This document shows, piece after piece, positions 1 to 55,308 of a DNA stretch of 55,308 bases. The stretch covers positions 1 through 55,308 of the forward strand of contig JAMLHF010000027.1 of NCBI GenBank assembly GCA_023957275.1, in the 5' to 3' direction. A program made the position numbers and the translations under genes. The notes beneath the pieces are model-generated. The model did not search any database and was not told the origin of the DNA. It saw only the letters and a program-made list of their open reading frames with translations. This DNA comes from Lentimicrobium sp. (GTDB lineage Bacteria; Bacteroidota; Bacteroidia; Bacteroidales; Lentimicrobiaceae). Position 1 is the first letter of the stretch. Every line of letters starts with the position of its first letter.

Positions 1-1
1 A

Positions 2-484
2 AAAGTGGTGGATACCAATCAGGCCTTCGACGGCGACGGCCCCTTCTCCATTGAGCGTGCCGGAACCCTGCCGGCAGGCGATCTGGTAAAACTCTGCTTC
101 TCGGGCAAATATTCCGAAAAGGAGGTTATGGAAATAATTACCGCCAAAGGCGGCTTGTACGGATACCTCGGCACCACAAGTCTTACCACCATCGAAAAAC
201 GCATTGCCGAAGGCGACGAAAAAGCCTCATTCATTATGTATGCCATGGCTTACCAGCTTGCGAAGGAGATCGGTGGCATGTGCACGGTGCTTGATGGCAA
301 ACCCGATGCCATCATTCTGTCGGGAGAGTTGTTCAACAACAGTAACTTTACCCGTGACCTTAGCCGTAAAATCGAGAAAATCGCCCCCATCGCGTTGTAT
401 CCCGATGAAAATGAAGTGGACGCCCTGGCGATGAATGCCATTGGTGTGATGAAGGGGGAAATTGAAGTGCTGCAGTACAGCTAG
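2..484 (+). CDS. buk: butyrate kinase, C-terminal part (5' truncated by window edge)
   Basis: The reading frame is open from the window edge and ends at 484, giving about 160 residues, less than half of the roughly 355 expected for butyrate kinase. Family knowledge: the enzyme interconverts butyryl phosphate + ADP and butyrate + ATP in the cytoplasm and belongs to the acetate/butyrate kinase (ASKHA) family. Visible family features are DTNQAFDGDGPFS near the edge, GYLGTTS, and near the C-terminus DAIILSGELFNNSNF followed by PDENEVDALAMNAIGVMKGE. These favour butyrate kinase over acetate kinase. The phosphotransbutyrylase partner, if present, would lie upstream outside the window. The true start is not visible. 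Confidence 0.88.
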   Translation, partial: KVVDTNQAFDGDGPFSIERAGTLPAGDLVKLCFSGKYSEKEVMEIITAKGGLYGYLGTTSLTTIEKRIAEGDEKASFIMYAMAYQLAKEIGGMCTVLDGKPDAIILSGELFNNSNFTRDLSRKIEKIAPIALYPDENEVDALAMNAIGVMKGEIEVLQYS

Positions 485-540
485 CGGATAATGATCGGGG
501 TGATTGCTTCCCTTTTTGATCGCTCCCGGTCCAAAACAAC

Positions 541-748
541 GGCAGGCGCGGACGTCCCGTCCGTGCTTAAAGTGTTTCTTATCAAGGTTAAATCGTCCTT
601 TTCACACCTGACAGGCTAGAAGAAAACCTGTTAGGTGAATCCTGGAAACGGCAGGCGCGGACGTCCCGTCCGTGCTTAAAGTGTTTCTTATCAAGGTTTA
701 ATCGTCTTTTTCACCCCTGACAGGTTAGCAAAAAACCTGTTAGGTGGT
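541..748. repeat. intergenic alternating-palindrome repeat, array 1 (two units)
   Basis: The gap 485-859 between butyrate kinase and the next gene is mostly repeat. It has two tandem units about 110 bases apart. Each unit holds palindrome A (CGGACG-TCC-CGTCCG, first at 549-563) and palindrome B (ACCTGACAGG...CCTGTTAGGT, near 605 and 715), with a spacer resembling AAGTGTTTCTTATCAAGG. The same family recurs at 2102-2582 and 12764-12862. Both palindromes could fold as hairpins in RNA or single-stranded DNA. Function is unknown; a REP/BIME-like element is my inference. Confidence 0.9.
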
Positions 749-768
749 TCCTGAGATTGTATTTTTAT

Positions 769-859
769 CATGATGAAAATTATCAAATAAGTTCCTGTAT
801 TTTTATATCATGATGAAATTTAATGGTATATTTGTGTATTTATTTAACATAATGAAAAT
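769..859 (+). promoter_or_regulatory. iteron-like upstream region of the DUF4143 ATPase gene
   Basis: Three copies of a 12-base motif lie at 769-780 (CATGATGAAAAT), 809-820 (CATGATGAAATT) and 848-859 (CATAATGAAAAT), spaced 40 and 39 bases. A Bacteroidota-type -7 element TATATTTG sits at 827-834 between copies 2 and 3. The third copy abuts the ATG at 860. This arrangement is seen directly; autoregulation by the gene product or a partner is inference. Confidence 0.6.
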
Positions 860-2068
860 ATGGAGCTCCAAAGTTATATTTCACGGCCGGCCTATCTGAC
901 TAAGGTTGTTCCCTTTATTAATAAACCGGTTATAAAGGTTTTCACCGGTCAGCGCAGATCCGGGAAAAGCTATCTTTTGCTGCAAACCATCGATTACATC
1001 CGGAAAAATTATCCTGACAGTATTTCGATTTATATTAACAAAGAACTTCCTGATTTTAACTTTATTAAAGATGATGAAACCCTATGGTCATTTATCAAAA
1101 GTCAGCATCAGGAGGGACAAAAAGCCTTTGTATTTATTGATGAAGTTCAGGAAATATTCCAGTTTGAAAAAAGCCTCAGGGGATTACTGGCCGCAGGAGA
1201 TTTTGACATTTACTGTACAGGCAGCAATGCCACACTGTTGTCGGGAGAACTGGCCACACTGTTATCCGGCAGGTATGTAGAAATCAATGTTCATACCTTG
1301 TCTTTCAACGAATTTCTCCGGTTTCACCAACTCGATAATTCTGTTTCTTCGCTCACCAAATACATGGTTCAGGGGGGAATGCCTTTTCTGGTTCATCTTG
1401 AAGACAACGACCTGGTAAGGCAGGAATATCTTCGCAATGTTTTGAACACCATCCTTTATAAAGACATAGTACAGCGCTTCAATGTGAGGAATTTTACATT
1501 CCTTCACAACCTGATGGTTTATGTTGCGGACAACACAGGAAGCCTGCTTTCAGCAAACCGGATCAATGAATACCTGAAATCACAGAAACTTAATGTATCA
1601 ACCGTAACCATACTCGATTACCTCTACTTTCTTGAATCCTCCTACCTGGTTCACCGGCTAAAGCGTTACGATATCACTGGGCATAAAATATTTGAAATCA
1701 ATGACAAGTATTACTTTGAAGATCTTGGTTTGCGTCACACGCTCCGGCCTTATAACCCGAAAGAAACCAATAAATACATCGAAAATCTTGTATTTAAACA
1801 CTTACTCAACAATGAATACCAGGTATTTGTCGGCAAACTCGGCGATCGCGAAATTGATTTTATAGGACGGAAAGGTGATTCAGTAATCTATGTTCAGGTG
1901 GCCCTGTCTGTTTCCGAACCGAAAACCTTTGAACGGGAATTCGGGAATCTTTTGCTGATCCGGGACAATCACCCTAAATATGTTGTAACGCTCGATGAAT
2001 ATGCAACAGGTAATCATGAGGGAATTAAACATTTAAACCTGAGAGATTTTCTGATGATGGAACTATAG
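860..2068 (+). CDS. AAA_14 / DUF4143 family ATPase
   Basis: A 402-residue cytoplasmic protein of the AAA_14-DUF4143 family, which is abundant and mostly uncharacterised in Bacteroidota. Walker A is GQRRSGKS (residues 30-37) and Walker B is FVFIDEVQE (about 88-96), followed by sensor-like TGSNATLLSGELATLLSGRY, typical of the family. The C-terminal DUF4143 region (about 200-370) ends with EIDFIGRKGDSVIYVQVA, which resembles a PD-(D/E)XK nuclease-like core. No partner gene is adjacent. The gene is isolated between two arrays of the same intergenic repeat, which suggests insertion into a repeat-rich locus. A second family member lies at 49550-50791. The start is set by ATG 860, right behind the promoter at 827-834. 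The cellular role is not known. Confidence 0.85.
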   Translation: MELQSYISRPAYLTKVVPFINKPVIKVFTGQRRSGKSYLLLQTIDYIRKNYPDSISIYINKELPDFNFIKDDETLWSFIKSQHQEGQKAFVFIDEVQEIFQFEKSLRGLLAAGDFDIYCTGSNATLLSGELATLLSGRYVEINVHTLSFNEFLRFHQLDNSVSSLTKYMVQGGMPFLVHLEDNDLVRQEYLRNVLNTILYKDIVQRFNVRNFTFLHNLMVYVADNTGSLLSANRINEYLKSQKLNVSTVTILDYLYFLESSYLVHRLKRYDITGHKIFEINDKYYFEDLGLRHTLRPYNPKETNKYIENLVFKHLLNNEYQVFVGKLGDREIDFIGRKGDSVIYVQVALSVSEPKTFEREFGNLLLIRDNHPKYVVTLDEYATGNHEGIKHLNLRDFLMMEL

Positions 2069-2101
2069 GGTACCTTTTACTTTTGCTGATTCTTCTTTTT
2101 T

Positions 2102-2582
2102 ACACCTGACAGGTTAAAAGAAAACCTGTTGGGTGAATCCCGGAAACCGCAGGCGCGGACGTCCCGTCCGTGCACAGCGTTCAACTTACAAGGTTTAATC
2201 GTCTCTTTTACACCTAACAGGTTAGAAGAAAACCTGTTAGGTGGATCCTGGAAACGGCAGGCGCGGACGTCCCGTCCGTGCACAGCGTCCAACTTACAAG
2301 GTTTAATCGTCTTTTTCACACCTAACAGGTTAGAAGAAAACCTGTCAGGTGGATCCTGGAAACGGCAGGCGCGGACGTCCCGTCCGTGCACAGCGTCCAA
2401 CTTACAAGGTTTAATCGTCTCTTTTACACCTGACAGGTTAGAAGAAAACCTGTTAGGTGGATCCTTGTCCCCTTTCTCCCCCTCACGGCAGGCGCGGACG
2501 TCACGTCCGTGCTTAAAGTGTATCTTACCAAAGTTTAATAGTCTTTTACACACCTAACAGGTTAGAAAAAAACCTGTTAGGT
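2102..2582. repeat. intergenic alternating-palindrome repeat, array 2 (five B and four A palindromes)
   Basis: This fills most of the gene-free stretch 2069-2848. Palindrome B (CACCTRACAGGTT...AACCTGTYAGGTG) recurs with starts at 2103, 2211, 2319, 2427 and 2551, so the period is exactly 108 bases for three steps and then 124. Palindrome A (GCGGACGTCCCGTCCGTGC; in the last copy GCGGACGTCACGTCCGTGC) lies between successive B copies. Because 108 is divisible by 3, both strands stay open across the array, creating two spurious reading frames of about 140-160 codons. The rest of the gap (2583-2800) is pyrimidine-rich CTTTCTCCC tracts and AT-rich DNA leading to the gldE promoter. Confidence 0.92.
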
Positions 2583-2800
2583 GGATCCTGGTCCCCTTTC
2601 TCCCTTTCTCCCTTTCCCTCTCTCTCCCTTTCTCTGCGGCCCGCTGCGGTTCAGAAAAATAACTTTCACAATTAAGAATTATGGTTAATTACCTCATCAA
2701 AAAATTGCCATATTCTCAAAATCCGCTATGCTGCATTGGAAATGAAACAAATTTCAGCATCCCCCCTGATAACCATTTTTAAATTCTCCATATATTTTAT

Positions 2801-2808
2801 TAATTTTG
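2801..2808 (+). promoter_or_regulatory. putative gldE promoter -7 element
   Basis: TAATTTTG matches the Bacteroidota -7 consensus TAnnTTTG and lies 41 bases before the TTG start of gldE. No clear TTG is seen at the usual -33 distance, so the call rests on the -7 box. Confidence 0.45.
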
Positions 2809-2848
2809 CAGCACTGATCGACAAATCAGTCATTTAAATACACAAGCA

Positions 2849-4207
2849 TTGGAAGATCCTGATATTGATCCTTCATTACAGGCGTTTACCTTATTACTCA
2901 GCGCTTTTCAAGGCCCTATAAGTCCCGGCATCATCGCCGGACTCATCCTCATCATCCTGCTTCTTATCCTGTCCGCCGCCATCAGCGGATCTGAAATTGC
3001 ATTTTTCTCCCTCAGTCCCAATCAGCTCAACGACCTGAAAACGGATACCGGAAAGAAAAGCCGCACTATCCAGCTATTGCTCGAAAAACCCAAACGCCTC
3101 CTGGCTACCATACTGATAGCCAATAATTTTGTAAATGTTGCCATCATCATCATCTCTTCCTACCTGATGATCGGTTTATTCGATTTCAGTGATTCTCCCT
3201 TATTGGGATTCCTGGTTCAGGTAGTCATTGTTACGGCGCTGATCCTGATGTTTGGTGAAATCATGCCGAAAATTTTTGCCACTCAGCATGCCGTAGCCAT
3301 GGCCTATTTTATGGCTCAACCGATGCTGGTCCTCAGGGGCATATTCTCCCCCCTGAGTTCCCTGCTGGTGAAGTCAACCAATCTGATCGACAAACGCATT
3401 GAACGCAAAGGGCACGAAATCACCATTGACGACCTTTCTGAAGCCCTCGACATTACCTCTGCCGATGATCAGACCCCGGAAGAAGAAAAGAAAATCCTGA
3501 AAGGTATCGTAAAATTCGGCGACATCGCGGTGAAGGAAATCATGCGTTCACGCGTGGATGTCACTGCCGTGGATGAGAAAACGCCCTTCGACCGGCTGAT
3601 CTCCATCATCCTTGACTCCGGCTATTCCCGGGTGCCCGTCTTCCGCGAAAGTTTCGACAATGTTACAGGAATCCTTTACATCAAGGACCTGCTCCCCCAT
3701 CTGAAAAAAGACAAAAGTTTCGGTTGGCAGGAGCTGCAGCGTCCGGCGTTCTTCGTGCCTGAAAACAAGCGGATCAGCGACTTGCTGCATGAATTTCAGT
3801 CACGCAAAATCCATATGGCCATCGTGGTGGATGAATACGGAGGCACCTCCGGACTGGTGACGATGGAAGATATCCTCGAGGAAATCGTGGGCGAAATCAA
3901 CGATGAATTCGACAGCGAAAGCGATGCCATCCATTACACGAAAGTGGATGACTCCACCTTTATCTTTGAGGGAAAAACCCTGCTCAACGATTTCTGCAAG
4001 GCGATGGGCATCGAAGACCGGATTTTTGACGAAGCCAAGGGGGAATCGGATACCCTGGCAGGGCTGATGCTTGAACTTGCCGGGAAAATCCCTGAAACCA
4101 GCGAAACTTTCCCCTTCGACAAATACGTTTTTCAGGCTGAAACCGTTGATAAGAGACGGATCAAAAAGGTTAAGGTAATCATCACCGAATTGCCTGTTAC
4201 AGATTAG
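2849..4207 (+). CDS. gldE: GldE, CNNM/CorC-type membrane protein associated with gliding
   Basis: A 452-residue inner-membrane protein. The N-terminal CNNM/DUF21 domain has hydrophobic segments at about residues 24-50, 80-105 and 118-140. A CBS-domain pair follows (about 210-340, including VKEIMRSRVDV and HMAIVVDEYGGTSGLVTMEDILEEIVGEI) and then a CorC_HlyC-type C-terminal domain. Family knowledge: GldE in Flavobacterium johnsoniae is linked to gldD and supports gliding/type IX secretion. The start is a TTG at 2849; I see no convincing ATG that keeps the full first membrane segment. gldD follows 17 bases downstream, consistent with one operon. GldE homologues also occur in non-gliding Bacteroidota, so motility cannot be inferred. 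Confidence 0.85.
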   Translation: MEDPDIDPSLQAFTLLLSAFQGPISPGIIAGLILIILLLILSAAISGSEIAFFSLSPNQLNDLKTDTGKKSRTIQLLLEKPKRLLATILIANNFVNVAIIIISSYLMIGLFDFSDSPLLGFLVQVVIVTALILMFGEIMPKIFATQHAVAMAYFMAQPMLVLRGIFSPLSSLLVKSTNLIDKRIERKGHEITIDDLSEALDITSADDQTPEEEKKILKGIVKFGDIAVKEIMRSRVDVTAVDEKTPFDRLISIILDSGYSRVPVFRESFDNVTGILYIKDLLPHLKKDKSFGWQELQRPAFFVPENKRISDLLHEFQSRKIHMAIVVDEYGGTSGLVTMEDILEEIVGEINDEFDSESDAIHYTKVDDSTFIFEGKTLLNDFCKAMGIEDRIFDEAKGESDTLAGLMLELAGKIPETSETFPFDKYVFQAETVDKRRIKKVKVIITELPVTD

Positions 4208-4224
4208 AACCAAAGAACAATACG

Positions 4225-4812
4225 ATGTATAAAACCGGAATAACCCTTCAGTTGCTGGTTGCGGTATTGCTTGCAGCCATGATGACCGCCTGCGGCGATC
4301 CTCCGGTTCCCAAACCCAGGGGCTACTTCCGCATCGATCTTCCCCAAAGGGAATACCGCCTGCTCGACAGCATCTATCCCTATACGTTTGAAATCCCTGT
4401 TTACGCGAAAATTACCGGTGATCCGAACGCCGGTGAAGAACCTTACTGGATCAATATCGACTTCCCGGCATATAAAGGCCGCATTCACCTGAGCTATAAA
4501 GCCGTTGACAATAACCTGAGCACTTTTACCGAAGATGCTCATCAGCTGGTGATGAAGCACATCCCGAAAGCCAGCGCCATAGACGAAATAAGGATTGACA
4601 ACGAAGCCTTAAAGGTTCACGGTCTGATCTACGACATCAAAGGGGCCGGAGCTGCCTCCCCCTATCAGTTTTTTGCCACCGACAGCACCCGCCATTTTAT
4701 CCGTGGCGCACTCTACTTTAACGTGCTGCCCAACAACGACTCCCTGGCGCCGGTCATCGAATTCCTTAAAGGCGATATCCGGCATATGCTCGAAACCCTG
4801 AAATGGAAATAA
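4225..4812 (+). CDS. gldD: GldD, gliding-associated lipoprotein
   Basis: A 195-residue predicted lipoprotein with a hydrophobic signal and a lipobox ending at Cys23 (MTAC). The mature N-terminus PKPRGYFRIDLPQREY is characteristic of GldD. Family knowledge: GldD is a lipoprotein required for gliding and type IX secretion in F. johnsoniae, with an unclear biochemical role. It lies just downstream of gldE on the same strand, the known gldD/gldE association. Location in the periplasm, anchored to a membrane, is inferred from the signal. Confidence 0.85.
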   Translation: MYKTGITLQLLVAVLLAAMMTACGDPPVPKPRGYFRIDLPQREYRLLDSIYPYTFEIPVYAKITGDPNAGEEPYWINIDFPAYKGRIHLSYKAVDNNLSTFTEDAHQLVMKHIPKASAIDEIRIDNEALKVHGLIYDIKGAGAASPYQFFATDSTRHFIRGALYFNVLPNNDSLAPVIEFLKGDIRHMLETLKWK

Positions 4813-4885
4813 CCCGGGAGTCTGACATCCGAACAAACCGCCAATTCACTGATTGTTCCTTATTTTTGAATGTTTCCGACCCTGA

Positions 4886-4915
4886 TTGTTTAAGCCGGGA
4901 TTTTTAGTACATTTG
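4886..4915 (+). promoter_or_regulatory. promoter of the GH109-like gene
   Basis: TTG at 4886-4888, a 19-base spacer and TACATTTG at 4908-4915 match the Bacteroidota sigma-ABfr consensus (TTG-N19-TAnnTTTG). The ATG at 4935 follows 19 bases later. Confidence 0.65.
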
Positions 4916-4934
4916 CTACTTAATAAAATATTTT

Positions 4935-6335
4935 ATGAAGAAGCACGACAACAGCCGCCGCGAATTTCTCCGCCTTGCCGCACTGGGCACTGCCGCACTG
5001 GGACTCGGAACCACGGGCAAACTTTTTGCAGGAAATGCAGAAGGATATACTGAAATCAGACCTTCGGGGAACAAATCCGTGATGGATCTTGCCTGCGAAC
5101 CGCTCGAAACGGTGCGTATCGCCGTAATCGGCCTGGGCATGCGGGGAGAGGATGCGGTGAGGCGCCTGCTTCAGCTGGAAGGTGTGAGATTCAATGCCGT
5201 TTGCGACCTGGTGCCGGCCTTTGTGCAGGAAGCCAACAATAAAATCACCAAAGCCGGGCATAAACCCGCCGCGGAATACACCGGTGAAACCGACTGGATG
5301 AAAGTGTGCGAACGCGACGACATTGACCTGGTTTACAATTGCACACCCTGGTATCTGCATACCCCCATTGCCGTTCACGCCATGAAACACGGCAAGCATG
5401 CGGCCCTGGAAGTGCCCGCCGCCATGACCATGGAAGAGTGCTGGCAACTGGTCGACACTGCCGAGGAAACACAGCGCCACTGCATGATGCTCGAGAACTG
5501 CTGCTATGACTTTTTTGAACTGGCCACCCTCAATATGGCGCGCAATGATGTTTTCGGCGAAATCCTCCATGCCGAAGGCGCCTATATCCACGACCTCAGG
5601 TCGCTGAAATTCCTGAAACAAAACGAGGGCGGCTATTACAATTTCTGGCGCCTGGAATACAGCAAGAAACACAACGGAAACCTCTACCCTACCCACGGAC
5701 TGGGACCCATTGCCCAGATTATGGGCATCAACCGCGGCGACCGTTTTGATTACCTTACCTCCATGTCGGCCAAACAGGCCGGTTTAAGCCTTTACGCGGA
5801 GGATAAATTCGGCGCCGGTTCACCCGAAGCACTGGCTGAATACAAGCTCGGCGACATGAACACCACCCTGATCCGGACGGTTAACGGCCGCACCCTGATG
5901 GTTCAGCACGACACCACCAGTCCCAGGCCCTACGACCGCCTCCACCTGATCAGCGGCACCAAGGGCATGGCCCGCAAATGGCCCCGCCCCGCCATTGCCC
6001 TGGAACCCAACGCCCATCAGTTTCTCAAGCCCGAAGCGTATGATCAGCTGATCGCTCAATATGAGCACCCGCTGGTAAAACAGATCGGCGAGAAAGCGAA
6101 AAAAGTCGGTGGCCACGGCGGTATGGACTTTATCATGGACTACCGGTTGATCTATTGTCTGCGCAACGGGCTTCCGCTCGATCAGGATGTGTATGACGCG
6201 GCCGCCTGGTCGTGCATTGTGCCCCTGAGCGAACAATCGGTAAATCAGCGCAGCGGAAGCGTGGATATTCCCGACTTCACCCGGGGCGCCTGGAAAACCG
6301 CCCGGCCCTGGCCGGTGGTGACGGTGGAGGATTAA
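4935..6335 (+). CDS. Gfo/Idh/MocA oxidoreductase fold protein, GH109 (alpha-N-acetylgalactosaminidase) type
   Basis: A 466-residue exported protein. A twin-arginine-type signal RREFLRLAALG (8-18) is followed by a Rossmann dinucleotide motif VIGLGMRG (about 64-71). Later segments ENCCYDFFELATLNMARNDVFGEI and NLYPTHGLGPIAQIMGINRGDRFDYL match the GH109 branch of the Gfo/Idh/MocA family. Family knowledge: GH109 enzymes hydrolyse terminal alpha-N-acetylgalactosamine by an NAD-dependent redox/elimination mechanism. The Tat signal fits export of a folded, NAD-loaded enzyme. A TatA gene lies at 21339-21530. The gene stands alone. Other substrates are possible because GH109 specificity is not fully resolved from sequence. 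Confidence 0.82.
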   Translation: MKKHDNSRREFLRLAALGTAALGLGTTGKLFAGNAEGYTEIRPSGNKSVMDLACEPLETVRIAVIGLGMRGEDAVRRLLQLEGVRFNAVCDLVPAFVQEANNKITKAGHKPAAEYTGETDWMKVCERDDIDLVYNCTPWYLHTPIAVHAMKHGKHAALEVPAAMTMEECWQLVDTAEETQRHCMMLENCCYDFFELATLNMARNDVFGEILHAEGAYIHDLRSLKFLKQNEGGYYNFWRLEYSKKHNGNLYPTHGLGPIAQIMGINRGDRFDYLTSMSAKQAGLSLYAEDKFGAGSPEALAEYKLGDMNTTLIRTVNGRTLMVQHDTTSPRPYDRLHLISGTKGMARKWPRPAIALEPNAHQFLKPEAYDQLIAQYEHPLVKQIGEKAKKVGGHGGMDFIMDYRLIYCLRNGLPLDQDVYDAAAWSCIVPLSEQSVNQRSGSVDIPDFTRGAWKTARPWPVVTVED

Positions 6336-6497
6336 GAAGGAACACATTATTTTCAGTAACCTGGTGCTTCTTATCCATGAAATCAAATCTGCAATAATTT
6401 TGATGGATAAAATAGCTGGTGGGAGTAATTAAAAATTTCAGCGTTGAAATATTTATTGCGTATATTTAGATGTTGGCAACAAGCCTTCAAAAAAAAC

Positions 6498-6528
6498 TTG
6501 CAAATGACGTATGAAATATTTAATTTTG
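6498..6528 (+). promoter_or_regulatory. promoter of the toxin-antitoxin pair
   Basis: TTG at 6498-6500, a 20-base spacer and TAATTTTG at 6521-6528. Because this promoter overlaps the more upstream ATG at 6511, translation must begin at the next in-frame ATG, 6550. Confidence 0.62.
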
Positions 6529-6549
6529 TACGTAAATCAATTTAAGGTT

Positions 6550-6801
6550 ATGGAAACGAAATTAACATTGAGATTAAATGATAATGTTATTGAGCGAGCT
6601 AAAAATTATGCCCGCAGTCATAAGATTAGTCTTTCAAAATTGATTGAATCTTATCTTGATAGCATTACAAAACAGAAGGAAGGGGAGAAAAAGATTCCTA
6701 TTACTCCACTGGTTGACAGTTTGAGCGGTGTGATTGATTTACCAGCCGACTTTGATTATAAAAGAGATTATCGGGATTACCTGGAAAACAAGTATAAATG
6801 A
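6550..6801 (+). CDS. antitoxin of a VapBC-like pair (DUF6364-like)
   Basis: An 83-residue protein from ATG 6550. It has a ribbon-helix-helix-like N-terminus (TKLTLRLNDNVIERAKNYAR, then a helix ISLSKLIESYLDSI) and a C-terminal tail, PADFDYKRDYRDYLENKYK, likely to contact the toxin. The resemblance is to DUF6364 antitoxins paired with PIN toxins in Bacteroidota. An upstream in-frame ATG at 6511 is rejected because it precedes the likely transcription start. The stop overlaps the toxin start by four bases (ATGA), so translation is probably coupled. Autorepression by the complex is the usual mode in such pairs (inference). Confidence 0.78.
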   Translation: METKLTLRLNDNVIERAKNYARSHKISLSKLIESYLDSITKQKEGEKKIPITPLVDSLSGVIDLPADFDYKRDYRDYLENKYK

Positions 6802-7214
6802 AAAGGATATTCGTCGATACAAACATTGTGATTGATCTATTATCACGGAGGGAACCATTTTATGAAGAAGCAGCATTTCTTTTTTCACTTGCTGACAATA
6901 AGAAAATCGAATTAGCCTTATCATCCCTGACAATTGCAAATACAAGTTACGTGTTGTACAGACAGATGGGTGCAAGTAACGCAAGATCAATTCTAAGAAA
7001 ACTCAGATTGATAGTACAGGTTTTACCACTGGATGATAAAATTGTTGGATTAGCGTTAAATGACGAGACTTTCTCAGATTTTGAAGATGGACTTCAATAT
7101 TTCACGGCAATTGAAAACAGACAAGATTTGATCATTACCAGGAATCTTAAAGATTTTAAAAATTCAAAGATACCGACAATGACCGCAGGGCAATTCATTG
7201 AAACCCTGAAATAA
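6798..7214 (+). CDS. PIN-domain toxin (VapC-like ribonuclease)
   Basis: A 138-residue PIN-domain protein. The first catalytic acidic residue is Asp7 in FVDTNIVIDLL. Later acidic residues lie in FSDFEDGLQYFTAIE, followed by LIITRNLKDF, the usual VapC-like motif. Family knowledge: PIN toxins are Mg2+-dependent endoribonucleases that cut tRNA, rRNA or mRNA. It forms an operon with the overlapping antitoxin at 6550-6801. All expected acidic positions appear present, so the toxin is probably active. Confidence 0.85.
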   Translation: MKRIFVDTNIVIDLLSRREPFYEEAAFLFSLADNKKIELALSSLTIANTSYVLYRQMGASNARSILRKLRLIVQVLPLDDKIVGLALNDETFSDFEDGLQYFTAIENRQDLIITRNLKDFKNSKIPTMTAGQFIETLK

Positions 7215-7370
7215 GGCCAGTATCCAACAATGTCTGTAATGCTATCGGGCGCGCAAATCAAATGGAATTGATGAGTTTGGCTTATGAAGAAGCGGGATAT
7301 GCAGTAACCGTTGAAAATCTGAAACTAAAAAAACTGGATTTACTACATTTATTTTCAATACTTTAAGGTT
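7215..7370 (+). pseudogene. short unrecognised coding remnant after the PIN toxin
   Basis: Just after the toxin stop the frame is open to a stop at 7364-7366 and reads GRANQMELMSLAYEEAGYAV, ending in LKLKKLDLLHLFSIL. It has protein-like composition but no start with a plausible leader, and only 34 codons from its ATG at 7262. I do not recognise the family. It may be the tail of a gene removed by rearrangement. Confidence 0.25.
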
Positions 7371-7530
7371 TTAAATGCGAACGTCCTGGCTATGAGAATC
7401 GGAATGAATCCGACACTATTATCCCAATACGTGCGAGATAAAAAAACATTCATCTATCTGACAAACTGATAAAATGATCAGAGTTATTCAAAGTATAGGA
7501 AAGGAACCGGCAGATATAAGCATTGTATAA
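7371..7530 (+). pseudogene. decayed HicB-type antitoxin C-terminus (frameshifted)
   Basis: The plus strand reads LAMRIGMNPTLLSQYVRDKK, then hits TGA TAA near 7467. Shifting frame restores QTDKMIRVIQSIGKEPADIS followed by IV and a stop at 7528-7530. Together these match the C-terminal helix-turn-helix of Bacteroidota HicB-like antitoxins (GMNQSLLSQYVxGKKxPS...IxxxIGKEL). The N-terminal HicB domain and any HicA toxin are absent, so this is a remnant. Assignment is by motif memory only. Confidence 0.45.
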
Positions 7531-7728
7531 GCAATAAACGCCACTTAAAGCGCGGTAAGCAATATGATGTACGAACATAATCAATAGAAAGCGCCAAATC
7601 ACCAACTGAAAAACCTTTGTGCCGCATAAAAAGAAAGGCAACACAGAGAGCCTTGAAGAGATTGTTTAGAGTTGAAAATGGATTTAGTTTTGCTTGTTTT
7701 TTTGTAATCAGACTTAAAGATAATAACT
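7531..7728. other. non-coding remainder before the cysteine-rich gene
   Basis: No convincing gene. TAAGCAATA occurs twice (near 7530 and 7558), suggesting a degraded duplicated element. A -7-like TAGTTTTG at 7685-7692 lies 37 bases before the ATG at 7729 and could be the promoter of the next gene. Confidence 0.35.
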
Positions 7729-8214
7729 ATGGGATTTGTACCGATTTCTATTGACAAGTATGTTAAAAAACACATGGAAAGTAATCCGTTTGATAATGAA
7801 AAGGAATTGCGAAAACACCTGAACTCCGCATTGACGGATTATAATAAAGGTGTTAAGTGCTCATGTGGAAATGATATTTGGGTTATTGGTTCTGCATTTG
7901 CAGGTAATCGTTGTTTTACCTGTATTACCGGAGAAAGTCAACCGGATAGTGATTATGAGATTGATTCTGCAATAGAAAAGCGTCAAAATAATAAGGGACG
8001 AAGACATATTGACCTAATAGATAAACTAAAAATCAATGGATTCTTTGATGATGACGGTTACGAAATAAATACTGAACTGATTAAAAAGCCATCGTTATGT
8101 ATTACCTGTGCTAAAAATGACAATCCAAATGAAGAGTTACTTTGTAACATGAACCGGTATGACCAAAGAAATAATAAAAAATTCAAGTGTTTTGCTTATG
8201 AAAAAAATAATTGA
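7729..8214 (+). CDS. cysteine-rich hypothetical protein
   Basis: A 161-residue protein, family not recognised. It has two cysteine clusters: KCSCGNDIWVIG...NRCFTCITG (about residues 43-67) and SLCITCAKNDNPNEELLCNMNRYDQ...KCFAY (about 122-157). Each spacing looks like a zinc ribbon or zinc-binding loop. No signal peptide or membrane segment is seen, so it is probably cytoplasmic. It sits in an accessory stretch of small genes after the VapBC-like pair, 12 bases before another small gene, possibly co-transcribed. Codon use is AT-richer than neighbouring core genes. Confidence 0.65.
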   Translation: MGFVPISIDKYVKKHMESNPFDNEKELRKHLNSALTDYNKGVKCSCGNDIWVIGSAFAGNRCFTCITGESQPDSDYEIDSAIEKRQNNKGRRHIDLIDKLKINGFFDDDGYEINTELIKKPSLCITCAKNDNPNEELLCNMNRYDQRNNKKFKCFAYEKNN

Positions 8215-8226
8215 AAATAGTAAAGT

Positions 8227-8457
8227 ATGGCAAAATCATTAATCGTATATCAAGCCGACCAAGAAGTGATTGGAGAACAAATTTATTCAACAGAATGGGT
8301 AATGTATTCTGGTAAATTGACTATTTATGACAGAAAGATAAATCCAATAGTTTTAAACCCAAAAAGTGAGATATCTGCTACTTATTTGAAGAATTCATGG
8401 AAGATAAAAAGGAGTTCAAAGGTAATTCGGTTTCAGAAGTATATGGGAAAATGGTAA
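8227..8457 (+). CDS. small hypothetical protein
   Basis: A 76-residue basic protein, family not recognised. It begins MAKSLIVYQADQEVIGEQIY and ends with a lysine-rich tail. No membrane segment or known motif is seen. It follows the cysteine-rich gene by 12 bases on the same strand. It could be a truncated version of a longer protein, since protein-like sequence (TTAQPAIKRLPGQFVIQGL) reappears downstream after a stop. Confidence 0.45.
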   Translation: MAKSLIVYQADQEVIGEQIYSTEWVMYSGKLTIYDRKINPIVLNPKSEISATYLKNSWKIKRSSKVIRFQKYMGKW

Positions 8458-8779
8458 TACAGAAATAGGATAATATTTCAACACTAAAATAAGTACGACA
8501 GCACAACCTGCGATAAAAAGATTGCCAGGGCAATTTGTTATTCAAGGGTTGTAGCATATTCAAAACTAAACAAAACGAAAGAAATGATGGCTGTTGATAC
8601 AATTTCCTATCAATCGCACCATCTTTGGAATTGAAAAATCCGGAATTCAGGCATATAATCTCTTCTATGCTTCCTGTTCACGAAAAAACTAAAAAAAATT
8701 CAAGGAACCCACAATCGCTTGACTTTAGTATGTATTTTCATACCCGCAATTTATTCATGCGCTGATAAAACATACTGTT
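8458..8779. other. gene-free stretch with an imperfect nested hairpin
   Basis: No gene is seen. At 8503-8552 an imperfect nested inverted repeat has outer arms ACAACC/GGTTGT, a partial middle pairing ATAA/TTAT and inner arms ATTGCC/GGCAAT (8521-8534). Its shape recalls a recombination hairpin such as an attC, but the conserved core triplets of attC are not convincingly present. The rest is AT-rich. Confidence 0.35.
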
Positions 8780-10030
8780 ATGGCAAAAAAGAAACAAAGC
8801 AAAGTGGTTCAGATGCTTAGCCCCGAAAATTATATCCGCCAGAAAGCGCGTACATTGCCCGTTTACAAATGCTTTGTGAATTCCGACTGGCAGGAATCCG
8901 GAATGGCCAATGTTCTGGTAGCGCGCAGGCATACGAACAGCAATTTAACTTTTGGAACTTACCTGGTAGATTTAAAGTGCCTGGGTGTGAAGGATGCCGG
9001 TTATGATTTCAACGTCAGCGAATCCGATTTCATTACTCTTCTCGACAGAATGAAAATGAATCTGGATTTCAACGAAATCAATTACATCCTGGCACACAAC
9101 ATTATTTATGCCGGCCTTGAATTCGCCGAAGATTTTGGTTTCAAACCACACCGCGATTTCACACAGGTGGCTCAGTATATACTGGAAGAAGACACAGAAT
9201 CCGTCGAACTAATAGACATAGAATGCGGAAATAACGGGAAACCACTCTATGTATCCGGACCTTTTGACAGCATTACTGATATAAATAAAATCATTGCAAC
9301 CCTTGAAAAAAATGCCGGTCCCGGCAATTATGATATTATCATCGGCAATGGCGATCCGGAATACGACGAAATGGATGATGAAGATGATGATTTTGATGAT
9401 GAATTTGACGATGATGATAATTTCCCGGAACTCAGTTTAACAGAGGAAGAGTTCAAAAACAGCCATACTTTGCAACTAAAAATTGTCCTTGACGATCTTA
9501 GTAATCCTGAAGTATGGCGCAGGGTAACCGTTCCTTCCTTTTATACTTTTGCCCTCCTGCATATCCTGATACAAATAGCTTTTGATTGGGAAAACTGTCA
9601 CTTATATGATTTTTCCGAAATAAAGAAAAAATCAAAAAAAATAATCATTACCGAGATTAATGAGGAGGATTCAGATGACCTGGAAGCAAGGGAAACCCCT
9701 TTAAATCTTTTTTTTACAAAAACCGGTGATCTTATGAGGTACACCTACGATTTTGGCGACAACTGGACCCATACCATAACCCTTGAAAAAATTATTCCGC
9801 AACCTTCCGTCAAACCTGAACTTCTGGACGGAAAAGGCGCCTGCCCGCCCGAAGATTGCGGAGGGGTATGGGGCTATCAAAATCTGCTTCAGATACTGGC
9901 CGACAGGAAACACCCTGAACATCAAGAACATCGCGAATGGCTGGGACTTTATGATGATGAAAAATATGACCCTGATGAGTTTGATTTAGAAGAGACCCGA
10001 CAACTGATTGATGAAATATTTTCTAAATAA
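8780..10030 (+). CDS. plasmid pRiA4b ORF-3-like family protein with N-terminal extension
   Basis: A 416-residue cytoplasmic protein. The C-terminal half (about 228-410) is the pRiA4b ORF-3-like domain: LQLKIVLDDLSNPEVWRRVTVP, LLHILIQIAFDWENCHLYDF, YDFGDNWTHTITLE and GKGACPPEDCGGVWGYQNLL are hallmarks. Between the halves is a highly acidic linker rich in D and E (about 195-215). The N-terminal half (about 10-180) is unrecognised. Family knowledge: these proteins occur on plasmids and chromosomes and their function is not established. The ORF is intact and isolated, so no operon partner suggests a role. Confidence 0.8.
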   Translation: MAKKKQSKVVQMLSPENYIRQKARTLPVYKCFVNSDWQESGMANVLVARRHTNSNLTFGTYLVDLKCLGVKDAGYDFNVSESDFITLLDRMKMNLDFNEINYILAHNIIYAGLEFAEDFGFKPHRDFTQVAQYILEEDTESVELIDIECGNNGKPLYVSGPFDSITDINKIIATLEKNAGPGNYDIIIGNGDPEYDEMDDEDDDFDDEFDDDDNFPELSLTEEEFKNSHTLQLKIVLDDLSNPEVWRRVTVPSFYTFALLHILIQIAFDWENCHLYDFSEIKKKSKKIIITEINEEDSDDLEARETPLNLFFTKTGDLMRYTYDFGDNWTHTITLEKIIPQPSVKPELLDGKGACPPEDCGGVWGYQNLLQILADRKHPEHQEHREWLGLYDDEKYDPDEFDLEETRQLIDEIFSK

Positions 10031-10119
10031 CAGTTTTGGGTATAGAACTTACCAATTGTCGATCTGAAAATACTTACAATGATCATTAGTAAAGCAGAAA
10101 ATACTGTTAAAAGGCTGCC

Positions 10120-10695
10120 ATGATCTTCACCGCCATTAAATTCGCTGCCGATGCCCATACAGGACAATACCGCAAGGGCACCAATATCCCGTACATCTCC
10201 CACCCGGTAAATGTGATGAAAACCCTGTGTCAACAGGGATGTGATGAAGAAACCATTGCCGCCGGCATTCTCCATGATGTGGTGGAAGATACCCCCGTTA
10301 CCCTTGAAATGGTGGAACAACAATTCGGTAAAAGGGTGGCCCGGTTGGTGGCCGGCGCCTCGGAACAGGATAAAATTACAGACAAACACCTGCCCGAACC
10401 CGACTGGAAAGTGCGCAAGCAGCGTACCCTGAACCACCTGGAACAGGAATCCGACCTTTCGGTCCTGATAATATCCTGCGCCGACAAGCTCGACAATGCA
10501 AGGGCCATTCTGCACGACTACCGGGAAAAAGGCGAAGAGCTGTGGTCGCGTTTTAAAGCGGGTAAAGCCGAACAAAAATGGTACTATTCTTCCCTGGCCA
10601 GGGTACTTGTAAAAAGGGGAAACGAACACGGGAACCCGCTGCTGAAAATGGCGCTGGAACTTGAGGACACGGTGAATCAGATATTCCGGTCCTGA
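10120..10695 (+). CDS. HD-domain phosphohydrolase, small alarmone hydrolase-like
   Basis: A 191-residue single-domain HD protein. Key residues are H13 and R18/K19 in AHTGQYRKG, H28 in YISHPVNV, H52-D53 and E56-D57 in GILHDVVEDT, and D in CADKLDNARAI. This is the metal- and (p)ppGpp-binding pattern of the RelA/SpoT hydrolase domain and Mesh1-like proteins. Inference: it hydrolyses the 3'-pyrophosphate of ppGpp or a related nucleotide. There is no synthetase or TGS domain. A related phosphatase activity is possible. Start ATG 10120. Confidence 0.78.
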   Translation: MIFTAIKFAADAHTGQYRKGTNIPYISHPVNVMKTLCQQGCDEETIAAGILHDVVEDTPVTLEMVEQQFGKRVARLVAGASEQDKITDKHLPEPDWKVRKQRTLNHLEQESDLSVLIISCADKLDNARAILHDYREKGEELWSRFKAGKAEQKWYYSSLARVLVKRGNEHGNPLLKMALELEDTVNQIFRS

Positions 10696-10786
10696 TTTTG
10701 CCCTGCCTGGTTATCCCGGATTCACGCTTATTTTGTGTTCAAAACATCAAAAAAACGGATGTTCAGCAGTTCATTCAGCAATGAAT

Positions 10787-11428
10787 TCAGAATTGTTTCA
10801 TAATGATCCGGGTACCGTCCTGAAATCTGTAATCCATGGTCAAAAAACCCTGATTTACGGAAAAAGTAAAATCAAGGCTGTTGATTGCGCCGGGTGTTAC
10901 TGTTGGTTCAGCGGTGGCTGAAATATGCCAGATACCATCCTTGCATGAATGAATGTTATAATTCCAGTAGACCTTTGTATTTGACAGATCTCCCCATCCG
11001 TCCGAAATAAACAGAATCTTTTTGTAACGCCGACCTTCTTCCAGCGGATAATCAATCCTTGGAAAAGGTGCCAGTTCAAGTATCCTGTATTGATTATGCC
11101 TGGGCGGATGAATCCAGCAGGTTTTTTCATTTTCCACCGCACCGGTGGTATCGGTATGCACCCAGCCGATATCAGGTATTCCCCTGAAAATACTTGTATC
11201 GATATGGTCAAAACTGTAATGGATTACCATTTCACGGGAAGTTTTTGGGGCCGCTTTCCACCCCTTACCGGTAATTTCCATCCTGATGGTATCCTGCACA
11301 AAAATATCCCGGCTGCTGTATCCAATGGCATAGTTGAATGCATTGCCTGCCCGAAAGATTTTATCCTGGGCGGGTGCAATCATTACCAGAAAGAAAAAAG
11401 CGATGGTCAGTAAGGCCTTCATCAGCAA
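10787..11428 (-). CDS. secreted hypothetical protein
   Basis: A 213-residue protein with a signal peptide (MLMKALLTIAFFFLVMIAPA, probable cleavage before QDK). The mature part is beta-rich, with tryptophans and histidines scattered (e.g. HYSFDHIDTSIFRGIPDIGW) and no domain I recognise. It lies 26 bases downstream of the nitroreductase gene on the same strand, so they are probably co-transcribed. Periplasmic location is inferred. Confidence 0.6.
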   Translation of the reverse strand: MLMKALLTIAFFFLVMIAPAQDKIFRAGNAFNYAIGYSSRDIFVQDTIRMEITGKGWKAAPKTSREMVIHYSFDHIDTSIFRGIPDIGWVHTDTTGAVENEKTCWIHPPRHNQYRILELAPFPRIDYPLEEGRRYKKILFISDGWGDLSNTKVYWNYNIHSCKDGIWHISATAEPTVTPGAINSLDFTFSVNQGFLTMDYRFQDGTRIIMKQF

Positions 11429-11454
11429 CAGATCAGTGAAAATAAGGCAAAAAG

Positions 11455-12090
11455 CTACTTTCTGTATCCCACGGTCTGAGCGCCCACCACATGCTGTGAA
11501 GGCTTCAGATTCATCAGGCTGTGCATAGCCTCACGATCCACCATGGCACGCATCACAGTGTTAAGTCCTTCGGAAGCGCAATAGAGATAAACATTCTGTG
11601 AAATATATCCCGCACTCAGACCGGAATACAAAGATTTATCCTGTGCTTCCTTCATACGGTCGTAGTCGGAAACATATACCAGGTTTACCGGTGCTTTTTC
11701 GACGAAATCCTGCATCCCGGAAACTTTCCGGTGATCGCCCGCGACAACCTGCACAAGTTTATGTCCGGCTTCATCATAAAGATAAATACCCTCTTTCAGA
11801 AACACATATACTTGTACATCCTGCCAGTTGCGGGCCGAGGGGACGGTACGTTTCCCGCTTTCCGGACGGTTGATGCCGCAGGCGGCCCACAACAATCCCG
11901 AGAGGTGTTCTTTCGAAAGCGCCTGTTGGTTGAACTCACGGTGGCTACTTCGTTCACTCAATGCCTGCATCAGCGGCTTGCCCGATTTCAGATCAGGCGC
12001 GGATAAAGGAATCTCCCCTTCCTGGGAAAAGACAAAATCTGGTGTCATAAGGCTTAACACGAATAAAACGGAAAAAAACAATTCTTTCAT
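11455..12090 (-). CDS. exported SagB-type nitroreductase/dehydrogenase family protein
   Basis: A 211-residue protein from ATG 12090, with a signal peptide MKELFFSVLFVLSLMTPDFV. The mature part begins EGEIPLSAPDLKSGKPLMQALSERSSHREF, the FMN-binding arginine region of the nitroreductase fold, followed by LSGLLWAACGINRPESGKRTVPSARNWQDV and GLNTVMRAMVDREA, as in SagB/ThcOx-type members. The longer ORF start at 12138 is rejected because a -7 box (TATCTTTG, 12136-12143 on this strand) overlaps it. Substrate is unknown. The secreted hypothetical follows in the same operon. Confidence 0.75.
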   Translation of the reverse strand: MKELFFSVLFVLSLMTPDFVFSQEGEIPLSAPDLKSGKPLMQALSERSSHREFNQQALSKEHLSGLLWAACGINRPESGKRTVPSARNWQDVQVYVFLKEGIYLYDEAGHKLVQVVAGDHRKVSGMQDFVEKAPVNLVYVSDYDRMKEAQDKSLYSGLSAGYISQNVYLYCASEGLNTVMRAMVDREAMHSLMNLKPSQHVVGAQTVGYRK

Positions 12091-12135
12091 AACAAATAAT
12101 TTTTTTGAAACCGGGATCAGGCGTTTCCGGTTTTT

Positions 12136-12143
12136 CAAAGATA
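12136..12143 (-). promoter_or_regulatory. -7 element upstream of the nitroreductase gene
   Basis: TATCTTTG on the minus strand matches TAnnTTTG. It lies 46 bases before the ATG at 12090 and rules out the upstream start codon. Confidence 0.5.
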
Positions 12144-13132
12144 ACGAAACTTAGTAAACAGAGGCAGGAAGCCGGAGGATCAGGTTGAGGTTAAGGTTAT
12201 GCTTCGGCTGGTCCCGACTGGTCCCGACTGCTCTCGGCTTCGCTCGACCACCGTCGCTCACCACAAGTCGCTCAGCAACCAGGGTTAAGGTTGAGCGCGT
12301 AGAATGGACGGAGTATTGCAATAACAGAAAGTTAAAAAATTAACAATGATTACCAGGTGCATAGGTGCGTAACATTATGTAAATTTAAAAATCCCGCCTG
12401 TTGCGGGACAAGTTATAAAAATGCGGTAATGCAGTTTATCTGATTCCGGCAAAGTAGCCGGGAAAACTGTACCCTATTGTGTCCTGTTGTGTCTATTGTG
12501 GTGAAAAGAAACTTGCCACATTTTCCAAAATCTACTAAGAAATAACCACAGCAGGCACATTAGAACACATTAGGTTCATGCATTAACTTAAAGTTGATGA
12601 GGTTTAAACGTCTTGAATTATTGAATGCTGAATTTCCTGAAAACAAGCTATTCCCGGCAAAGTAGCCGGGACAAGTTGTATCTATTGTGATTGATTAATC
12701 CACCTGGCATTTCGTGGCACGCGTCAGGCCCTGTCGCAACTTTTCGCGGGAAGACGAGCTCCCGCTGACGCAGATGTCCCGTCCGTTAGCGGTATTCAAC
12801 TTATCAAGGTTTAATCATCCTTTACACACCTCACAGGTTAGAAGAAAACCTGTGAGATGGATCCTTATCCCTCTCTCTCCTTCTTCAGGCGTCCCTCGTC
12901 CCTTGCCCATCTGAAAAGCCTAAAATTATCTATGTAACGAAATGCCCGGTCAAATCACCAAATCCGGAATCTAAAATCAATAACTGGCTATTTCAATGCA
13001 AATTACCACCTATATACTTAAATATCAATCTATTTAGAAAATAAAAATTAGAAATTAGAAATTCTTTTAACCTCAATTTCCCCTGTTAAAACAGCATTAT
13101 AAATCTAAAATCGTAAATCTAAAATCCGAAAT
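12144..13132. other. 1-kb gene-free tract with several degenerate repeats
   Basis: No real gene is seen. Contents in order: a GC-rich low-complexity run with GGTCCCGACT doubled and GCTCGACCACC/GCTCAGCAACC words (12205-12285); stem-loops followed by GACAAGTT at about 12393-12415 and 12653-12678; a related CCGGC...GCCGG stem at 12446-12461; TATTGTG/TGTTGTG words (12472-12500); one copy of the A/B palindrome repeat (12764-12862); and an AT-rich ATCTAAAATC microsatellite-like tail to 13130. It looks like a graveyard of short repeats. Confidence 0.7.
12764..12862. repeat. intergenic alternating-palindrome repeat, degenerate single unit
   Basis: It holds a worn A half-site (ATGTCCCGTCCGTTAGCG), the spacer TATCAAGGTTTAATC and palindrome B (CACCTCACAGGTT...AACCTGTGAGATG). 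B here has compensating changes (TCACAGG/CCTGTGA), so the hairpin is kept while the sequence drifts, which suggests selection on structure. Confidence 0.8.
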
Positions 13133-14650
13133 CTACTCCAGGGGTTCCGGTTTAATCCTTACGCCGTCGTATTTCTTTTCGATGCCGTTCTGGTAACTGA
13201 TCACCATAAATACCGTTCCATCGGTATTGTACTGAATCCAGTCGCCGTTTTTCATACCCATCAGGTACTCGCCTTCGTCTTTCTTTTTACCATCCGGCCA
13301 GAACCAGATATGGCGCCCGTTGGGATTGTCGTCGATAAAAGCGCCCTGAAAGCTGAGCTGCCCGTTGTCGTAATAATATTTCCAGTCACCGTTGCGCATT
13401 CCGCCGCGGTAGGTGCCTTCTTCGCGGTGGTCGCCGTGCTGGTATTTCCAGAATCCTTCCTCAAGTCCGTCAACATACTCACCCTGAATAATCACGGTTC
13501 CATTTTCATCATATTCGGTAAATAATCCTTCCGATTTTCCGTTCAGGAAATTCTCTTCACGCAGCAACAATCCGTCTTCGTAATACCATTTCCACAGACC
13601 ATCGGAATTTCCCTGGTTGTTGTAATTACCTTCCTGTTCCAGATTTCCGTTCTGATGGTAGAAGCGCCATTTGCCTATGCGCTGGCCGTTACGGTAAACA
13701 CCTTCCGACCTCAGTGTTCCATCCGCATAAAACTCTTTCCAGGGTCCGTCTTTTACCCCTTCATCGTCAATTATTCCTTCGGCCGTCATCACTCCATTGG
13801 TAAAGGTATAGGCCGCAACCACCTCACCCTTTTCATCATACTCCCGTCTTATACCTTCGGGGGTATCGCCCTTGTAGCTGGCCCTGGTTTTTACTTTTCC
13901 GTCAGGATAATAATCGGTGCGCACATCCAGCTTAACCAGTTCGGGCGGTTCTTCCTGCCTGACATCATTCACATATTTGGCAATATCAATGAGCATACCT
14001 TTTTCGTCATACTCTTTGAAGTAGCCGTTGCGCTTATCGTCGCGGTAATTGCCTTCTGTTTTTACTTTTCCGTCGGGGTAGAAAAATTTCCATTTACCCT
14101 GTTTCAGTCCGTTGCGGTCGCGGCGGTTGATGTTTTCGCGATCCACCACAAAACCGCGCCGGTATTCTATCATGGTAATCACCGTTCCTTCCTGGTCGTA
14201 TTCACGCGCATACCCGTTTTCGAGGCCGTTTTCGAAATTAATCGTCCGCATTATTTTCCCGTCAGGATAAAAATAAACGGTTAGTCCGTGTTTCACATCA
14301 TTCGAAAAATTCTCTTCAATAATTTCATTTTCCCTGAAAGTGCGTCGGATGCCTTCCTTTTTGCCGTTCAGATAGGTAATCTGCAGGGTGGTTTTACCGT
14401 TTTCGTCATAAAAACTCCAGATGCTGTCGAGTTCGAAATTTCTACGGTTTCCTTCCGATTTCAGGGTGCCGTTTTCCCAGTAAGTTTTCCAATAACCATC
14501 AGGTTTTCCGTCGCGCATCATCCCTTCGCTGGAAACCTTGCCATCGGGATGGTAAAAGCGGTTGAATCCGTTGGGTACAACGGTGTTGTCCTGCGCTTTC
14601 AGAAGAAAGGCAATCATCACTAAAACCAGAAACAGCAGTGATTTTCGCAT
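13133..14650 (-). CDS. secreted MORN-variant repeat protein (YwqK-like)
   Basis: A 505-residue protein with a signal peptide (MRKSLLFLVLVMIAFLLKA, cleavage before QDN) followed by more than a dozen MORN_2-type repeats of about 22-23 residues. Typical units read YPDGKVKTEGNYRDDKRNGY and FYADGTLRSEGVYRNGQRIG. Automatic pipelines label such proteins toxin-antitoxin YwqK family antitoxin, but nothing here supports a toxin-antitoxin role. The repeat builds an elongated beta surface and export points to the envelope. It stands 33 bases upstream of nadA on the chromosome, but nadA is transcribed toward it, so read-through from nadA is possible. Confidence 0.82.
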   Translation of the reverse strand: MRKSLLFLVLVMIAFLLKAQDNTVVPNGFNRFYHPDGKVSSEGMMRDGKPDGYWKTYWENGTLKSEGNRRNFELDSIWSFYDENGKTTLQITYLNGKKEGIRRTFRENEIIEENFSNDVKHGLTVYFYPDGKIMRTINFENGLENGYAREYDQEGTVITMIEYRRGFVVDRENINRRDRNGLKQGKWKFFYPDGKVKTEGNYRDDKRNGYFKEYDEKGMLIDIAKYVNDVRQEEPPELVKLDVRTDYYPDGKVKTRASYKGDTPEGIRREYDEKGEVVAAYTFTNGVMTAEGIIDDEGVKDGPWKEFYADGTLRSEGVYRNGQRIGKWRFYHQNGNLEQEGNYNNQGNSDGLWKWYYEDGLLLREENFLNGKSEGLFTEYDENGTVIIQGEYVDGLEEGFWKYQHGDHREEGTYRGGMRNGDWKYYYDNGQLSFQGAFIDDNPNGRHIWFWPDGKKKDEGEYLMGMKNGDWIQYNTDGTVFMVISYQNGIEKKYDGVRIKPEPLE

Positions 14651-14683
14651 TTTGTAAAATTACGCAAATCAGCGGAATTTTTC

Positions 14684-15664
14684 CTATCTGATCAGTTTTG
14701 CTGCTTTTGAAATTTCCAGCATCCTGATAATCGGTTCTTTGGCCCGTTCTATAACATCGGTATCCAGTAAAATTTCCGGAGATTCATTTTTCAGACAGAG
14801 ATACAATTTCTGTACCGTATTCATTTTCATATAAGGACAATCGTTACAGGAACAGGTTTCATCCGATGGCACAACAATAAATTCCTTATCGGGAGAAGCT
14901 TTCTGCATCTGATGAATGATACCGCCTTCGGTTGCCACTATATACCGTTTGTGGGAATCCTTTTTGGTAAATTCAAGCAAAGCGGCGGTGGATCCGATGA
15001 ATTCGGCCAGTGCAAGCACCGGTCCGCGGCATTCGGGATGTGCAATCAGTTTCGCATCCGGATTCTCAATTTTCAGCTGTATCACTTTTTCGTCACTCAG
15101 CTGGTTATGCACATGACAGCTCCCGTCCCACAATATCATATTACGCCCGGTTTGTGCGTTGATGTAAGCGCCCAGATTTTTGTCGGGAGCGAATATCAGT
15201 TTTTCATCCTGCGGAAAAGAATCAACAATCATTTTTGCATTACTGGAAGTACAGATTACGTCTGACATCGTTTTAACGGCTGCAGAGCAATTAATGTACG
15301 AAACCACCTTATGCCCCGGGTGAGCCTCAATAAAGCGTTTAAAATCGTCCGGAGGGCAGCTGTCGGCCAATGAGCAGCCGGCTTCGAGATCGGGCAGCAA
15401 AACTTTCTTGTCAGGACTTAATATTTTTGCTGTTTCAGCCATAAAATGCACGCCGGCAAAAACAATAATATCTGCATTGGTTTCCGCTGCTTTTTGCGAA
15501 AGCTGCAGGCTGTCGCCGACAAAATCGGCGATATCCTGAATTTCCGGTACCTGATAATAATGAGCCAGTATTACCGCATTTTTGGCTTTCCGCATTTCAT
15601 CGATCAGTTTCAGCATTTCATCGTTGGTCTTCATCCCGCAATGGTTTTGTGAATAATCAGTCAT
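14684..15664 (-). CDS. nadA: quinolinate synthase
   Basis: A 326-residue cytoplasmic [4Fe-4S] enzyme that condenses iminoaspartate with dihydroxyacetone phosphate to quinolinate in de novo NAD synthesis. Seen: AHYYQVPEIQDIADFVGDSL, LPDLEAGCSLADSC, SYINCSAAVK, HPECRGPV and CSCNDCPYM. The last three carry the expected cluster cysteines. Length is normal for the shorter NadA form. Start is ATG 15664; an internal ATG ten codons later is an alternative. nadB and nadC are not in the window. It faces rpiB across a 514-base structured gap. Confidence 0.95.
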   Translation of the reverse strand: MTDYSQNHCGMKTNDEMLKLIDEMRKAKNAVILAHYYQVPEIQDIADFVGDSLQLSQKAAETNADIIVFAGVHFMAETAKILSPDKKVLLPDLEAGCSLADSCPPDDFKRFIEAHPGHKVVSYINCSAAVKTMSDVICTSSNAKMIVDSFPQDEKLIFAPDKNLGAYINAQTGRNMILWDGSCHVHNQLSDEKVIQLKIENPDAKLIAHPECRGPVLALAEFIGSTAALLEFTKKDSHKRYIVATEGGIIHQMQKASPDKEFIVVPSDETCSCNDCPYMKMNTVQKLYLCLKNESPEILLDTDVIERAKEPIIRMLEISKAAKLIR

Positions 15665-16178
15665 TTCAGTTTTTAATAATGAAATCTTTAAATAAAAATC
15701 ATTATTATTATTACTGCTGTTAATTCTGTTGGAAAATTGTTGATTTTAGTTCTTGTTTTTTTCCTTATCAGCAGTTTATCAACAGCCGGTTAACCGGAAA
15801 AATTTCAGATTATTGTTGTATCACAAATATTTAGCCAACTATTAACAGTTTGTTGATAACATGATTCTAACAGGTGCAAAAGTATCTGAAAGATGTTTAT
15901 TTCTGTTGATTGCGTGTTAATTGTTTTTGACAAAATAGTTGAATTTCATACACGAAGGATACACTTCTGAGAATTCTGAATAAATCAGCTCATTTTTCAG
16001 AATTTTATAACAAAGTTAATCCTGAATTAACAAAACTTTGTTAATAAACTTTAATTTTCTGATCTGCAACATAATAGTTTATCAAACGGGTTTTCTGAAA
16101 TTTTTAAGTGTCTTATTTCTAACCGGCTCGGTTGATAACCTCAATTAATGATTAATTTTGTGATAAAATTTATTAACA
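15665..16178. other. AT-rich structured gap between nadA and rpiB; candidate replication origin
   Basis: Seen: two exact TTATCAACA 9-mers (15776-15784 plus; 15851-15859 minus). One-mismatch relatives lie at 15765-15773 (TTATCAGCA), 16039-16047 (TGTTAATAA), 16130-16138 (GGTTGATAA) and 16170-16178 (TTATTAACA). There is a perfect palindrome CCGGTTAACCGG (15786-15797), an AATTCTGAA/TTCAGAATT inverted repeat (about 15971-16004) and an ACAAAGTT/AACTTTGT inverted repeat (about 16010-16041). TTATCAACA differs from canonical DnaA box TTATCCACA at one position. With parS sites in the same window, an oriC is plausible. The gap also holds the rpiB promoter, so regulatory use is the alternative. Confidence 0.45.
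16132..16160 (+). promoter_or_regulatory. rpiB promoter
   Basis: TTG at 16132-16134, an 18-base spacer and TAATTTTG at 16153-16160, 18 bases before the ATG at 16179. The -33 box overlaps a DnaA-box-like motif. Confidence 0.5.
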
Positions 16179-16628
16179 ATGTGGGATAAATCACAAATAC
16201 TGGCATTGGCAAGCGATCATGCAGGGTTCGAATTAAAGACATTTCTGATAAAAATTCTCAAGGAAGAAGGATACCAATATCGTGATTACGGGGCTTTTTC
16301 TACAGAAAGTGTTGATTATCCTGATTTTGCGCATAAACTTGCCAATGCGGTTCAGGAAGGGCTGCACACGCGCGGTATTGTAATATGCGGAAGCGGGAAC
16401 GGCGTATGCATGGTTGTGAACAAATATGAGGGTATACGCGGCGCGCTTTGCTGGAACAGCGAACAGGCGGAACTCACCCGACGGCACAATGATGCCAATG
16501 TATTGTGTTTGCCCGGAAGATTCATTGATTTTGATGATGCCATTAAAGCGGTAAAATTGTTTCTCAATACTGACTTTGAGGGTGGAAGACATAAAACCAG
16601 GGTGGACAAAATCAATATAATTGGCTGA
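16179..16628 (+). CDS. rpiB: ribose 5-phosphate isomerase B
   Basis: A 149-residue cytoplasmic enzyme interconverting ribulose 5-phosphate and ribose 5-phosphate in the non-oxidative pentose phosphate pathway. Seen: LASDHAGFELKTFL near the N-terminus, GIVICGSGNGVCMVVNKY with the catalytic-type cysteine, RGALCWNSEQAELTRRHNDANVLCLPGRF, and the C-terminal arginine/lysine phosphate-binding tail. Length is normal for RpiB/LacAB. The next gene starts 8 bases downstream, consistent with co-transcription. Confidence 0.94.
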   Translation: MWDKSQILALASDHAGFELKTFLIKILKEEGYQYRDYGAFSTESVDYPDFAHKLANAVQEGLHTRGIVICGSGNGVCMVVNKYEGIRGALCWNSEQAELTRRHNDANVLCLPGRFIDFDDAIKAVKLFLNTDFEGGRHKTRVDKINIIG

Positions 16629-16636
16629 TTCTGCTG

Positions 16637-18028
16637 ATGATTGAAGTTTACAACAAATTCAGAAAGGATTCATCCTTAAAGGCTGCCGATACTGAGCATC
16701 ACCGGAAGATAAGTTATAATATCAGCCGGTATGATTTGGCCGTAAAAGCGGGAAAGCAGCAATATGCCAACCTTGAACTGGCCCGGACACGGGCGGCTTA
16801 TCTGAAAAACAAGGTAATCGGCGACCTTGAAAAGTTTCTTGTCGAATTTGAGGTAAATTTCGAAAAAAACGGGGGAAAAATCATCTGGGCGCAGGATGCG
16901 TCGGATGCCATCAGGGAAATTCTTGAAATTGTTAAGAAATATGATTCGGCCTATGTGGTGAAATCCAAAAGCATGGTTACCGAGGAGATTGAGTTGAATA
17001 AGCACCTTGATGAAGCCGGTGTTGAAGCCATAGAAACCGACCTGGGAGAGTTTATTGTACAGCAGGCCGGTGAACAACCTTACCACATCGTAACCCCGGC
17101 AATGCACAAATCAAAAGAAGATGTTGCAGCGCTGTTTAATGAGAAATTCGGACTTCCTGCGGGAAGTACCCCGGAACAGGTAACGGCATTTGTCCGCAAC
17201 AGGCTCAGGGAGAAATTTTTTCATGCTAAGGTAGGAATCACGGGCGCCAATTTTCTGGTAGCTGATACCGGCTCTGTCTGCCTTACCGAAAATGAGGGCA
17301 ATGGTTTAATGAGTACCGCCTTTCCCGATGTGCATATTGTAGTAGCCGGGATTGAAAAGGTGATTCCATCGGTAAAGAATCTTGATCTTTTCTGGCCTTT
17401 GCTGGCCACCCACGGTACAGGTCAGAAGATAACTGCCTATAATAGTCTGATCAGTGGTCCGCGTCAGGAAGGCGAATCCGACGGGCCGGCGGAGATGATC
17501 GTGATTCTGCTCGACAACAGCCGCTCTGAAGTATTGTCGAGGAAAAACCAGCGGCGCGCGCTGGGCTGCATCCGCTGCGGGGCATGCCTGAATGCCTGTC
17601 CTGTTTATAAAACCATTGGCGGACATGCTTACGGAACCACTTACAGCGGACCTATAGGATCGGTCATCACTCCCTGGATGAAAGGGCTGAATGAATACAA
17701 ACACCTGAGCTTCGCCTCTACCCTTTGCGGAAGCTGTACCGAAGTATGTCCGGTAAAAATAAATCTGCATGAACTGCTGCTCTATAACCGCAACGATAGT
17801 GTGAAGCAGGGCAGCTACACCGTGTTTGATGCGTTTTCCATGTTTGCCTGGAAGAAGATCATGCTGAACCGGAAATGGATGGATACAGGAAGTCCAAAAA
17901 TGAAAAACATGATTTTCAAAAAAGCTTTTAAAAAGCTGTGGGGACCCAGGAGAGAATTACCGGAAGTTGCGGCGGGCAATTTTAAACAGTTGTGGGAAGA
18001 ACGCAGGGAAGGAAAAATCAGAAAATAA
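16637..18028 (+). CDS. lutB: LutB-type iron-sulfur protein of lactate utilisation
   Basis: A 463-residue protein. An N-terminal LUD domain (about 60-300; e.g. GITGANFLVADTGSVCLTENEGN) is followed by a di-cluster ferredoxin module (LGCIRCGACLNACPVYKTIGG and STLCGSCTEVCPVKINLHELL) and a C-terminal tail. Family knowledge: LutB/LldF/YkgF acts with LutA and LutC in L-lactate oxidation. Neither LutA nor LutC is adjacent here, so this is a split or orphan locus, or the partners lie elsewhere. It is 8 bases behind rpiB. Confidence 0.85.
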   Translation: MIEVYNKFRKDSSLKAADTEHHRKISYNISRYDLAVKAGKQQYANLELARTRAAYLKNKVIGDLEKFLVEFEVNFEKNGGKIIWAQDASDAIREILEIVKKYDSAYVVKSKSMVTEEIELNKHLDEAGVEAIETDLGEFIVQQAGEQPYHIVTPAMHKSKEDVAALFNEKFGLPAGSTPEQVTAFVRNRLREKFFHAKVGITGANFLVADTGSVCLTENEGNGLMSTAFPDVHIVVAGIEKVIPSVKNLDLFWPLLATHGTGQKITAYNSLISGPRQEGESDGPAEMIVILLDNSRSEVLSRKNQRRALGCIRCGACLNACPVYKTIGGHAYGTTYSGPIGSVITPWMKGLNEYKHLSFASTLCGSCTEVCPVKINLHELLLYNRNDSVKQGSYTVFDAFSMFAWKKIMLNRKWMDTGSPKMKNMIFKKAFKKLWGPRRELPEVAAGNFKQLWEERREGKIRK

Positions 18029-18049
18029 CAGAAAGGGATTTATACAATA

Positions 18050-18934
18050 TCAGAGATATTGCCCGAGTACCTGCCTCACACCTGACACATATCCTCCTCC
18101 GAAAAGATTTACATGTACCAGCAACGGATAGAGCTGATTCAGCGATATCCTTTCTTCCCAGCCGTATGCAAGCGGGAATGACTCGTTGTATGCAGCATAA
18201 AAGCGGGACTCAAATCCTCCGAACAGCCTGGTCATGGCAATGTCAATTTCCCTGTGGCCATGATACACGGCCGGGTCAATCAGACAAACTTGACCATTTT
18301 TTCCACTGATAAAGTTTCCGTTCCAAAGGTCTCCATGAAGTAAAGAGGGTGGCTCTGCCGGTATCAGGTCTTTCAGTTTTCGGAACAGACTGTCAAAGGA
18401 ATTACAGTCATGCCTGGTGAATAATCCGGAGCTCAAAGCCGTAGTGATCATCGGTTGAAGGCGTTTTTCTATAAGAAAATCCACCCATTGATCCGAAGGC
18501 GTATTCTGTTGCCTGAGAGAACCTATGTAATTATCATGATCCAACCCGAAATACCCTGCATTCATTCTGTGCAGAGAGGCAAGCCGGCGTCCGAAATCTT
18601 CCCAGAAGTCTGATTTATTGCTGTTGTCGCCTGTTACATTTTCCATCAGCAGAAACGAAAACCCACCGGCCTGTGCGCACAGAAATACTTCCGGAACTTC
18701 AATACAGGCAGTTTTACGGATTACTTCCAGTCCCTTGCTTTCCGCTTCAAACATGCCCGGATATCGGGCGGCATCGTTGAATTTGATAAAATATCCGGCC
18801 GATGCTGTGCGTATGGTAAATGCCCGGTTGATGGATCCGCCGGAAACAGGTGAGAATGATATTATTTTGCGATGGCCGGGTTGAACTGTGCTCAGCCAGT
18901 TTTCAACTGCTTCACGGATTGCCGGCGGAATCAT
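18050..18934 (-). CDS. fructosamine kinase family protein
   Basis: A 294-residue kinase-like protein of the fructosamine kinase/APH fold. Seen: SFSPVSGGSINRAFTIRT (N-lobe), YFIKFNDAARYPGMFEAE with the ATP-site lysine, ENVTGD hinge region, the catalytic loop LLHGDLWNGNFI, and the metal-binding LIDPAVYHGHREIDIAM. Family knowledge: these enzymes phosphorylate ketosamines on glycated proteins or small molecules so that the adduct falls off. It is the third gene after the ECF sigma factor (10-base gap to the membrane protein), which suggests a stress-linked regulon (inference). Confidence 0.88.
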   Translation of the reverse strand: MIPPAIREAVENWLSTVQPGHRKIISFSPVSGGSINRAFTIRTASAGYFIKFNDAARYPGMFEAESKGLEVIRKTACIEVPEVFLCAQAGGFSFLLMENVTGDNSNKSDFWEDFGRRLASLHRMNAGYFGLDHDNYIGSLRQQNTPSDQWVDFLIEKRLQPMITTALSSGLFTRHDCNSFDSLFRKLKDLIPAEPPSLLHGDLWNGNFISGKNGQVCLIDPAVYHGHREIDIAMTRLFGGFESRFYAAYNESFPLAYGWEERISLNQLYPLLVHVNLFGGGYVSGVRQVLGQYL

Positions 18935-18945
18935 GTGAATCCCGT

Positions 18946-19401
18946 TTAGAAAAGAAAGGTACGTTTTTGCTGAAAACCGTTTCTGATAAGCCGTTCAAAG
19001 AGCAGCAGCAAACCCACGGACAGGAAAATAATGATCATGGTTGAAGAATCTTTCAGGTATGAAACGATGCTGTTAAAACCTTCAAGAATACCGAGTGAAG
19101 CATTCAGCAGGTTCCGCAACTGGTCGGTGTCGGAGAAAAGGTTTATTTTCAGGAAAGGCCATTGGGCAAAAAGCATGATAACTACTATCACCAATGTTGC
19201 CAGTACGGACAGATATCCCCAGAGCATCTGTCTGCGGTATTCAGGAGTGTCGGCAAGGGGTTCGATGCCGGACTGGATTTGCTGCATAATTCCGCTGGTA
19301 AATCCCTCAGGAGCCTTTTCAAGCGGCAGATTGGCCATCAACTGTGCCAGGAACCTGTCGTTATCCGTTTCACTGAATTTATCGTTTGTCATAATCTGCA
19401 A
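18946..19401 (-). CDS. membrane protein, putative anti-sigma factor of the adjacent ECF sigma
   Basis: A 151-residue protein with an acidic/soluble N-terminus (FLAQLMANLPLEKAPEGFTSGIMQQI) and two membrane segments, MLWGYLSVLATLVIVVIMLF (about 64-85) and MIIIFLSVGLLLLFERLI (about 121-140). It follows the ECF sigma gene by 26 bases. Position, small size and topology suggest an anti-sigma factor, but no zinc-binding HxxxCxxC motif is seen, so the role is inferred from context. The start may be the ATG three codons in (19392). Confidence 0.6.
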   Translation of the reverse strand: MQIMTNDKFSETDNDRFLAQLMANLPLEKAPEGFTSGIMQQIQSGIEPLADTPEYRRQMLWGYLSVLATLVIVVIMLFAQWPFLKINLFSDTDQLRNLLNASLGILEGFNSIVSYLKDSSTMIIIFLSVGLLLLFERLIRNGFQQKRTFLF

Positions 19402-19427
19402 ATTTAATCAACCTGTGATAAATGATA

Positions 19428-19994
19428 TCACGCAAATTTTAACTGCATCCGCTCAGCCATATTTGCATAAAGTTTTTTTCTGATGCGGTGAAGTTTAACT
19501 TTCACATTGGAAACCGATAGGCCGGTTATCATTCCGATTTCTTCCACACTTTGCTGATGCTGATAGAACAGGTTAATCAGCATCTGTTCGTCCTTCTGAA
19601 GTGTTTTCAGCGCTGCATTCATGAGTTCAATCTGCTGCTGTTCATCAAGAAGCCCGGTGCTTTCCCTTATTTCATCCGTACTGTAGTTTTCGACCATCCG
19701 TTCATCAATAGCCTGTGTGATAATGCTTTTTTTCCTTGTCCTGGAAACAGCGGTATTATATGCAATCCTGAACAGCCATGTACTGAACCGGGCTTCATGT
19801 TTAAAACCATGGAGGGCGTGAAAAGCTTTGAGAAAAGTATCCTGTGCGGCTTCCTCGGCCTCTTCCCGGTTTCTGATAACCTTCAGAATCAACGAAAACA
19901 CCATGTCTTTATACCTGTCAACCAATACTGAATAGTTTGCAGTATTGCCTTCAAGTATGCTGCCGATAATTTTTATATCGTCGTTCTGGCTCAT
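19428..19994 (-). CDS. ECF RNA polymerase sigma factor
   Basis: A 188-residue sigma-70 family protein. Region 2 (about 20-90) has YKDMVFSLILKVIRNREEAEEAAQDTFLKAF and FSTWLFRIAYNTAVSRTRK. Region 4 (about 125-180) has LMNAALKTLQKDEQMLINLF and VEEIGMITGLSVSNVKVKLHRIRKKL. There is no region 1 or 3, as in ECF factors. It heads an operon with a putative anti-sigma factor and a fructosamine kinase. Its own promoter (20005-20032) has the same motif as that of the divergent gene at 20154, indicating autoregulation. Confidence 0.93.
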   Translation of the reverse strand: MSQNDDIKIIGSILEGNTANYSVLVDRYKDMVFSLILKVIRNREEAEEAAQDTFLKAFHALHGFKHEARFSTWLFRIAYNTAVSRTRKKSIITQAIDERMVENYSTDEIRESTGLLDEQQQIELMNAALKTLQKDEQMLINLFYQHQQSVEEIGMITGLSVSNVKVKLHRIRKKLYANMAERMQLKFA

Positions 19995-20004
19995 CGTTGT
20001 GTTT

Positions 20005-20032
20005 TAGACGTCATGCAGATGACGGGGTTACA
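20005..20032 (-). promoter_or_regulatory. ECF-type promoter of the sigma operon
   Basis: On the minus strand: TGTAAC (20032-20027), a 16-base spacer, CGTCTA (20010-20005), then the ATG at 19994. The overlapping perfect inverted repeat CGTCAT-N4-ATGACG (20009-20024) could be an extra operator. Confidence 0.7.
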
Positions 20033-20095
20033 AACGGACGGAGATTTTATTATTTCATTGCATTGAGAATTCATCGGTCGATTTGTTCATGGTTC

Positions 20096-20123
20096 TGTAA
20101 CCGTAAAAATCATTCTGCGTCAA
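20096..20123 (+). promoter_or_regulatory. ECF-type promoter of the DUF6249-like gene
   Basis: TGTAAC (20096-20101), a 16-base spacer and CGTCAA (20118-20123), 30 bases before ATG 20154. It has the same -35 box, the same spacer length and the same CGTC core as the divergent sigma promoter. Confidence 0.68.
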
Positions 20124-20153
20124 ACAGGCAACGAACCCAAAAACACCAAAGCC

Positions 20154-20525
20154 ATGAATGACTTTTTGATACCCGCCACTGTTTTTGCTACCATCTATGG
20201 CGTGATTTACTTGTTTATCCGCAAAAAGGAGCGGATGGCCCTGCTCGACCGCGGACTGGATCCAAGATCTTTCGAATCGGACAAAACCGGTTTTTCCTCA
20301 CTCAAATACGGCCTGCTCTTTACCGGTATCGGCCTGGGTTTGCTTCTGGCCAATATCCTGGTTTCGGTAGGGGCAATGGAGCGGGAAGCCGCGTATTTTT
20401 CACTTGTTTCACTCTTTGGTGGAATTGCACTTATCATTGATTATATCCTTGAAGTGAACATTACCAAAAGAAACAACAAACAAAAGCAGGAAATTACCGG
20501 TACTACCGGAGAAAATTTCGGCTGA
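20154..20525 (+). CDS. small membrane protein (DUF6249-like)
   Basis: A 123-residue protein with an N-terminal segment (FLIPATVFATIYGVIYLFI), a conserved-looking cytosolic stretch RKKERMALLDRGLDPRSFES, and two further membrane segments (LKYGLLFTGIGLGLLLANILV and YFSLVSLFGGIALIIDYIL). It matches small DUF6249-type proteins of Bacteroidota. It diverges from the ECF sigma gene and has an ECF-type promoter, so it is probably a target of that sigma factor. The exact function is unknown. Confidence 0.75.
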   Translation: MNDFLIPATVFATIYGVIYLFIRKKERMALLDRGLDPRSFESDKTGFSSLKYGLLFTGIGLGLLLANILVSVGAMEREAAYFSLVSLFGGIALIIDYILEVNITKRNNKQKQEITGTTGENFG

Positions 20526-21089
20526 TTAGCCGAACCTGAATTCCTGTAAAACCGTATATTCAGGTCCTTCTTTTTTCAGTACGCTCTCGTAAAGTTCAAA
20601 ACCCTCTATCCGCTGTACCCGGAATTTCACATCCCTGAAGTGGGCAATGATTTCCTGAAAATGATTTTTGTCCCTGATCTCCCTGATTCTGCCGACGGTG
20701 AGGTGAGGGACAAAATTTTGCCGGTCACTGATAAATCCGGCCTCCTCGAGCGAAAGATTGAGATTGGATACCAGTTTGGTAAGAAACGGGTTTTCGGTAA
20801 TGCCAAACCAGATAACCCGGGGGTTGTAGTAGCTTCCGAAGATGCCGGTTTTGGCGAGTTCAAGGTTAAAAGGAGGAATTTCGCGGGTGGCTTTCTGCAA
20901 TGCTTCAGTAATAACCGGTATTTCGGTATCCGGGGTTTCACCAAAAAAGCGGAGGGTTACATGAATGTTATGAAGTTCCACCCATTTAATGATATGAAAA
21001 CCAAGAACCTGTCGTAGATTATGGTAAATGTCGGCGAAAGCTTCGTCCGGTTCAATCCTGATTGCTGCGAAAAGTCGTTTGGTTTCCAT
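20526..21089 (-). CDS. thpR: RNA 2',3'-cyclic phosphodiesterase (2'-5' RNA ligase family)
   Basis: A 187-residue 2H phosphoesterase. The two HxTx motifs are IHVTLRFFGET (about residues 43-53) and PHLTVGRIRE (about 128-137). The N-terminus KRLFAAIRIEP is characteristic. Family knowledge: ThpR opens 2',3'-cyclic phosphates and can reversibly ligate 2'-5' RNA ends. It ends base-to-base with the convergent membrane protein gene. It is transcribed away from tRNA-Ala, which lies upstream. Confidence 0.9.
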   Translation of the reverse strand: METKRLFAAIRIEPDEAFADIYHNLRQVLGFHIIKWVELHNIHVTLRFFGETPDTEIPVITEALQKATREIPPFNLELAKTGIFGSYYNPRVIWFGITENPFLTKLVSNLNLSLEEAGFISDRQNFVPHLTVGRIREIRDKNHFQEIIAHFRDVKFRVQRIEGFELYESVLKKEGPEYTVLQEFRFG

Positions 21090-21160
21090 CGTAACGCGAA
21101 TTGACTCTGCAAAGATGGAAAAGAATTGAAAAATATTTCTTTGTTTTCAGGAAAATATTC

Positions 21161-21168
21161 TAAATTTG
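21161..21168 (+). promoter_or_regulatory. tRNA-Ala promoter -7 element
   Basis: TAAATTTG matches TAnnTTTG and lies 31 bases before the tRNA 5' end, with TTTG at 21140-21143 as a possible -33 box (17-base spacer). Confidence 0.5.
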
Positions 21169-21199
21169 CATCCCGTTTCAGCAATGAAGCCTGATTTCC

Positions 21200-21273
21200 G
21201 GGGCGTTAGCTCAGTTGGCTAGAGCGTTAGACTGGCAGTCTAAAGGTCAGGGGTTCGACTCCCCTACGCTCCA
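21200..21273 (+). tRNA. tRNA-Ala (anticodon GGC)
   Basis: A full cloverleaf: acceptor stem GGGGCGT/ACGCTCC with the G3-U70 pair that defines alanine identity, D arm AGCTCAGTTGGCTAGAGC, anticodon stem TTAGA/TCTAA with loop CTGGCAG (anticodon GGC) and T arm AGGGGTTCGACTCCCCT. CCA is not encoded. A strong hairpin terminator follows at 21280-21311. Confidence 0.95.
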
Positions 21274-21279
21274 CAAATA

Positions 21280-21311
21280 ATGCCTGTAAATCATTGATTT
21301 ACGGGCATTTG
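21280..21311. terminator. terminator hairpin between tRNA-Ala and tatA
   Basis: A 14-base stem, ATGCCTGTAAATCA pairing with TGATTTACGGGCAT, followed by TTGTTTTC. It sits between the plus-strand tRNA and the end of the minus-strand operon at tatA, and probably serves both. Confidence 0.75.
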
Positions 21312-21338
21312 TTTTCATGGGAATCTGACAGGGAAAGC

Positions 21339-21530
21339 CTATTTGTCGTCCTTCTTTTTATTCTCTTCAGCGTCTTCTCCCGACATTCCGTCTTTAAACT
21401 CCTTGATTCCTTTTCCAAGACCCTTCATCAGCTCGGGAATTTTCTTTCCGCCGAATAACAGCAATACAATTGCCAGAATAATTACTACCTGCCAGGGGCC
21501 AATTACGCCCAGTAAAATCTGTGTCATCAT
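21339..21530 (-). CDS. tatA: Sec-independent translocase subunit TatA/TatE
   Basis: A 63-residue protein with an N-terminal membrane helix (PWQVVIILAIVLLLFGGKKIP), the conserved FGxxKxPEL hinge, an amphipathic helix (LMKGLGKGIKEFKDGM) and an acidic/basic tail. TatA forms the size-variable pore of the twin-arginine pathway. No tatC is in the window. At least one putative Tat substrate is, the GH109-like protein. It is the last gene of the minus-strand envelope gene run. Confidence 0.93.
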   Translation of the reverse strand: MMTQILLGVIGPWQVVIILAIVLLLFGGKKIPELMKGLGKGIKEFKDGMSGEDAEENKKKDDK

Positions 21531-21600
21531 GTTGTTGCAGTTAAATGCTGTTACAAAGTTAATGATTAACTTGATCTGATTCAGATCTGTGCTTAAATGT

Positions 21601-22827
21601 TTATCTTGCCCTAACTATCCATCCCTCGGGGTTTTGCAGGTTTTTTCCGTGCCATAACTCGAAATGCAGGCGGGTTTTCCCGGTTTCATCCGTATTAATC
21701 ACCCCGATCTCCTGCTTGGTCTTAATTTTATCGCCTTTCTTTACAAACAGTTGATCCAGGTTGGAGTAAACGGTAAGGAATTCGCCGTGTTTTACAATAA
21801 CTACATTATTGTATGTGGGCAGGGTCATGGTGGATGTTACCACCCCGTCAAATACCGCCCTCGCCTTACTCCCCTTTTCTGTGGCAATGTCTATACCGTT
21901 GTTCTTCGTTTTTATGCCCTTTAGAACAGGATGTGGGTGTTCGCCGAAGGAGGCGGAAATCACTCCCTTTTCAGTGGGCCATGGCAGACGTCCCTTATTG
22001 CCGGAAAAATTTGATGAAAGTTCCAGCTCGGCCGGTGTGAGGGCAAATTTATTCTCCGGTGCCGGCTTGGTACCGGCCTTTTTCGCGGCTTCATTGGCTT
22101 TTCTGATCTCTTCGGCAATCAGGTCTTCAATGGCCTTTTGCAACCTGCGGGCAGCCCTCTCGCTTTCGCGTAACTTTTTAAGTAATTCTTTTTCTTTCTG
22201 AGTCAGTTTTTTTATTGCCTGATTCTGTTGGTTCTTCTCCTGCGCTAATTTCTGATGCTCGCCTTCTTCCATCCGTTTCAGCTCAAGCTTGCTTTTCTTC
22301 TGTTGTTCAAGCAGCAGCAGTTTTTTATTCAGTTCCTCCTGGTTCTGTCTGATTACCCTTACCTGGTTTTGCCTGTAACCGGCATACTGCTGAAAATACT
22401 TCAATCGCTGATAAGCCTGGTTGAAATCACGGGCAGAAAAAATAAACATAAGGCGTGAATAAGCATTCCGGTTTTTATGGGCATAGTATATCATTGATGC
22501 ATATTCCTTCTTCAGACGTTCAATGGTTTTGGTAAGATGCCTGATGGTGTCGTTGGTCTGATTAATCTGGTTGTCAAGATTTCTGATTTCACCGCTGATG
22601 GCATTGATCAGCTCCTGCCTTTTGCTGATTTGCTTATTTAACAAAACCAGTTGATTTACCGATGTTTGCTTGCTTTTCTTGGTTTCATCAAGCAAGCGGT
22701 TTGTGTAACTGATTTCCTCTTCAATTTTTGCCTTTTGCTGCTGAAGCTGGCTCTTTTTGTCCTGGGCCTGTAATTCATTCACGCCCGCTGCTAAGATCAG
22801 CATAACGGACAGAATGAATGTATTCAT
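21601..22827 (-). CDS. EnvC-like murein hydrolase activator (degenerate LytM/M23)
   Basis: A 408-residue periplasmic protein from ATG 22827, with a signal peptide (MNTFILSVMLILAAGVNELQ), a long coiled coil (about 25-255) and a C-terminal M23/LytM domain (about 290-405). The zinc-site motifs are degenerate: NNGIDIA lacks the first His of HxGxD, and YSNLDQ replaces YxHL, while LHFELWHG remains. This is typical of non-catalytic EnvC/NlpD activators that switch on amidases at the division site. The longer ORF start adds a charged extension before the signal, so the ATG at 22827 is preferred. Confidence 0.87.
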   Translation of the reverse strand: MNTFILSVMLILAAGVNELQAQDKKSQLQQQKAKIEEEISYTNRLLDETKKSKQTSVNQLVLLNKQISKRQELINAISGEIRNLDNQINQTNDTIRHLTKTIERLKKEYASMIYYAHKNRNAYSRLMFIFSARDFNQAYQRLKYFQQYAGYRQNQVRVIRQNQEELNKKLLLLEQQKKSKLELKRMEEGEHQKLAQEKNQQNQAIKKLTQKEKELLKKLRESERAARRLQKAIEDLIAEEIRKANEAAKKAGTKPAPENKFALTPAELELSSNFSGNKGRLPWPTEKGVISASFGEHPHPVLKGIKTKNNGIDIATEKGSKARAVFDGVVTSTMTLPTYNNVVIVKHGEFLTVYSNLDQLFVKKGDKIKTKQEIGVINTDETGKTRLHFELWHGKNLQNPEGWIVRAR

Positions 22828-22874
22828 ATATTTACGAGGCGCGCAGGTAGAAGGCAGGTTCATTGAAGTTATGT

Positions 22875-23726
22875 TTAGAATTTATTAACACGGCTATATT
22901 TTTCAGGTATCCTGAATGGGAACTGAAGCGTCTCGCCTGTATTGACTTTTGAATAATCTACCTCAATTTCAACCGCATTTTTATTCTCAGCGGTTTCGAG
23001 CTGGAAATTCAGGTGAGAAGGAACCAACTGACCTTCCGTCATCTGGTATTCGTAACGGCCTTCCAGCTTTCTTCCGCTCTGGTTCACTTCTTTGACCAGC
23101 ACCCTGGTGATTTTGAAGTTGTCGGGATTAAGCCAGATGTTCTGCAGGGGAATACTTATATTCTGGTTGTGCCTCAGATATTTCTTGAGTTTTCTGCGTT
23201 CGGTGGTCACCAGTTTGTATTCCCGGTTATCAATGGAAGCTTTGAAAGAAGAATTTTCATAAAATGAAAAGTCGTTTCCGGTCAGAAAAGCCTGGAGCAT
23301 ATCAAAATCCAGGGTGCTGTTGATCAGGGAATTAATGTAATTGAAATCACTGACGAAGTATGTATTTTCTATGCGGTTCATATACTTCACCGAATCGTTC
23401 GAAATAAGTACACGGGCCATTTCAATACCCAGGGCCGGAGAAATGGATATCCAAATCAGGCTGTCTTTCTGAATTCTTATCTGTCCGCTGAATGAATTGC
23501 TGTTTTTATTCTGACGGAAACCGGCAGAAAACCTGGCCGAAAAATAATTGTATTTCAACTCATTCTGCTTCAGGTTCTCAAACAGGTATTCAGCGCCCTG
23601 CTCCTTTAAAGGCTCTTTGATCATGCGTTTGGTCGATGAGCATGAGCCTGCAATCAGCACCGTGATACCCGCCAGTAAGAAATATATTGATGCAAACCGG
23701 GTAAGCCTATTCATATAATTTTCCAT
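22875..23726 (-). CDS. DUF4292 lipoprotein
   Basis: A 283-residue lipoprotein. The signal ends in a lipobox IAGSC, then SSTKRMIKEP. The rest matches DUF4292 (e.g. NYFSARFSAGF, LIWISISPALGIEMARVLIS and DNREYKLVTTERRK), a LolB/LolA-like beta fold common in Bacteroidota. Binding of lipid or lipoprotein is inferred from the fold. The start overlaps the end of the upstream TPR gene (8-20 bases depending on ATG 23714 or 23726), so translation is probably coupled. Confidence 0.85.
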   Translation of the reverse strand: MENYMNRLTRFASIYFLLAGITVLIAGSCSSTKRMIKEPLKEQGAEYLFENLKQNELKYNYFSARFSAGFRQNKNSNSFSGQIRIQKDSLIWISISPALGIEMARVLISNDSVKYMNRIENTYFVSDFNYINSLINSTLDFDMLQAFLTGNDFSFYENSSFKASIDNREYKLVTTERRKLKKYLRHNQNISIPLQNIWLNPDNFKITRVLVKEVNQSGRKLEGRYEYQMTEGQLVPSHLNFQLETAENKNAVEIEVDYSKVNTGETLQFPFRIPEKYSRVNKF

Positions 23727-25449
23727 CTTTCAGTTTTTTCTCAAGAAGGGCGGAACCCTCCCCTGCCACCCTGGCTTTTTTCCAGGTTTCCAGGGCTTCC
23801 TTTTCGCGGCCAAGCCTGAAGAGAATGTCGCCATAATGCTCCAGGATCACGGCGCTCGCAGCACTGTCTGCTTTTATTGCCTGTTCAATAAAGATCAATG
23901 CCGAATCGTAATTGCCCATCTGATAATATATCCAGGCATAAGTGTCCAGGTAAGATGCGTTTTCCGGAACCAGCCTGTTGGCTTTTTCCGACATTTCTTT
24001 TGCTTTCTCAAGGTTTTTGCCGCTGAGAGAAAGGTAATAGGCGTAATTGTTCAGTACCAGGGCATTGTCGCCGTTGGCCTTCAGCGACGATTCATAGGCC
24101 AGGAATGTTTCTGTTTCATTTCCCGAGGCATGATAGGCATCACCAAGCATACTGTAAAAATCAGAAATCAAACGGTTGTCTCCCACGACCAGCTTCACTC
24201 CGCGTGAAAGAGACTGAATGGCTGATTCATAATTTTTAAGCATATAATGGGCATAACCATTAAAGTAATAAGGCATGGGTTGCATCGGAAAAAGTTCCGA
24301 AGCCGCATTGCTTTCTGCGGCCAGTTGATTGTAATCTTCAAGAATTGCATTGGTGCGGAGCAGATTTTCCCATATCTGGTATTTACCCGGATCCAGTTCG
24401 TTCACCTTCCTGAAAAGGTCTCTGGCTTCTGAATATTTTTCAGACATCATCAGCATCTCTCCCCTGAGCATGAGCGCACGGGGATCATTAGGATGGACCT
24501 CCGCCAGAATTTCCGATAGCTCAAGCACATCATCCTCAATGCCATCATAATCCTTAACCTGCGAATAATAGGACATCATAACCTGAATTTTGGTATCGGC
24601 ATCGAGATAGGGATTGGCAAACCCGGCCTTCAGCGATTCCGTGGCCTTTTCCAGATCTCCCTGCTGTCGGTAGTAGTCGGCAAGGGATATGTTGATATAG
24701 GCATTGTCAGGATCAACATCCTGAATCTTTTTATAGGTAGCCAGCGCTTCATCGCTTTTGCCCTGTAGCAGGTAAAATTCAGCCAGCATCGAAAGGATGC
24801 GGCTGTCCCAGGCATTCGCCCCGGCAAGCTTTTCGAGTTCTTCCAGGGCCTTTTTTGATTTTCCGGTTGCCAGGTATATGCGGTGTTTTCGCATCGACAG
24901 GTCTTCATTTACCCCCAGGCGCGATTCAAGTTCGTCATATATTTTGATGGCTTCGGCCGGCTTGTTCAGCTGCAGCCATATATTGGCCAGTTCAATCGCA
25001 TATTCGGTACTCTGAGGATTGGAAAGTAGGAGTTTCTCATAAATCAGCCTTGCTTCATCAGGCTGGTTGTTGTTTGCATACAGGCTGGCCAGGGTGAGGC
25101 TGTACCAGGTATTTCCCGGGTAGAGATCATAAGCCTTTCGGGCGGACTCTATTGATTTTTCAGGATCATTTTTTTGAAAATAGAGCTGGGCCAGTTCATA
25201 CCAGGCCGCATCATTTGAAGGATCTGTATTCACGCTTTCGCTGAATAATGTCAGCGCCTTTTCAGCATTACCGGTGAGCTTGGCTTTGTTGGCTTCAAAA
25301 AAGAGATTTCTTGCCTTCTGCTGCTCCCTGTAAAGACGGACATCTTCCTTACTGACGGAATCTTCACCTCCTTCAGGCGGTTCCTGCGCCTGCAGCCGCG
25401 AAGTAAAGAGTGCAATCAATATCAGTACTATGATTCTGTTGTAATACAT
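23707..25449 (-). CDS. exported tetratricopeptide repeat protein
   Basis: A 580-residue protein with a signal peptide (MYYNRIIVLILIALFTSRLQA) followed by about 14 TPR units along most of the length, e.g. NDAAWYELAQLYFQKNDPEK and AYINISLADYYRQQGDLEKA. TPR arrays mediate protein-protein contacts. The position between dut and DUF4292 in an envelope gene run is a recurrent Bacteroidota arrangement as I recall it. The partner is unknown. Confidence 0.85.
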   Translation of the reverse strand: MYYNRIIVLILIALFTSRLQAQEPPEGGEDSVSKEDVRLYREQQKARNLFFEANKAKLTGNAEKALTLFSESVNTDPSNDAAWYELAQLYFQKNDPEKSIESARKAYDLYPGNTWYSLTLASLYANNNQPDEARLIYEKLLLSNPQSTEYAIELANIWLQLNKPAEAIKIYDELESRLGVNEDLSMRKHRIYLATGKSKKALEELEKLAGANAWDSRILSMLAEFYLLQGKSDEALATYKKIQDVDPDNAYINISLADYYRQQGDLEKATESLKAGFANPYLDADTKIQVMMSYYSQVKDYDGIEDDVLELSEILAEVHPNDPRALMLRGEMLMMSEKYSEARDLFRKVNELDPGKYQIWENLLRTNAILEDYNQLAAESNAASELFPMQPMPYYFNGYAHYMLKNYESAIQSLSRGVKLVVGDNRLISDFYSMLGDAYHASGNETETFLAYESSLKANGDNALVLNNYAYYLSLSGKNLEKAKEMSEKANRLVPENASYLDTYAWIYYQMGNYDSALIFIEQAIKADSAASAVILEHYGDILFRLGREKEALETWKKARVAGEGSALLEKKLKDGKLYE

Positions 25450-25491
25450 CTTTTAATGTTTTCGTGTTTGGGCTGAAGGTATACCGGATAC

Positions 25492-25926
25492 TCAGTGCAG
25501 ACCCGTATGCCCGAAGCCTCCTGCGCCCCTTTCGGTATGATTCAGTTCTTCAACCTCAATCCATTCAGCTTGTTCATGGCGGTTGATGATCATTTGGGCA
25601 ATACGTTCACCACGGTTAACGGTAAATGGCTCCTTCGAAAGGTTTACCAGTATTATTCTGATTTCACCGCGGTAATCGGCATCAATGGTACCAGGCGAAT
25701 TCAGGATAGAAATGCCGTATTTGGCTGCCAATCCGCTGCGTGGACGAATCTGTGCCTCATAGCCATCAGGAAGCTCAATGTATAGTCCGGTTGGAATCAG
25801 TGCGCGCTCAAGTGATGCAATGACAATTGGTTCTTCATTGTTGGCCCTGAGGTCCATACCTGCGGATGCCGGGGTTTCGTAAGCCGGGAGCGGGTGAGCC
25901 GAGTGGTTGACTATTTTGATTTTCAT
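25492..25926 (-). CDS. dut: dUTP diphosphatase
   Basis: A 144-residue trimeric dUTPase that hydrolyses dUTP to dUMP. All five motifs are present: AGMDLRA (I), [13 protein letters not shown] (II), [14 protein letters not shown] (III), [10 protein letters not shown] (IV) and [10 protein letters not shown] (V). Length is normal. It lies between the flippase and TPR genes of the same run. The 71-base gap to the flippase allows co-transcription. Confidence 0.96.
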
Positions 25927-25997
25927 ATCAGGTAAACGGATTAATATTCACCATGGTGTTGGTGTGCACAAAATTAATCATTCTGAGGTTCTGAACA

Positions 25998-27494
25998 TCA
26001 GGCTTTATGAATCAGCCGTCGAAACACTTTACTTTCCCTGTATGCCACGAATGTCAAAAAGACGAGTAGCAGAAAGGCGCTGCTGCCATATCTGATAAGC
26101 CTGCCGGCGGTCTGGACCAGCAATGATAATCCATAGAGCGACAGGGCACTAATGCTATATACTGCCGCTCCGGCCAGGTTGTAATTAACGGGATAGTACT
26201 TCCGGCCAAGGAAGTAAGAAATCACCATCATTGAAGCATAACATGCAAAAGTTGCCCAGGCGGCACCCATATACCCGAACGGCGGGATCAGCAGAAAATT
26301 CAGCAGCAGGGTGATGCCTGCCCCGATGACTGAAATCAACGCTCCGTAGGTTGTTTTATCGGTAAGTTTGAACCAGATGCTCAGGTTGTAAAAGACGCCG
26401 AGGAAAAGATTTGCAAACAACAATACCGGTACCACCCGGGCGCCCTCCCTGTAGGCTTCACCAACGAAAAGCATGACGACGTCAATGAACAGCATGATCG
26501 AAAGGAAGATGAAAAGGCAAACGATCAGAAAGTAATGCATCATCCTGGCATAGGTGTCCTGCGGATGCCGGCCCCTGGCCTGATCAAAGAAGAAAGGTTC
26601 GGCGGCGTATCTGTAGGTTTGAATAAACAGGGTCATCAGAATGGATACTTTATAACATGCGCCGTAGATACCCAGTTGGGCCATGGCTTCGGTGGCAGTG
26701 CCCGGCAAAAGGTGTTTCAGAATGACCCGGTCGAAGGTTTCATTCACTATACCTGCCATGCCGAATATCAGGAGAGGCCAGGAATAAGCGAGCATTTTCT
26801 TCAGCAACGCGGGATCTGGCTTTATACTTTTGTGCAGCATATCCGGCAGCAGCAACGCAAAAGTCAGCAGGCTGGCAATCAGGTTCGATATAAAAATATA
26901 GCCTATTCCGGTTTCCGGGCTGTAAATACGGCCGATGAGGCCGGCAAAACCTGTTTCAGGGTAATTTGCCAGCAGGTATGGACAAAGAAGAATGAAAAAG
27001 AGATTGAAACTGATATTCGCCCCGATGTTGACGATTTTGATCAGGGCAAAGCGCAATGGCCTGTTGTCAAGCCTGAGTTTAGCGTAAGGGATGGTACTCA
27101 GTGCATCTGTGGCGAGTATCAGTATAAACCACCTGATGTATTCAGGATGGTTGCCGTAGCCCATCCAGGCGGAGATTTCAGGGGCAAATATCAACCCGGC
27201 AAGGGTGAAAAGCGTTGAGGTAACCCCCAGAGATGCCATGGCTGTCGCAAATACATTGCTGTTTTGCTCCTCACGGGAGGCAAAACGGAAAAATGCGGTT
27301 TCCATGCCGTAGGTAAGCAAAACGAACAGAAAGGCAACATAGGCGTAAACCTCCGTAACTACACCGTATTCGGCAGGTACAAAAGCCCGGGTATAGAGCG
27401 GGACCAGCAGGTAGTTCAGCAGTCGGCCTGCAATGGTTGGAAGTCCGTAGATCGCAGTTTGTCCCGCAAGTTTCCTGAATGGATTCAAAGGCAC
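25998..27494 (-). CDS. oligosaccharide flippase family membrane protein (MATE/Wzx-like)
   Basis: A 498-residue polytopic inner-membrane protein with about 12-14 hydrophobic segments, starting LAGQTAIYGLPTIAGRLLNYLLVPLYT, which is typical of the polysaccharide transport/Wzx family. Inference: it flips lipid-linked glycans across the inner membrane. No glycosyltransferase cluster surrounds it, so the substrate is unknown. It lies 13 bases downstream of the giant histidine kinase gene. Confidence 0.85.
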   Translation of the reverse strand: MPLNPFRKLAGQTAIYGLPTIAGRLLNYLLVPLYTRAFVPAEYGVVTEVYAYVAFLFVLLTYGMETAFFRFASREEQNSNVFATAMASLGVTSTLFTLAGLIFAPEISAWMGYGNHPEYIRWFILILATDALSTIPYAKLRLDNRPLRFALIKIVNIGANISFNLFFILLCPYLLANYPETGFAGLIGRIYSPETGIGYIFISNLIASLLTFALLLPDMLHKSIKPDPALLKKMLAYSWPLLIFGMAGIVNETFDRVILKHLLPGTATEAMAQLGIYGACYKVSILMTLFIQTYRYAAEPFFFDQARGRHPQDTYARMMHYFLIVCLFIFLSIMLFIDVVMLFVGEAYREGARVVPVLLFANLFLGVFYNLSIWFKLTDKTTYGALISVIGAGITLLLNFLLIPPFGYMGAAWATFACYASMMVISYFLGRKYYPVNYNLAGAAVYSISALSLYGLSLLVQTAGRLIRYGSSAFLLLVFLTFVAYRESKVFRRLIHKA

Positions 27495-27507
27495 CCTCTT
27501 TATAAAA

Positions 27508-30500
27508 TTAGTTTTTCAGCGCGGGAAGTTCAATGATAAATGTGGTTCCATGGCCGCTTGCCGAAGTAAAACGGATATCACCCCCGGCAGAATTGATGAT
27601 ATTTTTGACCATGGCCAGACCCAGTCCCATCCCCGCTGATTTGGTGGTAAAGTTAGGCGAAAAAATTCTGGATTTCTGTTCTTCGCCTATGCCTGTTCCA
27701 TTATCTCTGATACTGACAATATGCGTGTCGCCCTGATTTACCAGCGTTATATTGATAATGCCCCTCTTTCCGGCAGGTATGGCCTGTACCGAATTATTCA
27801 GCAAATTGATAAAAACCCGTGAAAGTTGTTTTTCATCGGCAAATACATGACAGGGTTCTTCAGGTAAAGTCAGTATGATATCTATCTCCGGATGTTCAGT
27901 AAACAAACCCATGGTTGAACGGATTACCTCCGTGAGTTCAACCTTTTTATTATTTGCCTGGGGCAACTTTGCAAAATCAGAAAACGCCGTGGCAATGGAT
28001 GAGAGTGAATCTATCTGTTGAATAAGGGTTTTGCTGGTTCTTTCAAACCGCTTGTCCCAGTCGGGAGCCTGTTCATGCCACGATTTTATCAGATGTTGTA
28101 TACTTAATTTCATCGGGGTAAGCGGATTTTTAATTTCATGGGCTACCTGTCTGGCCATCTCTCGCCACGCACTTTCCCGCTCCGACCTGGCCAACCGTTC
28201 GGCGCTCTCTGTAAGCTTTTCTACCATGTTGTTGTATTCATTGATCAGATCGCCCAATTCATCCTGCCGGTTATAGTCTATTTTCTCATTCCGCTTGCCC
28301 AGGTTCAGGCTGCTGAACCTCTCCCGGATCAATTGCAGCGGTCGTGTCAGGTAACTGCCCACCAACAGTGAAACTACCACTGCTATGGCAGTGAGAATAA
28401 CGTAAATATTGATGAATGCAACCAGAAACGCTGAAATTTCCTGACGTAATTCCTGCTGCCGTGCAAAGTAGGGCAGATTGATATAGGCAGTCAGCTTATT
28501 CATGTCGTTGCGGAAGGGAATGTAAGCGGAGAGGTAGTTGTAATTACCAATCTGCTCATTCGTTATATACATGGTTCTTTTATTAACGGCCAGTTGCTTG
28601 AAGGCATCGGAATTCATCTGCACGGATTTCAGGCCCTCATCAAATATCTGGGCCCTTGACGATGCAAGCAATGATCCGTCGGTATTGTACAGATTTATAT
28701 CAGTGAAAAACACCTGCGAAAATTTGGTAAGCAGTTCTTCCAGATAAGGCTGTTGAGTCTTTTCCAGAATATCCATGGTTGCCAGTTTATGTTCCAGTTC
28801 AATCAGCACCGAATGGGCCTTTTCGCTCAGCATATCCCTGTTCTTTTTGGCATTCAGGCTTTTGATATTCTCGAGGATGGTGAAACCTATCAGCGCAGAA
28901 GCAAACAGAATCAAAATAATCAGCATAACCTGCAGTCGGGTGCTCAGGTCAAGATTTCTTTTTTTTCCTTTTCTGAACAGCCATAGTACGGCGAATATGA
29001 GGAAAACCAGCAGAACATGAAAAGTGATCTGGTAGGTAAACGGCGCCAGTATATCAAGCAGTCCGTCTGCCTTACGGCTGATGATGATGGAGCTGTCATC
29101 ATCTATGGCATGAAAAAGATGGTTATATCCGTTCTTGTCGAAAAACCTGAATTCTTCGCGCTTACCCTTATAGGCTGACTCGTAAATACTGTAAGAATAG
29201 TCACCCACATTTTTTACCAGTTCATTCTTTGAATAGATGGCCCAGGAATAATTGCCTGTTTCCGTAATTCCGGTTTGCGAACGGTCCAGAAGCAGTTCCG
29301 GATAGCCCAGCCCTTTTGGAGCGTATTTCTTCATCAGTTCAATCACAATGGCAATCCGGGGTGAGGATGGTTCATTCTGCAAGATGGGTACCCTGGCAAT
29401 ATAATTCCCCTCATCATAGGATTCCCTGATATAGTAAAAGTTGTCCGATGTTGTCTTCTCACCCAGTTGCGAGATAATGCCATCAAAATACTCATGGCAG
29501 TTAATAATGTAATCAGATGGTTTTATAATCAGTGTTTTTTCCGGGAAACAGAGGGTAACCTGGGAATTGTATTTTGTCCAGAAACCCCTGAAATATGTCT
29601 GCAGGATGTAGTCGGTGCAAGCGGGCTCACGGGCGGGAGAATACCATGATTCATTGATTTTGCGCCGGAGCAGCGTGTCGGCAATCAATTTTTCCTCAAG
29701 TCCGGCAAACAGATATTCTGCTATTTTGTCCCTATCGGAGGAGAGCCTGACCGCCATCAGTTTACGTTGGCTGTTTTCCTTGATTTTTCTGTTGTGGTAA
29801 TAACTGTAGGACGACACGGAAGTCAGAATCAGAACGATAAAGAAGTAGGAGACTACCGAAGGGTGTTTAAGATTTCCGGAATAAACCCTTATAAGCAGGA
29901 AGATATAGAACAGCAACAAAATAAGAATCTTCCAGTCGGGAGAATACAGGCCAAGCCTGGAAGATATCTGTGAGAATAATATGGTTATCAGCAGAAAAGC
30001 AATTATGGTAAACCTGCTACCGCTGTGAGAATATGTATCCCTGAGCAACGGAAAACTGATAAGGAAGAAGGAGATCAGGATAAGGGCGATGATCAGAAAG
30101 CCGGCGAAACTGAAAGCGGTAAATTCAAGAATCTTGCTGAAATCGAGCTGCAGGGTTGAGTTGACCCAGATCGTCTCGATCAGGTAACAGGAAAAGAAGA
30201 ACAGGGCGATGGTAAGTGCAATGGCAATCGTGCTGTAAAGGGTGCCGGGTTTTGCCTCCCTATCCTGTTTCTGAATGTTATCGTAATATCTGTAAAACAG
30301 CACAGCGGTTACCAGCATACCGGCAGCCGTGGTAAAAAGATCGCCGAGGGAAGGAAATATGCGTGAAGAAGCGTAATATACCGCATTGTACAATTCAGTC
30401 TCGTCGAGGATCGAAGGAATTCTGAAAAGCTGAATAATGGCACGCATAATGATTACATCCGCGATAAAAAGGAAAATGGTGATGCGCTTATTTTCGAACG

Positions 30501-31194
30501 GGGTAAACTTGAGGTAAAGATGATAAAGGCCGAGTATCAGGCAAACAAAAGCAAAGAGGTAAAGCCCGTAAACAACCATGCCGGCTGTGTTTGACAGCCT
30601 GTTAACAGGAGTCGGTTCAATGTAAAGCAGAAATTCTCCCTCAGGGCTTTTTACGGGATATCCGGTGGGTTCAACGGTAATGCTCCATGCAGACGGCAGG
30701 TTATATGAGGGTCCGAACGCCGATTGAAGATAATCGTTCTCGTAGGGGTATTCATGTTTGATTAAGTCTGCAATCAGCAATTTATTTTTTCCAGACTCCC
30801 TGGTGCAGACCTGAAAGTAGCCGTTGGTAAATCTGAATATACGGCCGTTCTGCAGGGAATCATGATCGATCTGATCAAACAGAAAATCATTGTCAGACCA
30901 ATAGACCGGGATTTCATCCGTGAACAAATAAAGGGAGAATCCATCCGGAAGATTTCCGGCCAGGGAATCAAGAAATTCTCTTTGTGGGGCGGATGCTTCA
31001 AATGGAAAGGCTGAAAGTATTTTTTCTGCTTTGGTGAAATTCTCATTCAGAGTTTTGTTAAACCCGCGAATAAGTATTCCGGGATTTTTACTTCTGTCGG
31101 AAAATTGAACCACCAACAATGCGATAAGAATACTGAAAAGGGAGAGCAGCGGGAAAAACCAGAGGAGAGTTTTCCGGGTTAAACCATTTTTCAT
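27508..31194 (-). CDS. giant NtrY-like sensor histidine kinase
   Basis: A 1228-residue membrane kinase. An N-terminal membrane anchor is followed by an extracytoplasmic region, a multi-helix membrane block (about 200-450), a second extracytoplasmic region, further helices (one near 770), a Cache-like stretch and a last helix before HAMP (about 940-1010). The HisKA phosphoacceptor is His1019 in VAHEIKNPLTPMK, the NtrY-type H box. HATPase motifs are FINLLNNSVQAI (N box), DNGTGIGEE and FTTKSAGMGLGLAM. No response regulator is adjacent. It is embedded in a run of envelope genes, so sensing of envelope state is inferred. Confidence 0.88.
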   Translation of the reverse strand: MKNGLTRKTLLWFFPLLSLFSILIALLVVQFSDRSKNPGILIRGFNKTLNENFTKAEKILSAFPFEASAPQREFLDSLAGNLPDGFSLYLFTDEIPVYWSDNDFLFDQIDHDSLQNGRIFRFTNGYFQVCTRESGKNKLLIADLIKHEYPYENDYLQSAFGPSYNLPSAWSITVEPTGYPVKSPEGEFLLYIEPTPVNRLSNTAGMVVYGLYLFAFVCLILGLYHLYLKFTPFENKRITIFLFIADVIIMRAIIQLFRIPSILDETELYNAVYYASSRIFPSLGDLFTTAAGMLVTAVLFYRYYDNIQKQDREAKPGTLYSTIAIALTIALFFFSCYLIETIWVNSTLQLDFSKILEFTAFSFAGFLIIALILISFFLISFPLLRDTYSHSGSRFTIIAFLLITILFSQISSRLGLYSPDWKILILLLFYIFLLIRVYSGNLKHPSVVSYFFIVLILTSVSSYSYYHNRKIKENSQRKLMAVRLSSDRDKIAEYLFAGLEEKLIADTLLRRKINESWYSPAREPACTDYILQTYFRGFWTKYNSQVTLCFPEKTLIIKPSDYIINCHEYFDGIISQLGEKTTSDNFYYIRESYDEGNYIARVPILQNEPSSPRIAIVIELMKKYAPKGLGYPELLLDRSQTGITETGNYSWAIYSKNELVKNVGDYSYSIYESAYKGKREEFRFFDKNGYNHLFHAIDDDSSIIISRKADGLLDILAPFTYQITFHVLLVFLIFAVLWLFRKGKKRNLDLSTRLQVMLIILILFASALIGFTILENIKSLNAKKNRDMLSEKAHSVLIELEHKLATMDILEKTQQPYLEELLTKFSQVFFTDINLYNTDGSLLASSRAQIFDEGLKSVQMNSDAFKQLAVNKRTMYITNEQIGNYNYLSAYIPFRNDMNKLTAYINLPYFARQQELRQEISAFLVAFINIYVILTAIAVVVSLLVGSYLTRPLQLIRERFSSLNLGKRNEKIDYNRQDELGDLINEYNNMVEKLTESAERLARSERESAWREMARQVAHEIKNPLTPMKLSIQHLIKSWHEQAPDWDKRFERTSKTLIQQIDSLSSIATAFSDFAKLPQANNKKVELTEVIRSTMGLFTEHPEIDIILTLPEEPCHVFADEKQLSRVFINLLNNSVQAIPAGKRGIINITLVNQGDTHIVSIRDNGTGIGEEQKSRIFSPNFTTKSAGMGLGLAMVKNIINSAGGDIRFTSASGHGTTFIIELPALKN

Positions 31195-31301
31195 GGTAAA
31201 GTTTTTATAAATAGCAGAAAATCAAACGAATAAAGCCAAGCAAAAATCAAGCCATATAAAGGGCGATTTCTGTTTCCGAGGGTAAATATACTAAAGAAGG
31301 G

Positions 31302-32240
31302 TTAAACCGCGTCAGCAGCCTTTATTTTAGCCCCCGGCTTCCTTAAAATGTAAATCAGGCTTGAATATTCATTATTTCCCATGCCGGCCATAAAATTGGA
31401 GACAAATCCGCGATAAGCGGCGCGGATAAAACATAGAGAATGATTCATATATTTTTCACTTAATAGTGAAATATAATATGAATCAAAAAGCATTGGACGG
31501 ATATCGGAAATTTCAAACTGATGTTTTTCGGCAAGAAATTTCAACGAGTTCCGGTCATAATGGAAAAGATGGCGGGGTACATCCCAGGCAGCCCAGTATT
31601 TGCCGTAGTGGGATGCATCATTGGAAGCGCGGTTGGGTAAGGCGATAAAAACATAGCCACCGGGTTTAAGCAGACGGTAGATTTGTTCCATCCTTTCATC
31701 CGGATCTTCGACATGCTCGAGCACATGCCACAGGGTGATTACATCGAAAGTTAAGGGAGGGATATTGTTCAGTTCTCCCGGCTCAGTGACATTCAGCCCG
31801 TGAACACCGGCGGCATATCCCCTCGCCTGCTCGTCGGGTTCCACCCCGGTAGTGGTATAACCCCTTTTTTTGCATTGATTCAGAAACTCTCCCGTGGCGC
31901 ATCCGATATCCAGAATCATGTTGCCCTTGGTAAACCGGCGGATCAATCTGATTTTTTGTCTGAGGGTATAATTACGGATAAACTGGTAAACGCGGCTTTG
32001 CAGATCGGACTTTTTATTGGAGTGCGAAATGTAATCCTTCGACCGGTAGTAAGCAGGCAGTTCATGGCTTTCCGGCTTTGGCCAGGTAAACATTATACTG
32101 CATGCAGGGCAATGGTAGATATGGAAAGTTTCCTCTGTCAGAAAGTAATCTTTCAGTTCAAGGTGTTTAGTAAGTTCCTTATTATCACATAATAAGCATT
32201 TTTCCGGGGCTGAAATCGGTGATTGTTTCACGTGAAACAT
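31302..32240 (-). CDS. class I SAM-dependent methyltransferase with N-terminal zinc motif
   Basis: A 312-residue protein. The N-terminal CLLCDN...YHCPAC looks like a zinc-binding pair. The SAM-binding motif I is MILDIGCATGEFL (about 109-121), and VITLWHVLEHVEDPDE is the post-motif helix. The substrate is unknown; such zinc-plus-methyltransferase proteins often act on sugars or lipid-linked glycans. The first codons (MFHVKQ) are encoded by a parS site (32224-32239), so its N-terminus is constrained by chromosome-segregation DNA. It lies 18 bases behind mnmG. Confidence 0.85.
   Translation of the reverse strand: MFHVKQSPISAPEKCLLCDNKELTKHLELKDYFLTEETFHIYHCPACSIMFTWPKPESHELPAYYRSKDYISHSNKKSDLQSRVYQFIRNYTLRQKIRLIRRFTKGNMILDIGCATGEFLNQCKKRGYTTTGVEPDEQARGYAAGVHGLNVTEPGELNNIPPLTFDVITLWHVLEHVEDPDERMEQIYRLLKPGGYVFIALPNRASNDASHYGKYWAAWDVPRHLFHYDRNSLKFLAEKHQFEISDIRPMLFDSYYISLLSEKYMNHSLCFIRAAYRGFVSNFMAGMGNNEYSSLIYILRKPGAKIKAADAV
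32224..32239. promoter_or_regulatory. parS site 1 (ParB-binding, consensus)
   Basis: TGTTTCACGTGAAACA, a perfect 16-base palindrome identical to the widely conserved parS consensus TGTTNCACGTGAAACA. It spans the start of the methyltransferase gene, just downstream of the mnmG stop. Confidence 0.9.
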
Positions 32241-32258
32241 GTTTAGGCGTTTGGTTGA

Positions 32259-34130
32259 TTATTTACTTAAATACACAACAAGTACTGAAATGTCAGCCGG
32301 TGAAACCCCGTTGATTCTGGATGCCTGTCCGATGGTTTCAGGCCGTAATCTGCTCAGTTTCTCCCGGGCTTCAAATGAAAGTGACGACAGGGCGGCGTAG
32401 TCAAAATCATACTTCAGGGGCATGCTTTCAAATTTTGAAAGGCGCTGGGCAAGTTCCTGCTCCTTCTCAATATACCCCTGATATTTAACCAGTATTTCTG
32501 TTTCTTCGATCAGCTCCCCGGCCAGATCGCCATATTGATCAAAGTGATTTTTCAGGAAGGGTAAACAGGATATCAATTGATTCAGGCTGATCTGAGGGCG
32601 GAGGAGAATGGAGCCGAGTTTTACTTTCTGTGAAATGGGCGCAGTTCCGGCCTGCTCCAATATCCCGTTAACCGCATCTGGTGAAACACTCTCCTTTTCG
32701 AACAACGCAATGGATTTTTCTACCGCGGCCTTTTTGTTTTCTGTCCTTTCAAAACGCTCCCGGCTTGCCAGGCCCAGCTCATGCGAAATCCCGGTTAACC
32801 TGAGATCAGCATTATCCTGTCTCAGAAGAATCCTGTATTCAGCCCTTGAGGTAAACATACGGTAAGGCTCATCAATCCCTTTGGTTATAAGGTCGTCAAT
32901 CAGCACGCCGATATAAGCCTGGGCACGTTGAAGTATAAATGGCTCTTTTTCTTTTAATTTCAGATGGGCATTGATTCCCGCCATCAGTCCCTGGGCGGCA
33001 GCCTCTTCGTAACCGGTTGTGCCGTTAATCTGGCCGGCGAAATAAAGGTTCTCCACCCGGCGGGTTTCCAGGGTATAGTGCAGCTGATAGGGAGGGAAAT
33101 AATCATATTCAATGGCATAACCCGGTCTGAATATTTTCGCGTGCTCAAATCCGGGTATTTTCGTGAGGGCTTTGTACTGCACATGATCAGGAAGACTCGA
33201 CGAGAAACCGTTGATATAATATTCCACCGTGTCCCAACCCTCCGGTTCCACGAAAAGCTGATGTCTGTTTTTGTCGCTGAAACGGTCGATTTTATCTTCA
33301 ATTGAAGGGCAGTATCTGGGGCCCCTTCCGGCAATTCGTCCGGCATACATCGGCGATTCATCAAAACCTGTTCTGAGGATATCATGCACACGGGTGTCGG
33401 TATAAGCCAGATAACAGCTTCTTTGCCGGAGTAGTTTGGGTGTATTGGTAAAGGAAAAGCGGCCAGGCGTATCATCCCCTTTCTGCTCTTCCAGTCTGCT
33501 GAAGTCAATGGTTCTGCCATCCACCCTGACCGGAGTGCCGGTTTTCAGGCGTGCAGATTCAAATCCCAGATCAGTCAGGTTTTCGGTAATACCGGTCGAT
33601 GCCCGGTCACCCATTCTTCCGCCTCCGAATTGTTTGCTGCCGATGTGTATAATGCCATTCAGGAAAGTTCCGTTGGTCAGTATTACTGCCCGGGCTTTGA
33701 TGGTTTGCCCCATGGCGGTTTTCACTCCGGTGACCCTGCCATCTGCAGTGGTAATGCCGGTAACTGTGTCCTGCCAGAAGTCAAGGTTGGGCGTTTGCTC
33801 AAGCATCTGACGCCATTTAATGGAAAATAGCACCCGGTCGCTTTGGGCCCTGGGACTCCACATGGCGGGGCCTTTTGATTTGTTGAGCATGCGGAACTGA
33901 ATCATGGTGTGGTCTGTAACAATGCCTGAATAGCCACCCATGGCATCGATTTCACGCACGATCTGCCCCTTCGCGATCCCTCCCATTGCCGGATTGCATG
34001 ACATCTGAGCAATGGCGGCCATGTTCATGGTAATAAGCAGGACGGATGATCCGAGATTCGCGGCAGCAGCTGCAGCCTCACTTCCTGCGTGGCCGGCTCC
34101 TACAACGATAACATCGTATTCTTTAAACAT
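32259..34130 (-). CDS. mnmG: tRNA uridine-5-carboxymethylaminomethyl(34) synthesis enzyme
   Basis: A 623-residue FAD protein (GidA) that with MnmE modifies the wobble uridine of several tRNAs. Seen: VVGAGHAGSEAA (residues 9-20), CNPAMGGIAKGQIVREIDAMGG, RARAVILTNGTFLNG-type core, GRMGDRAS, GRAPRYCPSIEDK-like GRGPRYCPSIEDKI, and AGQINGTTGYEEAAAQGL. Length is normal. mnmE is not in the window. parS sites flank the gene on both sides. In many bacteria gidA lies near the origin, consistent with this context. Confidence 0.97.
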   Translation of the reverse strand: MFKEYDVIVVGAGHAGSEAAAAAANLGSSVLLITMNMAAIAQMSCNPAMGGIAKGQIVREIDAMGGYSGIVTDHTMIQFRMLNKSKGPAMWSPRAQSDRVLFSIKWRQMLEQTPNLDFWQDTVTGITTADGRVTGVKTAMGQTIKARAVILTNGTFLNGIIHIGSKQFGGGRMGDRASTGITENLTDLGFESARLKTGTPVRVDGRTIDFSRLEEQKGDDTPGRFSFTNTPKLLRQRSCYLAYTDTRVHDILRTGFDESPMYAGRIAGRGPRYCPSIEDKIDRFSDKNRHQLFVEPEGWDTVEYYINGFSSSLPDHVQYKALTKIPGFEHAKIFRPGYAIEYDYFPPYQLHYTLETRRVENLYFAGQINGTTGYEEAAAQGLMAGINAHLKLKEKEPFILQRAQAYIGVLIDDLITKGIDEPYRMFTSRAEYRILLRQDNADLRLTGISHELGLASRERFERTENKKAAVEKSIALFEKESVSPDAVNGILEQAGTAPISQKVKLGSILLRPQISLNQLISCLPFLKNHFDQYGDLAGELIEETEILVKYQGYIEKEQELAQRLSKFESMPLKYDFDYAALSSLSFEAREKLSRLRPETIGQASRINGVSPADISVLVVYLSK

Positions 34131-34137
34131 TCACTGG

Positions 34138-34153
34138 TGTTTCACGTGGAACA
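34138..34153. promoter_or_regulatory. parS site 2 (ParB-binding, consensus on minus strand)
   Basis: TGTTTCACGTGGAACA on plus; the minus strand reads TGTTCCACGTGAAACA, an exact match to TGTTNCACGTGAAACA. It lies in the leader of mnmG, 7 bases upstream of its ATG. Confidence 0.88.
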
Positions 34154-34237
34154 AAATTTGCCGGACCATAAAATCAGGTGGCAAAGTATGGGTAAAAACA
34201 AATTATTCCCTGACTTTGTTGGCCGGTAAAGGAAGGG

Positions 34238-34245
34238 CAAAATTA
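34238..34245 (-). promoter_or_regulatory. putative mnmG promoter -7 element
   Basis: TAATTTTG on the minus strand, in the gap between the ybeY stop and the mnmG start, matches TAnnTTTG. It would give a leader of about 100 bases containing parS site 2. No clear -33 box was found. Confidence 0.4.
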
Positions 34246-34276
34246 CGAATATTATGGTTAGCGGCGAAGGAGGATC

Positions 34277-34699
34277 TTAAGGGATCAGTGCCAGGCATTC
34301 TTCCTCTTTGCTGCGCATAAGCGCTGCGTCTTTCCGGGTTTTATCCTTATATCCGCATAAATGCAGAATGCCGTGTATCATAACCCGGTTCAATTCCTCA
34401 ATAAATGGTTTCCCAAACAGGACGGCATTTTCTTTTACCCGTGGTATGCTGATAAATACATCTCCCGAGATGGTATCCCCGGCGGAATAGTCGAATGTAA
34501 TTACATCCGTCAGCGTATCGTGTTGCAGGTATTCCATATTCATATTATACAGGAACTCATCGCTGCAAAAAATAATGCTGACCTCTCCCGCTGTTCTGTT
34601 CTGCTGACTGATGCAGTTCAACATCCAGGCCCTGGTATGTCTGATCCCCGCAAGCCGGTAGTTTACATCCTCACGGTAAAAGTTAATCCTGCCCGCCAT
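34277..34699 (-). CDS. ybeY: endoribonuclease YbeY
   Basis: A 140-residue metalloprotein from ATG 34699, involved in 16S rRNA 3' maturation and ribosome quality control. The zinc motif HGILHLCGYKDKT has the first two histidines, but aspartate stands where the third ligand (H in HGxLHLxGYDH) usually is. I recall this variant from other Bacteroidota, so it is probably lineage-typical. The longer ORF start at 34723 is rejected because a -7 box (34721-34728) overlaps it. It lies upstream of mnmG on the same strand. Confidence 0.9.
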   Translation of the reverse strand: MAGRINFYREDVNYRLAGIRHTRAWMLNCISQQNRTAGEVSIIFCSDEFLYNMNMEYLQHDTLTDVITFDYSAGDTISGDVFISIPRVKENAVLFGKPFIEELNRVMIHGILHLCGYKDKTRKDAALMRSKEEECLALIP

Positions 34700-34720
34700 A
34701 AAAGTGCACGTTGGTTTCTG

Positions 34721-34728
34721 CAAAGGTA
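34721..34728 (-). promoter_or_regulatory. ybeY promoter -7 element
   Basis: TACCTTTG on the minus strand matches TAnnTTTG and lies 21 bases before ATG 34699. It decides the start codon. Confidence 0.5.
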
Positions 34729-34947
34729 CAATAAGTGAACGGGTTCACGTATGCTCCCATCCGGTGTTTTTACCCAAACTTTCCGAATGCTGCGGACAAT
34801 CGGATTCCGGAAGATCATACCCCGGGTTATGAAAATATTTGGCCGGCACGGGAAACCTCTCCGCGGCTTTCTGCATATAATAGCCATCCTGAATTTTAGC
34901 TTTTTCAAAACCATAACACAAATCATGCTGAAATAAAAATAAATAAA

Positions 34948-35229
34948 CTGAAAAGAAACGGAGCCGCTGTGCTCTTTTTGCTCTTTGTTTTCCTGTTACT
35001 CAGCAGTTGTGCCGATGTCACCCCCATAAAGGAGTGTGTGAAAGATGAACCTTACGGATTCCTGGGCGGATTATGGCACGGAGTGATCGCACCGGTATCA
35101 TTTATCGGAAGCCTGATCAGCGATTCAATAGCCATTTACGCGGTAAATAAAAACGGGGGCTGGTATGATTTCGGGTTTGTTCCCGGAGCAGGAATTTTGT
35201 TTGGCGAAAGCAGCAGGGCAAGCCGGTAA
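34948..35229 (+). CDS. small conserved lipoprotein
   Basis: A protein of about 93 residues with the signal-like segment AAVLFLLFVFLLLSSC, where the lipobox LSSC gives a lipid-modified cysteine. The mature part ADVTPIKECVKDEPYGFLGG continues with GLWHGVIAPVSFIGSLISDSIAIYA. A GTG at 34969 would leave no basic n-region. A CTG at 34948 adds KRNGAA and gives a normal lipoprotein signal, so I place the start there, tentatively. Function is unknown. Confidence 0.6.
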   Translation: MKRNGAAVLFLLFVFLLLSSCADVTPIKECVKDEPYGFLGGLWHGVIAPVSFIGSLISDSIAIYAVNKNGGWYDFGFVPGAGILFGESSRASR

Positions 35230-35252
35230 AAAGCCTTATCCGGATATTTCAT

Positions 35253-35276
35253 AAAAAAAGCCGGACGAAGCCGGCT
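35253..35276 (-). terminator. intrinsic terminator of the DUF4175 gene
   Basis: On the minus strand: AGCCGG, 6-base loop, CCGGCT stem (35276-35259) followed by a T tract (35258-35253). It lies 25 bases after the stop of the DUF4175 gene. Confidence 0.75.
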
Positions 35277-35300
35277 ACAGGAAAAAAATTGAGGTTGACC

Positions 35301-38300
35301 TTATTGAACCTGACCTGGTATGGATATAAAATATTCGTTCACCTTGTTGCGGTAGTAGTTCTTAAACGAGGGAGGTATCGTCCGCAGAAGTTCTGTTTCT
35401 TTCCCGGGAAGTCCGATGCTGTCGAAAAATCGGGCAGGGTCGGGTTTCGGAAGGTCCCTGCCTTCATTTGATTCCCGTCTTTCTTCCTGCTCCCGTTGCA
35501 TATCGGCTTTTTCGGATTCAAGAAGCCGGGTGAGAATTTCTTCCTGCCTGCGCATGGTTTCCTGGTTGATGATTTTGTTTACCAACTCTGTTTCGGTGCG
35601 CTCCATATCCTGGATCATTTTGTTAAGCCCTTTATCGCTGAGCCTTCCCTCCTTTTGCATCTGATCCCGGTATTCCTGAAGCTGCCTGCGTAAAGATTCC
35701 TGCTCTGCCGCCATTCTTGCCAGTTGTTCGCTCATGCCATTGCGCCCGGTCTTTCCCTGTTGGCCCTTCCCCTCCTGCATGCTTTTCTTCATGGCTTCCA
35801 TCTGCTGGTTCAGTTTCTCCTGCATTTGCCGCATCGACTTCATGGAAGGTTTACCCTGGCCCGGCATCGGACAACTTTTCCCTGATTTTCCCGAAGATTT
35901 CATGGCCATATTCTGCTGCATTTGATTTAATGACTCTGCAAGCATCAATGCAAGGTTGTTTACAGAGGTCATGGTATATTGCTGCTTGTTAAGTACCGTT
36001 GAAATAACGCGGCTGTGCAGGGCCTCCATGGCCTGATTGATATTGTCGTTGATTGCCGATATTTCCCTGTTTACAAACGATTCTATCATGGACTGGCGCT
36101 TGCTGAGGGCAAACAGAGAATCTTCAATCATAAGCAGGTTGTCTTTTATGGATTTCTGCTTCTCAATAATCCCGGCATACTTCGGATCATTGCGCTTTAA
36201 TTTGGATAACTCATCCATTACCGATTCCTGATCGAAAGAAGTTCTGATCAGGTTTTCAAGGATTATCCGCAATGACTCGATATCTTCACCCAATTCCTCT
36301 GACTCCATTTCCTGCTGCATCTCCAGTAACATTTCACTCATCTGTTCCATTTTATCCGATGCCTCCTTCTGCTTTCCCGACGCCTGCTTCATTTGCTTTT
36401 TCTCCAGACTCTCTTCCGACTGATTCAGATCCTTCTCAATTTGCTGTTGCTTATCTTCCGGATTCGAAAAGTTATTCGGTTCTTCAAGCGATTTATTCTT
36501 CTCCTGCAGATCTTTCAGATCCTCCCTGATTTTATCAAATTTTTCGCTGATCTTCTTTTGCTCTTCACCCAGTTGGTCTGAATCCTTTTTATCTGCAGCA
36601 CTTGTCTCTTCCGACAGTTTTTTCTGTTCATCGGCCAACGCCTTTAATTTGTCAATGGTTTCTGTCAGTTTCTTATCAAACTCAAGCTGTTTGAATAACT
36701 CAAGATTCCTGTCAAGATTCTTCTCAAGATCTTCCGCGCTGAATTGTAATTTCTCCATTACCTCATTCAGCTTGTTCTTATCAAGCTTATCCATCATTTG
36801 CTGAAGCTCTTCAAATAACTGCTTCATTTCATCAGTCATAATCTCTTCAAAGAGTTTCTCCAGTTGCTGCTGTTTCTCAAGAATGTTCTCATTCACATCC
36901 TTGTACTGCGATTCCTGCTGATTTGACCTTTCCTGTTGTTCCTTCATCTGCTCCACCTGCTTTTGAAGGTTTTTCTGACGGTCAAGTAAATCCTGAATCT
37001 GTTTTTTCTCCTGATAATTCAGACTTTTCTTGTCAAACAGCTCTTTGTTCAGGTGCTCAATTTCCTGCTGGATTGCTCGCGCTTCTTCCAGACTCTTTTC
37101 AATTTCGCTTTTAACATTTTCCTGATTCCGCTTAACCATTTCCTCTATTTCATCCAGTGTCGGAATCCGGAAATTCATCTTCCGGGACTGGCTGGACTTG
37201 CTTCCGTTTACCGCGTCATTGTCCCAAACCTGAAAATAATATTCTGCTTCATCACCGGGTTTCAGCCCTGCGGTTGACAGGTCAAAATAATGATAAAATG
37301 CCTGCTGTACATTTTGTTTGTCGATGGGGACCGTAACCGAGTTCTCCGCTGAATAACCATCTTCTCCGGTTTTTCTTGACAGGCGGAATTCCAGCCGGTT
37401 AAAACCATAATCATCCTTAATTAAACCTTTGAAATATAGCCTGTTATCATAAATGGTGTCTTTAAATTCCTCAACGGTTATAACAGGGTATACATCGGGT
37501 ATAACGTTGATAAAGAATGACATAGAATCTGAACCACTCATAAATTCATTTTCCAGGCTGACACTGTAATCAACCGGTGTCATCACTTTGCCGGAGGTGG
37601 CAAATACGTTGCTGTTATCCGGTTGAAGTGATTGTATTTTTGATCCCAGACGGAAATTGATCTGCCGGGTATCGCGGGTATAGAATTTCCATGTTACAGC
37701 CGTACCCTGAGGAATGACAATATCGCCGGAGTTGGAGACAGATTCCGGCTTAATACCGGTGTAAGGCGGATAGTCCAGCTGAAGTTCAAAATTGAGAATG
37801 GTTGGTCTAGGAAGAACAAGCAGTTTATATTCCGAAGATTGGTAACCTCCGGCCAGAAACCGGAAATACTGGTTTTTCTGAAGCTTTTTAAAGGTGAATG
37901 AATACTCCAGCTTAGATTCCTGCTGCATCCTGAATTCACTTCCATCGGAAACCAGATAAATCTGATCGGGAATCTCCTCCCCTTTTACGGAAACCCTGAG
38001 TACAAAATCCTCCTGTTGTATAGCGGTTAAGGTTTCATTTTCAATATGAAAAGCGAACGGAAGCGGTTTGGCAAAGGTTTCGCCATGCCTGATCAGACGC
38101 TTGCCCGGCTCAGTAATACTGGATGGCGCAAGCATCAGTAATGCCAGCAGAATTATAACCGGTGGCAGGGCATAAGGCAGATACTTTTTGTTTTTGCTAA
38201 GGTCGATGGCCGATAGAAAAGGCACCGGCCGGAGTTGCGCGGCCTTCTGGTTTATCCCTGCGAGGATCAGGTCGTCGGGGGCAGGGTTTGCCTGAGCCAG

Positions 38301-38651
38301 CTTATGCAACTGCAGGGTATTCAGCAGGCTGTCCTTAACTTCTGAAAAGTGTTTCCCGATGATTTCTGCAGCAAGTTCATGAGAAATTCGTTTGCCGGCT
38401 TTGTTGAGCTTCATTAGCGGAACAGCAATATATCTGCCCAGAATAAAAGACGCCCCGGCCAGGTAACTGTAAAACAATACGGTTCTGACAGGGGGTGAAA
38501 ACCAGGCAAAGGATTCGAGCAGGGCAATGATCAGAAAGAAGGAGCCCAGCAAAGCGATGCTGTAAAGCAATCCCCTGATTAACTGATTTTTATAATACTT
38601 TCTGATGAAAGCATCCAGTTTGTCAATGAGTATGTTGTAGTGATCGTTCAT
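35301..38651 (-). CDS. DUF4175 family large membrane/coiled-coil protein
   Basis: A 1116-residue protein from ATG 38651. The N-terminus has membrane segments (LLYSIALLGSFFLIIALLESF and VLFYSYLAGASFILGRYIAV; another near 160-180, YALPPVIILLALLMLAP). A beta-rich extracytoplasmic region follows, then a very long charged coiled coil rich in E, Q and K (about 510-830) and a methionine/glutamine-rich segment (KSMRQMQEKLNQQMEAMKKS). This is the DUF4175 architecture of Bacteroidota. The longer ORF start (38723) overlaps a -7 box and is rejected. Function is unknown; a scaffold role in the envelope is inference. The gene follows the cyclase gene by 139 bases. Confidence 0.85.
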   Translation of the reverse strand: MNDHYNILIDKLDAFIRKYYKNQLIRGLLYSIALLGSFFLIIALLESFAWFSPPVRTVLFYSYLAGASFILGRYIAVPLMKLNKAGKRISHELAAEIIGKHFSEVKDSLLNTLQLHKLAQANPAPDDLILAGINQKAAQLRPVPFLSAIDLSKNKKYLPYALPPVIILLALLMLAPSSITEPGKRLIRHGETFAKPLPFAFHIENETLTAIQQEDFVLRVSVKGEEIPDQIYLVSDGSEFRMQQESKLEYSFTFKKLQKNQYFRFLAGGYQSSEYKLLVLPRPTILNFELQLDYPPYTGIKPESVSNSGDIVIPQGTAVTWKFYTRDTRQINFRLGSKIQSLQPDNSNVFATSGKVMTPVDYSVSLENEFMSGSDSMSFFINVIPDVYPVITVEEFKDTIYDNRLYFKGLIKDDYGFNRLEFRLSRKTGEDGYSAENSVTVPIDKQNVQQAFYHYFDLSTAGLKPGDEAEYYFQVWDNDAVNGSKSSQSRKMNFRIPTLDEIEEMVKRNQENVKSEIEKSLEEARAIQQEIEHLNKELFDKKSLNYQEKKQIQDLLDRQKNLQKQVEQMKEQQERSNQQESQYKDVNENILEKQQQLEKLFEEIMTDEMKQLFEELQQMMDKLDKNKLNEVMEKLQFSAEDLEKNLDRNLELFKQLEFDKKLTETIDKLKALADEQKKLSEETSAADKKDSDQLGEEQKKISEKFDKIREDLKDLQEKNKSLEEPNNFSNPEDKQQQIEKDLNQSEESLEKKQMKQASGKQKEASDKMEQMSEMLLEMQQEMESEELGEDIESLRIILENLIRTSFDQESVMDELSKLKRNDPKYAGIIEKQKSIKDNLLMIEDSLFALSKRQSMIESFVNREISAINDNINQAMEALHSRVISTVLNKQQYTMTSVNNLALMLAESLNQMQQNMAMKSSGKSGKSCPMPGQGKPSMKSMRQMQEKLNQQMEAMKKSMQEGKGQQGKTGRNGMSEQLARMAAEQESLRRQLQEYRDQMQKEGRLSDKGLNKMIQDMERTETELVNKIINQETMRRQEEILTRLLESEKADMQREQEERRESNEGRDLPKPDPARFFDSIGLPGKETELLRTIPPSFKNYYRNKVNEYFISIPGQVQ

Positions 38652-38720
38652 GTGTTCTGGCAGATTCCGGCCGGCCGTATATGTATAACGCTGACCGCAC
38701 CGGGATGTTTTTTTCCGATA

Positions 38721-38728
38721 CAAAAGTA
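38721..38728 (-). promoter_or_regulatory. promoter -7 element of the DUF4175 gene
   Basis: TACTTTTG on the minus strand matches TAnnTTTG and lies 69 bases before ATG 38651. Confidence 0.45.
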
Positions 38729-38790
38729 ATGATTCGGCCAGTTGAAAATCAACCTTATCCGCCGGTCATCAGAAACCTGGAAACCGTTCT

Positions 38791-40932
38791 TTATTTCGCA
38801 TCGTAAACCTCTATCCCGCTCCAGTCGTCGGGAATACCTTTTTGTATATTGGTACGGCAACGGTTTACATAAAAAGCTGCTACCGAATCCTGCTGGTTGA
38901 TTTTTACGATTTCGCTGAATACTCCGAGAGCCTCTTCAAACTTTCTGTTTTTATACAGGTCAATACCCTTGCCAAATAATGTTTTGGTTTCAATTTTCAG
39001 TGCTTTTACCTCTTCGGGATCTCCATCCAGTACTTCAAATACATAAACAGCCTCTTTTTTGCCTTTTACCCTGGCAACATCCAGAAAACGGAAGTTGTAT
39101 TTTCCCGGATTTTCAAGTTTGATCAGGGTATCTTCACTGATAATGATGGAGGTATGATAAATTTTGGTAAGGCCTTCAAGGCGGGAAGCCAGGTTTACGG
39201 CATCAGAGATCACGGTGCCGTCCATTCTCCCCTCTCCTCCGACCACGCCCAGCATAAGGTTGCCCGTGTGAATGCCGATGCCCGAATCAACGGTTGGTTT
39301 GCCCTGATCAATGCGGTCGAGGTTGAAACGGGCCAGTGTCTGCCGCATTTCGATGGCCGCATCTATGGCATCATCCACTTTGTCGTGGAACAACGCCATA
39401 ATTGAATCACCGATGAATTTGTCAATAAATCCGTTGTTCTGCCGGATAACCGGTTCCATGTAACCCAGGTAATGATTGATAAAATCAAAATTTTCCTTAG
39501 GCGACATTTCTTCCGATATCTCCGTAAAGCCCCGGATATCGGAAAACAGCACCGACATTTCTTTCTGAACCTGATCGCCCAGCTGAATATCCACAAAATC
39601 CTGCTTACCCAGAAATTCAAGGAACTGATTGGGAACAAACCGTGAGTAAGCCTCATTCATCCTTGATATCCTGAAAATGTACTCCCGCAGCCGTGAAGTC
39701 ATCTGATTGTAACCCTCCGACATCACCCCGATCTCATCATTGGTGCGGACAATGGTAAAATTGTCGAGCATCCCCTCCCCCGTTTTTTGCATACTGTTTA
39801 CCAGTTCATTCACCGGTCGCACAATATCGGCGGTCGACCAGTTAACGAAAAAGAGAATATAGATAAATGAAACCAGGATGCCGCTGAAGATTCCGATAAA
39901 CATAAGGGCATTGTCTAAGGCGCTGATATAGTAGAACCCTTTAAAGTCCTCATTATTCTGCAGTTCAAAATCAGGGCCCATAAAATCAACCAGCCTGCCA
40001 AGCATTATACGCATTTCCGAAGCGCTGACCTCTCCCATCTCCCGGATGGGTGTCAGGCTAAGGATAAGATAAAGGAGAACAATTGCCAGCGGCAGCAGCG
40101 TGGTCATTGCACTGGCGATGTAAAGCCTGTTACGGATTTTTCCGGGATTTTTCCCGAAAATTCTTTTCTGAAGCTCTTCGCGGGTGTATATATGCTCAAT
40201 ATATTTTATATGAACACGGTGTTTCTGCCAGAAATAGATAAAAAGCACCGTAAGCAAAGAGGCCACCAATGAAATAAACAGGTAGTTCGAAAACATTCTC
40301 CGGCTGATCGGATCATTCAGCATTTCGGGGGTCTGCAACTGGTAAATCATTAGACCGTGAACAATGCTGAATGCAAGCAAAACGATTCCTGAATTGATGA
40401 GTGGCGTATAGAGTAAAAACCGCCGGCAGTAGCGGTAAAGTTTCGGGGAGATTCTCCGGCCCTTGCGCTTCCGGTTAAAGTAACGCCGGAAAGGAATGTT
40501 GATGGCAAAGCCGGCAATGGTGCTAAAAAGGATCACTATCCTGAAAAGGGCGGAAAAGGTATCGGAAAATGCCGATGAAGTATTATTACCAGGTGATTTG
40601 CCCACCTGAATGGTTAATCCGCCGGAGCGCTTCTCCCGGCCTGGATTCTCTGCTCCTGTTGATATTATATCATCTGGTGGTATTTCCAGATCATCGATTT
40701 TATGCGGTGCCGAAAAAACCCCCGGATCCAGGGAAAGAGTATCTGCTGATAATGGTGAAACACTCAGGGAATCAACCTCTTGTATATTCCTGAAAACGCC
40801 CTTTTCGGTGAGTTGCGGGAAGCTTTTCAGCAGCATAAACATCAGCATTGGAAATACCAGCATGAAGTACAGCAGTATGGGGAATAAAAAGACCCTGCCG
40901 ATACGGTATTTTGGAACCCTCGATTTTGCCAT
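38791..40932 (-). CDS. membrane-bound class III adenylate/guanylate cyclase
   Basis: A 713-residue protein with an N-terminal membrane anchor (VFLFPILLYFMLVFPMLMFML), several further helices (about 125-330), a HAMP-like stretch (NELVNSMQKTGEGMLDNFTI, about 375-430) and a cyclase homology domain (about 465-640). The metal-binding aspartates are in VLFSDIRGFTEISE and FIDKFIGDSIMALF. DAVNLASRLEGLTKIYH is the conserved dimer helix. The C-terminus has a TPR-like unit (YKNRKFEEALGVFSEIVKIN). Product (cAMP or cGMP) cannot be decided with confidence. A -7 box TAACTTTG at 40995-41002 (minus) is the likely promoter. Confidence 0.88.
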   Translation of the reverse strand: MAKSRVPKYRIGRVFLFPILLYFMLVFPMLMFMLLKSFPQLTEKGVFRNIQEVDSLSVSPLSADTLSLDPGVFSAPHKIDDLEIPPDDIISTGAENPGREKRSGGLTIQVGKSPGNNTSSAFSDTFSALFRIVILFSTIAGFAINIPFRRYFNRKRKGRRISPKLYRYCRRFLLYTPLINSGIVLLAFSIVHGLMIYQLQTPEMLNDPISRRMFSNYLFISLVASLLTVLFIYFWQKHRVHIKYIEHIYTREELQKRIFGKNPGKIRNRLYIASAMTTLLPLAIVLLYLILSLTPIREMGEVSASEMRIMLGRLVDFMGPDFELQNNEDFKGFYYISALDNALMFIGIFSGILVSFIYILFFVNWSTADIVRPVNELVNSMQKTGEGMLDNFTIVRTNDEIGVMSEGYNQMTSRLREYIFRISRMNEAYSRFVPNQFLEFLGKQDFVDIQLGDQVQKEMSVLFSDIRGFTEISEEMSPKENFDFINHYLGYMEPVIRQNNGFIDKFIGDSIMALFHDKVDDAIDAAIEMRQTLARFNLDRIDQGKPTVDSGIGIHTGNLMLGVVGGEGRMDGTVISDAVNLASRLEGLTKIYHTSIIISEDTLIKLENPGKYNFRFLDVARVKGKKEAVYVFEVLDGDPEEVKALKIETKTLFGKGIDLYKNRKFEEALGVFSEIVKINQQDSVAAFYVNRCRTNIQKGIPDDWSGIEVYDAK

Positions 40933-40994
40933 ACAATTACTGCCTGAATTCAGGAGATCTTTTTGAGAATACTGGTTTAACGCTTAGGGAAATA

Positions 40995-41002
40995 CAAAGT
41001 TA
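40995..41002 (-). promoter_or_regulatory. cyclase gene promoter -7 element
   Basis: TAACTTTG on the minus strand matches TAnnTTTG, 62 bases before the ATG at 40932. No clear -33 TTG is seen. Confidence 0.4.
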
Positions 41003-41110
41003 CATTAAAATCGGCCTGAAGTATGTTAATATTTTCTAAACAACCTTTCCATATGAATATGAACAGTACTTAAGCTGAACCTCTTTGTAAAACCGAAAGT
41101 ACTGAATGCC

Positions 41111-41118
41111 TATCTTTG
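41111..41118 (+). promoter_or_regulatory. gltX promoter -7 element
   Basis: TATCTTTG matches TAnnTTTG and lies 19 bases before ATG 41138. The nearest TTTG (41084-41087) is slightly too far for an ideal -33 box. Confidence 0.5.
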
Positions 41119-41137
41119 CCGCACAAAAAAGCATGGA

Positions 41138-42655
41138 ATGAAAGAAGTAAGAGTAAGGTTTGCACCCAGCCCCACGGGACCGCTCCACATCGGCGGTGTT
41201 CGTACAGCATTGTATAACTATCTGTTTGCCAGAAAACACCAGGGAAAGTTTCTGCTGCGCATAGAAGATACGGATCAGACCCGGTATGTTCCGGGAGCGG
41301 AAGATTATATTATTGAATCTCTGAAATGGTGTGGAATTACCTATGATGAAGGGGTGGGAATCGACGGCCCTCATGCGCCCTATCGCCAGAGCGAACGCAA
41401 AGAATTATATCGTCAGTATGCCGATCAGTTGGTAAAGGAAGGTCACGCCTACTATGCTTTCGATACGCCCGAAGCCCTCGAGGAGATGCGTGAGCGACTC
41501 AAAGCCAAAGGGGTGGCAACCCCGCAATATGATGCGTTTACCCGGCCCGAAATGACCAACTCACTTACCCTGAGTGAAGCAGAATGCACCTCGCGCATAG
41601 TTTCGGGCGAGCCTTACGTAATCCGGATTCTGATTCCGGAGAATGAAGAAATTATTGTGAATGACCTTATCCGCGGTGAAGTGAACGTGCATTCTTCGCG
41701 CCTTGATGATAAGGTGCTGTTCAAATCGGACGGTATGCCCACGTATCACCTGGCAAATATCGTTGATGATCACCTGATGGAAATTACCCATGTGATCAGG
41801 GGCGAAGAATGGCTGCCATCGGCTCCCCTGCATGTGCTTTTATACAAGTATCTCGGATGGGAACCCCCGCAGTTTGCGCATCTTCCGCTTCTGCTCAAAC
41901 CCGACGGCAACGGTAAGCTGAGCAAACGCGACGGCGACCGCCTCGGCTTCCCGGTATTCCCGCTGCGATGGACCGACCCCGTAAGCGGAGAAGTTTCGTC
42001 AGGCTACCGTGAATCGGGCTACCTGCCGCAGGCCTTTATCAATATGCTTGCCCTGCTGGGATGGAATCCCGGAACCGAGCAGGAAGTGTTCAGCATGGAT
42101 GAGCTGGTGGAACTTTTTTCCATCGAAAGGGTCGGAAAATCGGGATCCAAATTTGACCCCGAAAAGGCAAAATGGTTTAACCATCATTACCTTTCAACGC
42201 TTGACATTGCCAGTGTTGCAGGTCTGCTCGGAGATTTACTCAAAGAAAAAGGACTCAGCGCCACGGAGGAATACATTCAGCAGGTTGTCGCTCTTACCAA
42301 GGAAAGGGCTGTGCTGATCCCCGACCTGTATGAACAGTCGTGGTTCTTCTTTAAGGAACCGGATAGTTATGACGATAAAGTGGTTCAAAAATTCTGGAAA
42401 CCCGAAACCCCTGCCCTGCTGGGGAAAATAGCAGACCTTCTGAAACAAACTGCTGATTTCTCAGCGGAAAGCCTTGAAACAACGATCAAAAGCTTTATTC
42501 ATGATAACGGTCTCGGAATGGGGCAGGTGATGAATACCCTCCGTCTGGTGCTGGTTGGCGGGAGCTTCGGACCAGGAGTCGCGGCCATCATCGCCCTGCT
42601 GGGCAGGGAGGAAACCCTGAAACGGATTTCCAGAGCCCCGGAAGTTATTCAGTAG
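41138..42655 (+). CDS. gltX: glutamate--tRNA ligase
   Basis: A 505-residue class I aminoacyl-tRNA synthetase. The HIGH motif is RFAPSPTGPLHIGGVRTALYN (residues 7-27) and the KMSKS motif is KLSKRDGDRLGFPV (near residue 259). Length is normal for Bacteroidota GltX, including the insert after the KMSKS loop. It is followed 38 bases downstream by a trans-editing domain gene, likely in the same transcript. Confidence 0.97.
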   Translation: MKEVRVRFAPSPTGPLHIGGVRTALYNYLFARKHQGKFLLRIEDTDQTRYVPGAEDYIIESLKWCGITYDEGVGIDGPHAPYRQSERKELYRQYADQLVKEGHAYYAFDTPEALEEMRERLKAKGVATPQYDAFTRPEMTNSLTLSEAECTSRIVSGEPYVIRILIPENEEIIVNDLIRGEVNVHSSRLDDKVLFKSDGMPTYHLANIVDDHLMEITHVIRGEEWLPSAPLHVLLYKYLGWEPPQFAHLPLLLKPDGNGKLSKRDGDRLGFPVFPLRWTDPVSGEVSSGYRESGYLPQAFINMLALLGWNPGTEQEVFSMDELVELFSIERVGKSGSKFDPEKAKWFNHHYLSTLDIASVAGLLGDLLKEKGLSATEEYIQQVVALTKERAVLIPDLYEQSWFFFKEPDSYDDKVVQKFWKPETPALLGKIADLLKQTADFSAESLETTIKSFIHDNGLGMGQVMNTLRLVLVGGSFGPGVAAIIALLGREETLKRISRAPEVIQ

Positions 42656-42693
42656 AACAGGAATAACCGTTGATTTAAAATACTTAAGTTGCT

Positions 42694-43206
42694 GTGAACG
42701 GAGATCCGCTGCTTTATCAGAATCTGGTTGAACTGGGTATTCCCTTCGAATATCACGAACACCCACCGGCACCTACCATTGAAATCGCGGTACAGTACTG
42801 GAAGGATATAGAGGAAACCACCCACTGCAAGAATCTTTTTTTCAGGAATCACAAAGGAAACCGGCATTACCTGGTTATTTTCGATCATCGCCGCGCGCTG
42901 GCCATTCACGATCTGGAAAAGCGGCTGAAACAGGGCAAACTGAGTTTTGCCTCCGGAGAACGCATGCAACGTTACCTGGGGCTGAACCCCGGCTCGGTTT
43001 CTCCGTTCGGGCTTATTCACGATCCCGCTCAGCATGTTTATCTGTTTCTGGATGAAAACCTGAAAAATCTGCCGAAAATCAGTTTTCACCCGAACGACAA
43101 TACCGCTTCCCTGGTAATACGGTTCAGCGATTTTCTGCGGTTTCTGGATCATTGCGGCAACGGATATGAATTTATTGAACTTTACCCGCCGGAGGATGCA
43201 ATGTAA
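42694..43206 (+). CDS. ProX-type (YbaK/prolyl-tRNA synthetase associated domain) trans-editing protein
   Basis: A 170-residue single-domain protein, start GTG 42694. Seen: IPFEYHEHPPAPTIE near the N-terminus, CKNLFFRNHKGNRHYLVIF with the catalytic-type lysine, LGLNPGSVSPFGLIHDPAQHVYLFLD and ISFHPNDNTASLVI. These match the ProXp-ala group, which deacylates mischarged Ala-tRNA(Pro). The upstream neighbour is gltX rather than proS. Specificity is by family only. Confidence 0.85.
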   Translation: MNGDPLLYQNLVELGIPFEYHEHPPAPTIEIAVQYWKDIEETTHCKNLFFRNHKGNRHYLVIFDHRRALAIHDLEKRLKQGKLSFASGERMQRYLGLNPGSVSPFGLIHDPAQHVYLFLDENLKNLPKISFHPNDNTASLVIRFSDFLRFLDHCGNGYEFIELYPPEDAM

Positions 43207-43264
43207 GGGACAAAGCCCGGACGGAAGTGCGTTTTTCCGAAGCTGTCTAACATAACAGGAACAA

Positions 43265-44701
43265 ATGAAACCCTGGAAAATAGCGCTGTTTATTTTGATG
43301 GTGATGGGGGGACTTCTATTGGCTACGCTTTTCAGCCGGCCGGTCGTCCTTCGGGGAATGCGCAGCGAAGACGGGTTGACCGGCGGGAAAATTCTGATCA
43401 AATATCCAACCCTTAACACCTTCCTCGGATCTACTGCCCCTGCAATAAATACCAGGGTGGATTCCGTAATCACCCTTGCCGGGAAACCCGACGGGGAACT
43501 GCGTACTTCTCCTCCTGATTTTTCATCCATTGATACCGCCGGACTTGAGCGGATTGCGTATCCCGCCGGAGATCCGGGATTCCCTGTTCGTCTCCGCGCT
43601 CTGCTTGAAGGCGAATCATGCAGGATTCTGCATTATGGCGATTCCCAGCTTGAAGGCGACCGCATATCGGGCTATCTGCGGCAACGGCTGCAGGCCATTT
43701 TTGGTGGCAGCGGACCGGGTTTTATTCCCATAAAACAGGTTTATGAACAATTGGCCGCCCACGTTACCGTAAGCGAAAACTGGGAACGCCTGGCAGCATT
43801 TGACCCCACACAGGAGCCTGTCAGCGACAAAAACTATGGATTGTACGCTTCCCTTTCCCGTTTTACAGGGCGGGCAGCCATGACTTCAGATTCTTCAGCA
43901 AATGCTGGTGCGACTGCTAATTCCACTTATATCCGTATAAACCCCTCCTTTAGCTCCTACCCTGCCCTGAGGAGATTCAATACAATCGGCCTTCATTACG
44001 GAAATGCAATTTCTCCTGTGAAAGTTGTGGTGCGCTCGGGCGACTCCGTAGTTAATGAAACGGCCCTGATCGCCGATGGGTCGTATCATTGCCTTGAAAT
44101 CCGCACGGGCGGCACCCCGGAGGAGCTGATGTTTGTTTTTGAAGGCGGGTCAAGCCCCGATTTTTATGGCCTGACCCTCGACGGAACAAAGGGCATCAGT
44201 CTGGATAACATTGCCATGCGCGGAGCCTCGGGCACCGTTTTCAGCAGGCTGAATCCTGCCGGATTCAAGGCGATGGCCGGACGACTGAATCCACGGATTC
44301 TCATCTTCCAGTACGGCGGAAATACCGTCCCCTACATGAACGATTCCGCTGCCATCGATAATTATACCCGCTACCTTGCAGGAAACATCCGCTGGGTGAA
44401 AAGGCAGATTCCGGATGCAATGATTCTTTTTATCGGCCCTGGTGATATGAGTACCATGATAAACGGAAATATGGTGACCTATCCCCTCCTGCCATACCTG
44501 GATGTTAAACTCAGGGAGGCATGCAGCGGGAACGGATGGGCTTACTGGAGCATGTTCAGGGCTATGGGCGGGGAAAATGCCATGCCGGCCTGGGTTGATC
44601 AGGGACTTGCCGCGACAGATTACACCCACTTCTCTCCCAAAGGCTCCCGGCTGATCGCCGAACTCTTTTTTACTTCACTTTACCTCGACCTGATGCGATG
44701 A
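43265..44701 (+). CDS. membrane-anchored SGNH/GDSL-type hydrolase or acyl transferase (1)
   Basis: A 478-residue protein with an N-terminal anchor (IALFILMVMGGLLLATLF) and an extracytoplasmic SGNH fold. Block I is ILHYGDSQLEGDRISGYL, block III is near IFQYGGNTVPYM, and block V carries DYTHFSPKGSRLIAELFF with the Asp/His pair. It is the first gene of a three-gene run with a second SGNH protein (stop overlaps its start by four bases) and an MBOAT acyltransferase. By analogy with AlgJ/AlgX or PatB it probably moves or removes acetyl groups on an envelope polymer. Confidence 0.8.
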   Translation: MKPWKIALFILMVMGGLLLATLFSRPVVLRGMRSEDGLTGGKILIKYPTLNTFLGSTAPAINTRVDSVITLAGKPDGELRTSPPDFSSIDTAGLERIAYPAGDPGFPVRLRALLEGESCRILHYGDSQLEGDRISGYLRQRLQAIFGGSGPGFIPIKQVYEQLAAHVTVSENWERLAAFDPTQEPVSDKNYGLYASLSRFTGRAAMTSDSSANAGATANSTYIRINPSFSSYPALRRFNTIGLHYGNAISPVKVVVRSGDSVVNETALIADGSYHCLEIRTGGTPEELMFVFEGGSSPDFYGLTLDGTKGISLDNIAMRGASGTVFSRLNPAGFKAMAGRLNPRILIFQYGGNTVPYMNDSAAIDNYTRYLAGNIRWVKRQIPDAMILFIGPGDMSTMINGNMVTYPLLPYLDVKLREACSGNGWAYWSMFRAMGGENAMPAWVDQGLAATDYTHFSPKGSRLIAELFFTSLYLDLMR

Positions 44702-45990
44702 AAAAACCATTGATACTGCTGCTTTTTATTACCGTTTGCCTTCATGCACGGGCACAGCATTACATACTCGACAGCATCCGGCAGTTGCACAGCCGGATTA
44801 TTCATGAAGAGTATAATGTACTGGCCTATGCCGACTCATCAGATAGTTTCCGGGTTTTCTTCAGTAAACTGGACAGCCTTTTTGAAGGGCATGAGAAAAA
44901 AATACAGATCTTTCATATTGGCGGATCGCATATTCAGGCCGATATTTATTCAAACAGGGTCAGGGAATACCTGAGAAATATCACACCGTTTACCCATGCT
45001 CCAAGAGGCTTGATTTTTCCCTACCGCCTTGCGGGGACAAACAATCCGCTCAACTACAGCATAGCAGGGAACCGCGATCTGTGGAAAGGATTCCGCTCAT
45101 CGGTCAACCGGGATACGGCAATCTGGGGGTTGAGCGGCATTGCCGCAACCCTGAATGCGCATGAAGATACCATCCGGATTAAGGCCAATCACAGGGAAAG
45201 GGCGAAACATCCTTACACATTCAATAAAATCAGGCTTTTTGCAGTTGCGGATTCCTCGGGATACAGCATTTCTTCCGCCGATACGGCTCTGTTATTCACC
45301 GGAATTTCGTTTGACCCGGCAAAAGGATATTGCGAGATATCGTTTTCCGATACCATTTCAGAAGCCGGACTGGTAATCCGTAAAAACGACACGAGCGAAA
45401 GGGCGTTTTTCAGCATCACCGGACTGGAACTGATGAACGATTTTCCCGGAGTCACCTTCAATTCAATTGGTGTTAACGGAGCCAGTTTTAAAAGTTTTAA
45501 CCGGTGTACCCTGTTTTATGAACAACTGAAACTGTATAAACCAGATCTGTTCATTATATCCATTGGCACAAACGATGCGGGAGCTAAAGATTTTGATCCG
45601 GAGAAATACAGGAATTACTACGATTCCCTGATTATAGCAATTAAATCGGTAAGCCCCGGTTGTGCCATACTGCTTACCGTTCCCAACGATTCCTATTACC
45701 GGAAAAAGTATCCGAACAAAAATACGGGCCTGCAGCAATCCGTCATTCATGAACTAGCCCGGAAACACGGGCAGGCAGTCTGGGACTTCTATGCCATAAT
45801 GGGCGGACTGGGCTCATCGCAGCAATGGTATAAACGCAAACTGATGGTGTACGACAGGGTTCATTTTACAAAAACCGGATACGGTGTCAAAGGCGATTTG
45901 CTCACTGCAGCGCTGATCTCTCAATGGGAAAAAACAACGGGACGTCAACCCGCATCCCTTCTTCAACTGATCAAAGACATCCATGAATAG
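44698..45990 (+). CDS. exported SGNH/GDSL-type hydrolase or acyl transferase (2)
   Basis: A 430-residue protein with a cleavable signal peptide (MKKPLILLLFITVCLHARA, cleavage before QHY). Block I is FHIGGSHIQADIYSNRVREYL, block III is FIISIGTNDAGAKDFD, and block V is YDRVHFTKTGYGV. It overlaps the previous gene by four bases and the MBOAT gene by eight, so the three are translationally linked. Two SGNH proteins next to one MBOAT suggest a division of labour, such as transfer and deacetylation (inference). Confidence 0.82.
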   Translation: MKKPLILLLFITVCLHARAQHYILDSIRQLHSRIIHEEYNVLAYADSSDSFRVFFSKLDSLFEGHEKKIQIFHIGGSHIQADIYSNRVREYLRNITPFTHAPRGLIFPYRLAGTNNPLNYSIAGNRDLWKGFRSSVNRDTAIWGLSGIAATLNAHEDTIRIKANHRERAKHPYTFNKIRLFAVADSSGYSISSADTALLFTGISFDPAKGYCEISFSDTISEAGLVIRKNDTSERAFFSITGLELMNDFPGVTFNSIGVNGASFKSFNRCTLFYEQLKLYKPDLFIISIGTNDAGAKDFDPEKYRNYYDSLIIAIKSVSPGCAILLTVPNDSYYRKKYPNKNTGLQQSVIHELARKHGQAVWDFYAIMGGLGSSQQWYKRKLMVYDRVHFTKTGYGVKGDLLTAALISQWEKTTGRQPASLLQLIKDIHE

Positions 45991-47641
45991 GCTGAAGGAA
46001 ATATTTGCCTTTTCCGATGAGTTTCCCCTCATCTTTACCCAGGCCGACTTCTGGATTTTCTTCACGGCATTATACCTTATTTTCTCGCTGATATACAAGC
46101 GCATAAAACTGCGAAATACTTACCTCCTGCTGGTTTCTTTGTTCTTCTACTACAAGACCAGCGGACTGTTTGTGGGGCTGCTTGTCTTTACCACCATCAG
46201 TAACTTTTACCTGGGTGCAGGCATCTATAACGCGCGCGCGAAAGCCCTGAAACTAACCCTGCTTTCGTTGAGTGTCGCGCTAAATCTGTTTATCCTCAGC
46301 TATTTTAAATATTCCTATTTTATCGTCGACTCCCTTAATTATCTTTTCGGAACCAGTTACCATGTATCGCACTGGCTGGCGGAATGGGGCAACAGCATCA
46401 GCAATGAAGGATATTTCACGGTTGATAAAATCATTCTTCCGATCGGGATCTCATTTTACCTTTTTCAAACGATAACTTATTGTGTCGACATATACCGTGG
46501 CAAGCTCAAACCCCTGGACTCGGTGGCGGATTTCGGGCTCTTTGTGACATTTTTCCCACAATTGGTTGCAGGTCCCATTGTCCGGGCCGGTGAATTTATC
46601 CCGCAGATCAGCAAACCGACCGTTATTTCGGCTGCTGATTTTAATTCAGGAACCTTTATGATCCTGAAAGGGCTGCTCAAAAAAATGATTTTTGCCGATT
46701 ACCTGGCCATGCATTTCATGGACAAGGTGTTTGATGCTCCGGCCATGTTTTCGGGTTTTACCAACATTATGGCCCTTTTCGGATATTCCCTTCAGATTTA
46801 CGGTGACTTTTCGGGTTATACCGATATTGCCATCGGCCTGGCGCTGCTGATGGGTTTCCGCCTGCCGGTTAACTTCAACTCTCCCTACAAGGCGCAGAAT
46901 ACCTCCGATTTCTGGAGGCGGTGGCATATCTCGCTTTCCTCTTTTCTCAGGGATTATCTGTACATCCCGCTGGGCGGCAACCGCAATGCAACCGCCGCCA
47001 CCGTGGTGATTTCGGTGCTGATTCTTGCCGGATCCATTCTGGCATTCAGGGATAAAACGGTGGGAATTACTATCGCGGCCTCGGTGATGCTGTTCGTTTC
47101 ACTGGCGCTGGCTTTCAGGGGGATGCGAAAGCATTTCGTGATGAATATCAACATCATGCTTACCATGCTGATCGGCGGGCTGTGGCACGGGGCCTCCTGG
47201 AAATTCGTGATCTGGGGCGGGCTGAACGGACTGGGAATCCTCACCTACAAGTACTGGCGGCGCATCAGTCCGTGGGAAAAGTCGGAAAACCGGGTGGCCG
47301 TGGTGTGGAAAATCATGCTGACCTTCACCTTCATCACCTTTACCCGCCTGTACTTCAGAGGTGAAAGCATGGAACACATTTCGGCCTGGTACCGTCAGGT
47401 AGCTGACAATATGGACTGGAGCAGCGCGTTGCAGGTGCTTTACCAGTACCGGATCGTTTTTGTCATTATGCTGTTTGGATATATCACCCACTGGCTGCCC
47501 GTAAGAACCAGGGAAAGCATTGAAAACCTCTGGGCAAAAAGCCCGCTGGTGCTGAAAGGCATTATTGCAGTGATCACCGGTATTGTTTGTTACCAGGCGT
47601 ACTCTGCAAGCTTTCAGCCGTTTATCTATTTTCAGTTTTAG
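45983..47641 (+). CDS. MBOAT family O-acyltransferase (AlgI/DltB/PatA-like)
   Basis: A 552-residue polytopic membrane protein. Seen: LPIGISFYLFQTITYCVDIYRG, FFPQLVAGPIVRAGEF, SDFWRRWHISLSSFLRDYLYIPLGGNR and the catalytic histidine in GGLWHGASWKFVIWGGLNG (about residue 402). Family knowledge: it moves an acyl group from a cytoplasmic donor across the inner membrane for periplasmic polymer acylation with an SGNH partner. The eight-base overlap with the upstream SGNH gene supports one operon. The polymer is unknown. Confidence 0.9.
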   Translation: MNRLKEIFAFSDEFPLIFTQADFWIFFTALYLIFSLIYKRIKLRNTYLLLVSLFFYYKTSGLFVGLLVFTTISNFYLGAGIYNARAKALKLTLLSLSVALNLFILSYFKYSYFIVDSLNYLFGTSYHVSHWLAEWGNSISNEGYFTVDKIILPIGISFYLFQTITYCVDIYRGKLKPLDSVADFGLFVTFFPQLVAGPIVRAGEFIPQISKPTVISAADFNSGTFMILKGLLKKMIFADYLAMHFMDKVFDAPAMFSGFTNIMALFGYSLQIYGDFSGYTDIAIGLALLMGFRLPVNFNSPYKAQNTSDFWRRWHISLSSFLRDYLYIPLGGNRNATAATVVISVLILAGSILAFRDKTVGITIAASVMLFVSLALAFRGMRKHFVMNINIMLTMLIGGLWHGASWKFVIWGGLNGLGILTYKYWRRISPWEKSENRVAVVWKIMLTFTFITFTRLYFRGESMEHISAWYRQVADNMDWSSALQVLYQYRIVFVIMLFGYITHWLPVRTRESIENLWAKSPLVLKGIIAVITGIVCYQAYSASFQPFIYFQF

Positions 47642-47809
47642 AATAAGTTATAATAAGGAATCATGGCCTGATCGGTCCATGCATATGGCTTTGTGATGAA
47701 TTTTTGAAAACGCTCCTTCTTGTGCAAAGCACTGAGTTAGTTAAAAGGGTTGAGTTTCAGAAATTCCTGAAAGACATGCTATAAGCGATATGCGTTGTTG
47801 GCTGCTGCG

Positions 47810-48118
47810 CTACCATTGGGTTGTTACTTTTTTTACCTTTTTATCCAAACCAAATTCGATCTTAATTCTGTTCAATTCTAAAGATGAAGAGTCTTCCAAG
47901 TCAGGATATCTGTCTGATATTTCTTTGAAATCGTCAAACGTCAATTTACCCTCAATAACTTTCGAAATTTGCAATAAATCAGACTCAGTGTCTTCATAAC
48001 CCTCTTTCATATAAGTCAGTGTCACGCCCTGATCAAGTATGCTATAAATCAAAAATAAAGTCGTTAAAGTGAAAATTATTAACAAGGCAAAAAATGCAGC
48101 CTTCCATTTATTCTTCAT
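47810..48118 (-). CDS. small hypothetical membrane-anchored protein
   Basis: A 102-residue protein, family not recognised. An N-terminal signal anchor (AAFFALLIIFTLTTLFLIYSI) is followed by a periplasmic acidic domain (EDTESDLLQISKVIEGKLTFDDFKEI) and a basic tail. AT-rich compared with neighbours. It is convergent with the MBOAT gene across a 168-base gap. Confidence 0.55.
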   Translation of the reverse strand: MKNKWKAAFFALLIIFTLTTLFLIYSILDQGVTLTYMKEGYEDTESDLLQISKVIEGKLTFDDFKEISDRYPDLEDSSSLELNRIKIEFGLDKKVKKVTTQW

Positions 48119-48184
48119 TTCGGAATTATTGATGGTTAAAGATTTTTCTTTTCAATAAAGCAGCCAATGGAATTGCAGACTTTG

Positions 48185-49264
48185 TTATTCGGTCAACCGC
48201 TCCATTTCATACAGCGCATATACGGCAAACGTGGCCAGCCAGTGTTCCCCTGCATAGTTTCCATCGCTGATGGCGCTCAGGGAATGACGGATGTGCTGCA
48301 TTGCCGCCTGTTGGAATGCCTCCCGGCTTCCGGGTTCCAGTTTTGATGCAATCATGGCATAGGCCCAGGCCCTCGAAAAATTGAGCCCGTCGAGATGCAC
48401 CAGTTTACCGTCGGAACGGTCGCCTACCCTGGCCGGTTCGTCATGAAATGCCAGGCGTCCGTCCGGACGGGTAGGCAAAAACTGATGTATCCACGAGCTG
48501 AATTCAGCTTCCGGAAGCACCCTTGCCATCAGTTCCGCTTCGGTGAAGCAAGGGGAGAAAAAGTCAAATCCCGAAGGTTCCCACGATATGGGGCAGTTTT
48601 CATCGCTCAGGTAAAAATCCCTTGCCCGGGTAACGATCGTTGCTTCGAGGGCCTTATTTTGCGTTGTACGGGCATAATCCAGGGCGAATGCCATGCCGAA
48701 TGCCGTGTTGGAGTGCTCCCCTACCCTGACGGGATAAACCAGCTTTGGCAGAAAATCCTGATAATTGCTTACAATGAGGTCTGTGAGCGGCTGAAGGACC
48801 GATTCCCATTCCCTTGCCAGCGGATGATCCCAGGTGTGAAGCTCTTCCGCCAGTTTCAGCAGCCAGGCCCATCCGTAAGGCCGCTCAAATGTGCGGTTGT
48901 TGGAGTCAAGAAAAAATTGCACCTCCACCGCGATGTTTTCCGGTCTGAGGTTCTTCGAAAGGGCTTCTTTTATTTGCGCGGCATCCGGGGAATCCGGAAA
49001 CTTTTTCAGCAGTTTCACCAGCATCCAGTGGCCATGCACCGCAGAGTGCCAGTCGAAACAACCGTAAAACGCCGGCCGGTACTCCCTTACCGGCTTCACA
49101 TCCCTGTCGCTGCCCAGAACTTCCCCGGGCTTGTTCGGATATTCCTGATGAATGCATTTCAGGGCCATATTTGAAAAATGACCGGCATTTTCCGGTGTCA
49201 GAAGAGATTGCGCAGAGAGGCTTATTGATGAAATAATAACGAGCAGTGAAAGAATGGATTTCAT
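48185..49264 (-). CDS. DUF2891 family exported protein
   Basis: A 359-residue protein with a signal peptide (MKSILSLLVIISSISLSA, cleavage before QSL). The hallmark FYGCFDWHSAVHGHWMLVKL lies at about 67-86. An all-helical toroid fold is likely, similar to glycoside-processing enzymes (RPYGWAWLLKLAEEL and GEHSNTAFGMAFALDYAR are also typical). DUF2891 function is not established. It stands alone. Confidence 0.85.
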   Translation of the reverse strand: MKSILSLLVIISSISLSAQSLLTPENAGHFSNMALKCIHQEYPNKPGEVLGSDRDVKPVREYRPAFYGCFDWHSAVHGHWMLVKLLKKFPDSPDAAQIKEALSKNLRPENIAVEVQFFLDSNNRTFERPYGWAWLLKLAEELHTWDHPLAREWESVLQPLTDLIVSNYQDFLPKLVYPVRVGEHSNTAFGMAFALDYARTTQNKALEATIVTRARDFYLSDENCPISWEPSGFDFFSPCFTEAELMARVLPEAEFSSWIHQFLPTRPDGRLAFHDEPARVGDRSDGKLVHLDGLNFSRAWAYAMIASKLEPGSREAFQQAAMQHIRHSLSAISDGNYAGEHWLATFAVYALYEMERLTE

Positions 49265-49549
49265 AGGTTAAGAGTTTTCTGCAAAATACGGAAAATTTAT
49301 GGCTAAAGAATAACATACCGTTGTTGTTATATAATAGTCCGTTAAATTTAAGAATCACACAAGGACGCAAAGACGCAACGACTTGATTATGAATGATTTG
49401 TTATCTTTAAATAAGTTTTATAATCCGCTGTAAGTCAATTCTTTAAAAATTCTAAACAGACTACTGGTTATAAAGACAATTTTCTTAATAAATAAACATT
49501 GCTAATGAGAATAAAATAATTATATTTGCATTACTAATGGGAATAAATC
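49265..49549. promoter_or_regulatory. divergent gap with promoter and direct repeats of the second DUF4143 ATPase gene
   Basis: AT-rich. CTAATGAGAATAAA (49502-49515) and CTAATGGGAATAAA (49534-49547) are direct repeats 32 bases apart on either side of the -7 box TATATTTG (49521-49528). The second copy ends two bases before ATG 49550. The layout mirrors that upstream of the first DUF4143 gene at 769-859. Confidence 0.55.
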
Positions 49550-50791
49550 ATGGAAAATCATCTGTTGGAGCAAATTCTTACCGACCAGAGAAATTTGGTT
49601 GATCGCAAGGAAAGGGGAATCCGCCGTAAGGTTGACACAGAACTGCATCTGAAATCATCCCTGATTTCTGTGATTTCAGGGGTCAGGAGATGCGGAAAAT
49701 CAACGCTTACCCTGCAACTGGCCGACCAGTATCCCGACTTTCATTTCATCACTTTTGATGATGAACGATTGATAAACTTCGGGCTCGATGACTTTAATGC
49801 GATGATCGTCCTGATGCGTGCCCAGCGCAACGCCGATGTGCTGGTACTTGACGAGATTCAGCTGGTTGACGGATGGGAAAGGTTTGTCAGAAGAATGAAT
49901 GACGAAGGCGTAAAAGTCATTCTGACCGGAAGCAATGCCAGTTTGCTCAGTTCGGAGCTGGCAACACGCCTGACCGGACGTTATATCAAAACGGAGTTGT
50001 TCCCTTTTTCATTTCATGAGTATTTGATATTGAAGAATATAGATCTGGAGGATAAATCCAGCCTTAATTTGGGAAGAATCTGGAAATTCTTTGATGAATA
50101 TCTTGTAAACGGCGGATTCCCGGAATATCTCAAATCGGGTAACCGCGAATTTCTGAAGAGGGTTTACGATGATGTACTTTACCGGGATCTGATCGTAAGG
50201 TTCGGGATCAGGAATTCCGCAGGTTTTAAAAACCTGGCGCAATACATTTTTACCAATTTCACCAGCGAATTCAATCATCTTACGCTATCTAAAGTGCTGG
50301 GAATCAACAGTCCGACAAGCATTAAAGAGTACATTAACTGCCTTGCTGAGGGTTATATGATTTTTGAGGTTGCGCGTTTCGATTATTCACTTAAAAAGCA
50401 ATATACACAAAACAAGAAAATTTACGTGATTGACGCGGGAATAAGGAATACCATTGCTTTCAGAACAACTGCCGATTCAGGGCGGATGCTTGAAAACCTG
50501 GTTTTTCTGGAACTCAAAAGACGAAACTATGAAATATGGTATTATAAGACCAAACGCGATCAGGAGACCGATTTTCTGATTAATCCCGCGAATCCCCGAT
50601 TAATACAGGTTTGTTACAGTCTTCAGGATCTTGTTACCCGGAATCGCGAAATAATTTCGCTCAAAGCGTGTATGATGGAACTCGGACTAAAAGAAGGTTT
50701 GATTGTTACTATGAGTGAAGAATTTAATCTGACCGAAAATGGCCTGGAGATAAAAATTGTTCCTGTCTGGAAATGGACGCTGGGGCTATGA
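49550..50791 (+). CDS. AAA_14 / DUF4143 family ATPase (second copy)
   Basis: A 413-residue protein with Walker A GVRRCGKS (44-51), Walker B VLVLDEIQLV (97-106), the family segment ILTGSNASLLSSELATRLTGRYIK and a DUF4143 C-terminal region with a nuclease-like motif (DQETDFLINPANPRLIQVCYSL). It is clearly diverged from the 860-2068 copy, so the two are not a recent duplication. The -7 box at 49521-49528 and ATG 49550 fix the start. A bidirectional terminator (50832-50864) follows. Role unknown. Confidence 0.87.
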   Translation: MENHLLEQILTDQRNLVDRKERGIRRKVDTELHLKSSLISVISGVRRCGKSTLTLQLADQYPDFHFITFDDERLINFGLDDFNAMIVLMRAQRNADVLVLDEIQLVDGWERFVRRMNDEGVKVILTGSNASLLSSELATRLTGRYIKTELFPFSFHEYLILKNIDLEDKSSLNLGRIWKFFDEYLVNGGFPEYLKSGNREFLKRVYDDVLYRDLIVRFGIRNSAGFKNLAQYIFTNFTSEFNHLTLSKVLGINSPTSIKEYINCLAEGYMIFEVARFDYSLKKQYTQNKKIYVIDAGIRNTIAFRTTADSGRMLENLVFLELKRRNYEIWYYKTKRDQETDFLINPANPRLIQVCYSLQDLVTRNREIISLKACMMELGLKEGLIVTMSEEFNLTENGLEIKIVPVWKWTLGL

Positions 50792-50831
50792 GTAATCGGA
50801 TCAGCATTATCCGTTATAAAAGATATATAAA

Positions 50832-50864
50832 AAAAGCAGCCACATTTGATTTGTGACTGCTTTT
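50832..50864. terminator. bidirectional terminator between the ATPase gene and tRNA-Gln
   Basis: Stem AAAAGCAG-C-CACA pairing with TGTG-A-CTGCTTTT, flanked by A-rich and T-rich tracts on the two sides. It can end the plus-strand ATPase transcript and the minus-strand glnS/tRNA-Gln transcript. Confidence 0.75.
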
Positions 50865-50872
50865 CGACTGTG

Positions 50873-50945
50873 TTGACCTACCAGGGGTCGAACCTGGACT
50901 CTTCTGATCCAGAGTCAGACGTGTTGCCAATTACACCATAGGTCA
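50873..50945 (-). tRNA. tRNA-Gln (anticodon CTG)
   Basis: Minus strand cloverleaf: acceptor TGACCTA/TAGGTCA (weak U1-A72 pair as expected for glutamine), D arm with TGTAATTGGCAACA, anticodon stem TCTGA/TCAGA with loop CTCTGGA (anticodon CTG) and T arm CCAGGTTCGACCCCTGG. CCA is not encoded. It lies 72 bases downstream of glnS on the same strand. Confidence 0.95.
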
Positions 50946-51017
50946 GTAATCGGGCTGCAAAAGTAGTAAAATGTTATTTGCCTGTGCAAATTTTCGGACA
51001 AAAAGTTCAGTAAAATT

Positions 51018-52721
51018 TTAACTTTTCGCTTTTGCCCACGAATCTTTTAGCGCAACGGTGCGGTTGAAAACGGGTTTCGCAGCCGTTGTATCGCTGTCGG
51101 TGCAGAAATAACCCAGGCGTTCAAACTGGAATTTATCCAAAGGTTTCGTGCCTGCAGCGAAGGGCTCAACATAGCCCCTGATCACTTTCAGGGAATCAGG
51201 ATTCAGGTTTTTCTTGTAGTCCTCCCCTTCCGGTACATCTTCCGGATCTTCCGACATAAACAAACGGTCGTAAAGCCGGATTTCCGCTTCAACGGCGTGC
51301 GCGGCGGAAACCCAGTGCAGGGTTCCCTTTACCTTGCGGTTGCTTTCGGGCCTTCCGCTCAGGGTCTCGGGATCGTAGGTGCAGTGTATCTCCGTTATTT
51401 CTCCGCTTACCGGATCCTTAACCACCGATTCGCATTTGATGATGTAGGCATATTTCAGCCTGACTTCGCGCCCGGGAGCCAGCCTGAAAAATTTTGAAGG
51501 CGGATCTTCCATGAAATCTTCGCGTTCGATGTAAAGCTCCCTGGTAAAAGGTACCTTACGGGTGCCTGCTTCCGGATTTTCCGGATTGTTTACGGCCGGC
51601 ATCTCTTCGGTGAGTTCTTCCGGATAGTTGTCGATGATCAGCTTCACGGGATTGAGCACCCCCATCACCCGCTGGGCCTTCTTGTTCAGGTCTTCCCTCA
51701 CACAGAATTCCAGCAGCCCCACGTCGATCACATTTTCGCGCTTGGCAACACCCACCAGATCGGAGAAATTGCGGATGGATTCAGGTGTATATCCCCTGCG
51801 GCGAAGCCCAGAAATGGTCGGCATGCGCGGGTCGTCCCAGCCGCTTACAAAATTGTTTTTTACCAGCTCGAGCAGCTTGCGCTTGCTCATCACCGTGTAG
51901 GTCATGTTGAGGCGGGCAAACTCGATCTGTTGAGGGGCGAAAATCTCCAGCTCGCGTATGCACCAGTCGTAGAGCGGACGGTGAACTTCAAACTCAAGGG
52001 TGCAGATGCTGTATGTGATACCTTCGATGCTGTCGCTTTGACCATGGGCAAAGTCGTACATAGGATAGATGCACCACTGGTTTCCGGTGCGGTGATGTTC
52101 GGTGTGTATGATGCGGTAGAGGATGGGATCGCGCATGTGCATATTGGGCGAAGCCATATCTATTTTGGCCCGCAGTACCCGGCTGCCGTCGGGAAATTCA
52201 CCGGCTTTCATCCTCCGGAAAAGATCCAGATTTTCTTCTGGTGTGCGGTTGCGGTAGGGACTTTCCTGACCCGGACGGGTAGGCGTACCCTTTTGTTCGG
52301 CAATCTGCTCTGCCGTCAGGTCGCATACATAAGCTTTCCCTTTCAGAATCAGCTTCTCGGCAAATTCATACAGCTTCGGGAAATAATCGGAGGCGTAAAA
52401 CTCACGTCCCTCCCAGTCGAAACCCAGCCAGTGCACATCGTAACGGATGGAATCCACATATTCAACATCTTCCTTTACCGGGTTGGTATCGTCGAACCGG
52501 AGGTTGCATTTTCCGTTGTATTTCAGGGCTGTTCCGAAATTCAGGCAGATCGACTTGGCATGTCCGATGTGCAGGTATCCGTTGGGCTCCGGTGGGAAAC
52601 GCGTGTGTACACGTCCTCCGTTCTTGCCGTTGCGGATATCTTCTTCAATCATCGCATGGATAAAGTTTGCCGGGGTCTTGCTTTCACCGGTGTTTTCCAT
52701 TACAGTTTTGCTGTCGCTCAT
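51018..52721 (-). CDS. glnS: glutamine--tRNA ligase
   Basis: A 567-residue class I synthetase. The HIGH motif is [18 protein letters not shown] (HIGH at 51-54) and the KMSKS-type motif is [11 protein letters not shown] (near 280). LGFDWEG and [20 protein letters not shown] are GlnRS signatures, not GluRS. Its cognate tRNA-Gln (CTG) gene lies immediately downstream on the same strand. Promoter -7 box TATCTTTG at 52749-52756 (minus). Confidence 0.97.
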
Positions 52722-52748
52722 GCCTTGGCAGTTTTTAATTTAAGGGTG

Positions 52749-52756
52749 CAAAGATA
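52749..52756 (-). promoter_or_regulatory. glnS promoter -7 element
   Basis: TATCTTTG on the minus strand matches TAnnTTTG, 27 bases before ATG 52721. The IS4-type element starts 33 bases upstream of it, replacing the DNA beyond the promoter. Confidence 0.5.
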
Positions 52757-52930
52757 CGGAATTGCAATTTCGGATTTCGGATTTCGGATTAGGAGTGTTC
52801 AAAACATCAAACGACATTTCAAAAAGTTCTTTGGCATCATGAAAATCAAAGGTTTTTAACAAAACAAGGGATTGTAATTAACAGTGATATCTTTGTTTGT
52901 CTGAAAATAGCTGGTTATCAACAAAATATG

Positions 52931-52948
52931 TTTGCCATTGTTGGCAAA
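52931..52948 (+). promoter_or_regulatory. hairpin in the IS leader
   Basis: TTTGCCA-TTGT-TGGCAAA, perfect 7-base arms, upstream of the transposase promoter box TATATTTG (52987-52994). It may act as a block to read-through transcription or as a regulator of expression (inference). Confidence 0.5.
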
Positions 52949-53002
52949 AACCCTCTATAATCAAGACAATCAACTTGTTAAGGGCTTATATTTGTTCCTA
53001 CA

Positions 53003-54181
53003 ATGGGAACAGATTGTAAACAGGGTATAAAAGTCCAAGACTTACTCAAGCTTATACCTGATGACTTGTTGGCTGATTTGAGTTCAGAAACCAACGTTGA
53101 TTATCAGGTAAAAAAGCTTTATGGCAGGAATGTCTTTAGCCTTTTACTGTTTGGACTGATAGAAAGCGATCGTCTTGGTCTCAGGTCATTAGAGGATTTT
53201 TATAACTCCACCCATTACAAGGTGCTGTTTAATATTCCAAATAAAAACACAACCAAATATAACTCTCTATCTGCTCGTCTTGCAACTATGAATGTTGACT
53301 TTTTTCGAAAGGCCTATGAAGCTATATACGAGCAATGTTCTCAACTCTACGATGAAAACGATCTGGCTTTGAATTACAAATTATCCAGAGTTGATTCAAC
53401 AATGGTTTGTCAGACAGCTGCTAAACTGGAAAATGGGATCCATGTTGGCTGTAAGAAAGATGGTAAAAAGCAGATTAAATATACTGTTTGTCTGACCGAT
53501 ATGTTTCCTAGTAGTGTTGAGGTTTTTAATCAGCAATGCCATATCAGCGAAAACCTCACCATTCCTAAGGCGATATTCAGGGTGATTGACAAGAACAAAG
53601 ACAATGTCTTTGTTTTTGATCGGGGAGTATCTGACCGACAAACTTTCTGTAAGTTGGACCAGGAAGAATACACTTTTGTTACAAGACTGAAATCAGATGC
53701 AAGATTTATTGCTCTGGAAGATTTTGAGATAAGTCAAGACCAAAAAGTAAGAAATCTTACAATCCTTAAAGATCAACGTGTTTACTTATATAAGAGTGGA
53801 ACATCAGTAGTTGAGCATTCTTTTAGACTTGTACAGGCAATAAATGATAGGGGATATCCTTACTTCTTTCTTACCAATATGTTCTCTATCCCAGCCAAAG
53901 ACATAATAACAATTTATAAATCAAGGTGGGATATTGAGGTCTTTTTCAGATTCATTAAGCAAGAATTGAACTTTTCCCACTTCATCAGTGTGAATGAAAA
54001 CGGAATTAAGATCCTCTTGTACATGACCCTTATTCTCTCCATGCTGATTCTGATCTATAAAAAGATTAATGGATTGGGGTATAAAACAGCTAAAAGAAGG
54101 TTCATGATCGAAATGTGGGATATCATCGCCATAATTATGATCAAACATAGTGGAGGTGATCCAAGCCTCGTCTTCAGGTGA
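53003..54181 (+). CDS. IS4-family transposase (DDE)
   Basis: A 392-residue DDE transposase with Asp131 (SRVDSTMVCQ), Asp206 (VFVFDRGVSDRQ) and Glu312 in the YREK block (IYKSRWDIEVFFRFIKQELNF). Length is normal for the IS4 family and the frame is uninterrupted, so the element may be active. The -7 box at 52987-52994 puts transcription start within a few bases of ATG 53003. Confidence 0.9.
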   Translation: MGTDCKQGIKVQDLLKLIPDDLLADLSSETNVDYQVKKLYGRNVFSLLLFGLIESDRLGLRSLEDFYNSTHYKVLFNIPNKNTTKYNSLSARLATMNVDFFRKAYEAIYEQCSQLYDENDLALNYKLSRVDSTMVCQTAAKLENGIHVGCKKDGKKQIKYTVCLTDMFPSSVEVFNQQCHISENLTIPKAIFRVIDKNKDNVFVFDRGVSDRQTFCKLDQEEYTFVTRLKSDARFIALEDFEISQDQKVRNLTILKDQRVYLYKSGTSVVEHSFRLVQAINDRGYPYFFLTNMFSIPAKDIITIYKSRWDIEVFFRFIKQELNFSHFISVNENGIKILLYMTLILSMLILIYKKINGLGYKTAKRRFMIEMWDIIAIIMIKHSGGDPSLVFR

Positions 54182-54334
54182 AAAGCTATACCTTTGATTT
54201 TCAATACGTCAATGAACTCGTGATTCTTTTGTTCTTTTTATTTGTGGTTTTGAACACTCCTAATTTCGGATTTCGGATTTGCAGGAATTGTGTGATAATG
54301 ACCTTACGGCAAGCCTTTAGCTGTGGTCCTTGTG

Positions 54335-54916
54335 CTAAAACCGTAGATGTTCTGTCAGTATTTTTAATCCAATACCGATAAGGATTATACCTCCCAGCAT
54401 TTCCATTCGTTTACCGAGCCTGCCCCCTGCTTTTTTTCCGAAAAGAATGCCCAGCATCGACATGATAAATGTGATACTTCCAATTACAAAAACCGGGATC
54501 AGTATTGCCAGCCAAACCGGGGTGTCCGGTGTTTCGATCAGGGCAAAACTGATCCCTACTACAAAGGCATCGATGCTGGTTGCCAGCGACATGGTGAGCA
54601 GCACTACCGGCTTTAAGGGATTGAACCCGTTCCTTTCTTCATCCGCTTTCAGGCTTTCCGTGATCATTTTAATACCCAGGAGTGATAAAAGCCCGAAGGC
54701 AATCCAATGGTCGTAGTCGGCCAGGTAGTTGCGGATGCCTGTGCCGGCGGTCCAGCCGAGCAGCGGCATAAAAGCCTGAAAAAAAGCCAGGCTGAGGGCA
54801 ATGATGACCGCTTTCGGAAACCGGATACCGGGCAGCATCAGTCCGCTGCTTACCGATACGGCAAACGAATCAAACGAAAGGCTTAAGGCCAGCAGAAATA
54901 GCGTCAGCAACTCCAT
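54335..54916 (-). CDS. mntP: manganese efflux pump MntP
   Basis: A 193-residue membrane protein from ATG 54916 with six helices. The two characteristic acidic motifs are SLSFDSFAVSVSSGL (about 13-27) and SLATSIDAFVVGISFAL (about 114-130). Family knowledge: it exports Mn2+. The longer ORF start at 55036 adds a charged extension absent from the family and is upstream of the promoter box at 54925-54932, so it is rejected. The predicted leader is only a few bases. No Mn-riboswitch is seen. Confidence 0.9.
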   Translation of the reverse strand: MELLTLFLLALSLSFDSFAVSVSSGLMLPGIRFPKAVIIALSLAFFQAFMPLLGWTAGTGIRNYLADYDHWIAFGLLSLLGIKMITESLKADEERNGFNPLKPVVLLTMSLATSIDAFVVGISFALIETPDTPVWLAILIPVFVIGSITFIMSMLGILFGKKAGGRLGKRMEMLGGIILIGIGLKILTEHLRF

Positions 54917-54924
54917 ATGCGTGG

Positions 54925-54932
54925 CAAAAGTA
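54925..54932 (-). promoter_or_regulatory. mntP promoter -7 element
   Basis: TACTTTTG on the minus strand matches TAnnTTTG. It lies only 8 bases from ATG 54916, implying a leaderless or nearly leaderless mRNA. Confidence 0.45.
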
Positions 54933-55069
54933 GGGCAATTTAGATTATTCCTGAATTTTCCAGCCCGCTGTTTTGCATCCTTTTTCTGTACTTTTATGCG
55001 CCGATCGCTTAGTCCTTCATGTGCAGGATTGAGCATTTCTCCTTTGTTGAATTAAAAAGGGATGAGCAT

Positions 55070-55308
55070 ATGGTTTCAGAGAATTACCGGAGAATGATGC
55101 AGCTGATTGATCAGGTTTTTGCCGTGAAGAACGACCCTGAACAGCTGGACGTTGATGAGCAGGTCATGCAGCATCTCCTGCGTCTGCATCCGGCCACATT
55201 TGCGGAGTACTCCGACGAAAACGGACCGGTGGCCTGGGTGCTGGTCATCCCTACCACGCTTGCGCTGATGCAGCGGTTTATCCGTTCGGAAATCAACGAA
55301 AAGCAGCT
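55070..55308 (+). CDS. hypothetical protein, 3' truncated by window edge
   Basis: An open frame from ATG 55070 to the window end (79 codons), running divergently from mntP. It begins MVSENYRRMMQLIDQVFAVK and continues HPATFAEYSDENGPVAWVLV. The composition is protein-like and it resembles conserved Bacteroidota proteins that I recall as possible GNAT-fold acetyltransferases, but the acetyl-CoA motif would lie beyond the edge, so no function is assigned. Confidence 0.6.
   Translation, partial: MVSENYRRMMQLIDQVFAVKNDPEQLDVDEQVMQHLLRLHPATFAEYSDENGPVAWVLVIPTTLALMQRFIRSEINEKQ

Follow-up and report, generated by a model that had tools for sequence, protein, structure and literature searches.

Two parS sites at the ends of mnmG

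The DNA analyzed (hereafter, the window) is a 55,308-nt contig, C66, of a Lentimicrobium sp. draft genome that comprises 4,408,024 bases in 145 contigs. The mnmG (gidA) gene, which occupies positions 32259..34130 on the minus strand and encodes a 623-amino acid protein (TIGR00136, 824 bits), lies between two sites that fit the 16-bp parS palindrome TGTTNCACGTGNAACA of chromosomal ParABS systems. Site 1 (TGTTTCACGTGAAACA, 32224..32239) is a perfect palindrome located 19 bp past the mnmG stop codon, and site 2 (TGTTCCACGTGAAACA on the minus strand, 34138..34153) is located 7 bp 5′ of the mnmG start codon. The neighbor beyond site 2 is ybeY (34277..34699, minus strand; TIGR00043, 98.8 bits). On the other side, the minus-strand ORF at 31302..32240 codes for a class I SAM-dependent methyltransferase (PF13489, 5e-31), and its codons 1–6 (MFHVKQ) are covered by site 1, an overlap absent from the preliminary description of this DNA. 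The named MnmG loci closest to that of the window (best 80 of 592) belong to Bacteroidota, three of the five best records being labelled Bacteroidales. When the window was scanned for Rfam families and tRNA genes, nothing but two tRNAs was retrieved.

The preliminary description had claimed two consensus parS sites around mnmG, and both were confirmed as exact sites, with the coordinates and letters given there. We searched the window for sequences with up to two mismatches to TGTTNCACGTGAAACA, and just these two sites were retrieved (four strand matches); with the same threshold, 0.10 matches were expected in the shuffled window, with a maximum of 2 in 100 shuffles. When the whole draft genome was searched with TGTTNCACGTGNAACA, allowing for one mismatch, two forward matches were found, both of them at mnmG; the reversed control pattern gave one match.

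Linkage of parS and mnmG in Bacteroidota

Exact parS sites were found in 33 of 41 genomes (the genome under study, 18 of the same genus and 22 of the same order), and mnmG was present in all 29 loci of relatives taken around a parS site (there was no such locus for G020, G022 and G039, and the third site of G030 was left out). A wider spread of 198 Bacteroidota genomes with completeness of at least 95% yielded 259 exact sites in 145 genomes and none in the remaining 53; the reversed pattern was matched three times. Distances were compared in the 45 genomes with both places among the matches listed (37 from the 198-genome spread and eight single-contig genomes; G201, G212, G102 and G149, whose sites are listed and whose mnmG place is not, were left out of the count). 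In 37 of these genomes, at least one site was no further than 1 kb from mnmG, and 71 out of 87 sites were this close. As for the eight exceptions, parS is on the same contig as mnmG in five (at 118 kb in G217, 26–27 kb in G205 and G111, 7–13 kb in G069 and 12–18 kb in G218) and on a different contig in three (G197, G103 and G064). Exact parS is absent from seven of 21 single-contig genomes; the other 14 carry 30 sites, all at most 18 kb from mnmG, with 21 of them within 1 kb. A spread of parS over the chromosome, which the preliminary description had named as the observation that would speak against it, was thus seen neither in these relatives nor in the draft genome, where two sites out of two are at mnmG.

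We also inspected 80 named mnmG loci (the best 80 of 592). Within 1 kb of mnmG or inside it, an exact parS was present in 47 loci and a parS with at most one mismatch in 61, while the remaining 19 loci, some of them short-flanked, had no such site near mnmG. The 151 sites with at most one mismatch found in these 80 loci are concentrated at the gene ends: 109 lie no more than 150 bp from an end of mnmG, 31 lie at 150–1000 bp, two are inside mnmG and nine are further away. In three mononucleotide shuffles of the 80 loci, 0–1 sites were found in all, and no locus had a site at mnmG.

Depending on the genome, parS is found only upstream of mnmG, only downstream of it, within the gene or 7–118 kb off, while the word itself is constant. 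parS at both ends of mnmG is an arrangement common to many Bacteroidota, and the mnmG-parS linkage is a phylum-wide tendency. We read the parS pair as a centromere of the usual kind whose location is uncommonly constant. In the literature listings searched, we saw no claim that parS and mnmG are generally linked (the survey of Livny et al. 2007 was outside them), and the linkage may be partly known.

ParB and a ParA-like protein are encoded elsewhere, and dnaA is usually distant

The draft genome contains two parB matches, on contigs C63 and C80, the latter being a second ParB-like ORF. Within the scope of this search, the earlier observation holds: no parA or parB adjoins the sites or separates them. 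The ParB encoded on C63 aligns to solved ParB/Spo0J chains (7bnk_A, E 5.2e-51). As judged from the alignment by eye, its helix-turn-helix retains two residues, R and G, that correspond to positions 173 and 201 in the numbering of PMC7383237, whose available text describes them as absolutely conserved in ParB orthologs. The C63 protein is the predicted cognate ParB, with DNA-recognition residues of the parS type. The ORF adjoining parB on C63 is of the ParA type (KGGVGKTT motif, judged from the sequence by eye) and likely encodes its ParA-like partner.

The parB gene was found in all 21 single-contig genomes and in all nine genomes of another set, which included the genome under study. In the 14 single-contig genomes with exact sites, parB is invariably 495 kb–1.84 Mb away from parS. 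The distance between dnaA and parS in the same genomes is 17 kb–1.70 Mb, exceeding 250 kb in ten and being 17–113 kb in four. In G001, a two-contig assembly from the same genus, parS is at 3.0126–3.0145 Mb and parB at 1.18 Mb of contig C1, and dnaA is at 0.46 Mb of contig C2.

In the mechanism that we propose, ParB would be supplied by a parAB operon located elsewhere on the chromosome, load onto both parS sites and spread across mnmG and its neighbors; ParA would then move the ParB-parS complex, and the newly copied origin region would be separated first. Since it is through the parS complex that the newly copied origin region would be pulled apart first, the mnmG locus would be origin-proximal. 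For this very species, ParB occupancy, spreading and segregation at the locus, as well as its proximity to the origin, are predictions made from the DNA sequence.

GC skew and published origins

For each genome, GC skew was sampled in twenty 20-kb stretches, ten on each side of parS, and the two sides were compared by the Mann–Whitney test. From left to right of parS, the mean skew changed from −0.084 to +0.026 in G173 (p 0.0013) and from −0.043 to +0.016 in G134 (p 0.0046); the change in G157, from −0.032 to +0.024, had the same direction and was not significant (p 0.089). A two-point origin fit, tested each time against 60 permutations (with 5-kb stretches for G045), placed the origin of G173 7 kb from parS (1.71 Mb from dnaA) and that of G134 155 kb from it (1.27 Mb from dnaA); in neither genome did any of the 60 permutations do as well. 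The fitted origin of G045 was 66 kb from parS (four of 60 permutations as good, a weak result) and that of G157 was 303 kb from it (14 of 60, not significant). The fitted origins of all four genomes were 0.96–1.71 Mb away from dnaA. Thus, the GC-skew check proposed in the preliminary description revealed a clear switch near parS in two of four genomes, a weak one in the third and no significant one in the fourth.

For G001, the longest assembly of the genus, the fitted origin was 106 kb from parS when contig 2 was reversed and 1326 kb from it otherwise. In both layouts, 0 of 60 permutations were as good, and the reversed layout had a slightly higher score (0.0306 vs. 0.0277). C1 ends in repeats, and overlap gave no join of contig ends among the matches listed. 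Since the fit differs by contig layout, the chromosome-scale result for the genus rests on the layout; the part of the skew check that stands in the genus is a local minimum 16 kb from parS, described below. With parS clustered at mnmG and the skew switching near parS, the earlier claim that this segment is origin-proximal and a chromosome-segregation center is supported, and the parS pair probably marks the neighborhood of the replication origin.

Published origins, as far as the available parts of the sources go, can be set beside these results. For two Flavobacteriaceae, the oriC predicted by Ori-Finder coincides with mnmG or adjoins it (PMC12843772, PMC11278836); one figure legend of PMC11278836 labels mnmG as ter, contrary to the text of that paper. 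In Prevotella intermedia OMA14, oriC is reported to be far from dnaA, which is said to be common in Bacteroidetes (PMC4755523). In a study of gut bacteria (12 in number, including two Bacteroidetes), whichever skew shift lay closer to the parS cluster was assigned as the origin, and dnaA showed no systematic match to it (PMC10197239); these origins are not independent support, because parS was used to choose them.

One could imagine that the parS words serve as operators through which ParB, Noc or a transcription factor controls mnmG and the next gene, with no centromere role. A protein bound 7 bp before mnmG and over the first codons of the ORF that follows would indeed be in a position to influence expression, but the sites have the exact parS consensus, only two copies exist in the genome, a ParB with parS-type residues is present, and the position shifts among genomes while the word is unchanged; we regard this explanation as highly improbable. 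It is also very unlikely that the parS pair is genuine but replication begins at another place, such as dnaA, which would leave a segregation center that is not origin-proximal. The 1326-kb fit obtained for G001 in the C1 + C2 layout and the lack of significance in G157 would agree with such a scenario. It is opposed by the fits for G173 (7 kb from parS, 1.71 Mb from dnaA) and G134 (155 kb and 1.27 Mb, respectively), each with 0/60 permutations as good, by a local skew minimum 16 kb from parS in two genomes and by the Ori-Finder predictions at mnmG in the available text of PMC12843772 and PMC11278836. We are therefore quite confident that the parS pair is the centromere of a chromosomal ParABS system and that the mnmG locus is, for this reason, origin-proximal.

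A candidate replication origin between nadA and rpiB

The divergent intergenic space between nadA and rpiB (15665..16178; 514 bp, 26% GC) is a candidate oriC. The cumulative GC-skew minimum of the window, at 15637, is inside the start of nadA, 28 bp to the left of this space. Four DnaA-box-like words are present in the candidate: TTATCAACA at 15776..15784 (plus strand) and 15851..15859 (minus strand), and TTATTAACA at 16039..16047 (minus strand) and 16170..16178 (plus strand). A run of TAA triplets (TAATAATAATAATGA on the minus strand, 15699..15713) adjoins a TTAACA word and resembles a DnaA-trio unwinding element. In G001, the cumulative GC-skew minimum of 95 contiguous kb is at 3,030,842, which by arithmetic is inside the nadA/rpiB space; this local minimum is shallow (a value of −150, with the curve rising to +490). 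In the window, keto skew has its minimum at 13845, away from the nadA/rpiB space.

The space was extractable from 18 of 19 genomes of the genus (G011 was dropped due to a contig break) and is 502–678 bp long, with a GC content of 22–32%. The 18 regions contain 19 copies of TTATCAACA vs. 0.5 in shuffled sequences and 52 matches to TTAT[CT][AC]ACA vs. 1.9 (the largest of 200 shuffles had 6), counts that are non-independent since the genomes are related; TTATCCACA was found in none of the 18. TYAACA cores number 9.9 per region on average (3–15) and are distributed along its length. As can be seen from the oriented alignment of the 18 regions, short conserved words stand among diverged spacers, and a TAA-triplet run is present by the nadA end in 12 of them. 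In a 1.175-Mb sample of G001 (59 stretches), the nadA/rpiB space was the only 520-bp span with at least three TTATYAACA words. In 13 of the 19 genomes of the genus, the space and parS share a contig, with 15–17 kb between them in 12 genomes and ca. 65 kb in G010.

Outside the genus, within the order, nadA is 11–55 kb from parS in four genomes with both on the same contig (G020, G038, G027 and G040). Of 12 readable regions upstream of nadA (G029 and G030, with no upstream sequence, were dropped), three have 3–6 words (P ≤ 0.0005 each, 2000 first-order resamplings), three have one, which is not significant, and six have none. One of the three word-rich genomes, G037, has no exact parS; in G033, nadA and parS are on different contigs.

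The DnaA of the genome under study has GNKDHATV at the place where the solved chains 8btg and 1j1v, from B. subtilis and E. coli, have GGRDHTTV, a change that may alter the specificity of DnaA. In the available parts of the literature, TTATCAACA is discussed, with doubt, as a DnaA-box variant of mollicutes (PMC3322544) and is predicted as a box of a Cyanothece origin.

Several other candidates were considered and rejected. Canonical DnaA boxes do not define an origin in the window, since its six exact TTWTNCACA matches form no cluster. Canonical clusters of at least four boxes are present in six of the 80 named mnmG loci (best 80 of 592), in five cases 2.5–3.0 kb downstream of mnmG; in the window, the corresponding stretch falls within a histidine-kinase ORF and is devoid of a box cluster. 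Nor is nadA a phylum-wide origin marker: in six single-contig genomes outside the order that have nadA, it is 138 kb–2.3 Mb from parS, with no boxes upstream in any of the six, and a nadA match was absent from eight of 28 genomes queried. Finally, dnaA autoregulation through TTATYAACA was not seen, the word being absent from the 600 bp upstream of dnaA in six of seven loci (the seventh, L039, was not orientable; L169 was left out because of an overlap).

The TTATYAACA array may alternatively consist of operators for a regulator of nadA or rpiB, a possibility that we take seriously while giving it the lesser chance. The array is situated in a divergent promoter region, which offers another reason for word conservation. 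The word differs from the E. coli DnaA box at position 6; the lack of such words upstream of dnaA in six of seven loci and the keto-skew minimum at 13845 also fit a regulatory role. Against operators stand the mean of 9.9 TYAACA cores (3–15) along the whole region, the uniqueness of the array in the 1.175 Mb sampled of G001, the GC-skew minimum at nadA/rpiB in two genomes and the 15–17-kb distance to parS, seen in 12 of 13 genomes of the genus where a single contig carries both. On balance, we lean towards an origin, and replication would start ca. 16 kb from parS, in the nadA/rpiB space at 15665–16178. According to this somewhat favored model, the space is an origin made up of TTATYAACA boxes, to be bound by a DnaA whose recognition helix is altered, and lies 16 kb from the parS pair at mnmG, and dnaA and parAB are far away; origin, initiator and partition genes would be uncoupled, and mnmG-parS tends to stay fixed in the phylum.

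Comparison with known systems

In Bacteroidota, dnaA marks the origin region poorly, and a parS at mnmG would provide a handle on this region that is obtainable from sequence only. Such a handle would aid assembly orientation, growth estimates from read depth and the choice of loci for ParB imaging or ChIP. Given the candidate oriC, mapping the origin of this lineage would amount to a direct test.

The word of the candidate oriC coincides with the mollicute DnaA-box consensus TT(T/A)TCAACA (PMC3322544, available text); that consensus is from another phylum and is doubted by its own paper, and the box role of the word here is predicted. As in Prevotella intermedia OMA14 (PMC4755523), whose searched text contains no mention of parS or parB, the origin would be far from dnaA. 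The locus also resembles those of Mariniflexile litorale and Algorimicrobium (PMC11278836, PMC12843772), in which the origin was placed at or beside mnmG; in M. litorale, dnaA is out of line with the skew (PMC11278836). Unlike in the available parts of these two reports, where parS is not mentioned, the evidence here is the parS pair, and 16 kb separate it from the oriC candidate. With the Spo0J/parS system of B. subtilis and ParB/parS of Caulobacter, the system described here shares the 16-bp palindrome, the type of ParB and ParA and the small number of clustered sites. It differs from the B. subtilis and Caulobacter ParABS systems in that parB is on another contig and parS is tied to mnmG rather than to parAB.

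Positions of parB Genes and parS Sites

The Lentimicrobium draft genome carries, besides the parB on contig C63, a second ParB-like ORF (C80:45029-45466, locus L033; 274 aa, 117 bits), which is adjoined on the same contig by an ORF that has the appearance of an ATPase. Distant location of parB from parS was observed both in G001, the longest assembly of the genus (parB at C1:1180158), and in other, single-contig genomes. The G001 gene lies near the terminus fitted to the GC skew, at a distance of 0 or 70 kb depending on how the two contigs are laid out. The distance between parB and the fitted terminus is 542 kb in G157, 314 kb in G173, 1214 kb in G134 and 89 kb in G045. Both ends of G001 contig C1 (C1:1-1062 and C1:3094283-3114282, L169) are made up of repeats with a period of ~528 bp, which may have caused the assembly to break there.

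The position of parS relative to mnmG varies. In G056 (C1:1086925) and at loci L152 and L163, parS is found within the mnmG coding sequence rather than adjoining it, and in family f28 (G217, G197 and G103) the observed parS sites are away from mnmG, either by 118 kb or on other contigs.

DnaA-Box Clusters and a CRISPR-like Repeat

Clusters of DnaA boxes are present at a constant position, 2.5-3.0 kb downstream of mnmG, in five of the 80 named mnmG loci (the best 80 of 592). These loci, L101, L111, L126, L128 and L156, belong to Roseivirga, Dyadobacter and Cyclobacteriaceae, and the clusters perhaps mark oriC there.

The window also contains a single isolated copy of a 32-nt unit (8605-8636). 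The homologous place in G001 (L062:336-6751) houses 95 copies, spaced 65-69 bp apart save for one gap of 133, as a CRISPR-like array; the lone copy may reflect loss of an array or its collapse in assembly.
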